A DNA stretch of 38,485 nucleotides from an uncultured bacterium (GTDB lineage Bacteria > Bacillota > Clostridia > Christensenellales > UBA1242): NCBI GenBank assembly GCA_949474265.1, contig CASXBC010000010.1, forward strand, positions 1-38,485. The letters run 5' to 3'. The translations under genes and the position numbers were made by a program. A model generated the notes under the pieces. It was not told where the DNA came from. It saw nothing but the letters and a program-made list of their open reading frames with translations, and did not search any database. Of this stretch, positions 1 to 38,485 are shown piece after piece. Position 1 is the first letter of the stretch. Every line of letters starts with the position of its first letter.

Positions 1-1
1 T

Positions 2-1006
2 GAATCTCGTCGTATCGATAATCAGCTTCGTGGTCGTGCTTCTCGTCAAGGAGACCCAGGTTCAAGCGTTTTCTTCTTGTCACTTGAAGATGACCTCATT
101 CGTCGTTTTGGTGGAGATAGATTGAAAAATATTGCAATGTTTTTCAAACTTCAAGAAGATACACCAATTCAGCTTAAAATTATCTCAAGACAAATTGAAT
201 CTGCTCAAAAGAAAATCGAAATTCAAAACTTTGGTGTCAGAAAAACTGTTCTTCAATTTGATGACGTTATGAATGCCCAAAGAGAAGTTATGTATGGCGA
301 AAGAAACAGGGTTTTGGATGGCATTGAAGTCAGAGAACAAATCTATAATATGTTTCCAAAAGTTATTTCAAAATTCTGTGATAAATGCGTAGATGATGAA
401 AAACCATATTTTGAATGGGATTATGCAAAAATAAATCAAGAACTTGAAAGAGGTATTTTGGAAAGAGATTCAAACACAATCACAGAAGAATTTTGTGAGG
501 GCTTTGACAGAGCTGATTTGGAAGATGCACTTTTAGAACTTGTAAAAAAACGCTATAATGAAAGAATTGTCGAAGCAGAACAATTTGGAATTGAATTTGA
601 AAATATTGAAAAGTTTGTTTTGCTTAAGGTCGTTGATTCAAATTGGATGAACCACATTGATGATATGCAGACCATGAAAAATGAGATTTTTGCACGTGGT
701 TTCGGTGGAAAGGACCCAATAAATGAGTATAAGGCAGAAGCTTATGATATGTTTGATGAAATGATTGAACGTATCAGACAGACTGTTGTTGTGCTTCTTC
801 TCAACACTCGTATTGAAATAAACAATCCACAACCTAGACCTCAACCAAAAATGACAGAAGCAAAGGTCTATGACCCAGCCAAAAAGCCTGAGACAAACCA
901 AGTGCAACAGACAGTCAGAAACACATCCAAAAAAGTTGGAAGAAATGACACTTGCCCTTGTGGAAGCGGAAAGAAATACAAAAACTGTTGTGGAAGAGAA
1001 GAGTAA
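2..1006 (+). CDS. secA: SecA preprotein translocase ATPase, C-terminal part (5' cut by window edge)
   Basis: SecA is the cytosolic motor that drives unfolded preproteins through SecYEG. The reading frame is open from base 2 and begins inside the second helicase domain: the first residues read ESRRIDNQLRGRASRQGDPG, the conserved arginine-finger region of SecA. The helical scaffold and wing domains follow (WMNHIDDMQTMKNEIFARGF, then DPINEYKAEAYDMFDEM). The protein ends in a SEC-C zinc motif, CPCGSGKKYKNCCG, which in this family binds SecB or ribosomes. Two details differ from the common sequence: GRASRQGD instead of GRSGRQGD, and a divergent GFGGKDP where most SecA have YGQRDP. No terminator separates it from the Nudix gene 38 bp downstream, so read-through into that gene is likely. 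Confidence 0.97.
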   Translation, partial: ESRRIDNQLRGRASRQGDPGSSVFFLSLEDDLIRRFGGDRLKNIAMFFKLQEDTPIQLKIISRQIESAQKKIEIQNFGVRKTVLQFDDVMNAQREVMYGERNRVLDGIEVREQIYNMFPKVISKFCDKCVDDEKPYFEWDYAKINQELERGILERDSNTITEEFCEGFDRADLEDALLELVKKRYNERIVEAEQFGIEFENIEKFVLLKVVDSNWMNHIDDMQTMKNEIFARGFGGKDPINEYKAEAYDMFDEMIERIRQTVVVLLLNTRIEINNPQPRPQPKMTEAKVYDPAKKPETNQVQQTVRNTSKKVGRNDTCPCGSGKKYKNCCGREE

Positions 1007-1044
1007 ACTGCAAATTTATGCTTTTAAGTTTTGTGGAGGATTGA

Positions 1045-1596
1045 ATGGCTAAAGAAGAATTTTTTGATGTTTTAAATAGTTTTGGTGAATACACAAACAA
1101 AATAGCCAGCAGAAATGAGTGCCATGAAAAAGGCTTGTGGCATAAAGCTGTGGTGGTTTTTGTTGTCAGCAATGACAACAAGAGAGTTTTGCTTCAACAA
1201 AGAAGTGCTTTGAAAAAATTGTGGCCAAATTTGTGGGATATAACAGCTGGTGGTCATGTGCTGGCTGGAGAACTTGGTCATCAGGCAGTGCTTAGGGAAA
1301 CCAAGGAAGAACTTGGCATTGAGTTGAAAAGTGGTGATTTGGAATTTATTGGTGCTACAACATCAGAAAATATCAAGGGCGACATTATAAACCGCCATTA
1401 CAACGAATATTATATTGCTCACGAGGATATTGACACAAAAACTCTTTCTTTGCAAGAAGAGGAAGTGCAAGCTATTAAATGGTTTGATAAAGAAGAAATA
1501 ATTAGCAGAGTGAAAAATAATTATGAGAACTTGACAGACAAAGTAGGTGTTTGGAACTATTTAATTAAATATTTTGAAATCATTGAAAAAAAATAG
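1045..1596 (+). CDS. Nudix hydrolase, YfcD/IPP-isomerase-like subgroup
   Basis: This 183-aa protein has a complete Nudix box: GHVLAGE, seven residues, then RETKEELGI, which supplies the metal-binding glutamates for cleaving nucleoside diphosphates linked to another moiety. The N-terminal stretch ending in KGLWHKAVVVFVV and the later EYYIAHEDI...EVQAIKWF segment are typical of the subgroup related to isopentenyl-diphosphate isomerase (YfcD-like), whose substrates are mostly unknown. The ATG at 1045 is preceded by GGAGGA at 1035-1040. The gene sits 38 bp after secA and 38 bp before the first HD-domain gene on the same strand, so an operon is plausible. The family is certain, the substrate is not. 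Confidence 0.9.
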   Translation: MAKEEFFDVLNSFGEYTNKIASRNECHEKGLWHKAVVVFVVSNDNKRVLLQQRSALKKLWPNLWDITAGGHVLAGELGHQAVLRETKEELGIELKSGDLEFIGATTSENIKGDIINRHYNEYYIAHEDIDTKTLSLQEEEVQAIKWFDKEEIISRVKNNYENLTDKVGVWNYLIKYFEIIEKK

Positions 1597-1634
1597 TTTT
1601 TTGCAAAAAGAACATAAAGTTGTGAGGAATGCAA

Positions 1635-2216
1635 ATGAAAAGCCAAATAGAATTTTTTAAATATATTGAAGAGTTGAAAAAAGTGACGAGATTTAAAAGC
1701 TTTGAGCCTTTGCATGAAAGTGTTGCTGGTCATATCTTTGGCACAATGTTTATTGCTCATGACCTTATGGGCAGGTTTGATTTGAAAGTTGACAAAGCTC
1801 ATGTTTTGGAACTTTTGCTTTTTCATGACTTGGCAGAAGCTGGTATGAAATTTGATATAGAAGCTCCCAAAAGTGCTGCGAATGAACAAATAAAGATAAA
1901 TAAACATGAAACTGAAATGCTGAAAATAAAAGGTATAAGCGAAAAATTTGATAAACCATTTTTGCTAAAACTTTTTACAGAATTTGAAGAAAAAATGACA
2001 AGAGAAGCTATTTTTGCAAATTTGGTAGACAAAATTGATGCCCAAAATCACATGGTGCAAAATAATTGTGCGGGGCTTTTGTGTGAGGCTGATTATGATT
2101 TTATCATACATTTTGCAGATAAATTTATTGAGCATTTTCCTCAGTTGTGTGAGGTTGAAACTGAATTGCAAAAACAACTTACTGATTTAAAAAACAGTTT
2201 TCTTAATAAAAAGTAG
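1635..2216 (+). CDS. HD-domain phosphohydrolase (YfbR-like), intact copy
   Basis: The protein has 193 aa. HD-domain metal ligands are visible: H33 (in ESVAGH), H64-D65 (FHDLAEAG) and D132 (VDKID). The spacing fits the HD_3/YfbR group, which includes 5'-deoxynucleotidases that hydrolyse dNMPs. I chose ATG 1635 rather than the in-frame ATG at 1629, because the only ribosome site, GTGAGG at 1622-1627, abuts 1629 but lies 7 nt before 1635. The product then begins MKSQIEFFKY, which aligns end to end with the neighbouring paralogue (MKNANGFFKY). Being next to a Nudix gene fits nucleotide-pool housekeeping, but the substrate is an inference from family membership. Confidence 0.85.
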   Translation: MKSQIEFFKYIEELKKVTRFKSFEPLHESVAGHIFGTMFIAHDLMGRFDLKVDKAHVLELLLFHDLAEAGMKFDIEAPKSAANEQIKINKHETEMLKIKGISEKFDKPFLLKLFTEFEEKMTREAIFANLVDKIDAQNHMVQNNCAGLLCEADYDFIIHFADKFIEHFPQLCEVETELQKQLTDLKNSFLNKK

Positions 2217-2234
2217 TATGAAAGGTAAAAACAA

Positions 2235-2816
2235 ATGAAAAATGCTAATGGATTTTTTAAATATAGTGAATTAATAAAAAAAGTTACAAAATTTGAAAGG
2301 TTTAAGGAACAACATGAAAGTGTTGCTGGTCATGTTTTTGGTGCAATGTTTATTGCCCACGACCTTATGGATAGGTTTGATTTGAAAGTTGACAAAGCTC
2401 ATGTTTTGGAGTTGATTTTGTTTCATGATTTAGCTGAGGCAGGAATGAAGTTTGATTTTGCTGCTCCAGATTGTGTTTCAAATGAAAATGTAATAAAACA
2501 AAAAGCAATATTGGAAATGGAAAAAATAAACTATTTGAGCAAAACTTTCAACAAACCATTTTTGCTAGATTTCTTTAATGAATTTGAAAATGCCTAAACG
2601 AGAGAGTCTAAACTAGCAAACTTATGTGACAAACTTGATGCTCAAAATCACATGGTGCAAAATGGCTGTGCTGGAGTTGATTGTGTTGAAGAGTTTGATT
2701 TCAACATTCATTATGCGGATAAATTTATTAAGTATTTTCCAGAGTTGAATGGCGTGGTAGAGGAATTTCAAAAAAAATTTATTTCTCTTAAAAACAAATT
2801 TTTAAATAAAAAATAG
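2235..2816 (+). pseudogene. Tandem paralogue of the HD-domain gene, interrupted by an in-frame TAA
   Basis: From ATG 2235 (AAAGG at 2221-2225) the frame encodes a close relative of the upstream HD protein, keeping the first three metal-ligand positions (H33, H64, D65). A TAA at 2595-2597 occupies codon 121, exactly where the intact copy has Met121. After it the same frame continues for 72 codons (TRESKLANLCDKLDAQNHMV... to NKFLNKK) and ends at TAG 2814-2816. The two copies are therefore the same length (193 codons) and align without gaps. Translation to the TAA would give 120 aa lacking the fourth metal ligand. The intact tail shows no frameshift or other stop, so the lesion is recent, read through, or a base-call error. 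A terminator follows at once. Confidence 0.85.
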
Positions 2817-2848
2817 AAGGTGTTTATTTGCACCTTTTCTTTTTTTTT
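2815..2848 (+). terminator. Intrinsic terminator after the HD-domain pair
   Basis: The stem AAGGTG (2817-2822) pairs with CACCTT (2831-2836) across an 8-nt loop and is followed by a T-rich run to 2848. It closes the secA-Nudix-HD transcription unit. Confidence 0.8.
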
Positions 2849-2852
2849 GCTA

Positions 2853-2881
2853 TTGACTTGTGTGTTTTCTTATGCTAATAT
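2853..2881 (+). promoter_or_regulatory. Sigma-70 promoter of the 151-aa unknown gene
   Basis: TTGACT (2853-2858), a 17-bp spacer, then TAATAT (2876-2881). It starts 5 bp after the preceding terminator and gives a leader of about 60 nt. Confidence 0.75.
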
Positions 2882-2949
2882 ACTTGTCGAGATATAAATA
2901 CATAATAGAAATTGTGATTTAGTAAAAAACAGCAAAGGAGAAAATAAAA

Positions 2950-3405
2950 ATGGCAAAGTATGAAGCAAGCGAAGTTGCAGCAAAATGGTGGGCAGACAAA
3001 TTGGATGGCTCTGCAAAACAAGATAATGGAGCACCAGAAATGGCTGGTGGCTTTGGAGCATTGCTTATGATGATGAGTTCAATGAAGAATGCTGTTGATG
3101 CTGGCAAGAGAGAAGAATTTAGAGCTATATTGGAAGCAAAAGTTGATGAAGCACTTGAACGCTATGGCTCTTGCAATTTGATGGTTGATTATGGTGCGGA
3201 GGGTTTGCTTGCTCTTGCTGCACAACAAGTTGGAATTAACTGTGGAACAGGCAGTGCTTTTCCTGTTAAGACCTTTATGACTGTTTCAAAAGAATCAGTT
3301 AAAGTGTCTTATGGATATGGTGCAACACCAAATCAAATTTACAAACAAGACCCAACAAAAGCTTCTGCAGAAGGCAAGAAAAATTCTGACGGAGGAAGGG
3401 TTTAA
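2950..3405 (+). CDS. Unknown 151-aa cytosolic protein
   Basis: I cannot assign a function. The protein is soluble, with no signal peptide or membrane segment. The N-terminus is helical with AAKWWADKL (residues 10-18), followed by a Gly/Met-rich patch (MAGGFGALLMMM, 31-42), a charged helix (53-71), a GINCG motif (95-99), AFPVKTFM (103-110) and KVSYGYGA (118-125), and a polar tail. I have the impression of similar AAKWWAD...NCG...FPxKT proteins in gut Firmicutes and phage genomes, but that is recollection, not a search. The start is firm: AAAGGAG lies just before the ATG at 2950. It has its own promoter (2853-2881) and terminator (3416-3438), so it is a single-gene unit beside the regulator module. 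Confidence 0.8.
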   Translation: MAKYEASEVAAKWWADKLDGSAKQDNGAPEMAGGFGALLMMMSSMKNAVDAGKREEFRAILEAKVDEALERYGSCNLMVDYGAEGLLALAAQQVGINCGTGSAFPVKTFMTVSKESVKVSYGYGATPNQIYKQDPTKASAEGKKNSDGGRV

Positions 3406-3415
3406 AAATTAAATC

Positions 3416-3438
3416 AAGAGACAGTAGTCTCTTTTTTT
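3416..3438 (+). terminator. Intrinsic terminator after the 151-aa unknown gene
   Basis: AGAGAC (3417-3422), loop AGTA, GTCTCT (3427-3432), then seven T. Confidence 0.85.
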
Positions 3439-3448
3439 ATTGCAAACA

Positions 3449-3467
3449 ATCTGATTATTAATCAGAT
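3449..3467. promoter_or_regulatory. Palindromic operator O1 upstream of the first XRE regulator
   Basis: A perfect 19-bp inverted repeat with arms ATCTGATTA and TAATCAGAT around a central T (3458). The 17-bp core TCTGATTATTAATCAGA recurs exactly at 3958-3974 in front of the second regulator. Its centre lies 48 bp upstream of the regulator start at 3506. It is probably the binding site of one or both HTH proteins encoded here. Confidence 0.75.
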
Positions 3468-3505
3468 ATGAAGTTTTTTATTTTATTTATTGGCAATATA
3501 TCTAT

Positions 3506-3715
3506 ATGAATAATGAAACTTTTGGAGCTAGACTTAAATCATTAAGAATAGAGCAGGGGCTTACGCAGGTCAAACTTGCTGAAGCCTTGAAAATAGATAA
3601 GTCTACAATAGCAAAATATGAAACTGATAAAATCACACCTAGCATAGAAATGCTAATTGTTTTTGTTAAGTATTTTGGTGTGACAGCAGATTATTTGCTT
3701 GGGCTTGAAGATTAA
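3506..3715 (+). CDS. XRE/Cro-CI family HTH repressor, copy 1
   Basis: This 69-aa protein is a single HTH_3 domain: FGARLKSLRIEQGLTQVKLA (helices 1-2), then the recognition region KIDKSTIAKYETD, then the closing helices ending DYLLGLED. It has no C-terminal sensor or dimerisation domain, so it is a minimal dimeric DNA-binding protein like phage Cro. No Shine-Dalgarno sequence precedes ATG 3506. Operator O1 lies upstream, which suggests autoregulation. The recognition region DKSTIAKYETD is identical in the second regulator at 4019, although the rest of the two proteins has diverged, which explains why both carry the same operator. The 3' end overlaps the stop of the minus-strand gene by 4 bp. 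Confidence 0.88.
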   Translation: MNNETFGARLKSLRIEQGLTQVKLAEALKIDKSTIAKYETDKITPSIEMLIVFVKYFGVTADYLLGLED

Positions 3716-3942
3716 TTTTTTGTTATCTCTTGCCATATTGCGTGTGATAAACAATCTATGTTATCAGATTTAAAATAATTCATTAAAATTTGTGTTATTT
3801 CTTTGTTGTTCCAAAGAAATCTGTTTCTTATTTTCATACAAACTGCGAAATGTAATGTGAAAGAGTCAAATTGAATTATTTTGTTAATTTCTATTTCTTG
3901 TTTCATTTCTTCTTTTATTTTATTTAAAAGTGATTTTACCAT
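3712..3942 (-). CDS. Small 76-aa protein, resembling DUF6794-type proteins
   Basis: The gene lies opposite and between the two HTH genes. It is supported by a good ribosome site (TTGGAG, 6 nt before the ATG at 3942) and by a promoter at 3984-4012. The protein starts with a Lys/Glu-rich helix (residues 1-22). Next comes a segment LHFAVCMKIRNRFLW and a C-terminal SDNIDCLSHAIWQEI. The order 'HF-x-x-x-M-x-IRN...LW' followed by an acidic DxxSxxI motif reminds me of the DUF6794 family of small unknown bacterial proteins; this is pattern memory only. There is no signal peptide or membrane segment. The shared operator makes co-regulation with the HTH proteins likely, so a toxin-antitoxin-like or regulatory partner role is possible but unproven. 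Confidence 0.7.
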   Translation of the reverse strand: MVKSLLNKIKEEMKQEIEINKIIQFDSFTLHFAVCMKIRNRFLWNNKEITQILMNYFKSDNIDCLSHAIWQEITKN

Positions 3943-3956
3943 TTTTTCTCCAACAA

Positions 3957-3975
3957 TTCTGATTATTAATCAGAA
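3957..3975. promoter_or_regulatory. Palindromic operator O2, same core as O1
   Basis: Arms TTCTGATTA and TAATCAGAA around a central T at 3966. It lies between the divergent starts of the 76-aa gene (3942, minus) and the second HTH gene (4019, plus). The core matches O1 for 17 of 17 bases. Confidence 0.78.
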
Positions 3976-3983
3976 TGCAAGTA

Positions 3984-4012
3984 ATTATACTGATTATCTG
4001 TCAGAATGTAAA
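3984..4012 (-). promoter_or_regulatory. Promoter of the 76-aa minus-strand gene
   Basis: On the minus strand TTTACA (4012-4007), 17 bp, TATAAT (3989-3984). The spacer holds operator O3, and the new transcript runs through O2. On the plus strand TATACT (3986-3991) overlaps this -10 box and may serve the second HTH gene. Confidence 0.6.
3990..4004. promoter_or_regulatory. Half-degenerate operator O3
   Basis: CTGATTA, central T, then CTGTCAG: one perfect and one imperfect half-site. Its centre is 31 bp from that of O2 (about three helical turns), suiting cooperative binding on one DNA face. It lies inside the 17-bp spacer of the minus-strand promoter. Confidence 0.6.
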
Positions 4013-4018
4013 GAGAAA

Positions 4019-4225
4019 ATGGGTAAAAGTATGTATACGTTAGGAAAAAAACTAAAAGAATTGAGAGAAGAAAAGGGGCTTACACAAATAGAGTTGGCTC
4101 AGATTTTCTTTTTGGATAAATCTACAATTGCAAAATATGAAACAGATACAATTGAGCCAACATTTACAATGATTAAACGCTTTGCAAAGTTTTATAAGGT
4201 TGACCTCAATTATTTTGATGATTAA
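4019..4225 (+). CDS. XRE/Cro-CI family HTH repressor, copy 2
   Basis: This 68-aa protein is a single HTH_3 domain: LGKKLKELREEKGLTQIELA, then FLDKSTIAKYETD, then a closing helix ending NYFDD. The frame is open further upstream, but those codons run through operators O2 and O3 and overlap the opposite gene. ATG 4019, with AAAGAG at 4010-4015, gives a length matching copy 1 (69 aa); ATG 4031 is the alternative. The recognition region is identical to copy 1, while most other positions differ, so selection appears to have kept DNA specificity. Two operator sites lie directly upstream, indicating autoregulation and cross-regulation with copy 1. Confidence 0.85.
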   Translation: MGKSMYTLGKKLKELREEKGLTQIELAQIFFLDKSTIAKYETDTIEPTFTMIKRFAKFYKVDLNYFDD

Positions 4226-4246
4226 TACAATGCTTATTGAAAATAC

Positions 4247-4275
4247 TTGACAAGTAAATATATTTATGTTAATTT
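4247..4275 (+). promoter_or_regulatory. Promoter of the rpsF operon
   Basis: TTGACA (4247-4252), 17 bp, TAATTT (4270-4275). It leaves a 5' leader of about 75 nt before rpsF, long enough for autoregulatory structure, though I cannot identify a known S6:S18 leader in it. Confidence 0.55.
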
Positions 4276-4355
4276 ATATATGCAGTAAAAATTTGCTGTC
4301 CTTGCTCTTTTGCGGTTGTTGCATGAGAGCCATTAGTCCAAAAGGAGGTAAAAAG

Positions 4356-4637
4356 ATGAATAAGTACGAACTTATGTTTATCGTTGAGAGCGATGTTTCT
4401 GAAGAGAAAAGAGAACAACTTATCGCAAAATTCAAAGCTTATGTTGAAGCTCACAACGGAAATCTCGAAGGTATCGAGAAAGTTGGCATGAAGAAACTTG
4501 CTTATCCTATCAACTTCAAAAACGAAGGATTTTATGTTATTTTCAACATGAACATGGACCCAACAGAAGTTGATGCTATGAGCAAACTTATGAACATCAC
4601 AGATGGTATTTGCCGTCACATGTTTGTAAGAAAATAG
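4356..4637 (+). CDS. rpsF: 30S ribosomal protein S6
   Basis: S6 binds the central domain of 16S rRNA as a heterodimer with S18, encoded two genes downstream. The 93-aa product begins MNKYELMFIVESDVSEEKRE and contains KVGMKKLAYPINFKNEGFYV, both diagnostic of S6, and has normal length. The frame extends upstream to 4266, but ATG 4356, behind a near-perfect AAAGGAGG at 4341-4348, is the canonical start. The order rpsF-ssb-rpsR is the usual Bacillota operon. Confidence 0.97.
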   Translation: MNKYELMFIVESDVSEEKREQLIAKFKAYVEAHNGNLEGIEKVGMKKLAYPINFKNEGFYVIFNMNMDPTEVDAMSKLMNITDGICRHMFVRK

Positions 4638-4677
4638 TTTGTTTTCTGGCACAATATGTGTCAAACCACAAACAAAG

Positions 4678-4690
4678 GTGTCAAGGACAC
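4678..4690 (+). promoter_or_regulatory. Hairpin in the rpsF-ssb gap
   Basis: GTGTC-AAG-GACAC, a 5-bp stem 41 nt before the ssb start, with a second weak pairing (AGGTG with CACC, about 4698-4714) after it. There is no T run, so it is not a terminator. It may affect mRNA stability or translation; the evidence is weak. Confidence 0.3.
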
Positions 4691-4730
4691 AATAGCAGGT
4701 GTTGTTTTAGCACCACCTAAGGAGAAAATT

Positions 4731-5159
4731 ATGAATAAAGTTATGTTAATTGGAAATTTGACCAGAGACCCAGAGCTTCAAACCACAAATGGTGGAGTTT
4801 CAGTTTGCAGATTCTCATTGGCAGTTACAAGAAGATTTGCAAATTCTGATGGCGAAAGAGAAGCTGATTTCATCAACATCACAGTTTGGAGAAATCAAGC
4901 AGAAAATTGCCACAAATATTTGAAGAAAGGTTCAAAGTGTGCAGTTATTGGAAGAATCCAAACTTCAAGTTATGATGCACCAGATGGTTCAAAGAGATAC
5001 ACAACTGACGTTGTTGCTGATGAAGTTGAATTTATCAGTTCAAGAAACTCAAGTGATTCTGACGAAGGCAGTTCTTTTGCTCCAAGTGAAAGCAAATCTT
5101 CTGCAAAGAAGGAAACTGCAGAACTTGAAGAAATTGACGACGACAGCCTTCCATTCTAA
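4731..5159 (+). CDS. ssb: Single-stranded DNA-binding protein
   Basis: SSB coats single-stranded DNA during replication and repair and recruits partners through its tail. The 142-aa product has an N-terminal OB fold (MNKVMLIGNLTRDPEL, residues 1-16; DFINITVWRNQAE about 46-58; GSKCAVIGRIQTSSYD), a Ser-rich acidic linker and the interaction tail ending DDDSLPF. The start is ATG 4731 behind AAGGAG; codons in the same frame upstream of it belong to the intergenic leader. Lying between rpsF and rpsR, it is co-transcribed with them. Confidence 0.97.
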   Translation: MNKVMLIGNLTRDPELQTTNGGVSVCRFSLAVTRRFANSDGEREADFINITVWRNQAENCHKYLKKGSKCAVIGRIQTSSYDAPDGSKRYTTDVVADEVEFISSRNSSDSDEGSSFAPSESKSSAKKETAELEEIDDDSLPF

Positions 5160-5174
5160 CAGTCTGCGACTGTT
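5158..5174 (+). promoter_or_regulatory. Short hairpin at the end of ssb
   Basis: AACAGT-CTGCG-ACTGTT followed by only a short T stretch. It overlaps the ssb stop and could act as a weak attenuator between ssb and rpsR. Confidence 0.35.
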
Positions 5175-5195
5175 TTAGGGGATGAAAAAAATAAA

Positions 5196-5212
5196 AACAC
5201 ACATGGTGTGTT
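5196..5212 (+). promoter_or_regulatory. Hairpin directly upstream of the rpsR ribosome site
   Basis: AACACAC-ATG-GTGTGTT is a perfect 7-bp stem ending 2-3 nt before the AAAGGAG of rpsR. It is a candidate RNA element controlling or protecting rpsR; I know of no described element with this form. Confidence 0.4.
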
Positions 5213-5228
5213 GTAAAGGAGACGAAAT

Positions 5229-5492
5229 ATGAGCGAAGTAGCAGTAAAAAGCGAAGAAAAAGTTGTTAAAAAGTTTCGTAAGCCTGCAAAGAAGAAAGTT
5301 TGTGCTTTCTGCGTTGCTGGAGAAAAAACTATTGACTATAAAGATGTAGCTAAAATCAGAAAATACATCACAGAAAAAGGCAAAATTTTGCCAAGACGCC
5401 AAACAGGTGTTTGCTCTTATCACCAAAGAGAACTTGCAAATGCAATTAAGAGAGCAAGAAATATGGCACTTCTTCCATACGTTGGAGATTAA
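5229..5492 (+). CDS. rpsR: 30S ribosomal protein S18
   Basis: S18 pairs with S6 in the platform of the small subunit. The 87-aa product has the S18 core ([20 protein letters not shown], then [13 protein letters not shown]). It keeps the zinc-binding form: CAFC near residue 25 and C-x-x-H in GVCSYHQ, the 'C+' type that is replaced by a zinc-free paralogue under zinc limitation in some bacteria. AAAGGAG precedes ATG 5229 by 7-8 nt. A short basic N-terminal extension is rich in Lys and Glu. Confidence 0.97.
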
Positions 5493-5515
5493 TTTTTAAA
5501 AGGAGAACAAGTAAT

Positions 5516-5719
5516 ATGCAAAAAGAAATACATCCAGATTATCATGAAGTAACTGTTGTATGTGCATGTGGAAACACTTTCAAGACAGGTTCTTGTGTGA
5601 AAGGTGACACTCTTAAGATTGATATCTGCAACAAATGCCACCCATTTTACACAGGGAAGAAGAAAGTTGTTGATGCTAGCGGAACAGTTGAAAACTTCAA
5701 AAAGAAATACAATCTGTAA
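5516..5719 (+). CDS. rpmE: 50S ribosomal protein L31, zinc-binding type
   Basis: This 67-aa protein starts [12 protein letters not shown] and carries four cysteines at 16, 18, 38 and 41 in CACGN and [13 protein letters not shown]. It is thus the zinc-containing type A L31. AAAGGAG precedes the ATG. It follows rpsR by 23 bp and is the last gene of the ribosomal unit, closed by the terminator at 5733. Placement before DUF1385/prmC/prfA matches the conserved order of many Clostridia, here split by one inserted minus-strand gene. Confidence 0.96.
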
Positions 5720-5732
5720 GATTATAAAAAAT

Positions 5733-5761
5733 GACGAGAAATTATTTTCGTCTTTTTTTTG
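5733..5761 (+). terminator. Terminator after rpmE
   Basis: GACGA (5733-5737) pairs with TCGTC (5748-5752), with further A-T pairs inside the loop, then eight T. Confidence 0.75.
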
Positions 5762-5774
5762 TTTGGAGAAAAGA

Positions 5775-5803
5775 AAAAGCATACCAAAATTGGTATGCTT
5801 TTG
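5775..5803. terminator. Bidirectional terminator between rpmE and the 257-aa gene
   Basis: The 20-bp perfect palindrome GCATACCAAAATTGGTATGC (5779-5798) is flanked by A on the left and T on the right. It can end transcription from both sides and serves the minus-strand gene at 5809. Confidence 0.85.
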
Positions 5804-5808
5804 TTGTT

Positions 5809-6582
5809 TTATTTTCCATTGCCACCAAAAGCAAAGATGCCTTCAGCTTTCTTTTCTGCAACATTTAACTTGTCATCAAAACTGATGATTTTGTCACGGT
5901 ATTTTTCAATTTTTTTGTGAGCAAAGTTTTTTTCAGCCTCAGTATTTCTCAGGTTTGGGTCGAGCATTGCATCAGAAGCGGCACCAAAGATACGTCCAGA
6001 GATTTCATTTGCCACAGCTCTGAGTGCAACTATGCCTTCAGGGGTGTTGTAGAATTTTGCTAAGAGGTCTATGCCACTGAAATATTTTGCCATAAATATA
6101 TCTCTTGTGAAATCTGTTGTCCAAAACTCTTTTGGCAGAGCTCTAAACATCCAAGCATCATCAAAGGCCATGCCTTTATTTGCTGTTTGAATGATTATAT
6201 GAGAGTGAAAAACTTTTTCTTTGTCAGTCATAGCAACATCAAAATGAGTGCCTGCGGATGAAGTTTCTTTTTCAATATTTCTAATCATTTTTGAAGTTAA
6301 ACTTTTAACCAAATTTACTGCATCTTCAGCAAGCTCGTTTGATGAATTAAGTTGAACTAGATAATCAAACATATTCTGTTGTTTTTGGCAGGCTTTGACT
6401 TGTGGTGCGGTTAGGTTGATTTCAAAGCTATGTTGGCCATTTATCTTGTCATAAGGCATAAAAAGATAAGACAAACCGCCAACAGGGACATAAAATAAAA
6501 CTGTTGTCCATCCTTTAAAAATGCCTTCAGTGACTCTTCCGTCATCTGCAATATAATCTGCAATGTAATTTATATTTTCCAT
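5809..6582 (-). CDS. Unknown 257-aa protein
   Basis: I do not recognise this protein. It has no signal peptide; the short hydrophobic stretch WTTVLFYVPVGGLSYLFM (about 25-42) could be a buried strand pair or a weak membrane segment. The middle is a long helical region (about 60-130), and the end is charged and helical (KKIEKYRDKIISFDDKLNVAEKKAEG). The gene has its own strong promoter (6610-6638), GGAGG about 10 nt before ATG 6582, and its own terminator. Standing alone and in reverse inside the otherwise conserved rpmE-DUF1385-prmC-prfA block, it looks like an insertion. Its base composition is like the neighbours. Confidence 0.85.
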   Translation of the reverse strand: MENINYIADYIADDGRVTEGIFKGWTTVLFYVPVGGLSYLFMPYDKINGQHSFEINLTAPQVKACQKQQNMFDYLVQLNSSNELAEDAVNLVKSLTSKMIRNIEKETSSAGTHFDVAMTDKEKVFHSHIIIQTANKGMAFDDAWMFRALPKEFWTTDFTRDIFMAKYFSGIDLLAKFYNTPEGIVALRAVANEISGRIFGAASDAMLDPNLRNTEAEKNFAHKKIEKYRDKIISFDDKLNVAEKKAEGIFAFGGNGK

Positions 6583-6609
6583 AAAAAACTATCCTCCGAA
6601 TTACATTTT

Positions 6610-6638
6610 ATTGTACCATTTAATTTCGTTGTTGTCAA
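6610..6638 (-). promoter_or_regulatory. Strong promoter of the 257-aa gene
   Basis: On the minus strand TTGACA (6638-6633), exactly 17 bp, TACAAT (6615-6610). The -35 overlaps that of the divergent promoter. Confidence 0.85.
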
Positions 6639-6660
6639 GATATAAATTTTTTGCTAATGG
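6632..6660 (+). promoter_or_regulatory. Promoter of the DUF1385-prmC gene
   Basis: TTGTCA (6632-6637), 17 bp, TAATGG (6655-6660). The predicted start lies only about 7 nt before ATG 6674, and no Shine-Dalgarno site is present, so the transcript is near-leaderless. Confidence 0.55.
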
Positions 6661-6673
6661 CAATAAATAATCT

Positions 6674-8392
6674 ATGAAAACCATTATATTTCCAGCCCCA
6701 AATGGCATAAGTCTGTGCTGTGATGAGAAGCAGGTGACATCTGTCACAGATGTTTCTGGGCAAAAAAAGTTGAAAAGCTTTAAAAGTAAAAATAAAATTA
6801 TTTTTTGGCACTTTCCTTTTGTGAGAGGGTTGCAATATTTTTTCTGTGGGCTTTTAATGTTGTTTAAAAGTCTTGTTTTGAGTTTTGATTTATCAGGCAA
6901 GCCTCAAAAAGTTAAGGACTTAAAAAAATATTATATAAAAAAACTTTCTTATATCATTGCTTGTGCTGTTGTTGGAATTGCATTGGCAGAGCTTTTGCTG
7001 GGGTTTGCACCAAACAAATTGGCATATCTTCTTGTAGATAGTCGAGGAAGCACATTGCTTAGAAATTTTGTTATGACTGTTTTCAAGATTGTTGTGTTCT
7101 TTGTGGTGGTGCTGATTTCAAGATTTTTGCCAGGAATGCTTGATTTGCTCAGATTTAATCGAGCAGGCGAACTTGCAATGCGAGATATCGCAAGTGGAAA
7201 AAGTACAAAAAGTCAAAGATTTAAGGCTTGGTGCAAAGGTGAGTTTGGAGTTTCAAATTTTTGTAATTATTTGATTTTTGTTTTTCTTTCTGATTTAATT
7301 GTGATAACATTAGTAGGCGGAGGCTTTGGGATAATTTACAACCTGCTTTTTCATATTGCAATTTTTCTTGCTTCAACCATGGTCTGTTATGAGATTTTGA
7401 TTTTGATTGAAAATGTGCAGGCTTTAAATTGGCTCAAATGGCTGACCTTTTGCTTGTTGTTTGAAAAGCCAACAAGAACACATATAGAAACTGTTTCTAT
7501 TGCTATGCAAGAGATGAACATGCTTCAAAAGGGAAGAGAATTTATGGAAGATGAAAACAAAAAGTCGCTTTCAGTGGTGCTTACTGAGGTCAAAAATAAA
7601 CTTTCTGTTGCAGGAATATCTGATAAAAGTGATGCGGAGTGGATTGTTGCAACTGTGCTTGGAAAAAATCGCAGTGAGATGAAGCTTGTGCCTTTTGTTT
7701 CTGACAAACATTATGATGAAATTATTAAAGCTGCTGAAAGACGTGCAAAAGGGGAAAGCGTTGACAACATATTTGGTTTTACAGAGTTTTACGGACTTCG
7801 TTTTGATGTCAATAAAAAAGTTTTGACTCCAAGGATGGAAACAGAGCTTTTGGTAGAACAAGTCTTAAAGGCTGAAAAGAATTTTAAAAAACCAACTATT
7901 TTGGACCTTGGAACAGGCTCTGGAGCAATTGCTGTTTCAGTCGCAAAAAATTGTGATGCAACTGTTACCGCTGTTGATGTAAGCAAGGCAGCACTTATGG
8001 TTGCTGAGCAAAATGCTAAAAAAAATGGTGTTAAAGTTGAATTTTTGCATTCAAACCTCTTTCAAGACTTGAAAAGAAAACGAAAATTTGATATAATTGT
8101 CTCGAATCCGCCATATATTCCTTCATCAGAGCTTTCAAAACTTGATAAAAATGTCAGAGAGTGTGACCCTGCACTTGCACTTGATGGGGGAGAGGATGGT
8201 TTGGATTTTTATAGAGAAATCATTTCAAAAGCAGGCAAGAGACTCAATTCAAATGGAATCATCTTTTTTGAAGTTGGGAAGGGGCAAGCTGGTGATGTGA
8301 GAAAACTTTTAAAAGAAAATGGCTTTGAAGAAATTAAAACGACAAAAGATTACAACAAAGTAGAGAGGATTGTAAGTGGAAAATATAGGTAG
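6674..8392 (+). CDS. prmC: DUF1385 membrane protein fused to PrmC (release-factor glutamine methyltransferase)
   Basis: Two proteins that are normally neighbours form one 572-aa frame. Residues 1-285 match DUF1385: FPFVRGLQYFFCGLLMLFKS (48-67), hydrophobic segments near 91-110, 131-153, 198-212 and 218-245, and the closing LLFEKPTRTHIETVSIAMQE (261-280). The usual N-terminal GGQAVxEGVMM signature is missing. Residues about 291-572 are a complete PrmC: TPRMETE (385-391), the SAM-binding DLGTGSG (411-417) and the substrate loop NPPY (478-481). PrmC methylates the GGQ glutamine of release factors, and prfA follows directly. A Met at residue 291 (ATG 7544, with a purine-rich AAAGGGAAGAG upstream) could give free PrmC by internal initiation. 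The fusion would tether PrmC to the membrane. Confidence 0.93.
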   Translation: MKTIIFPAPNGISLCCDEKQVTSVTDVSGQKKLKSFKSKNKIIFWHFPFVRGLQYFFCGLLMLFKSLVLSFDLSGKPQKVKDLKKYYIKKLSYIIACAVVGIALAELLLGFAPNKLAYLLVDSRGSTLLRNFVMTVFKIVVFFVVVLISRFLPGMLDLLRFNRAGELAMRDIASGKSTKSQRFKAWCKGEFGVSNFCNYLIFVFLSDLIVITLVGGGFGIIYNLLFHIAIFLASTMVCYEILILIENVQALNWLKWLTFCLLFEKPTRTHIETVSIAMQEMNMLQKGREFMEDENKKSLSVVLTEVKNKLSVAGISDKSDAEWIVATVLGKNRSEMKLVPFVSDKHYDEIIKAAERRAKGESVDNIFGFTEFYGLRFDVNKKVLTPRMETELLVEQVLKAEKNFKKPTILDLGTGSGAIAVSVAKNCDATVTAVDVSKAALMVAEQNAKKNGVKVEFLHSNLFQDLKRKRKFDIIVSNPPYIPSSELSKLDKNVRECDPALALDGGEDGLDFYREIISKAGKRLNSNGIIFFEVGKGQAGDVRKLLKENGFEEIKTTKDYNKVERIVSGKYR

Positions 8393-9464
8393 AGAAATGC
8401 TTGATAAGACAGAGAAATCAAAGGTTAGGTTTGACGAACTTACTGACCTTATTTCTCGTCCAGAGATTATTGCTGACAATAGAGAATGGAAAAAACTTGT
8501 CAAAGAGAGAAATATGCTTGAAGATGTTGCAAATGCACATGAAGAATTGAAAGTTTTGGTAAACAACTTTGAAAGCTGTGAGGCAGATTTAAAAAATGAA
8601 ACAGACGCAGAAATGAAAGCTCTTTTTCAAACTGAAATAGAAGACTTGAAAGAGAAGATTGAAGCAAAGCAAGAAGAGCTTAAGTTTTTGCTTTTGCCAA
8701 AAGATGAAAACGATGACAGCAACGCTATTATTGAGATTCGTTCTGCAGCAGGTGGAGAAGAGTCTGCACTATTTTGTCTTGAGCTTTGCAGAATGTATTC
8801 TCATTATGCTGAAAGTAAGCGTTGGAAAGTTGAATACATCCAAATGTCAGAAACTGAAATTGGCGGAATAAAAGAGGCTACCCTACTTTTAAAGGGCAAG
8901 GGTGCTTATTCTCGCATGAAATACGAAAGTGGAGTACATAGGGTGCAGAGAGTTCCTGAGACTGAAAGCCAAGGAAGGATTCACACTTCAACTTCAACAG
9001 TTGCTTGTTTGCCAGAAGTTGAGGATATTGATATTGAGATTTTGGATAAAGACCTTAGAATAGATGTCTATCACTCTGGTGGTGCTGGCGGACAAAATGT
9101 CAACAAGGTTGAAACTGCAATCCGTATGACCTATCTGCCACTCAACATTGTTGTTACCTGTCAAGATGAAAGGTCTCAGCTTAAAAATAAAGAAAAAGCT
9201 ATGGCAATTTTAAAAGCAAAAATATTTGACTATTATGAAGAACAAAGAAATAGTGAGTATGATGCAAACAGAAAAAATCAAGTGGGCAGAGGAAACCGAA
9301 ATGAAAGAATCCGCACCTACAACTATCCACAAGGAAGAGTTACTGACCACCGCACAAACTTGTCATCTTATGATTTGAATGGTGTTTTGAATGGTGATTT
9401 GGATGAGTTTATTGATGCAATGATTTTGAAAGAAAGAACGGAAATGCTTGAAAACCTGCACTAA
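8376..9464 (+). CDS. prfA: Peptide chain release factor 1
   Basis: RF1 reads UAA and UAG and triggers peptide release. The 362-aa product has the codon-recognition tripeptide region RVPETESQGRIHTS (P194-E195-T196) and the catalytic HSGGAGGQNVNKVETA with GGQ at 238-240, the glutamine methylated by PrmC. Length is normal. Start choice: GTG 8376 has AGAGAGGA 6-12 nt upstream and overlaps the end of prmC by 17 bp; ATG 8397 with AGG at 8387-8389 gives the more usual MLDK start. Either is possible. The overlap implies translational coupling with the methylase that modifies it. Confidence 0.95.
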   Translation: MENIGREMLDKTEKSKVRFDELTDLISRPEIIADNREWKKLVKERNMLEDVANAHEELKVLVNNFESCEADLKNETDAEMKALFQTEIEDLKEKIEAKQEELKFLLLPKDENDDSNAIIEIRSAAGGEESALFCLELCRMYSHYAESKRWKVEYIQMSETEIGGIKEATLLLKGKGAYSRMKYESGVHRVQRVPETESQGRIHTSTSTVACLPEVEDIDIEILDKDLRIDVYHSGGAGGQNVNKVETAIRMTYLPLNIVVTCQDERSQLKNKEKAMAILKAKIFDYYEEQRNSEYDANRKNQVGRGNRNERIRTYNYPQGRVTDHRTNLSSYDLNGVLNGDLDEFIDAMILKERTEMLENLH

Positions 9465-9470
9465 TTGCTC

Positions 9471-9580
9471 GTTTTCGCTAGTGAGCGAAAAGCGTCGCTT
9501 TTAAGTTTGGTTTTCTCGCTAGCGACCAAACGAAATCGCACTATGTTGGCGATTTGTCGCTACTCTCTGGCGAAGTGAGG
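9471..9580. repeat. Composite hairpin element after prfA
   Basis: At least four inverted repeats follow each other: TTTTCGCT/AGCGAAAA (9472-9491), AAAAGCG/CGCTTTT (9488-9502, sharing arms with the first), GTTTGG...CCAAAC enclosing the palindrome TCGCTAGCGA (9505-9531) and AAATCGC/GCGATTT (9533-9555). The motif CGCTA...GCG occurs three times. The stretch is clearly richer in G+C than its surroundings and codes for no visible protein. It may be a REP/BIME-like or MITE-like element or a structured RNA; a second copy is not visible in this window. Confidence 0.6.
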
Positions 9581-9606
9581 CGTTGTAAGATATTTTGACA
9601 GATATT

Positions 9607-9635
9607 AAAAAGAGCGAAAACAAATCGCTCTTTTT
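9607..9635 (+). terminator. Terminator of the prmC-prfA unit
   Basis: AAAAAGAGCGA (9607-9617), 7-nt loop, TCGCTCTTTTT (9625-9635). Strong stem with T run. Confidence 0.9.
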
Positions 9636-9669
9636 GTTTTAAATTTACAAAAGTTTTGTGTGTAGGGGC

Positions 9670-9701
9670 AAAAAAAAGACACCACAATTTGTGATGTCTT
9701 T
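9670..9701 (-). terminator. Terminator of the pilin-like gene
   Basis: AAAGACA (9675-9681) pairs with TGTCTTT (9695-9701), with an inner CACAA/TTGTG pairing. Read on the minus strand it ends in a run of T. Confidence 0.75.
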
Positions 9702-9712
9702 AATTGTTTATA

Positions 9713-10120
9713 TTATAAATGAAGGAATGTTTTAGTTGTTTCGACAAGCATTTTTATACTGTCGCCGCCTGTTTTTGGTGGGTCAAATACGCCGAAAGCA
9801 TTGAGAACCATTGGTAAGAACAAGTTAAAGAACAAAATTAAAACAATAACAACAACAATTGAAACAATAATGTTGATAAGTCTCTTTTTGTTTTCATCTC
9901 TTGCTTCAGCAGAGTCAGCTCTTGCCATTTTGATACCAACATAAAGAGCATAGATACCGCCAGCAGCACCAACAAGTGCAAGAAGAACCCAAAGAACTGT
10001 TGAGAGAACTTCCAAAAGTTGTGGAACCCAAGCTGCAAATTGAGGACCTGCTTTGTTTGCTACATCTGTCCATGAATTAATTCCATCTACTTTACCCAAT
10101 AATGCATTCAAAAAGTTCAT
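9713..10120 (-). CDS. VirB2/TrbC-like (pilin-like) small membrane protein, orphan
   Basis: The 135-aa product has two membrane helices (about 38-62 and 81-105) joined by a polar loop GIKMARADSAEARDENKKR (62-80). The loop-plus-helix pattern 'GIKxARA...KKRLINxIVxIVVV' resembles VirB2/TrbC-type conjugative pilins and the Mbov_0395-like pilin family; this is recognition by pattern. The start is ATG 10120 behind GGAGGAGG. An earlier in-frame ATG at 10138 lies on that ribosome site itself (the frame would encode it as MEEEKR) and is rejected. No other type IV secretion or conjugation genes lie nearby, so its job here is unclear; phage holin-like or uncharacterised envelope roles are alternatives. 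Confidence 0.75.
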   Translation of the reverse strand: MNFLNALLGKVDGINSWTDVANKAGPQFAAWVPQLLEVLSTVLWVLLALVGAAGGIYALYVGIKMARADSAEARDENKKRLINIIVSIVVVIVLILFFNLFLPMVLNAFGVFDPPKTGGDSIKMLVETTKTFLHL

Positions 10121-10138
10121 CCTTTTTTCCTCCTCCAT

Positions 10139-10432
10139 ATAAAATTTAGTTTCTCAAAAGAATGAAATAATATTCTTTCTTTTTTGATTACAAAAGAATA
10201 ATATCATATTAAAAAAAAAATTCCAAACATTTTCGACAAAAATTATAAAAATCTTTTAAATATTTTTTCTGCCTTTATTTATGGAATTTTTAAATATTTT
10301 AAAATATTAATTTTTAATAATAAATTAATTAAATTTGAATTTAATTTTTATTTTTTCTAAAATATATTTTTTTCTTAAATTAATCAATTTAAATTGCTAA
10401 TAAAGAGAGCTTGAATAAAAATACATCAAGTC
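10139..10432. other. Extremely AT-rich intergenic gap
   Basis: About 290 bp with almost no G or C between 10200 and 10400, rich in A and T tracts such as TTTTAAATATTTTAAAATAT. I find no frame with a ribosome site and no clear RNA. It separates two minus-strand genes. A weak pairing CTTGA/TCAAG (10410-10430) may end the downstream small gene. The A/T tracts are the kind that bend DNA or act as UP elements, which is inference. Confidence 0.6.
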
Positions 10433-10627
10433 TTAGAAAGTTGTGAAATTGTTTGAGCCAAAGCATCTACGGCATCCACATCCGTTGTTGCCAATAAAGC
10501 CATTGTTGTTTGAATTTGCAAGTCCTAGAAGAAGCAACAGCAATATGTTGGTGTTTGTAGCAAGGTTGGTGTCGTTTTGAGAGCTAAGCACCGATAAAAG
10601 AAAAACCCATAAAAATTCTTGTGTCAT
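10433..10627 (-). CDS. Small 64-aa hydrophobic peptide with CGCRRC motif
   Basis: Not a family I recognise. The product begins MTQEFLWVFLLSVLSS, has a leucine run NILLLLLLGLANS (28-40), and ends in an Asn/Gly-rich tail with the CGCRRCFG cysteine cluster (50-57). ATG 10627 is chosen because AAAGGAG lies about 7 nt upstream; the frame extends further to 10702 without a ribosome site. The hydrophobic N-terminus plus Cys-rich tail would suit a membrane-anchored or exported peptide that binds metal or forms disulphides. It is divergent from the ArsR-type gene, with about 190 bp of shared upstream region. Confidence 0.65.
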   Translation of the reverse strand: MTQEFLWVFLLSVLSSQNDTNLATNTNILLLLLLGLANSNNNGFIGNNGCGCRRCFGSNNFTTF

Positions 10628-10746
10628 AATAAAATCTCCTTTTTCACAAAAAAATCTATTTTTCTTGCAAAAGTGACAAAATTCTTTTTGCAGATTTCTC
10701 ATTAGTTTGGCAAAATGTTTTTGTGTTTGCTGGTAATATTTATGCG

Positions 10747-10776
10747 TTGTAAAACTTATGTGTTACAAAAGTTATG
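10747..10776. promoter_or_regulatory. Candidate operator upstream of the ArsR-type gene
   Basis: The inverted repeat TTGTAA-N10-TTACAA (10747-10768) overlaps a direct repeat AAAACTTATG / AAAAGTTATG (10751-10760 and 10767-10776). It lies about 45 bp before the start of the regulator and between divergent genes. Confidence 0.45.
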
Positions 10777-10817
10777 AAAAACAAACACAAACAAATTGAT
10801 ACATAAAGGGGCGATTT

Positions 10818-11171
10818 ATGGAGAATAAACTTTTGTTACTTTCGGAGAGAAATAAATATGAAGTGAGAGAACTTTTGCCAGATGAAGAGGCGACAAACAA
10901 ACTTGCTCTTTATTTTCAAAACTTTTCTGACCAAACAAGGATAAGAATTTTGTCTGCACTCTCAATCAGGCAACTTTGCGTCAACGACCTTTCTTGTGTG
11001 CTTGGGCAAAATCAAACGACAGTTTCTCATCAACTTAAGACATTGAAGGACCAAGGAATGGTAGATTGCAAACGAGATGGAAAGATACTTATCTACTATG
11101 TCAAATCTCAATCAGTCAATGATATGATGATGTATGCTCTTAAAAATTGGGGAGACTCAAACTACGCATAA
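10818..11171 (+). CDS. ArsR/SmtB-family transcriptional regulator
   Basis: The 117-aa winged-helix protein contains LALYFQNFSDQTRIRILSAL (29-48), then LCVNDLSCVLGQNQTTVSHQ (53-72) with the recognition helix, and the wing GMVDCKRDGKILIYYV (80-95). ArsR-type arsenic or cadmium sensors carry ELCVCDL here; this protein has LCVNDL, losing one cysteine of the metal pair, and I do not see the His/Asp pattern of the alpha-5 zinc site. Cys60 and Cys84 might form a different site. It therefore probably responds to something other than the classic metals. AAAGGGG precedes ATG 10818. No transporter follows, so its target may be the divergent small peptide gene. Confidence 0.88.
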   Translation: MENKLLLLSERNKYEVRELLPDEEATNKLALYFQNFSDQTRIRILSALSIRQLCVNDLSCVLGQNQTTVSHQLKTLKDQGMVDCKRDGKILIYYVKSQSVNDMMMYALKNWGDSNYA

Positions 11172-11371
11172 TTTCATTTGATTGACAGAGTTAAGTCTTT
11201 GGCTAGCATATTTCATATTTGTTTTTGTTTATTGGATAGGCGAAAATAATTTTGCTATTTCAATCATTTTAAAATTATACTTTCAATAAGCTAACTATGT
11301 ATTAAATGACCAAAAGCATAAAAATTGATTAAAGTTTTATTCTACAAATTTTTGAAAGACAGTCTGTTGTC

Positions 11372-11400
11372 TTGACAAGGTCCTAGAAAACAAGTAAAAT
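11372..11400 (+). promoter_or_regulatory. Leaderless promoter of queH
   Basis: TTGACA (11372-11377), 17 bp, TAAAAT (11395-11400), then 7 bp to the ATG at 11408. The expected transcription start coincides with or touches the start codon, and there is no Shine-Dalgarno site. The rest of the 11172-11371 gap shows no gene. Confidence 0.8.
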
Positions 11401-11407
11401 TGGTTTT

Positions 11408-11980
11408 ATGAAAAAGATGTTGTTGCACTCATGTTGCGGACCATGTTCGACTGTTTGTATTGAAAGATTGAAGGATGAATATGATTTAACAATTTTTTAT
11501 TACAATCCAAACATTGAGCCAAGAGAAGAATATGAAAAGAGAAAAACTGAGCAAAAGAAGGTTTGTGATTTTTTCAATATACCTTTTGTTGATTGTGATT
11601 ATGACAATTTGCTTTGGCATCAAGCAGTGAAAGGTTTTGAAAAAGAAAGAGAGGGCGGAGCAAGATGTGAAAAATGTTTTGTTTTTAGACTCGAAAAGAC
11701 TGCTCAGTTTGCCAAAGAAAATGGTTTTGATTTGTTTTCAACAACGCTTACTGTTAGTCCATACAAAAAGACAGAGGTTGTCAATTTTGCTGGGAGAGAA
11801 GTTTCAAGAGAGATTGGGATTTGTTTTTTGGAAGAAAGCTTTAAGAAAAAAGATGGTTATCTTCGCAGCGTGGCTCTTGCAAAAGAGCTTGATTTATACA
11901 GACAACATTATTGTGGTTGTATGTTTGCAAAAATAATTCAGGATAAAGAATTTTTGGCAAAACAACAAAAGTTAGATTAA
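11408..11980 (+). CDS. queH: Epoxyqueuosine reductase QueH
   Basis: QueH carries out the last step of queuosine synthesis, reducing epoxyqueuosine in the tRNA wobble position, and replaces the unrelated QueG in many bacteria. The 190-aa product has the family pattern: MKKMLLHSCCGPCS (Cys 9, 10, 13), YYNPNIEPREEYEKR (31-45), GGARCEKCF (Cys 87, 90), STTLTVSPYKK and LYRQHYCGC (Cys 169, 171). These cysteines bind the iron-sulphur cluster and adjacent metal. No other queuosine synthesis genes are in the window. It has a consensus promoter without a leader and its own terminator. Confidence 0.95.
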   Translation: MKKMLLHSCCGPCSTVCIERLKDEYDLTIFYYNPNIEPREEYEKRKTEQKKVCDFFNIPFVDCDYDNLLWHQAVKGFEKEREGGARCEKCFVFRLEKTAQFAKENGFDLFSTTLTVSPYKKTEVVNFAGREVSREIGICFLEESFKKKDGYLRSVALAKELDLYRQHYCGCMFAKIIQDKEFLAKQQKLD

Positions 11981-12004
11981 AAACATGCAATAAAGCATGT
12001 TTTT
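11980..12004 (+). terminator. Terminator of queH
   Basis: AAAACATGC (11980-11988), 6-nt loop, GCATGTTTT (11995-12003). It begins at the stop codon and ends just before the ribosome site of the next gene. Confidence 0.8.
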
Positions 12005-12014
12005 GGAGAAAAAT

Positions 12015-12905
12015 GTGACAAATTTTAATGATGATTTTATTCAATATAGTGAAAAGAAAGAAAAAAGGGAGAGCAAACATCAGGCACTTTCTCTTTCTGT
12101 GCAAATTATTTGCTATGTGCTTTTGATTTTCTTTGCAATATTTTTCATTTGGTACACCGCTTTTATAAGCACCCATCAATATTACTTAGTTTATGGTGCA
12201 TCAATGAAAGATACCTTAAACAGTTCTTTAAGTCTCAATGATGGGACAAGCACGCAAGACGCTGTTTATGTTGATTATACTTCAAAAATAAAGCTTTTCG
12301 ACATAATTGTTGCTAAAAGAGAAAACAAGAAAAATGCAATTATTAAAAGAGTTATGGCTTTTGAAGGAGATTATATTTCTGTCGCAGTACACAAAGACAG
12401 CAGTGGAAATTCAAACTTTTATTATTATAGAATTGCAGCTGGCACAGATTTGTCAAATTTTGAGGATGAAGCTGCAAGGCTTGATGAGAGTTTAGGCATA
12501 AATAGTTACAACATCTATGGGTATGAAAGCTGGGCAGAAAACAGAGATGCCTTGACCTTTGTGGATGAAGGAAATGCTAATATCTCCACTTACAACAAAC
12601 ATTTTTATGAAGAAGCCTTTTTTGCAAGATTTTTGGAAGGAAAGCTAAATGATATTGATGGCGGAAGTGAGGATTATTTTGTTTCAGAGAGCGGATTGGT
12701 TTATGTGAAAGTTCCAAAGGGCAAATTCTTTTGCATGGGAGACAACCGAGCTTTTAGTTCTGACAGCAGAGAAAAAGGTTTTTATGATTTGAAAGAAATT
12801 GTTGGAAGAGTGGAAATTGTGGTTTACAATCACAATTTTGGCAAGAGAATTGCAAGTGTAGTAAAATATTATTTTTCTGAAATAGAAAAGTTTTTCGCAA
12901 GATAG
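12015..12905 (+). CDS. lepB: Signal peptidase I
   Basis: The 296-aa membrane protease of family S26 removes signal peptides from exported proteins. One membrane anchor spans about 30-52. The catalytic serine is S63 in YGASMKDTL, the lysine base is K111 in IIKRVMAFEGD, and the family box MGDNRAFSSDSREKG lies at 241-255. A large insert (about 125-220) enlarges the periplasm-side domain relative to the usual short Gram-positive enzymes. The start is GTG 12015 with TTGGAG at 12003-12008; an in-frame ATG at 11997 falls inside the queH terminator and has no ribosome site. Confidence 0.92.
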   Translation: MTNFNDDFIQYSEKKEKRESKHQALSLSVQIICYVLLIFFAIFFIWYTAFISTHQYYLVYGASMKDTLNSSLSLNDGTSTQDAVYVDYTSKIKLFDIIVAKRENKKNAIIKRVMAFEGDYISVAVHKDSSGNSNFYYYRIAAGTDLSNFEDEAARLDESLGINSYNIYGYESWAENRDALTFVDEGNANISTYNKHFYEEAFFARFLEGKLNDIDGGSEDYFVSESGLVYVKVPKGKFFCMGDNRAFSSDSREKGFYDLKEIVGRVEIVVYNHNFGKRIASVVKYYFSEIEKFFAR

Positions 12906-12950
12906 ACCGCTTTTATGTCATATTTTGGACGGTTTTTGTTTGCAAATCGT

Positions 12951-12979
12951 TTGGTAAATTCCTGTTGTTATGGTATTAT
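12951..12979 (+). promoter_or_regulatory. Promoter of the HU gene
   Basis: TTGGTA (12951-12956), 17 bp, TATTAT (12974-12979), with an extended -10 TG at 12971-12972. Confidence 0.75.
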
Positions 12980-13024
12980 TAAAATAGCAATTGATGCTAA
13001 ACAAATAAATATTAAGGAGTTATT

Positions 13025-13300
13025 ATGAACAAAGGTGAATTCGTAAAAGCAGTTGCAGAAAAAGCTAATTGTACACAAAAAGATGCAGGAATTGTTTTTG
13101 ATGCAGTTGTTGACACAATCGTTAGCGTTTTGAAAAGCGGTGAAAAGATTCAAATTCCTGGATTTGGTTCTTTCGAACTTTCTCAAAAGGCTGCAACAAC
13201 AAAAATCAACCCATTGACAAAGGAAACAGTAAAGGTTGCTGCTTGCAGAGTGCCTAAATTCAAATTTGGAAAGAGCTTTAAAGCTGTTTTCAATGATTAG
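13025..13300 (+). CDS. hup: Histone-like DNA-binding protein HU
   Basis: HU is a small dimeric nucleoid protein that bends DNA. The 91-aa product begins MNKGEFVKAVAEKANCTQKD and has the core GEKIQIPGFGSFELSQKAA, then a DNA-binding arm TKINPLTKETVKVAACRVPKFKFGK. The usual arm motif RNPQTGE is altered to INPLTKE, keeping the Pro that intercalates in DNA. AAGGAG precedes ATG 13025. The gene stands alone between its own promoter and terminator. Confidence 0.95.
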   Translation: MNKGEFVKAVAEKANCTQKDAGIVFDAVVDTIVSVLKSGEKIQIPGFGSFELSQKAATTKINPLTKETVKVAACRVPKFKFGKSFKAVFND

Positions 13301-13306
13301 TAAAAA

Positions 13307-13337
13307 TAAAAAAGTCAGTTTTTGCTGACTTTTTTTA
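13307..13337 (+). terminator. Terminator of the HU gene
   Basis: AAAGTCAG (13311-13318), loop TTTTTG, CTGACTTT (13325-13332) with a T run. Confidence 0.88.
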
Positions 13338-13382
13338 TTTTATAAACAATCTGCAATTAATTGATTTTGAAAATGGAAAAAT

Positions 13383-13982
13383 TTATAAACTTGATAATTC
13401 CTTTTCCAAATCAATGATGACATAGCCTTGTGGCAAAGAGCAAACAGGACAACATTTGTAAGCCTCTTTAGAGTGTTCGACATGTCCGCATGAAGAACAT
13501 TTCCATTCGGTAGGATTATCTCTTTTATAGAGTCTTTTTTTGCTATATAGGTTTGCAAGGTATTTTAATATTCTTGCATGCGAAGCTTCAATTTTTGAAA
13601 TTGCTTCAAAAGATTTTGCAATTTCGATAAAGCCTTCATCTCTAGCTATGCGAGCGAAACTTGGATAGATGTTTTCTGCCTCAGAAGTTTCGTTTTTGCT
13701 TTCTTCCATAAGGCTGGTTTCAAGTGCTGGCATTTCAAAAGGAAAGCCTGCCTCAATAGCAATATTTCTGACATTACCTTTGCTGTTTTGCAAGATGTGG
13801 TCATAAAAAACTTTTGCGTGTGCCATTTCGTTTTTTGCAAGGGTTTTCATTGTGTCAGAGAGAAACTGCATTTGGTTTTGAAGTGCCATTTTTGACATAA
13901 ATTGATATCTGGCTCCAGCTTGACATTCTGCAGCGAAAGACCTTGCAAGGTTAATTTTTGTTGTGCTGTCATTAAACTCCAT
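13383..13982 (-). CDS. rbr: Rubrerythrin
   Basis: Rubrerythrin reduces hydrogen peroxide in anaerobes using a di-iron centre fed by a rubredoxin-like iron site. The 199-aa product has the ferritin-like four-helix domain with E19, E52/H55 (EMAH) and E132/H135 (EASH) as visible iron-ligand pairs, and a C-terminal rubredoxin domain with CSSC (162-165) and CPVC (178-181). AAAGGAG precedes ATG 13982. The gene is alone on the minus strand and points to an oxygen-sensitive host. The short spacing between the two CxxC pairs (12 residues) is normal for rubrerythrin. Confidence 0.95.
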   Translation of the reverse strand: MEFNDSTTKINLARSFAAECQAGARYQFMSKMALQNQMQFLSDTMKTLAKNEMAHAKVFYDHILQNSKGNVRNIAIEAGFPFEMPALETSLMEESKNETSEAENIYPSFARIARDEGFIEIAKSFEAISKIEASHARILKYLANLYSKKRLYKRDNPTEWKCSSCGHVEHSKEAYKCCPVCSLPQGYVIIDLEKELSSL

Positions 13983-14073
13983 AATTTACTCCTTTAATTT
14001 GATGTTGTTTGGTTTTCAACTTTGTTTGAGAAACATCAAAAACATTATTGACGAAAATTATCTATTTAAACAT

Positions 14074-14102
14074 TTGCATTTTTTTGTGTTTTTGTTTAGA
14101 AT
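14074..14102 (+). promoter_or_regulatory. Promoter of the CYTH-like gene
   Basis: TTGCAT (14074-14079), 17 bp, TAGAAT (14097-14102). Confidence 0.65.
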
Positions 14103-14124
14103 ATATCTATATAAAGGAGTTAAA

Positions 14125-14934
14125 ATGTTTCTTGGTGATAGGGGGACTCCCAACAAATTTGCTACTCGCAGATACAATTATGACATTTTGATTGATAATG
14201 AAAAGATGATTCTTTCTAAGATTGCAAAAAATCTTGGATTTTACTCTATCATTTATACCGGAAAACTCAATAAAGTTGAGACAGTGTATGATACAGACAA
14301 AAACCTTCTGACAGGTGCTGGACTTATTATTAGAAAAATCAATACGAAAAGCAGAACTTATTTTTCACTTATCAGGGTGAGTGATGTCAATCAAGTTAGC
14401 AATCGTGAAAAAAAAGCGTTTTTGGGAGAGTGCGAACCTAAAGACCAACCAAGTGATTTCCCTGTGCAGATTGCTGATGCTATTAAGGTAGCTTTCAACA
14501 ATTTGTTTGCGATTAATGTTGTTGATATTGTAAAACATTGCACTGCCTACATAATCACTGAAATGTCTGGAAACACTTACAAAATTGTTAGTGGGACAGG
14601 CTATGAGGCTGAAATGTCTTTTGAAACTTTGAAAGTCAAAGATGCAAGGACAGGCAGAAAAGTTAAAATCAGAAACTTCTCGCTTGACTTTGAACTCAAT
14701 CCTGCTTATGAAAAGGAAAGAGAACACATCTTGCATATTGTTGACAGATATTGCAAGGAGCTTGTGCCTTTAAATAGAAACAGATTTGAAGTTGCTGAAG
14801 TTGCAGTTAGACCAAGAGTTCCTGCTGAGGGCAGGACTGTTGCTTTGGATGAAAATGGCAATCCAATTGCTCCAGAAGCTGATGAAAAGAAAGGCAAAAA
14901 GAAGAAAAAAGATAAAAAGAAAATTGAGGGCTAG
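14125..14934 (+). CDS. Putative CYTH-like (triphosphate tunnel) protein
   Basis: The 269-aa protein is not firmly assigned. The first part, NYDILIDNEKMILSKIAKNL (residues 18-37), then KVETVYDTDKNLLTGAGLIIRKI and TYFSLIRVSD, follows the strand order of CYTH proteins (class IV adenylate cyclase / thiamine triphosphatase-like). In that family a Y-D-T-x-D-x-x-L segment precedes an Arg-rich strand. The N-terminal ExExK signature is not conserved, so catalysis is doubtful. A second beta-rich part (NTYKIVSGTGYEAEMSFETL) could complete the barrel. The end is a Lys-rich tail (GKKKKKDKKK). ATG 14125 has AAAGGAG; the frame upstream of it lacks a ribosome site. Single-gene unit. Confidence 0.6.
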   Translation: MFLGDRGTPNKFATRRYNYDILIDNEKMILSKIAKNLGFYSIIYTGKLNKVETVYDTDKNLLTGAGLIIRKINTKSRTYFSLIRVSDVNQVSNREKKAFLGECEPKDQPSDFPVQIADAIKVAFNNLFAINVVDIVKHCTAYIITEMSGNTYKIVSGTGYEAEMSFETLKVKDARTGRKVKIRNFSLDFELNPAYEKEREHILHIVDRYCKELVPLNRNRFEVAEVAVRPRVPAEGRTVALDENGNPIAPEADEKKGKKKKKDKKKIEG

Positions 14935-15037
14935 AAAGTCGCTCAATTTTTTTGTAAAACTATTTGTCAATATGAATAATTATTGTAAAAAAATTTGGTA
15001 AGTAGTTTTAAATAATTTTTGGTTTTTTATTGAGCCT

Positions 15038-16573
15038 TTGTCTCATATACATATTTCTGTGAAAAAGAAATATCTTGATTTTAAAACTAAGTTTTTTTAT
15101 GGAACAGGAAATCTTGGCTATGGCTCTATGGGACAGACAGTGTCAAGCTTTATTATGTTTTTTGGGACAAGCGTGTTGGGGTTGCCTGGTTTTTTGGTGG
15201 GCATTACTATTGCAATTACTTCACTTTGGGATGGAATCTCTGACCCAATTATTGGCTTTTTATCAGACAAAACCAAAAGTAAACTGTTTGGCAGACGTCT
15301 AGGACACATGCTTTTTGCTTCAATAGCCCTTGCTATCAACAATATTCTTTTGTGGTGTTGCCCATTTTCAAACAACAACGCCCTTGTTATGATTTGGATT
15401 ATTGTCTTTTTGCTTTTGCAAGAGACCTTTAATACATTTTTTGCCACACCTTATTCTGCTCTTTGCATTGATATTGCACCTGATTACAATGACCAAACGA
15501 AAGCTCAAAGCATGAAAACTGTTTTTAGTATTTTGGGAATGATATTGCCTAGTGTGCTTATGTATGCTTTGATGCCTGCAGGCAGCAACCAATTCTCACA
15601 AAAAGGATATATATCTATTGCTGTAGTAAATTCTGCAATTGTTCTTGTTTGCGGATTGCTGACGGTTTTCGGTTGTATGAAGCGAGTAAGGCAGATGCCT
15701 CATTATGATGAAGGGCTGCAAGATGACACTGCTACAGAAGTCGCTGAAAATGACAAAAAGAAGTCAAGAAGAGCAAAGTTCTCACAAATCTTATCGGGCT
15801 ATGCTGACACATTTAAAAAGAAAGATTTTCGTATTGTTATGCTAGGTTATTCAGTTTGCTTGATTGCAATGGTGTTTATCTCTTCGGTTGGCATGCACTT
15901 ATTTACTTTCTGTTATCATTTTTCAAGCACTCAAATATCTATTTTGATGATTTGCCTTTTTGGTGGGGCAATATTCTCTCAGTTGATTTGGGTCAATGTC
16001 GTAAAAAAATATGACAAAAAACAAACCCTTATCTTTGCTCTTTCGGTTATTTTGTTTGGCATAGCTCTTGTAAGTATAACCTTTTTGTTTAGGCTCTATT
16101 GCACTATAAATTTCATTTTTTGGTTTGTGGCACCAAGCTTGTTTGTTTGTGGGCTTGGAGCAGGAGCCCTTTATTCACTTCCTCATTCTATGTATGCTGA
16201 TGTTGTGACAATGGAACAATACAAAACAGGGCAAAACAATGCAGGGAGATATACAGGCTATTACACATTTACCTACAACTTCTCAAATTCAATTGCTTTG
16301 CTGTTTATAGGCATACTTCTTGATATTGTCAGGTTTGATTCTTCAAAATCTGTTCAGACTTTGGCGGTGCAAGCGGGTCTTGGCAGAATAGTCTTTTTTG
16401 GCAGTGCAATTGCACTTTCTTGTGCAATATTTATCTTCTCTAAATATAGCATAAAAAGGGCAGATGTTTTGAAAGTTCAAATTGAGGCAAATGAAAAGCC
16501 ACAAAATCTTAATAAAGCCTCAAAGGATTTGTCAAAAAAAGAAGAATATAAAAAAGATTTTAGCACAAAATAA
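15038..16573 (+). CDS. MFS transporter of the glycoside-pentoside-hexuronide (GPH) type
   Basis: This roughly 505-511-aa membrane protein has 12 predicted helices. The start FFYGTGNLGYGSMGQTVSSF and the loop SLWDGISDPIIGFLSDKTKS, followed by GRRLGHM, are diagnostic of GPH sugar:cation symporters (MelB/XynP-like). The central loop (about 205-245) is charged. The substrate cannot be read from the sequence. The start is uncertain: TTG 15038 opens the frame, GTG 15059 is the alternative, and there is no ATG or clear ribosome site. The lipoprotein gene begins 4 bp after the stop, so the two are probably co-transcribed. Confidence 0.88.
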   Translation: MSHIHISVKKKYLDFKTKFFYGTGNLGYGSMGQTVSSFIMFFGTSVLGLPGFLVGITIAITSLWDGISDPIIGFLSDKTKSKLFGRRLGHMLFASIALAINNILLWCCPFSNNNALVMIWIIVFLLLQETFNTFFATPYSALCIDIAPDYNDQTKAQSMKTVFSILGMILPSVLMYALMPAGSNQFSQKGYISIAVVNSAIVLVCGLLTVFGCMKRVRQMPHYDEGLQDDTATEVAENDKKKSRRAKFSQILSGYADTFKKKDFRIVMLGYSVCLIAMVFISSVGMHLFTFCYHFSSTQISILMICLFGGAIFSQLIWVNVVKKYDKKQTLIFALSVILFGIALVSITFLFRLYCTINFIFWFVAPSLFVCGLGAGALYSLPHSMYADVVTMEQYKTGQNNAGRYTGYYTFTYNFSNSIALLFIGILLDIVRFDSSKSVQTLAVQAGLGRIVFFGSAIALSCAIFIFSKYSIKRADVLKVQIEANEKPQNLNKASKDLSKKEEYKKDFSTK

Positions 16574-16577
16574 AAGC

Positions 16578-17087
16578 ATGAAAAATGTTATGAAATTTGC
16601 TGGTGTAATGAGTTTGGTGATGCTTTGTGTTTTTTCTTTTGGATGCGGAAAGAAAGGAGTTGATAATGCCACCATAACTCGAGACGATGCTAGAGTTGGC
16701 GGAAGCCTCAGTTTTGTTTATAATAAAGACAAAAGAGAAGTGATTGTGGGCGGTGATGGAGAGATTGTTCAATATTCTTCCAAAAATGACACACTTGGAT
16801 TTGACGAGGGGTGTAGAATTGGGCTTAAAATAACTGCTCCTGAAGGAGATTTCGACTTAAAGACTGCATCTCTTAAGATGAATGATATACGCTATGCAAT
16901 GGGCGATTTCCTTACACAAATAAATGGCGAGCCTCAAAGATTTTTTGTGATTTATCCAAAAGTATCAAAAGAGGATGATGTGGTAAAGTTTTCTATTGCT
17001 TGGAGTGATAAAACCAAAAGGCAAGATTATAAATTGATAGTTGCAGAAGGCACAAAATTTATGGATAAAGACGGAAATGTAGCCTAG
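16578..17087 (+). CDS. Putative lipoprotein of unknown function
   Basis: The 169-aa product starts MKNVMKFAGVMSLVMLCVFS followed by FGCGKKG: a basic, hydrophobic signal peptide ending at a Cys that fits a relaxed lipobox (SFGC). The mature part is beta-rich and polar (GGSLSFVYNKDKREVIVGGD, and KLIVAEGTKFMDKDGN near the end), resembling an extracellular immunoglobulin-like fold, but I cannot name a family. The frame extends upstream into the transporter gene; ATG 16578 is chosen because it begins the signal peptide. It follows the GPH transporter by 4 bp and may serve as a surface partner or be translationally coupled. Confidence 0.75.
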   Translation: MKNVMKFAGVMSLVMLCVFSFGCGKKGVDNATITRDDARVGGSLSFVYNKDKREVIVGGDGEIVQYSSKNDTLGFDEGCRIGLKITAPEGDFDLKTASLKMNDIRYAMGDFLTQINGEPQRFFVIYPKVSKEDDVVKFSIAWSDKTKRQDYKLIVAEGTKFMDKDGNVA

Positions 17088-17136
17088 TTTTGCAAACCAA
17101 TTAACATTCTTAATAATAGTTTCATAAGCAAATGAT

Positions 17137-17961
17137 ATGAAGTATAGTGATTTTGAAAAAGAGCTGGAATGCAGAGAGCTAAATATGTTTTCCATAGGTA
17201 AGTCAACACTTGGAAAAGAAATTTTGGCTTGCCATGTTGGAAATCAAACAGGAAAGCAAGTTTTGATTCAGGCGGGTATACATGCAAGGGAATATGTGAC
17301 GAGCTTGCTGGCAAAAAGTCAAGCAGAAAGCCTGTTAAGCAAGAATCTCAATTTTGGTGTTTATTTTGTCTTTTGCTCAAATCCAGATGGTGTAAAAGTT
17401 GTGCTAGATGGCTTTTCTTCTCTCAGAGAAAAAGAACGAAAGTTTTGTGAGGAGCGAAATTTCGACCATAAACTTTTTAAGGCAAATGCCAATTTGGTAG
17501 ATTTGAACACAAACTTTGATGCTCTTTGGGGACAGGGGAGTGCAAACAGGTTTTCTCCTTACTTTGAAAATTTTGTTGGTGAATATCCTGAAAGTGAGCT
17601 TGAGACCAAAGCACTTTGCGATTTTACAAAAAAGATAAAGCCATCACTCACCCTTTCATATCACACTAAAGGAGAAGTAGTGTATTTTGGGTTTGATACT
17701 CAAAGCGACAATTCTCTTAATAGAGATGAGCAAATTGGTTTGAAATTGGCAGAAATTCTTGGATTTGATTTGCAACGTAGTTACAACTCTTGTGGAGGCT
17801 TCAAAGATTGGGTTTGTGACAAATTTGATACACCTTCTTTTACAATTGAGTTTGGTGCTGACACTCTTTCTCATCCTTTGGGGTTGGAGGAGTTGCCACA
17901 ATTGCAAGAGCAGTCAAAAAACATATTTGATAGAATTGGTGAAATATTATTTAAAAATTGA
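17137..17961 (+). CDS. M14-family zinc carboxypeptidase
   Basis: The 274-aa enzyme keeps the whole M14 active site: zinc ligands H49 and E52 in GIHAREYVT, H176 in SYHTKG, and the catalytic glutamate E238 in FTIEFG. NPDGVKVVLDG (82-92) and VDLNTNFDALWG (121-132) are also typical. The relatives are the gamma-D-glutamyl-diaminopimelate peptidases that trim peptidoglycan peptides. This one has no signal peptide, so it probably acts on recycled muropeptides in the cytosol; that role is inferred. No Shine-Dalgarno site precedes ATG 17137; a possible TTAACA-16-CATAAG promoter ends 8 nt before it. Confidence 0.92.
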   Translation: MKYSDFEKELECRELNMFSIGKSTLGKEILACHVGNQTGKQVLIQAGIHAREYVTSLLAKSQAESLLSKNLNFGVYFVFCSNPDGVKVVLDGFSSLREKERKFCEERNFDHKLFKANANLVDLNTNFDALWGQGSANRFSPYFENFVGEYPESELETKALCDFTKKIKPSLTLSYHTKGEVVYFGFDTQSDNSLNRDEQIGLKLAEILGFDLQRSYNSCGGFKDWVCDKFDTPSFTIEFGADTLSHPLGLEELPQLQEQSKNIFDRIGEILFKN

Positions 17962-17967
17962 ACAATG

Positions 17968-17994
17968 AAAAAAGAACTACAAGAGTTCTTTTTT
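17968..17994. terminator. Bidirectional terminator
   Basis: AAAAAAGAACT (17968-17978), 5-nt loop, AGTTCTTTTTT (17984-17994), between convergent genes. Confidence 0.88.
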
Positions 17995-18009
17995 GCTTTT
18001 TATTTAATA

Positions 18010-19146
18010 TTATGCTTTGTTCCAAGAAATGCAATATTCGTATTCGTCTGACATTACTATAAAACTCAAACCATCACTATCATTTATATCTTTTCTCAAG
18101 TCAACTGCAAAATATCCATTAAAGAAACCCTTGTCCTTTGTTACTATTAAAACGCCAGTTTTAATACTATACCAATTGCCAGTAGTTTCAATATTATATT
18201 CTGCATTACCACTGATACTGAGTTTTACTGTTCCGTCTGTGTTTAATTCAAGCGAACTGTTTACATTTATAGGAGTTTCATTGGTGGTTGTACGATTTCT
18301 TTTAGACATAATAGAAGCAGAGAGTTTCAATGTTTCTTCAATGCCCAAAGATGTATCTTTTACAAGTTCGTGATAATATCTTTCATTTGGACCTTCAACT
18401 GTGTAAATCAAATCACCAAATTCGCCAATTTCATTTATTTCTTTGCAGTGAGTGCCTGCTTTTTCGGTGTAGAACAAATTGTAGTGATGTGACTTTCCAT
18501 CTCTTTCAACATATTCATAATAAAGTTTGTTTCCAATTTTATAAAGCTTCATAATGCCTGAGTCTGTTGAAGTATCAGAACCAAAAATTGTATCATTGTC
18601 AATTTTCAAGATATGACCATCTTCGCTAGCTTCAGTGTATTCTCCTTCATAAAAATTGATTTTGAGTTTCCATAAACCATTTACAAATTCAGCATCTTCT
18701 TCTTTGGTTAAACCGATTGAACTATCAATCAATTTTTCTTTAGAGGAAATATCGTCTAAAATTGCTCTGTCGTTAAGGAAACTAACTTTCAATGTATAAG
18801 ATTTTTTAGTTGTTTCTTCTTTTTCTGAAGTGGTTGTGTCTTGAGATGCAGTTGTAGTATCTTCTTCTGTGATGGTTATGAGAGAGGTATCATTTTTTGT
18901 TTGATGAGTTCCCCAATACACATCTGAGCCATTTACAACAAGACATTTGTTGTCTGATAAATACTTTACTGATACATCTCCAGAGCCGATTTTTTCATTG
19001 GTATAAGCATAATTGAAAGCAACACCTGCACCATTGTTTCCATCTGGTTTGCTTTTTGTTGCCAAGATGGTTGATAATACTGCCACTGCAATTGCAAGTG
19101 CAGCCATAAGACCATAGACAAAGACATTTTTTATTGTTTTTGACAT
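18010..19146 (-). CDS. Membrane-anchored exported protein, unknown function
   Basis: The 378-aa protein has a single N-terminal membrane segment (VFVYGLMAALAIAVAVLSTI, about 8-27) and a long extracellular part. A Thr/Ser/Glu-rich low-complexity stretch (EEDTTTASQDTTTSEKEETT, about 94-113) acts as a flexible spacer. The rest is beta-rich with repeated short blocks of the type LxLNxDGTVKLSISG and LYKIGNKLYYEYVE, reminiscent of lipocalin-like or Calycin-type surface domains, but no family can be named. AAAGGAG precedes ATG 19146; a TATAAT -10 lies at 19187-19182 on the minus strand behind the 16-bp palindrome TTTGATTTTAATCAAA (19193-19208). Confidence 0.82.
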   Translation of the reverse strand: MSKTIKNVFVYGLMAALAIAVAVLSTILATKSKPDGNNGAGVAFNYAYTNEKIGSGDVSVKYLSDNKCLVVNGSDVYWGTHQTKNDTSLITITEEDTTTASQDTTTSEKEETTKKSYTLKVSFLNDRAILDDISSKEKLIDSSIGLTKEEDAEFVNGLWKLKINFYEGEYTEASEDGHILKIDNDTIFGSDTSTDSGIMKLYKIGNKLYYEYVERDGKSHHYNLFYTEKAGTHCKEINEIGEFGDLIYTVEGPNERYYHELVKDTSLGIEETLKLSASIMSKRNRTTTNETPINVNSSLELNTDGTVKLSISGNAEYNIETTGNWYSIKTGVLIVTKDKGFFNGYFAVDLRKDINDSDGLSFIVMSDEYEYCISWNKA

Positions 19147-19192
19147 AAATTTCTCCTTTTTCTTTTTTTTATTGAGTATATATTATACTTAG

Positions 19193-19208
19193 TTTGATTT
19201 TAATCAAA
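19193..19208. promoter_or_regulatory. Palindrome at the promoter of the exported-protein gene
   Basis: TTTGATT-TT-AATCAAA covers the expected -35 region upstream of a TATAAT box at 19182-19187 (minus). It is a candidate operator. The rest of the 19209-19370 gap shows nothing I can assign. Confidence 0.45.
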
Positions 19209-19370
19209 AAAAAATAATTTGTCAATTATTTTCAAAGTCATAATTCCAATTTTTATATATTGAAGATTTTTTGACTAAAGAAGAAAAAATAAATGACTCA
19301 CATATTTTCTCACACTTTGATAAATTTATGTTGCTTTTTAAGCTAAATTTGAAATGGCTTTTATGCTATG

Positions 19371-19411
19371 AAAAAATGCTACACAACCGATAAATACGGA
19401 TATGTAGCATT
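19371..19411 (-). terminator. Terminator of the tRNA-Glu gene
   Basis: On the minus strand AATGCTACA (19411-19403) pairs with TGTAGCATT (19383-19375), with an inner CCG/CGG pairing, then six T. Confidence 0.8.
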
Positions 19412-19422
19412 TTGATTTGTTT

Positions 19423-19497
19423 TGGTGACCCCGACGGGATTCGAACCCATGATACCGCCGTGAAAGGGCGGTGTCTTAACCGCTTGACCACGGGGCC
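19423..19497 (-). tRNA. tRNA-Glu (anticodon TTC), CCA encoded
   Basis: On the minus strand the acceptor GGCCCCG (19497-19491) pairs with CGGGGTC. The anticodon stem-loop is ACCGCC-CTTTCAC-GGCGGT with anticodon TTC, the T loop is GGTTCGAATCC, and the 3' CCA is encoded at 19425-19423. The body is 72 nt plus CCA. It is a lone tRNA with its own promoter and terminator. Confidence 0.97.
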
Positions 19498-19515
19498 ACA
19501 ATTAAATGCTCTTTG

Positions 19516-19545
19516 ATTATAATATACCATGTCGTTTATTGTCAA
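19516..19545 (-). promoter_or_regulatory. Promoter of tRNA-Glu
   Basis: On the minus strand TTGACA (19545-19540), 18 bp, TATAAT (19521-19516): both boxes are perfect consensus. Confidence 0.85.
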
Positions 19546-19619
19546 GCATTTTTAAAAAATAATTTTATTTTTTGCTTTAAGTATGTTATTATTAGATTGT
19601 AAAAACTAAATGGATAGAG

Positions 19620-20387
19620 ATGAAAATGAAACGCTTTAAAGAAAAGATGAATAGATTTTTAAAAAAGGTTACCAATTTTTTGGAAATGAGTTTGTTTCCT
19701 GCTGACATGAAATGTGCCTTTTGTGACAGAGATGTGCCAGACTTTGAAAACAATCCTTTTTGTGACAGTTGTGAAAAAGAGATAACTTTCAACAATGGCA
19801 ATCGTTGTTTAATTTGTGGTGAGCCTATAGACAATGAAGCTGTTGTTTGCAACTTCTGCCAAAAACATGGTCGCAGTTTTAAAAAAGCAATATGTCCTTT
19901 TGTTTATTCTGGAAAAGTGAGAACTTCAGTGCTTGCTTTTAAAGATTCAAACAAGAGATATTTGGCAAAAGTGTTTGCCAAGTTTATTTATGATGCAATA
20001 AAAAGTGAAGGCATTGAGTTCAATCGTTTGACATATATTCCGCTTACGGTAAAGAAGAAAAAGAAGAGAGGTTTCAATCAAGCAGAACTGCTTGCAAAAG
20101 AGTTGGGAAATCTTATGAAAGTTTCGCCTGAAAATATGTTTATCAAAACAAAAGATGTCAAAGCACAAAAGTTTTCATCCTTTCAAGAAAGACATGATAA
20201 TATGATTGGCATGTATATTCTTGCTGATGTAAAGTTTAAAAACAGTGACAACATATTGATTATTGATGATATAATAACCACAGGTGCAACTGTTGATTAT
20301 TGCAGTATGCTTTGTGCAAAGAAGGTTGCAAATGTTTATATCGCGGCAATTGCAAGAAATAAGTTGAAAGAAAAAGTGGACTCTTAA
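19620..20387 (+). CDS. comF: ComF-family phosphoribosyltransferase-like protein
   Basis: ComFC proteins take part in DNA uptake during transformation and possibly in recombination. The 255-aa product has an N-terminal zinc-ribbon region with paired cysteines (CAFC 32-35, CDSC 48-51, CLIC 63-66, CNFC 77-80) and a C-terminal phosphoribosyltransferase fold with the PRPP loop ILIIDDIITTGATV (212-225). KKKKKRGFNQAELLAKEL (145-162) is the usual central signature. ATG 19620 or ATG 19626 may be the start; a GGATAGAG sequence precedes both. No other competence genes are visible. It overlaps the converging ABC-homologue gene by 4 bp. Confidence 0.92.
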   Translation: MKMKRFKEKMNRFLKKVTNFLEMSLFPADMKCAFCDRDVPDFENNPFCDSCEKEITFNNGNRCLICGEPIDNEAVVCNFCQKHGRSFKKAICPFVYSGKVRTSVLAFKDSNKRYLAKVFAKFIYDAIKSEGIEFNRLTYIPLTVKKKKKRGFNQAELLAKELGNLMKVSPENMFIKTKDVKAQKFSSFQERHDNMIGMYILADVKFKNSDNILIIDDIITTGATVDYCSMLCAKKVANVYIAAIARNKLKEKVDS

Positions 20388-22063
20388 AGGATGTCCACTT
20401 TATTTATATGATTGTAACTGATGTTTGAAACAGCTCCTTTTTCAATGTTGATAATTTTGTCTGCTATGTCTTGACAATAATCTTTCGCACTGAAAATCAA
20501 AATTGTTCTTGTGCCGTGCATTGCTTTTAGGATTGCTTTTATTTTTTTCTTCTCTTTCTCTGTGAGAGCATCAGGAAATTCGTAGATAGCCATAACTTGA
20601 CTGCCTGTCAAAATGGCACGTGCAAGAGCCAACAAATAGAGTTTGTCATATTGCAAAATTGAAATGTCTGAGTTAAATTTTTTTGGCAGTGACATGATGT
20701 AATCATAAATGTCCAATTCTTTGCAAGTTTGGTAAATCACTTTTTTGTTTTTCTCTTTAATCTGAAGGTTTTTCATGATTGAGCCTTTGAAGAAGGTTGG
20801 GTGGGTTGTTACATAGCTGAAGTTTTCAAGGTAACTCTTAGTTGTGAAATCGTAAAGATTTACACCACTCAAAGTAATTTGTCCGCTGTCTGGCTCTATT
20901 GCTCTTCTAAGCATGTTGAAAATGGTCCTTTTTCCACAACTTCTTGAACCGAGAATGAGACATGTTTGGTTTTCGTTGAAAAGTATATCGAAGTCTTTAA
21001 GTGATGGATTTCCTTCATCATCTTTTTTGAAACTTACTTCATTGAAGCAAAGGTTTCCCATGATGTCTGTAAGAGTGTTTTTGCCAACTTCAACTTCATC
21101 TCGTTCTGTGAAGTTTAACACTGTTTTGACTCTGGCGGAGGCAGTGTTTACATTATCAAATTCTTTTATGACAGAGAATAAGTCTTTTGTGTTGGAAATT
21201 CCATTTGAAACATAAGAAACAACAATGAAATAAGTTTCTATTGTAAGTCCATTGTGAGCGACAAGAATAACTGATATGATTGTTGCTATTAAAATAAGAA
21301 ACTCATAAAATGCTGCATAATAGTTTGAATAAATTGAATCCCAAAAATCTCGCTTATGAAGTCTTTTTATGTAAGTGTCAAGAGTTTCATTGTATTCTTG
21401 CTTGATTCGTTTTTCAATTCCAAGGTCAGCGATTGCTTCTCTGGCATCAATAATTTCACTAAACTTCTCGTATTGTTCATCATGAGACTGTCTTGTGAGC
21501 CTGTGCCATTTTTGTCTTCTATTGCTTGCCCAAGCCAGCATTAAAAAGTCAAGAATATCTGCGACCACAACAATAAGTCCAGCCCAAACATTGATAGTGA
21601 AGATGACAATAATATTTACAAGAACTATCAAAAGTCTTGCTAGTGCTATGGAAGTCTTTTCGCCAAATTCTGCAACAGTAAAATTGTCAGTATGCAACAT
21701 ATTTAGGATTTGCTCTTTTGAAGTTGTCTTGAAATTCATAGACCTTGCTCTAAGAGCTTTGTCAACAAATTCATTGTTTAAGCGATTGTAAGTACTTTTG
21801 ACAAGTGGGGCATAGCACATATATTCAAAGTGCCAAAAAGTCTTTCTTGTAAGCAAAATTGCAAAGCCAACACAAAGGTAGATGATTGCCTTTACATATT
21901 TGCGACTTGTGATTGAAACTGTCACTTTGGCAGTGAAAATTGGTGCAACAATAAGCAATGTGATTTGAGTAAGCACAACGAGGAAGAATATTAAGAAATA
22001 ATATTTTTTACTCGGTTTTGCAAGTTTCCACCAATCTCTCATTGTTTTGATATAGTAGTTCAT
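20384..22063 (-). CDS. ABC exporter homologue with degenerate ATPase domain
   Basis: The 559-aa protein has the half-transporter layout: a membrane domain with about six helices (20-44, 56-72, 140-158, 160-178, 250-268, 272-290) and a C-terminal nucleotide-binding domain (about 335-559). Each catalytic motif is altered. Walker A is GSRSCGKRT (372-380) with Arg in place of the first Ser/Thr. The Q-loop Gln is Thr420. The LSGGQ signature reads LQYDK (470-474). Walker B ends IYEF with Tyr494 instead of Asp, and the switch His is Ala526. Only the neighbouring Glu495 remains. Length is otherwise normal and the frame is intact, so it is a conserved but probably ATPase-inactive protein or half of a heterodimer whose partner lies elsewhere. 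AAAGGA precedes ATG 22063. Confidence 0.85.
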   Translation of the reverse strand: MNYYIKTMRDWWKLAKPSKKYYFLIFFLVVLTQITLLIVAPIFTAKVTVSITSRKYVKAIIYLCVGFAILLTRKTFWHFEYMCYAPLVKSTYNRLNNEFVDKALRARSMNFKTTSKEQILNMLHTDNFTVAEFGEKTSIALARLLIVLVNIIVIFTINVWAGLIVVVADILDFLMLAWASNRRQKWHRLTRQSHDEQYEKFSEIIDAREAIADLGIEKRIKQEYNETLDTYIKRLHKRDFWDSIYSNYYAAFYEFLILIATIISVILVAHNGLTIETYFIVVSYVSNGISNTKDLFSVIKEFDNVNTASARVKTVLNFTERDEVEVGKNTLTDIMGNLCFNEVSFKKDDEGNPSLKDFDILFNENQTCLILGSRSCGKRTIFNMLRRAIEPDSGQITLSGVNLYDFTTKSYLENFSYVTTHPTFFKGSIMKNLQIKEKNKKVIYQTCKELDIYDYIMSLPKKFNSDISILQYDKLYLLALARAILTGSQVMAIYEFPDALTEKEKKKIKAILKAMHGTRTILIFSAKDYCQDIADKIINIEKGAVSNISYNHINKVDIL

Positions 22064-22099
22064 ATTTGTTTCCTTTTAATTAAAATATTCAGCAAAAGC

Positions 22100-22128
22100 A
22101 TTATACATCATAGAAAACAAATTGAAAA
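22100..22128 (-). promoter_or_regulatory. Promoter of the ABC homologue
   Basis: On the minus strand TTTTCA (22128-22123), 17 bp, TATAAT (22105-22100). Confidence 0.6.
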
Positions 22129-22162
22129 GTGAAATTCTGTAAATTGTATGAGATAAAGAAAA

Positions 22163-22180
22163 AAACAGGGGTTGCCTGTT
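22163..22180 (-). terminator. Terminator of the marR-cysS operon
   Basis: AACAGG (22164-22169) pairs with CCTGTT (22175-22180); on the minus strand a T run follows. Confidence 0.75.
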
Positions 22181-22422
22181 TATTTTTCTTCTTTTTCTGA
22201 GTTTTCAGTTTCTTTTTTCAAATTGTTGAGTTTTGAAATGGTGTTGGAAACTGTTGCAACAATTCCGCAAGCGATACCACTGCATGCAGGCAAAAGCCAA
22301 CCAGGGTGCCATAAGTTGAGTGTTATTCCTAGTATCAAATAGATTGCAACACTGACAAGCATAAGAGCTGCACAAACCGCTCCTCCAATAATTTGAGCCT
22401 TTGTTTCTTTTTGATTTGACAT
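22180..22422 (-). CDS. Small two-helix membrane protein
   Basis: The 80-aa product has two membrane helices (about 10-34 and 41-59) joined by a short NLWHPGWLLPA turn, and a charged C-terminal tail (KLNNLKKETENSEKEEK). The pattern '...TLNLWHPGWLLP' with a following GI-x-x-GI is seen in small uncharacterised Firmicutes membrane proteins, often near other envelope or regulatory genes; no function is known to me. AAAGGAG precedes ATG 22422. It is the last gene of the marR-cysS unit, 12 bp after cysS. Confidence 0.8.
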   Translation of the reverse strand: MSNQKETKAQIIGGAVCAALMLVSVAIYLILGITLNLWHPGWLLPACSGIACGIVATVSNTISKLNNLKKETENSEKEEK

Positions 22423-22434
22423 ATTTTTCTCCTT

Positions 22435-23799
22435 TTATTTCTTTAGTATTTGATATCTTTCACGCGTGTCTTTTACTTCATAGCCAAGCTTTGAAATTTC
22501 ATCTCTCAAAGAGTCAGCAAGAGCAAAGTCTCTCTCTTTTTTTGCTTGCCAGCGTCTTTCACACAAATCTTTGACAGCTTGAGGAGTTTCCTCTCTCTCT
22601 TCTTCGTCAAAATTTAGACCAAGAACTTGATTAAATTTCATAAGAGTCTCATAAACGTCTCTACTCTTTTCTTCTTTAAGCATTTTAAGAGTGGTTGCTA
22701 TTGCTTTTGGCATATTTAAGTCATCATTTAAGCTTTGCAAAAACTCTGCTTCAAACCTACTTGTGTCCACCTTAGCTGTGCTATTTTTGTGTTCGTTTGC
22801 AAGCGACTTAAGATTTTTTATTGTTGCTTTTGCCATGTCAAGTGCATCAAAAGTAAAATTTTGTTGTTTTGAGTAGTGAGCCATAAAATAGAAGAATCTA
22901 AAAACTTCTGGCTCGTACCCACGCTCTTTAAGGTCAGAGAGGGTGTAGAGATTTCCAAGACTTTTGCTCATCTTTCCACCGTCAACTTGCAAAAACTCTA
23001 AGTGCATCCACATTTTGACAACTTGGTGGTCATAGTAGCAGTTGCTTTGAGCGATTTCATTTTCATGATGCACAGGTTTGTGGTCAACCCCACCTGTGTG
23101 GATGTCGATTGTTTCGCCCAGATATTTATCTCCAATTACAGAGCATTCAATGTGCCAGCCAGGATAACCCATTCCCCAAGGGCTTTGCCATTGCATGATA
23201 TGCTTTTTAGGAGCTTTTACCCAAAGCACAAAATCATAAGGGGAGTGTTTTTCTTCGTCAATATCAATTCTTGCTCCAGCAAGTTTTTCATTTATATCCA
23301 TGCCAGAAAGTCTGCCATAGTCTTTAAATTTCTCAATGTCAAAATAAATTCCTTTGCTTGTCTCGTAAGCATAGCCTTTTTCAATTAAACGAGAGACAAA
23401 AGCAATCATTTCATTGATTACGCTTGTCGCTGGGACAATATGTTCTGGCAGGTCAATGTTGAGAAGCTTTGCATCATTCATAAAAACATCAGTATAAAAC
23501 TTTGCAATTTCCCATGGGGTTTTGTGTTCTCTTTGACTTGCAACAAGCATCTTATCTTCACCTTCATCAGCATCAGAGGTGAGATGACCAACATCTGTTA
23601 TATTCATAACACCGTCAAGAGTAAAGCCGTTGTATTTAAGCACTCTTCTGATGTTGTCCATAAACAGATAAGCTCTGAAATTTCCTATGTGTGGATAATA
23701 ATATACAGTAGGTCCACAAGAATACATTTTTACAATCTTCCCTTCATGAAATGGGACTTGTTCTTTTGTTTTTGAAAGGGAATTAAAAAATTTTATCAT
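22435..23799 (-). CDS. cysS: Cysteinyl-tRNA synthetase
   Basis: This class I synthetase charges tRNA-Cys. The 454-aa protein has the HIGH-type motif PHIGN (36-40), KMSKS (276-280) and zinc ligands including Cys28 (SCGPTVY) and Cys219 (HIECS). The C-terminal anticodon-binding part ends [17 protein letters not shown]. Length is normal. The ATG at 23799 has TTGGAGG upstream. It lies 19 bp behind a MarR-type gene and has no T-box leader in front, so its expression is probably set by the MarR promoter; T-box control is common for this gene in Firmicutes but is not seen here. Confidence 0.96.
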
Positions 23800-23818
23800 T
23801 TTGCCTCCAATATGAAAG

Positions 23819-24202
23819 TTATATCTTCTTGTTTAGATATATGGAAAGAACATCCAAAGCGTGTTCGATTTCAGTGTTTCTTTCATCAAAATAGCTGTTA
23901 AATGTCTTGATAAAGGCATCAAGCTCAGCTTTTCCTTTTTCAGTGAGAAACATCATTCTACATCTTTTATCTATTTCGCCTTGTCTGCTTATAGCCAATC
24001 CTTCTTTTTCTAAATCTTTTGCCATAAGGGCAAAGTTGGATTTTTTAAGCCCAAGTTTGTCAATAATCATGCTGACAGAAAGATTTTCATATTGTGAGAT
24101 AAAATACAACATTTTAAACTTAAGCAAGTTGTTGTTTGCAATATGTTTTGCGAGATTTTCAGTTAATGCTTCAATTTCCAGAAGTTTTTCAATGTTTTTC
24201 AT
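23819..24202 (-). CDS. MarR-family transcriptional regulator
   Basis: The 127-aa product is a winged-helix MarR protein: KFKMLYFISQYENLSVSMII (about 28-47), KKSNFALMAKDLEKEGLAIS (about 54-73) with the recognition helix, and the wing KRCRMMFLTEKGKAEL (about 80-95). The start is ATG 24202, placed 7 bp after a TATAAT box with no ribosome site; the upstream extension of the frame would overlap that promoter. It heads a unit with cysS and a small membrane protein and is divergent from recD2. Binding to its own promoter, and so control of cysS, is likely but not shown. Confidence 0.87.
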   Translation of the reverse strand: MKNIEKLLEIEALTENLAKHIANNNLLKFKMLYFISQYENLSVSMIIDKLGLKKSNFALMAKDLEKEGLAISRQGEIDKRCRMMFLTEKGKAELDAFIKTFNSYFDERNTEIEHALDVLSIYLNKKI

Positions 24203-24209
24203 ATTTACA

Positions 24210-24238
24210 ATTATAAATAATGTGATTTTTTTTTGCAA
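24210..24238 (-). promoter_or_regulatory. Leaderless promoter of marR-cysS
   Basis: On the minus strand TTGCAA (24238-24233), 17 bp, TATAAT (24215-24210), then 7 bp to the ATG at 24202. Confidence 0.8.
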
Positions 24239-24247
24239 GCATTTTGC

Positions 24248-24276
24248 TTGCCTTTTAAATAAAAAGTTATTAAAAT
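24248..24276 (+). promoter_or_regulatory. Leaderless promoter of recD2
   Basis: TTGCCT (24248-24253), 17 bp, TAAAAT (24271-24276), then 6 bp to ATG 24283. Its -35 lies 9 bp from that of the divergent marR promoter. Confidence 0.7.
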
Positions 24277-24282
24277 ATGACT

Positions 24283-26514
24283 ATGGCTTTAACAGGAACG
24301 ATTGAATCTATTGTTTATAGAAATGATGAGAATGGCTACACTGTCGCTAAACTTGAAAATGATGATAGTTATGTGACTGTTGTTGGCAAGTTTATTGATA
24401 TTCAGGTGGGGGCTTTGGTCTCACTCAATGGCAAATATGAAAAAACTAAGTATGGCATACAATATGTCTTTGAAACTTACGAAGTTTCCATGCCGAAATC
24501 ACTTGAAGGGATTGAAAAATATCTTGGAAGTGGACTGATAAAAGGCGTTGGACCAATTACTGCAAAGAAAATTGTTGAGTTTTTTGGTGAAGAGACTTTG
24601 GACATTTTGGAATATGCTCCACACAAACTTTCACTTATTGCTGGCATAAGCGAGAAAAAAGCCACGGAGATTGGATTTTCTTTTAAAGAACATAGAGATG
24701 TTCAAAATACTATTATTTTTCTTCAAAATTTCAATATTACAACAAATATGGCTTTGAAGATATATAACATTTACAGAGAAAAAACTACAGAGATAGTTAA
24801 AAACAACCCTTACAAACTTGTTGAGGATGTGGATGGAATAGGCTTTTTGACTGCTGACAAAATTGCTCAAAATGCTGGCATACCAAAAGATAGTTTGTTT
24901 AGAATCAGAGCTGGTTTAATTCATGTCATAAAAAACTCTTGTGAAAAAAATGGCAACACCTATTTACCCAAAAACTTGCTTTTGGAGCAGACTCAAGAGG
25001 CTTTGGAGTTGTCATTGGAAGAAAATGAAGATAAATTTAAAGAAGCTTTTGACAGCTTGACCTTGGACAGAACTGCAGTTGTTCAATGGCTTGATAATGT
25101 TGAGATTGTCATGCTGGCAAAATACTATTATTATGAAAACTCTATTGCACAAAAATTGGTTTGGTTGGCAAATTGTCAAAAAGAAGAGCAATATGATGTT
25201 TCGTCAGAGATAGAGCTTTTTGAAAGGCAAAATAACATTGTTTTTCATGAAGAACAAAAAAATGCTGTTATTGGAGCAATCAACAATGGCGTGTTTGTAA
25301 TTACCGGTGGGCCAGGAACAGGAAAGACGACAATTATTAAGTGTATTTTAGAGATTTTGTCAAATCAGCAAAAGACAGTTTGTTTGGCTGCTCCAACAGG
25401 TCGTGCGGCAAAGAGAATGAGTGACAGCACAGGAAAAGAAGCAAAGACCATTCATAGACTTTTGGAAGTCAATGCAATTCAGTCTGACCAAAGCTATTTT
25501 GTTCACAATGAAACCAATCCGCTTAAAGCTGATGCGGTGATTGTGGATGAAGTTTCTATGGTGGATGCGGCTCTTATGTGCTCTATGCTTAAGGCGTTGC
25601 CAAGAGATTGCAAATTGATTTTGGTGGGAGATAAAGACCAGCTTCCGAGTGTTGGTGCTGGAAATGTTTTGTCTGACATTTTGCAGAGCGGAGTTGTAAA
25701 ATATTGCATGCTTACAAAAATTTATAGACAAGAAGAAAAAAGTCTTATTATCACAAACGCACACCTTATCAATGAAGGAAAAATGCCTCTTATTGACAAT
25801 AGCAGTATGGATTTCTTTTTTGAAAGCAAAAATGACCCAGAGATTATTAAAAACACCATACTTGATTTGGTTACTCAAAGACTGCCAAAGTTTTTGAAAG
25901 TGGACCCAGCACAAATTCAGGTGCTTGCACCACTTAAAGCTGGGGTGTGTGGCATAGAAAACTTAAATAAGGTTTTGCAAGAGAAAATCAATCCGCCAAG
26001 TTTGTCCAAGCGACAAGTGGAATTTATTAGGACTAGCTTTCGAGAGGGAGATAAAGTCATGCAAATGAGCAACAACTATGACCTTGAGTGGAAGAAGAAG
26101 GGACTTTTTGCTGAGGAGAAAGGCAAAGGTGTTTTCAATGGCGATATAGGAATAATACAAACTGTTGACCCTCAAACAAGTGAAGTTATTGTTGAGTTTG
26201 AAGATGGAAGGATATGTCTTTATACTAGACCAGACCTTGTAGATTTGTCACTTTCGTATGCTATTACAATTCACAAAAGTCAAGGCTCGGAGTTTGATAC
26301 TATTATCATCCCTGCAATTGCAGGTCCAAGCATAATACTGACAAGAAATTTGATATATACTGCTGTAACTCGTGCCAAGAAGATGGTTGTAATTGTTGGA
26401 GAAAAACAATATCTTCACAGGATGGTTTCAAACAAATACACTGCAACAAGATTCACACTTTTGAAGAAATTGCTTGTCTCTGCAAATGAAAAGATGAAAA
26501 ATATGTTTGAATAA
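24283..26514 (+). CDS. recD2: RecD2-type SF1B helicase
   Basis: The 743-aa helicase belongs to the RecBC-independent RecD2 family, a 5'-3' DNA helicase tied to repair and replication-fork stability. The N-terminal OB-like part begins MALTGTIESIVYRNDENGYT, then helix-hairpin-helix repeats (GSGLIKGVGPITAKKIVEFF, DVDGIGFLTADKIAQ). Walker A is GGPGTGKTT at about 343-351, Walker B is VIVDEVSMVD, and near the end comes the UvrD_C_2 motif SYAITIHKSQGSEFD. ATG 24283 suits the leaderless promoter; an ATG at 24277 abuts the -10 box and is less likely. Confidence 0.95.
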   Translation: MALTGTIESIVYRNDENGYTVAKLENDDSYVTVVGKFIDIQVGALVSLNGKYEKTKYGIQYVFETYEVSMPKSLEGIEKYLGSGLIKGVGPITAKKIVEFFGEETLDILEYAPHKLSLIAGISEKKATEIGFSFKEHRDVQNTIIFLQNFNITTNMALKIYNIYREKTTEIVKNNPYKLVEDVDGIGFLTADKIAQNAGIPKDSLFRIRAGLIHVIKNSCEKNGNTYLPKNLLLEQTQEALELSLEENEDKFKEAFDSLTLDRTAVVQWLDNVEIVMLAKYYYYENSIAQKLVWLANCQKEEQYDVSSEIELFERQNNIVFHEEQKNAVIGAINNGVFVITGGPGTGKTTIIKCILEILSNQQKTVCLAAPTGRAAKRMSDSTGKEAKTIHRLLEVNAIQSDQSYFVHNETNPLKADAVIVDEVSMVDAALMCSMLKALPRDCKLILVGDKDQLPSVGAGNVLSDILQSGVVKYCMLTKIYRQEEKSLIITNAHLINEGKMPLIDNSSMDFFFESKNDPEIIKNTILDLVTQRLPKFLKVDPAQIQVLAPLKAGVCGIENLNKVLQEKINPPSLSKRQVEFIRTSFREGDKVMQMSNNYDLEWKKKGLFAEEKGKGVFNGDIGIIQTVDPQTSEVIVEFEDGRICLYTRPDLVDLSLSYAITIHKSQGSEFDTIIIPAIAGPSIILTRNLIYTAVTRAKKMVVIVGEKQYLHRMVSNKYTATRFTLLKKLLVSANEKMKNMFE

Positions 26515-26546
26515 AAAAAGTAGAAGCTTAGCTTCTACTTTTATTT
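26515..26546. terminator. Bidirectional terminator after recD2
   Basis: GTAGAAGC (26520-26527), TTA, GCTTCTAC (26531-26538), with A tracts left and T tracts right, between convergent genes. Confidence 0.85.
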
Positions 26547-29225
26547 TTCGCTATCCACCTTTTTCTTTGCTGTTGTTGTTTTTGTTGACTTGGTTTTTGA
26601 AGAGGTTGTTGATTTTTTTGTTGAACTTTTTGAACTCGTCTTGGCAGATTTTTGTTTGCTAGGTGAGATTTGTTTAGGTTGTTCGTTTGTGGTTAAATCA
26701 ACTTCTTCAACAAGAGTCCCTGCAACCATTGTTTCAATATTATCTTCTTCTGGTGGGGTGTCTTGTTCGTATTTTACGAAGAGGTCTGTGATTTTTGCCA
26801 TAAGAGGATTTTCTTTAGTACCTTCTGCAACCACTTTTTGTCGTCTTCTGATAAACCAGCGTTTTGTGTAATAGAATACAATTACTACAAACACTGAGCA
26901 TGCAATCATTGTCAAAAGAGTTGTGACAACAGGAGGGGTGAATTCTGTCAATTTGAAGAAACTTCCAAGTCCAGCTACTGCTGAGATTATCAACACTGCT
27001 GGCAACAAACAACAGAAAGCTCTGTACCAATTTAGTGGGCAACAGATAAAAACTAGATTTACAAAACCAATGAGGGTCAAAAGCAAAGTGCAAAGAGTGG
27101 TGTATTCTGTTTGTGAAAGAGTCATTGTGTTTTCATGCAAAATCATCACAATTAAGATATTTAAAAACATTAACATTGCTGCAGGTATGGTTTTTTTCAT
27201 AACTTGTGGAATAAAATTCCCTTGAATCAGCTTGTCGTTTGGCTGGAATGTCAACATAAACGAAGGCAGACCAATTACAAACATTTCAAGAAGCAACATC
27301 TGGCTTGGTGTGAATGGATATGAAATACGAAGAATAAGTGTAGTGATGCAAAGTATGATTGTAAATAAGGTTTTCATCAAATATAAAACGGAAGAGTTTT
27401 GAACATTATTGACAATCTTTCTGCCTTCTTTAACGATTGCTGGAAGAGCAGAAAAGTTGCTTTCCATAAGGACAAGATGCGAGATGTTTCTGGCAACTTC
27501 ACTTCCGTCCGCCATTGCGATAGAACAGTTTGCTTCTTTGAGTGCAAGAGTGTCATTTACTCCATCACCTGTCATTGCGACAACTTTGCCTTGAGTTTTT
27601 AATGTCTTTACTATGGTGTGCTTTTGTTCAGGGGTTACACGACCGAAAACAGTAAATTTGTCGGCGATTTGTGCCACTTCTTGCAAACTCATATTTTCAA
27701 GAGAGACATATTTGTCGCTTCCCTCAACTCCCACTCTTTTTGCTATTTTTGAAACAGTCAAAGCATCATCTCCGGAAATGATTTTCACTTCGACATTGTT
27801 TTGTTTAAACCATTCAATTGTCTCAACAGCATCTTTTCTTATGTGGTCCTCAAGGGCGAAAAATGCCAAAATCTTACCTGTTTTTCCTGCATTTTTTTCG
27901 TTGTAAGGATTTGAATCCTCAACAAGTGCAAGCACACGAAGTCCTTGCTCCATAAAGGATTTCATGATTTTTTGTTGGGCATCAGTTGTTTTGCAACCAA
28001 TAAAGCTTGTTGCACCAACAAAATAGGTCTTGCCATTTTTAAGTGTGGTTGCACTGTATTTTCTTTGAGAAGAAAATTCAACAACATGTTTTGCAATTGC
28101 GGTTATGTCTTTTCCATAATAGTCAGTCAATGCTACGCTCGTTGCATTTGATGATTTTTGATTTGCAAGCACAGCTTTCATTATTGACTCAATAGTTTCT
28201 GCGTTTGCTCCATTTTGAAGTGAAACATCCACAACATTCATTGTTCCATCTGTGATTGTTCCTGTCTTATCAAGGCAAAGCACATTTGCTCTTGCAAGCA
28301 TTTCTATTGAATAAATATTTTTTACCAAAGTTTTCTTTTTTGCAAGTTTCATGACTCCAACTGTCAGACCAACAGTGATGAGCAGATACATTCCTGCAGG
28401 TATCATACCTGTCAAAGCACCGCTTGTGCTTGTAATTGAGTCTTTTATGCTTGTTCCTGCTATAAAAAATTCTTTACAGAAGGTCAAGGCACCGACAGGA
28501 ATAAGAATGAGAATGATGACCTTAATCAAACTATTTAAATCTTTGAAAAGGTTTGAAGTTTGAGGCTTAAAGTCTTTTGTTCGCTCTGCAACAGTTTGGA
28601 TATAGTTGTTTTTTCCAACTTTGTCAACTCTTGCACTGCAAACGCCAGAAGTGAGGAAACTTCCTGCAAGCAGGGTGTCGCCAGCCACTTTTTTGATAGG
28701 ATTTGACTCACCTGTTAAAAGACTCTCATTCGCTTCAACGACGCCTTCAAGGATGATGCAGTCTGCAGGGATTTGATTTCCATTTTCAAGAAGAATGATG
28801 TCATCCAAAAGCAAATCTTCACTTTTTACTTCCAACGAAAGTCCTGTTCGGACAACTTTTATCTTTGGCACAGAGACCATGGAAAGCCTTTCAACAGTGA
28901 CTTTTGATTTGATTTCTTGAAAAATTGAGATGGCGGTGTTTGCTATGACCACGAAAAGAAACAACAAATCACTCCATGCACCAACAGCCATGAGTGCAAC
29001 TGCAATCACAATCCAAATCATATTAAACACTGTCAGAATGTTTTTTCGTATGATTGTGAAATAAGAGTTTGAAGTTTTTATCTTAGTGTCGTTGACAAGG
29101 CGGTGCTCTTTTCTTTCATTAATTTGTTCTTCTGAAAGTCCATGTTCAATGTCAGTTTGGTATCTAATAATTGGAGCTTCTTGAACAGGTGCTTTCTTTT
29201 TTTTGTTTGGTTTCAGTTTTTTCAC
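26541..29225 (-). CDS. P-type cation-transporting ATPase with basic C-terminal tail
   Basis: The 894-aa pump has the P-type signatures: TGES (171-174) in the actuator domain, the phosphorylated Asp319 in CLDKTGT, and TGDGVNDTLALKEA in the hinge. Membrane helices lie near 64-104, 234-300 and through the last third. It resembles the MgtA/PMR1-like 'cation-translocating' ATPases common in Firmicutes with unknown ion. Unusual is the last stretch of about 45 residues, made almost only of Lys, Ser and Thr (QISPSKQKSAKTSSKSSTKK and on). A Lys-rich N-terminus is also present. The start is GTG 29225 with AAGGAA 9 nt upstream. It is transcribed from the palindrome-centred divergent promoter with the CCA-adding enzyme. 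Confidence 0.92.
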   Translation of the reverse strand: MKKLKPNKKKKAPVQEAPIIRYQTDIEHGLSEEQINERKEHRLVNDTKIKTSNSYFTIIRKNILTVFNMIWIVIAVALMAVGAWSDLLFLFVVIANTAISIFQEIKSKVTVERLSMVSVPKIKVVRTGLSLEVKSEDLLLDDIILLENGNQIPADCIILEGVVEANESLLTGESNPIKKVAGDTLLAGSFLTSGVCSARVDKVGKNNYIQTVAERTKDFKPQTSNLFKDLNSLIKVIILILIPVGALTFCKEFFIAGTSIKDSITSTSGALTGMIPAGMYLLITVGLTVGVMKLAKKKTLVKNIYSIEMLARANVLCLDKTGTITDGTMNVVDVSLQNGANAETIESIMKAVLANQKSSNATSVALTDYYGKDITAIAKHVVEFSSQRKYSATTLKNGKTYFVGATSFIGCKTTDAQQKIMKSFMEQGLRVLALVEDSNPYNEKNAGKTGKILAFFALEDHIRKDAVETIEWFKQNNVEVKIISGDDALTVSKIAKRVGVEGSDKYVSLENMSLQEVAQIADKFTVFGRVTPEQKHTIVKTLKTQGKVVAMTGDGVNDTLALKEANCSIAMADGSEVARNISHLVLMESNFSALPAIVKEGRKIVNNVQNSSVLYLMKTLFTIILCITTLILRISYPFTPSQMLLLEMFVIGLPSFMLTFQPNDKLIQGNFIPQVMKKTIPAAMLMFLNILIVMILHENTMTLSQTEYTTLCTLLLTLIGFVNLVFICCPLNWYRAFCCLLPAVLIISAVAGLGSFFKLTEFTPPVVTTLLTMIACSVFVVIVFYYTKRWFIRRRQKVVAEGTKENPLMAKITDLFVKYEQDTPPEEDNIETMVAGTLVEEVDLTTNEQPKQISPSKQKSAKTSSKSSTKKSTTSSKTKSTKTTTAKKKVDSEK

Positions 29226-29267
29226 GACTTTTATTTCCTTAATTTATCTTTTTTTTAAACATTCACT

Positions 29268-29296
29268 AGTGTATTAAAATTTATTCAAAATGTCAA
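29268..29296 (-). promoter_or_regulatory. Promoter of the P-type ATPase
   Basis: On the minus strand TTGACA (29296-29291), 17 bp, TACACT (29273-29268). Confidence 0.65.
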
Positions 29297-29307
29297 ATAT
29301 ATTTGAC
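29292..29307. promoter_or_regulatory. Palindrome joining two divergent -35 boxes
   Basis: The perfect 16-bp palindrome GTCAAATATATTTGAC supplies bases of the -35 on each strand: TTGACA leftward and TTGACT rightward. It could be a protein site controlling both genes, or only a symmetric promoter. Confidence 0.6.
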
Positions 29308-29331
29308 TTTTTTAAGTTTATATTTTAAATT
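29303..29331 (+). promoter_or_regulatory. Promoter of the CCA-adding enzyme gene
   Basis: TTGACT (29303-29308), 17 bp, TAAATT (29326-29331), with a leader of about 26 nt. Confidence 0.6.
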
Positions 29332-29363
29332 ATTATATAAGATTTATATCTTAGGGAGAGGAT

Positions 29364-30596
29364 ATGTTTATTGAAGTTTCAGAAAATCTTAGCAAACTTG
29401 CAAAGTTTTTCCCAGAAAACCTTTATGTTGTTGGCGGATACGTAAGAAACAAACTTCTTGGCATTGAAGCAGGGGATGTTGATTTGGCGAGTTCGGTGGA
29501 TATAGAAGAAGTTTCAAAACGTCTTGAAGGCAGTGACTTTTCTGTCAAAGTAAAAAATTTGAAATGTGGGTCACTTCTCATCTCAAAAGATGATGAGAGT
29601 TTTGAGTATACTTTTTTTAGAAAAGAAATCTATGGTCAAGATGGAAATCACAATCCTATTCGTGTTGAAAGAACAGATGATATTGTTGAGGACTCGAAGC
29701 GAAGAGATTTTTCCGTAAACTCAATTTATTACAATATCAATAAAGATGAAATTGTTGATTTTTATCACGGCATAATAGATTTAAAGCAAAAAATGCTTAG
29801 ATGTGGCATGCCAGCAGAAGTGGTTTTGAAAGCGGACGGAGAAAGAATTTTGCGTATGGTTAGGCTTGCTGGTGAGTTGGGTTTTTCAATTGAAAAAAAC
29901 ACTTTCAAAACAGCACAAATCTTTGCTTCAAATGTTGGGGCAATTTCTGGTGTGAGAAAACACGCAGAACTTGAAAAGATACTCTATTGTGACAAGAGAT
30001 ACAAAGAGATAAAAAGCAGTCTAAAAAAGACTCTCAAACTTTTGAACGAACTTTCAATTTGGTCATTTATGGGACTTAGATGTGGTCAAGTCAAATATAA
30101 TATGGTCTTTAAAGTTGAAGACAGGTTTTTGGGGCTTTTGATTGATATTGTTGACACTGAAAAGCCAGAGTGTTTGGAAGCGTTTTTGGAGAATTTTTTG
30201 AAAGAACATTTTTCACTCTCAACGGCTCTTTCAACCAAAATGTTTGATTATTTGGCAGGCTATTATAATGCTCTTGGTGGCATGGCAAACAAAGAATATT
30301 TCTTTAAGTATTATGGTGATTGGGCTGTCATTTATAGTTTGCTTGCAGGAAAAAGCAAACGTGTTAAAGCTAAGTACAATTTCTTTTATAAGTACATCAT
30401 TGAACATGGACTTGTCATTCAAATTTCGGATTTAAAAATAACGGAAAATGATATAAAAAGCAATTTTAAAAATATTGATAAAAGAAATTATAAAAAAATA
30501 TTGGACAATCTTTTGAGCAAAGTTTTTGACGGAAAGGTTCAAAATGAAAAAGTCCATTTACTTTCTGAAATTGAGAAAAACCTGCAAAATTACTAG
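29364..30596 (+). CDS. cca: CCA tRNA nucleotidyltransferase / poly(A) polymerase family
   Basis: This class II nucleotidyltransferase adds or repairs the 3' CCA of tRNA. The 410-aa protein has the catalytic YVVGGYVRNKLLG followed by DVDLASS (Asp-x-Asp), the ERTDDIVEDSKRRDFSVNSI segment that shapes the nucleotide pocket, and DGERILRMVRLAGELGFSIE of the neck. The C-terminal half is poorly conserved, as usual. GGGAGAGG precedes ATG 29364. Since the window's tRNA-Glu encodes CCA, repair rather than de novo addition may be its main task for that tRNA. Confidence 0.92.
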   Translation: MFIEVSENLSKLAKFFPENLYVVGGYVRNKLLGIEAGDVDLASSVDIEEVSKRLEGSDFSVKVKNLKCGSLLISKDDESFEYTFFRKEIYGQDGNHNPIRVERTDDIVEDSKRRDFSVNSIYYNINKDEIVDFYHGIIDLKQKMLRCGMPAEVVLKADGERILRMVRLAGELGFSIEKNTFKTAQIFASNVGAISGVRKHAELEKILYCDKRYKEIKSSLKKTLKLLNELSIWSFMGLRCGQVKYNMVFKVEDRFLGLLIDIVDTEKPECLEAFLENFLKEHFSLSTALSTKMFDYLAGYYNALGGMANKEYFFKYYGDWAVIYSLLAGKSKRVKAKYNFFYKYIIEHGLVIQISDLKITENDIKSNFKNIDKRNYKKILDNLLSKVFDGKVQNEKVHLLSEIEKNLQNY

Positions 30597-30620
30597 TTTT
30601 TTGCTAGTAATTTTTCTTTT
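30587..30620 (+). terminator. Terminator of cca
   Basis: AATTACTAG (30588-30596, including the stop codon), 7-nt loop, CTAGTAATT (30604-30612) and T run. Confidence 0.82.
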
Positions 30621-30675
30621 TTTGTGTCAATTTACCTTTTTTCATAATTTTTTGTTTATTTGACATAATAAAAAT

Positions 30676-32232
30676 ATGAAAAAAGAAAAAAAAGAAAAAC
30701 AAGAAAAACTAAATAAAAACAAAAAGAAGAAAAAGGGCGGAATATTCTGGTTTTTGGCGGTGTCAACAATGTCAGTCACACTGCTCATTGCCTGTCAGTT
30801 TTTCTTTGAAAATGTTGTAACAGGAAAGGAAAAGTTTTTTGAAAACACTCGCATTAATGGCATTGATGTGGGAGGAATGTCTGTTGCAGAAGCGGAAAAT
30901 GTTGTGCTTACAAACATGCTTGAAAGCAAAAAAGATATTGAACTTGAGCTTGCATTAAATGACAAAACTTGGACTTTGAATGGCAATGATTTTGAGGTCT
31001 ACAACAAAGTTCAGCCGGTGGTGGCAAAACTGTCTCGTTATGGCAGAGATGGAAACTTTTTCCAAAATCTTTCTAGGTCAAAAAAGATAAGAAAAGAAGG
31101 CAAGGATTTTCAAGTATCTTACACTTGTGTGCTGGCAAACATAAATGACAAAATTGATGGTATTATTTCTGAAGTTGAGCAGGAAGCAAGAGCGGCAAGC
31201 CTCATTTTTGAGCCTAACAGTGAAGAGCCTTTTAGATTGGATGAAGGGCAACGAGCTTTGCTTGTCAACAGAGATAAACTCATGAGTGAAATTGACCAAG
31301 CTTTGTTGGTTGGCACAAAGGCAAGAATTGAAATTCCTATTATTGAAATCGGCGACCAAATTGATTTGGAAGAACTTAAAAACAGTGTAATTAAACGCTC
31401 GGAGTTTGTCACATCTTATGAGAAAAGCAAAGAGGACAGAAAAAACAATATTAGAAAAGCTTTGGAAAACTTCAATGGAATGATTGTTGAGCCTGGGCAA
31501 ACGGTTTCTTTCAATGAAACAACAGGTGCAAGGACAGAAGAGGCTGGTTACAGCAATGCTCATATTATTGTTGGAGGTGTTTATGTTGACGGTGTTGGAG
31601 GCGGGGTTTGTCAGGCTTCGACAACACTCTACAATGCTTTGTTGCTTGCTGATGTTGATGTGTTGTCAGTAAACCATCATTCTTTGCCAGCATCCTATGT
31701 TCCACTTTCTCTGGATGCTATGGTGTCTGGGGATTATTCTGACCTTGTTTTTCAAAACAATTTGGAAAATCCTATTTACATCAAGACCACTTGTGACAAC
31801 AGAAATGTAAAAGTTGAAATTTTTGGGCAAAAATTTGATGAAGGAGAGACTGTTTCTGTAAGGTCAGAGCTTGTCAAGATTTTGCCACACAATGGAGATA
31901 AGATTGTAAAAGACCAAAAGGGAGAATATACAAACAAAATACTTTACAAGGGTGAATATTTGAGAATTAAGTATCCAAGAGAAGGCTATGAAAGCAAAGC
32001 ATATTTGCAATATTTCAAAGACGGTCAGCTTTTGAATGAAAAAGAAATTAGACATGATTTTTATCAAGCTCAAGATGGTGTTGTAATGGAAGGTGTTGAA
32101 GATATAGTGGATGGAATGACAATTCCTGCAAGTGATGTCAAACTCATCAAACCACAAAAAGTAACAGATGAAACTACACAGAATGTGAAAAATAGACTTA
32201 AAACCACAAATCCAAGTGAATTTAATCCATAA
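30676..32232 (+). CDS. VanW-family exported protein with G5-like C-terminal domain
   Basis: The 518-aa protein begins with a Lys-rich cytosolic tail (residues 1-21) and one membrane anchor (about 23-45). Next come a peptidoglycan-binding-4-like region with INGIDVGGMSVAEAE (60-75), then the VanW domain with NFNGMIVEPGQTVSFNETTG and GGGVCQASTTLYNALL (about 310-325). At the end lies a G5-like segment, GEYLRIKYPREGYESKAYLQ. Such proteins (B. subtilis YoaR type) act at the cell wall; VanW has no proven activity and does not alone imply vancomycin resistance. No ribosome site is present; CATAAT ends 6 bp before ATG 30676, suggesting a leaderless message. Confidence 0.92.
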   Translation: MKKEKKEKQEKLNKNKKKKKGGIFWFLAVSTMSVTLLIACQFFFENVVTGKEKFFENTRINGIDVGGMSVAEAENVVLTNMLESKKDIELELALNDKTWTLNGNDFEVYNKVQPVVAKLSRYGRDGNFFQNLSRSKKIRKEGKDFQVSYTCVLANINDKIDGIISEVEQEARAASLIFEPNSEEPFRLDEGQRALLVNRDKLMSEIDQALLVGTKARIEIPIIEIGDQIDLEELKNSVIKRSEFVTSYEKSKEDRKNNIRKALENFNGMIVEPGQTVSFNETTGARTEEAGYSNAHIIVGGVYVDGVGGGVCQASTTLYNALLLADVDVLSVNHHSLPASYVPLSLDAMVSGDYSDLVFQNNLENPIYIKTTCDNRNVKVEIFGQKFDEGETVSVRSELVKILPHNGDKIVKDQKGEYTNKILYKGEYLRIKYPREGYESKAYLQYFKDGQLLNEKEIRHDFYQAQDGVVMEGVEDIVDGMTIPASDVKLIKPQKVTDETTQNVKNRLKTTNPSEFNP

Positions 32233-32270
32233 CACGAAAGAATGAGAAAGTGTAAGAATAGAATAGGTTT

Positions 32271-33059
32271 ATGAAAGAAAAAACAGAAAAGACAATGTCA
32301 AAGAAAAAGAAGATAATTCACATAAGTATTGTTGTCGCAGTGCTGACAGCAATATTTGTTTTGTCATATTTTACTTTGGTTTGGACAGGGCTTTGGGATT
32401 ATATAAATTCTGTTGACAAAATCCGCAGCCTCATTCTTTCTCTTGGTTTTTGGGGGAGATTTGCTTATGTGTTTTTGCAGTTTTTGCAAGTGACATTTTT
32501 GCCGATACCTTCTGCCATTTCAACACTTGCAGGTGTGCTGGTTTATGGACCATTGCAAGCATCACTTTTGAGCTTGTCAGGCATAATGCTTGGCAGCGTG
32601 CTTGCTTTTTGGCTTGGCAGAAAGTTTGGAAGAAAGCTTGTCGTTTTTATGGTTGGAGAAGAGTCTTGCAAAAAATGGACAGACTTTTTGACAAATGGAA
32701 AGTATGCTTTTGTTGTGATGATGTTGTTGCCTATCTTCCCAGATGACATATTGTGCTTGGTGGCAGGCTTAACAGATATGTCTTGGCTGTTTTTTGTTGT
32801 GACAAACTTAATTTCAAGACCTTTAGGAATTTTTCTTACTTGTTATCTTGGAAGCGGAAGTATAATTCCTTTTCACAGTTGGGGGCTTGTTGTTTGGGCT
32901 GTGTTTTTGGTGGCAGTTGCTGTGGTGCTTTATCTTTCTTTCAAATATAGAACACAGATTGAAAATTTTATCTCAAGAAAATTTCAAAAAGTGGGAAAAG
33001 TTAATGTTGAAGCTTCAAAAGAAAATCTGCCTTCAAAAAAGAAAAATAAAAGAAAATAG
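32271..33059 (+). CDS. TVP38/TMEM64 (DedA-related) membrane protein
   Basis: The 262-aa membrane protein carries the SNARE-associated Golgi domain: PIPSAISTLAGVLVYGPLQA, then LGSVLAFWLGRKFGRKLV, then the re-entrant LLPIFPDDILCLVAGLTDMS and SRPLGIFLTCYLGSG. Relatives of this fold flip lipids such as undecaprenyl phosphate or phospholipids; the role here is inferred. It ends in a Lys-rich tail. TAGAAT (32259-32264) lies 6 bp before ATG 32271 and only a weak AGG is present, so the message may be leaderless, although read-through from the VanW gene 38 bp upstream is also possible. Confidence 0.9.
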   Translation: MKEKTEKTMSKKKKIIHISIVVAVLTAIFVLSYFTLVWTGLWDYINSVDKIRSLILSLGFWGRFAYVFLQFLQVTFLPIPSAISTLAGVLVYGPLQASLLSLSGIMLGSVLAFWLGRKFGRKLVVFMVGEESCKKWTDFLTNGKYAFVVMMLLPIFPDDILCLVAGLTDMSWLFFVVTNLISRPLGIFLTCYLGSGSIIPFHSWGLVVWAVFLVAVAVVLYLSFKYRTQIENFISRKFQKVGKVNVEASKENLPSKKKNKRK

Positions 33060-33090
33060 TTTTTTTTGCTTTAAAAAACTATTATTTTTT
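33055..33090 (+). terminator. Terminator after the TVP38 gene
   Basis: AATAGTTTTTT (33055-33065) pairs with AAAAAACTATT (33073-33083), followed by T-rich sequence. Confidence 0.65.
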
Positions 33091-33110
33091 TATAAAAATT
33101 TCTATCAGTT

Positions 33111-33278
33111 TTAGTTTTTGTTTAAAACAATAAACACTCCCTCTTTGATTTGTTTTGGAGAGAGACTGTTGTCAAGCAAAATTTTTGTACCATCAATGCC
33201 AAATTTTGCGGCTATGGTTTTTAGGTTTTCGCCTTCCTTGACTTGATAATATGGAAAGGATATTTTTTTTAAACTCAT
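33111..33278 (-). CDS. Single-domain LysM mini-protein (55 aa)
   Basis: This short gene translates on the minus strand to MSLKKISFPYYQVKEGENLK, then TIAAKFGIDGTKILLDN, and ends KQIKEGVFIVLNKN. That is one complete LysM domain (Y-x-V-x-x-G-E-x-L-x-x-I-A-x-x-F...N...I-x-x-G-x-x-I), the fold that binds N-acetylglucosamine glycans. There is no signal peptide, so either it is cytosolic, exported by another route, or a remnant of a larger wall enzyme. AAAAGGA lies about 8 nt before ATG 33278 and supports translation. It sits alone between two plus-strand envelope genes. Confidence 0.8.
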   Translation of the reverse strand: MSLKKISFPYYQVKEGENLKTIAAKFGIDGTKILLDNSLSPKQIKEGVFIVLNKN

Positions 33279-33336
33279 AACAATTTCCTTTTAAGATTTG
33301 GAATATATTTAAAGAAATGCTTGTAGATTTAATTAT

Positions 33337-34899
33337 ATGAAATCTATCTTTAAAAATGTTGCACTCATCACAGTGTTTTCTGTTATGACAAGGCTGTTGG
33401 GCTTTTTGTTTAGGATATTCTTATCTCGAACAATTGGAGCACAAGCACTTGGACTTTATCAAGTGGCTCTTTCTATTTTTATGGTTTTGCTTACTGTGGT
33501 ATCAAGTGGTTTTACGCTTATCATTTCAAGAATGACGGCAAGTTATCGTGTGGCTTCAGACAGAAAAGCCATTGGAAGCTTGGTTTCAACTTGCATTTTT
33601 ATTGGACTAGCTGTAAGCATATTTTTGTGTGTAATCATTCTTATTTTTAAGAGCTTGTTTCAAAACATCTTTACTGACCAAAATTGTATGAACATTCTTA
33701 TCATTCTTTTGCCCTCTTTGGTGTTTTCTTCCATTTACAGTGTCTTTCGTGGGGCAATGTGGGGGACTGATAACTATTTTGGATTGTGTGTTTCAGAACT
33801 CTTGGAGCAAGTAGTTAAAATTGTGATTTGTGTGCTTTTGCTTGCATCAGGTATGAGTGCAATTCAAAATGCTATGGCTGTTGCTTGGTCTTTTACGCTG
33901 TCTTGTCTCGTCTCTGCTTTCTTTGTAATGCTTCTCTATTTCTTTTATGGAGGCAAATTTGAAAGACCTACGAAAGTTTACAAAAAGGTTATTCGTCAAT
34001 CTGCACCAATCACAGGTGTGAGAGTTTTGAGCAGTTTTACTCAGCCTCTTGTTGCACTTATTTTGCCTGCCAGATTGATTGCTTCAGGTTATACATCTGG
34101 ACAAGCCATGAGCATTTATGGTGTGGCACTTGGTATGACATTTCCGCTTCTCTTTTTGCCGTCAGCACTCATTGGTTCACTTGCAACAGCACTTGTGCCG
34201 GATATTTCAATGGCACTTGTCAAAAATGACAGCAATCACATTGAAAAGAGAGTTAAATCATCCTTGAGTTTTGCAATGTTTGTTTCTTTTCTTATTGTTC
34301 CTGTCTTTATTGCAATAGGAGATAGGATAGGACTCTTTTTGTACAATGATGCACTCAGTGGAACATTGCTTCAATTTTCTGCGTGGATAATGATACCTAT
34401 GGGAATATCTAATATTGCTTCAGCAATTTTAAATTCTGTTGGACTTGAGGTTAAGTCTTTTGTAAACTTTGTGCTGGGTGATATTGTTATGTTTCTTGCA
34501 ATATTTATATTGCCGAAATATATTGGCATCAATGCTTTGATTGTGGGTATGGGGCTTTCTGCGGTTATTGCTTCTTCGCTTAATCTTCTTATGCTCAAAA
34601 GAAAGCTTAAAATCAACATAGGTCTTTGGAAAAATCTTCTGTTGATGAGCCTCATATCTCTTCCAACAGTTGCATTAACCTCATTCTTAAGCTCAGTTTT
34701 GTCTTATATTTTGCCAAACTTCTTAAACATTATCATTTCAGGACTTGTTGGTGTTGGCTCATTTATATTGTTGTGCGTGGTCTTTAATCTTGTAAACTTT
34801 TCAATGTACATGGTGCAATTTAAGGCAAAATTTGCTTCCAAGAATGCAAAGACTTCAAAACTTTCAATGAAATTTAAAAAATTGAGAAAGAAAAAATAA
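33337..34899 (+). CDS. MOP-superfamily lipid flippase (SpoVB/MurJ-like)
   Basis: The 520-aa protein has about 14 membrane helices and the polysaccharide-biosynthesis signature at its start: FSVMTRLLGFLFRIFLSRTI, then GAQALGLYQVALSIF. SVFRGAMWGTDNYFGLCVSE and SAPITGVRVLSSFTQPLVAL follow the SpoVB/MurJ group, which flips lipid II or other undecaprenyl-linked precursors. SpoVB itself is a sporulation protein, but homologues occur in non-sporulating Clostridia, so sporulation cannot be concluded. No ribosome site precedes ATG 33337; TAGATT ends 7 bp before it. The C-terminal tail is strongly basic. Confidence 0.9.
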   Translation: MKSIFKNVALITVFSVMTRLLGFLFRIFLSRTIGAQALGLYQVALSIFMVLLTVVSSGFTLIISRMTASYRVASDRKAIGSLVSTCIFIGLAVSIFLCVIILIFKSLFQNIFTDQNCMNILIILLPSLVFSSIYSVFRGAMWGTDNYFGLCVSELLEQVVKIVICVLLLASGMSAIQNAMAVAWSFTLSCLVSAFFVMLLYFFYGGKFERPTKVYKKVIRQSAPITGVRVLSSFTQPLVALILPARLIASGYTSGQAMSIYGVALGMTFPLLFLPSALIGSLATALVPDISMALVKNDSNHIEKRVKSSLSFAMFVSFLIVPVFIAIGDRIGLFLYNDALSGTLLQFSAWIMIPMGISNIASAILNSVGLEVKSFVNFVLGDIVMFLAIFILPKYIGINALIVGMGLSAVIASSLNLLMLKRKLKINIGLWKNLLLMSLISLPTVALTSFLSSVLSYILPNFLNIIISGLVGVGSFILLCVVFNLVNFSMYMVQFKAKFASKNAKTSKLSMKFKKLRKKK

Positions 34900-34919
34900 A
34901 AATTGCTCATACTAGAGGT

Positions 34920-35639
34920 ATGTTAACAATAGTTGTAAGAGCAATAATAATTTATCTTTTGGTTTTGTTTTTGTATCGTGTGATGGGCAAGCGACAACTC
35001 GGTGAGATGCAACCATTTGAGCTTGTGCTTACTCTTATCATTGCCGACCTTGCCACCATTCCAATGGCAGAAGTGTCTGTCCCTGTTTTACATGGAATTG
35101 TGCCTGTGCTTACGCTTGTGGTCTTGCATTTTATTTTGACTTACCTAAGTTCTGTCAGCAACAAGTTTGCAAGTTTTTTAAGCGGAAAACCTGTTATAGT
35201 TATCAATCCAGATGGAATTGATGCAAAAGCTCTCAAAAATCTCAATATTTCCGTTGATGATGTTTTTGAAGCAATAAGAGGTTGTGGCTATTTCAGCGTA
35301 GAGCAAATCCAATATGCCATAATGGAGACCAATGGGAAAATGAGTGTTTTGCCAAAGAGCAATTTTGCACCTGTTACTGTGCAAGATATGAAACTTAAAG
35401 TAGAGAAAAGTGTCATCCCTATCAATGTTGTCAATGAAGGAAAAATCCTTAAAGACAACTTAGAAATTGCCAAAATTGATGAGGCAAAAGTCATGGAGCT
35501 TTTAAACAAAGCAAAAGTCAAAAAAGTAAAAGATGTCCTTCTTATGACAATAGACAAACAGGGCTCGGTCTATTTGCAACAGTATGGTCAAAAATATCAA
35601 ACTCTTCAGACAGAAGTATTGGGGAAGGTGAAAGAATGA
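34920..35639 (+). CDS. DUF421 (YetF-like) membrane protein
   Basis: The 239-aa protein has three N-terminal membrane helices, with the family signature LYRVMGKRQLGEMQPFELVL and LIIADLATIPMAE, followed by the cytosolic domain SGKPVIVINPDGIDAKALKN. A GYFSVEQIQYAIMETNGKMS motif comes next. Related YetF/SpoVA-adjacent proteins influence spore or envelope functions; the exact activity is unknown. The DUF4363 gene overlaps its stop (ATGA at 35636-35639), a known pairing. AGAGG touches the start codon, too close to act as a ribosome site; CATACT ends 6 bp before ATG 34920. Confidence 0.92.
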   Translation: MLTIVVRAIIIYLLVLFLYRVMGKRQLGEMQPFELVLTLIIADLATIPMAEVSVPVLHGIVPVLTLVVLHFILTYLSSVSNKFASFLSGKPVIVINPDGIDAKALKNLNISVDDVFEAIRGCGYFSVEQIQYAIMETNGKMSVLPKSNFAPVTVQDMKLKVEKSVIPINVVNEGKILKDNLEIAKIDEAKVMELLNKAKVKKVKDVLLMTIDKQGSVYLQQYGQKYQTLQTEVLGKVKE

Positions 35640-36040
35640 CAAAGGTTGGGATTTTTAAGCTTGTCTCTTTTCTTGCAATAATTGCGGTTTTGATTGTTAT
35701 TTGTGTTGTGGAGGATAGGCTGGTTGCTGATTCTCTTATGCAAGTGAAAGACTATTGTTATAGAATTGAAATGGCTTCGGAAGAGCAAGGTGGAATCGCT
35801 AGCGGGGAGGTTGCGTCACTTGTTGACAATCTTGAAACCTCATGGAAGAAAAATGAAGGGAAGCTTTGCTTTATGGTCAATCACAAATCAATAGAACAAC
35901 TTGGTGTTGAGATTGTCAGACTTAAGACTTACATAGATGAGGAAGAGGAGATAGAGTTTTTTACTTCTCTTGAAATAATAAAAAGCTATGTTGAGAGTTT
36001 TCAGCATTTTATGGGGGCAAGCTTTCATAATATTTTATAA
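35636..36040 (+). CDS. DUF4363 family protein
   Basis: The 134-aa protein has one N-terminal membrane helix (LVSFLAIIAVLIVICVVED, about 9-27) and an extracytoplasmic four-helix-like region with LVDNLETSWKKNEGKLCFMV and EIEFFTSLEIIKSYVESFQH, typical of DUF4363. Such genes commonly follow DUF421 genes. The ATGA overlap and an AAGGTG ribosome site inside the upstream gene show tight translational coupling. The two proteins probably form a complex in the membrane; the function is unknown. Confidence 0.88.
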   Translation: MTKVGIFKLVSFLAIIAVLIVICVVEDRLVADSLMQVKDYCYRIEMASEEQGGIASGEVASLVDNLETSWKKNEGKLCFMVNHKSIEQLGVEIVRLKTYIDEEEEIEFFTSLEIIKSYVESFQHFMGASFHNIL

Positions 36041-36044
36041 AAAG

Positions 36045-36072
36045 AAAAAACAGCATAAACTTGCTGTTTTTT
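36045..36072. terminator. Bidirectional terminator after DUF4363
   Basis: AAAAAACAGCA (36045-36055), 6-nt loop, TGCTGTTTTTT (36062-36072), between convergent genes. Confidence 0.88.
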
Positions 36073-36080
36073 TTGTTTAT

Positions 36081-37199
36081 TTAAGCTTTCTTTTTGTTTC
36101 TTGTCCAGAAGACTATCAAAATGATGATTACTATTAAGGCAATGACTCCAAACACAATGCCCAAAATCATAGCAATATAAGATTTCTCTCTGTGCTTTAC
36201 AGTTGTCAAATTTCCTGTGGAGAGTTTTGTTTTTTCAGTCCAATCAGAGTTGTAAACTGTGCAATGAACAGTCCAATCACCTTCAATATTATTGGTGTCC
36301 AAAATGAAAGAACTGCCTTCTTGCATCTGTGTTGGCAATGCTTCCCAAATGTATTTGCAGGATGGATGTCCTTCATCACGAATTTGTTTTGTCAAAACAT
36401 ATTCTACATTTTTCTTGTCTTTGCCAAAAACAGACCATTTTATATATTTTGGATTTACAAATTTGAAAATATTTTGATTTGAAAAGGTTACATTGTAGAT
36501 ATTCATAAGTTCTTTAGAGCTTGCTACTGAGTATGTTAAGCTCAAACTACTTACAGATATTGTGTCTATGTCATCAGGAAGAATTGCAATATACAACTCT
36601 CCAATTGAAAAAGTGTGAGTTGGGCTGTCTGGACTTGAATCTTCAATAAAGGTGTAGTTGAAGTCAAATTTGTAAATTCCAAAGTCGTTTCCACTGAATT
36701 TGTATTGAGAATCCGAAGTGTTGGAGTTGCTATCAAAATAGTAATAAATATTTGGCAACACAGGTGTGTTTGAAGAAATTGAGTTTGAAAGCAGTGTTTG
36801 TGGTTTTGCTTGTCCAATTGAGGTTTCAAGATTTTCGGTCTGAATTGAAGTAACAAGAAATTGATAACTTGTAAAGATGCTTTTTGAGCCACTAAGATTT
36901 GAAGAAAATCTAAAAGTGATTGAGGAGATGTCTCTCCAATTGAAACAATAATATTTTATCTCTCCTGTTTCTGTTGTTATGGTTTGAGTTGTTCCTTGCA
37001 AGGTGCCACCACGAGAAACAGGGTTCGCTTTTAAAGTGAAATAGTTGTTTTTGTCTGTCACATCATCTATGCCTGTAACAATCTCATTGTCAGCCTTTGC
37101 AGTTTTTGTTGGTGGCGTGTAAAGTGAAAGAAAAAGAAGTGCTGGCAAAAACACAACAAACAAAATAAAATAACTAAAATTCAGATTTTTTGTTTTCAT
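36081..37199 (-). CDS. Surface protein with signal peptide and C-terminal membrane anchor, unknown function
   Basis: The 372-aa product has a signal peptide (FSYFILFVVFLPALLFLSLY, ending near ...TAKADNE), a beta-rich Ser/Thr/Asn/Tyr-rich extracellular part, and a C-terminal membrane helix (YIAMILGIVFGVIALIVIII) with a stop-transfer tail WTRNKKKA. The section around YIKWSVFGKDKKNVEYVLTK and DWTVHCTVYNSDW looks like Ig/PKD-type modules. No sortase motif is present; anchoring is by the helix. ATG 37199 is preferred over the TTG at 37202, because it lies 7 bp after an extended -10. It resembles the exported protein at 18010 in style, but not in sequence that I can align. Confidence 0.82.
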   Translation of the reverse strand: MKTKNLNFSYFILFVVFLPALLFLSLYTPPTKTAKADNEIVTGIDDVTDKNNYFTLKANPVSRGGTLQGTTQTITTETGEIKYYCFNWRDISSITFRFSSNLSGSKSIFTSYQFLVTSIQTENLETSIGQAKPQTLLSNSISSNTPVLPNIYYYFDSNSNTSDSQYKFSGNDFGIYKFDFNYTFIEDSSPDSPTHTFSIGELYIAILPDDIDTISVSSLSLTYSVASSKELMNIYNVTFSNQNIFKFVNPKYIKWSVFGKDKKNVEYVLTKQIRDEGHPSCKYIWEALPTQMQEGSSFILDTNNIEGDWTVHCTVYNSDWTEKTKLSTGNLTTVKHREKSYIAMILGIVFGVIALIVIIILIVFWTRNKKKA

Positions 37200-37206
37200 C
37201 AATAAT

Positions 37207-37215
37207 ATTTTAACA
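37207..37215 (-). promoter_or_regulatory. Extended -10 promoter of the surface-protein gene
   Basis: On the minus strand TGTTAAAAT (37215-37207) is an extended -10 without a good -35, followed by 7 bp to ATG 37199. Confidence 0.6.
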
Positions 37216-37284
37216 TAATCTTTGTTATTTTAAAAATGAATTTCAAATAATTTGGCTACAATTTAGCATAGATAGGTTTGTTTG

Positions 37285-37313
37285 TTGACAAAAGACTATC
37301 AAAAATTTATAAT
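37285..37313 (+). promoter_or_regulatory. Perfect-consensus leaderless promoter
   Basis: TTGACA (37285-37290), 17 bp, TATAAT (37308-37313), then 6 bp to ATG 37320. Both hexamers and the spacer are ideal; no ribosome site exists. Confidence 0.88.
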
Positions 37314-37319
37314 AAAAAC

Positions 37320-38156
37320 ATGGAAAATATGATTTTGGAAAAAGAAACAGATACTCTTGAAAACCAGATTGGTTTTGATTTTTTGTCAGAAGAAAATCAA
37401 CTTCAAGTGCAGAGACAACCTATTGGCTGTGAGTGGGAGGCAGACAAGACTTTGGTGTTGATTTTAAACACTAAATTGTCAAACTCCAATTTTTATTTGT
37501 GTGGCAAAAAGATGATAGATTGGGTTAAACTTGCGACCTCAGGTTGTGCTCAAGAGGTTTTGTCTGATGTGGATGAAGAAGATGTGTTGGCTCTTGCAAA
37601 GCATTATTGTGAAAAGGCGGATTTTATTGCAGTGTTCTTTAGCGACACTCCACTTCTTCAAAAGTCAACATTTTTGGAAATTATGAATTATTTTTGTGCA
37701 AATGGACTCAATTTCATAAAACTTGAGCGTGGCTTTGTCTTTAAGTCAGATTTCTTGAAAACATCAAGAATTTTGCTTTCTTCAAAAGTGGTAGAATTTG
37801 GAGATAACGATTTTTATGTGGCAGAGGATGCTGAGAAAATTTCTCAAGCATTCAAAATTTTAAATGGCAGAATCTTGTCTTATCACAAACAAAACGGCGT
37901 GGTTATTTTTGGAGAAGAGACTGTTTTTGTGGATGCTGATGTTGAGATAGAAGCCGGAACTGTCATTTATCCAAACAACATTATTAAAGGACAGAGCTTC
38001 ATTGGCGAGGGAGTTATCCTTGAAAGCGGAAATTATATTATTGACAGCATAGTCCTTTCAGGTGCTTTTGTTTGTCAAAGTTATATAGAAAATGGAAAGG
38101 TCGAAAGTGAAAAAATAGTTGGTCCTTTTGCAAGAATAATAAAGGAAAAAGTTTGA
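37320..38156 (+). CDS. GlmU-like protein with degenerate uridyltransferase domain
   Basis: The 278-aa protein has the two-part plan of GlmU but looks catalytically reduced. In the N-terminal part the strand LVLILNTKLSNSNFYLCGKK (45-64) stands where GlmU has the nucleotide-binding LAAGxGTRM loop; the loop is lost, while GKKMIDWV and FFSDTPLL (106-113) keep the fold. NFIKLERGFVF (131-141) and similar stretches follow. The C-terminal part (about 202-245: VFVDADVEIEAGTVIYPNNI, then SFIGEGVILESG) is a short left-handed beta-helix, less than half the normal acetyltransferase domain. GlmU normally lies upstream of prs and pth in Firmicutes, and pth follows here by 2 bp. It may have become a regulator or a partner of a true GlmU. 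A frame extension to TTG 37278 would overlap the promoter and is rejected. Confidence 0.8.
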   Translation: MENMILEKETDTLENQIGFDFLSEENQLQVQRQPIGCEWEADKTLVLILNTKLSNSNFYLCGKKMIDWVKLATSGCAQEVLSDVDEEDVLALAKHYCEKADFIAVFFSDTPLLQKSTFLEIMNYFCANGLNFIKLERGFVFKSDFLKTSRILLSSKVVEFGDNDFYVAEDAEKISQAFKILNGRILSYHKQNGVVIFGEETVFVDADVEIEAGTVIYPNNIIKGQSFIGEGVILESGNYIIDSIVLSGAFVCQSYIENGKVESEKIVGPFARIIKEKV

Positions 38157-38158
38157 TT

Positions 38159-38485
38159 ATGGTTGTGATTGTTGGACTTGGAAATCCTGATGCAAAATAC
38201 TCTAGCACTTATCACAATGTTGGTTTTGAAACAGTGGATGTTTTGGCAAAGAGGATGGGAATAAATGTTGATAAAAAAAAGTTTAAGGCAGTAGTTGGAG
38301 AGGGCATTTTAAATGGACAGAAAGTTATGCTTGTCAAGCCTCAAACTTATATGAACCTAAGTGGCGAATGTGTTGTGCTTTTGAAAGAGAAATTTAAAGA
38401 TGCAAGAATAATTGTCGTTGTGGATGACATTGATTTGCCAAGAGGCAATATTCGCTATAGAGAGCATGGCTCATCAGGTACTCAC
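38159..38485 (+). CDS. pth: Peptidyl-tRNA hydrolase, N-terminal part (cut by window edge)
   Basis: Pth frees tRNA from dropped-off peptidyl-tRNA. The first 109 codons are present: MVVIVGLGNPDAKYSSTYHN carries Asn9 and the catalytic His19, then VMLVKPQTYMNLSGE and IIVVVDDIDLPRGNIRYREH with the conserved Asp. The frame is open at the window edge, at the start of the usual G-x-x-G-H-N-G motif. AAAGGA lies about 12 nt before ATG 38159, 2 bp after the stop of the GlmU-like gene, so the two are co-transcribed from the 37285 promoter. Confidence 0.95.
   Translation, partial: MVVIVGLGNPDAKYSSTYHNVGFETVDVLAKRMGINVDKKKFKAVVGEGILNGQKVMLVKPQTYMNLSGECVVLLKEKFKDARIIVVVDDIDLPRGNIRYREHGSSGTH

Follow-up and report, generated by a model that had tools for sequence, protein, structure and literature searches.

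A Conserved Chromosomal Module of Miniature Xre-type Genes and a DUF6794 Gene with a Probable Transcriptional Lock

Introduction

The immunity regions of lambdoid phages, represented by CI and Cro, comprise small helix-turn-helix (HTH) repressors, overlapping divergent promoters, and several spaced operators, and in these regions the repressor and its operators are exchanged together between relatives. Xre proteins also serve as the antitoxins of type II toxin-antitoxin systems, of which HigBA and MqsRA are examples. The locus described here likewise has small Xre-type HTH genes and palindromic operators, which in this case surround a short gene assigned by profile matches to Pfam family DUF6794. 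Among the papers searched, none names DUF6794 and none describes such an HTH-DUF6794 module. The locus occupies positions 3449–4225 of a stretch of 38,485 nucleotides (contig CASXBC010000010.1 of assembly GCA_949474265.1, from an uncultured bacterium of the family UBA1242), which was analyzed as a whole and is designated the window. A published account of gut Christensenellales with genomes smaller than 1 Mbp, in which the family UBA1242 includes the genus Onthoplasma (PMC12306168), is in rough agreement with the window.

Organization of the Locus

Gene A (3506–3715, forward strand) encodes an Xre/Cro-type HTH protein of 69 residues that matches HTH_3 at 4.2e-16, and gene B (4019–4225, forward strand), which is divergent from E, encodes a second protein of this type (HTH_3, 4.7e-14). 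Comparison with relatives suggests that B may start at the ATG at 4031, which gives 64 residues, instead of at 4019, which gives 68. Gene E (3712–3942, reverse strand) lies between the two, encodes 76 residues, matches DUF6794 at 1.1e-4, and is the presumed effector. Genes A and E are convergent, and their stop codons overlap by 4 bp (3712–3715); the same overlap is found in genomes G004 and G015, a longer one in G036 and G001, and none in G034. Homologues of A occupy the same position in G034, G015, G004, and others, as do homologues of B in the relatives. A preliminary description of this stretch had reported twin Cro/CI-like proteins with a common DKSTIAKYETD recognition stretch, separated by a small protein encoded on the opposite strand. 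The recognition stretch is indeed identical in A and B, and the 69 residues of A and the size and place of E agree with that account.

Operators and Promoters

The palindrome TCTGATTATTAATCAGA occurs exactly at 3450–3466 and 3958–3974, as first described, and nothing else in the window comes within three mismatches of it. Counted on both strands, this gives four matches versus 0.31 expected, a number reached in none of 100 shuffles. In the genome of origin (1.11 Mb, 52 contigs), the exact palindrome is confined to these two places at the module, and the scatter through the genome that the preliminary description had said would count against its interpretation is not seen. Near-copies were found at one place with one mismatch (C2:78964) and at three places with three mismatches; the former sits within an open reading frame and was dropped as a candidate operator.

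The first copy, O1 (3450–3466), is an exact match with the class-1 core CTGATTATTAATCAG and lies upstream of A, with its center 47.5 bp before the ATG; in relatives the site is 47.5–49 bp before the ATG of A and is recognizable for 14 of 16 A genes, the sites of G015 and G004 being not above shuffles. The second copy, O2 (3958–3974), also exact, lies between E and B, just 3' of the presumed transcription start of E, and scores at least 11/12 in 13 of 15 class-1 modules (the operator classes are described below). The third, O3 (3990–4004), is a degenerate operator, CTGATTATCTGTCAG, that lies in the spacer of the presumed promoter of E at a distance of 31 bp, center to center, from O2, where a half-degenerate copy had been noted; it scores 10/12 in all 15 class-1 modules. 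The O2–O3 spacing is 31 bp in 15/15 class-1 modules, a count that includes three with a damaged E, and 30 bp in 9/9 class-2 modules. The distance between O1 and O2 is 499–539 bp, corresponding to 47.5–51.3 turns of the helix; the phase is not constant, and DNA looping between these sites is therefore unsupported.

A signature of the class-1 O3 (three or fewer mismatches, 112 genomes) was found at 18 places in 17 genomes, compared with none for a reversed control. Seventeen of these places are at E loci, one of them being the O2 of G388. The remaining one, in G016, adjoins a mazF-like gene; judged by eye, it has the remains of a pair of operators and is taken as a decayed module. A search with the palindrome that was independent of E (61 genomes, two or fewer mismatches) gave matches in 17 genomes. 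Besides the locus itself, four of the matching places are at E loci (G034, G035, G005, and G015); near-copies in other genomes were followed where E was near and, in addition, in G029, where the stretch around the near-copy had no E or HTH match.

The presumed promoter of E, on the reverse strand, consists of a −35 box, TTTACA (4012–4007), and a −10 box, TATAAT (3989–3984), with a 17-bp spacer and, at 11/12, is the best match in 3300–4400. A promoter scan gave 6 promoter-like sites versus 6.8 in shuffles, so that the assignment rests on conservation in relatives and not on the scan. Both boxes are conserved in class 1, and the arrangement originally noted, with an operator inside the spacer of a promoter on the E strand, is thus present and retained in relatives. 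As read from sequence, the 17-bp spacer of class 1 is taken up by O3, which is followed by O2, and the −10 box varies in some members. The corresponding spacer of class 2 has 18 bp, lies between TTGACA/TATAAT-like boxes before E, and is occupied by the first operator; in several members, the start codon of E is ~6 nt past the −10 box, an arrangement like that of a leaderless mRNA, which is predicted for E in these members. A GGAG sequence at 3948–3951 (reverse strand), read by eye, is the likely ribosome-binding site of E in the window. O1 sits 5' of the likely −35 region of A, a position from which activation of A is as possible as repression.

The DUF6794 Protein

The E protein of the window scores 22.5 bits against DUF6794 (PF20594), under the curated cut-off of 27.1, in an alignment that covers positions 10–77 of the 83 in the profile. 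All 16 aligned relatives match the family at an expect value of 0.1 or lower (best, 1.6e-9), and the protein of G001, with 30.4 bits, is above the curated cut-off; judged from these profile matches, E is a member of DUF6794. Values of dN/dS are 0.09–0.33 in six pairs of relatives that are >60% identical, and E is under purifying selection. Ile9, His31, Arg39, Asn40, Leu53, Asp63, Ser66, and Ile69 are invariant in the 16-row alignment of E proteins (alignment A3); His31, Arg39, Asn40, Asp63, and Ser66 appear more like parts of a functional site than of a mere contact surface. The structure predicted with AlphaFold2 contains helices only (mean pLDDT 88.5, pTM 0.78). Comparison of E with the sequences in the PDB gave no matches at an expect value of 1 or lower, and Foldseek searches with the model gave 6 matches at 10 or lower in the PDB and 40 in the BFVD set of viral structures, none of them at 0.001; these searches of sequence and fold gave no hint of a toxin. 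Among the PADLOC models of phage-defense candidates, PDC-M10A was matched weakly by 2 of 16 E members (best, 0.0016) and PDC-S02 by 1 of 16 (0.00061), and no stronger match to a defense family was found.

DUF6794 was found in 8 of 297 genomes of the order at 0.001 or lower and, at 1e-5, in 2 of 391 genomes of the class and 2 of 398 of the phylum, these samples being overlapping. A search with alignment A3 in 396 genomes of the order gave 10 matches, 8 of them within the genus. Outside the genus, a divergent Xre-type gene is present at three of nine DUF6794 loci, L101 (genome G541), L102 (G549), and L050 (G196), all from other families. The Xre-type gene of L101 is just under the Pfam cut-offs, and the DUF6794 gene of L102 carries an internal stop; palindromic letters are visible by eye between the two genes of L102 and before E in L050. 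No adjacent HTH gene was found at L048, L049, L053, L097, L121, or L122. At L101, which is from another family of the class, a barstar-family gene (1097–1372, 3e-18) is also located near the DUF6794 gene and its divergent neighbor.

Distribution within the Genus

An initial search for E in 61 genomes, including that of the window, gave matches in 11 at an expect value of 0.01 or lower, of which three (G049, G054, and G055; 0.007–0.01) were inspected and dropped. The genus was represented by 112 genomes, and a profile of seven E proteins gave matches at 32 places in 30 of them. These comprise 24 intact loci, defined by an open reading frame of 73–99 residues from ATG to stop; five damaged or remnant loci; and two spurious matches, in G009 and G003, that lie within longer unrelated frames and were left out of the 24. 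The intact loci are distributed over 23 genomes, G250 carrying two. In the damaged group, the E of G332 is in two pieces at two places, those of G345, G347, and G005 have an internal stop, and that of G342 is a remnant of 32 residues.

An HTH gene divergent from E is present at 24/24 intact loci (in G339 its start appears to be frame-shifted), and relatives of the 76-residue protein do, as had been anticipated, stand beside such regulators. The convergent gene A is present at 16 of these loci and missing from 8. In G035, both A and B are replaced by HTH_26 proteins; because its E is 79% identical to that of G034 despite the different HTH families, E seems not to need one particular HTH partner.

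These loci bear on a second interpretation, in which E and the HTH protein form a type II-like toxin-antitoxin pair and the HTH protein also neutralizes E by direct contact. HigA and MqsA are examples of Xre proteins that act as antitoxins, and there are weak model matches in keeping with this. In addition, B is kept in three of the five loci with a damaged E (G332, G345, and G347) and gone in two (G005 and G342), the damaged copies being few and derived from metagenome assemblies. However, all 24 intact loci have E and the HTH genes on opposite strands and in no shared operon, the HTH proteins, with 60–75 residues, have little outside the HTH domain, and the HTH partner is exchangeable. We consider neutralization by contact decidedly unlikely.

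Joint Variation of Recognition Helix and Operator

Recognition helices of class 1 (ST-I-AKY) go with the operator CTGATTnnnAATCAG and those of class 2 (S-S--NKWENG) with the operator AGCACnnnnGTGCT. This was assessed in 42 upstream regions at a 90% threshold, the rows being related and hence not independent: a class-1 site was present in 21 of 25 class-1 regions and a class-2 site in none of them, whereas 14 of 15 class-2 regions had a class-2 site and none had a class-1 site. The two other regions had neither site, and there was no crossover in all 42. The four class-1 misses are the A regions of G015 and G004, which are at the level of shuffles, and the B regions of G004 and G347, which have weaker sites; the class-2 miss is the A region of G351 (8/10). 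On the E tree, the three class labels need four changes. Two further pairings, each read from one locus and hence descriptive, are those of the G381 B protein (SVSIISKWENG) with AGTAAAGTTTTACT, for which there is one clear site only, and of the G386 B protein (QSAISMWETG) with AGTTATAACT. Unlike B, the A protein of G386 has a class-1 helix and its gene a perfect class-1 O1. A further Xre-like gene (L070, 2110–2301) lies downstream of B in G386. In G250, two modules that differ in operator class (L055 and L071) are present in one genome, which provides a natural test of insulation between repressor types.

With respect to competition of the CI/Cro type, A and B share an operator class in the window, but 8 of 24 loci are without A and the classes of A and B differ in G386. 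The self- and cross-regulated circuit of the preliminary description is therefore upheld in part: a circuit with shared operators around a small gene has strong support from relatives, whereas cross-regulation is not general. A bistable CI/Cro-like switch with no toxic output would also result if E were itself a regulator that binds A or B and acts as an anti-repressor or co-repressor. In keeping with this, the divergent promoters have operators in common, E is small and predicted to be all-helical, and an HTH gene constantly adjoins it. On the other hand, the HTH genes of G035 encode HTH_26 proteins and the B protein of G386 is of another kind, yet the E proteins of both genomes group with class-1 E proteins, and the invariant residues discussed above resemble a functional site; a regulatory role for E thus appears unlikely.

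Origin of Gene A

The HTH sequences cluster by class and not by position. A tree that keeps all A sequences together, as expected for one old lineage, was rejected (p-AU 1.4e-7) in a test that used 38 of the 42 rows, leaving out four unstable B rows; the alignment was short, the bootstrap had not settled, and the question was posed after the first tree had been seen. The right half of O3, TGTCA, is kept 31 bp beyond O1 in 8 of the 10 A promoters of class 1; it is absent from those of the window and G034. In class-2 A promoters, the second site is whole in G339, represented by its right half in G351 and nearly so in G036, partial in G250b, and not recognizable in G001 and G356. Since the distal operator is still present in the promoter of A, together with half of the proximal operator at the original spacing in most of class 1, A is most likely the left-over B of a duplicated E-B unit that lost its own E, and this would have happened more than once. 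Homogenization of A and B is a possible alternative to repeated duplication.

Genomic Neighborhood

Where species have flanks in common, these resemble housekeeping genes. On the left, seven loci encode a SecA-like protein. Five have an SSB protein on the right, next to the S6-like product of rpsF. AcpS-like and MazF-like proteins are encoded at six, including the G342 remnant and G005 (other orientation), and Obg-like and Nth-like proteins at four. The S6, SSB, and MazF names are from Pfam, and the others were recognized by eye. These shared flanks indicate that the module occupies several chromosomal sites, each common to some species. Several single-repressor modules lie directly behind a MazF-like toxin gene (left flank of L075, L077, L080, and L081). 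In the window, an HD-domain paralogue (2235–2816) of the protein encoded at 1629–2216 stops early (HD_3 profile positions 14–110 of 165) and is followed by an open reading frame in the same frame (2652–2816), so that it looks interrupted by an in-frame stop. The sequence at 2950–3405 encodes a protein of 151 residues that has no Pfam match and matches phrog_8937, a family of unknown function, at 3e-15; a relative of this protein is encoded on the right side of the module in G369.

Stable chromosomal sites common to groups of species, purifying selection on E, and the lack of a weighty match to toxin or defense families would suit a small protein of ordinary metabolism or of the stress response that is controlled by a local repressor and takes no part in toxicity or defense. 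Against this, the patchy presence of E (30 of 112 genomes) and the double lock appear to exceed what a housekeeping function needs, and we regard such a role as very improbable. A phage origin was also suggested in the preliminary description, and A does match the phage repressor family phrog_8 at 8.7e-22. Matches of this kind are usual for HTH_3 proteins. E had no match in phages and plasmids, nor in viral contigs searched with a peptide pattern and tblastn; for a DUF6794 protein of another family, phages likewise gave nothing and plasmids gave one distant match. With these results for E, and with ssb, rpsF, and mazF among the shared flanks, the idea of a phage-derived switch was abandoned, and a remnant lysogeny switch is hardly credible.

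Proposed Mechanism and Comparison with Known Systems

Gene order, operators, their spacing, the joint change of helix and operator, and selection on E together identify, at the level of sequence, a real conserved module. Its parts are ordinary; exchangeable and repeatedly doubled repressors are unusual. We think it probable that in this chromosomal Xre-DUF6794 module miniature Xre repressors lock a small effector gene, E, at the level of transcription. In the mechanism that we infer, which extends to binding, repression, the trigger, and the role and toxicity of E, dimers of B would occupy O2 and O3, which are separated by some three turns of the helix, and in this position would bar RNA polymerase from the promoter of E and limit the expression of B itself. 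A, which has the same recognition helix in the window, could use the same sites and add to the dose of repressor; B would then be the core lock, with A as a spare that arose by duplication. A fall in repressor through dilution, proteolysis, titration, or loss of the locus would then lead to synthesis of E. Given such a circuit, a growth-modulating, toxin-like role would be our first choice for E, and we put it forward tentatively. The toxin-antitoxin-like module that the preliminary description offered as an alternative to a phage-derived switch may also hold. A more elaborate proposal is a guard module of a new kind, in which transcriptional repressors alone would hold off the DUF6794 effector and could be swapped for members of unrelated HTH families; their removal or titration, for instance when the locus is lost or host transcription is taken over, would fire the effector, and the twin form would recur by duplication of effector and repressor with loss of one effector. 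We view this proposal as doubtful.

DUF6794, a Pfam family whose function is not known, gains from this analysis a recurring partner and a regulatory logic. The modules also form a natural series of matched repressor-operator pairs in one fixed architecture, with two well-populated classes and two single cases, and so provide a ready data set on how repressor specificity and operators change together, which also bears on whether control of transcription is enough to hold a gene that may be harmful.

Among known systems, the module is similar to the lambdoid CI/Cro regions in its small HTH repressors, divergent promoters, spaced operators, and joint change of repressor and operator. It differs from them in having a single DUF6794 gene as its output and, in most modules, twin HTH proteins of one helix class, and no phage genes or phage relatives were found for it. 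With HigBA and MqsRA it has in common a small effector candidate beside an Xre protein and palindromic operators; in contrast to these systems, its HTH genes are on the other strand and in no shared operon with E, the HTH partner is exchangeable, and the toxicity of E is a supposition. The module resembles CreTA (PMC10097628, PMC8501985) in that its effector is presumably silenced at transcription and not by an antitoxin protein. Whereas CreTA combines an RNA toxin with a CRISPR effector, the module described here combines a protein-coding gene for a putative effector with repressors of the Xre type.
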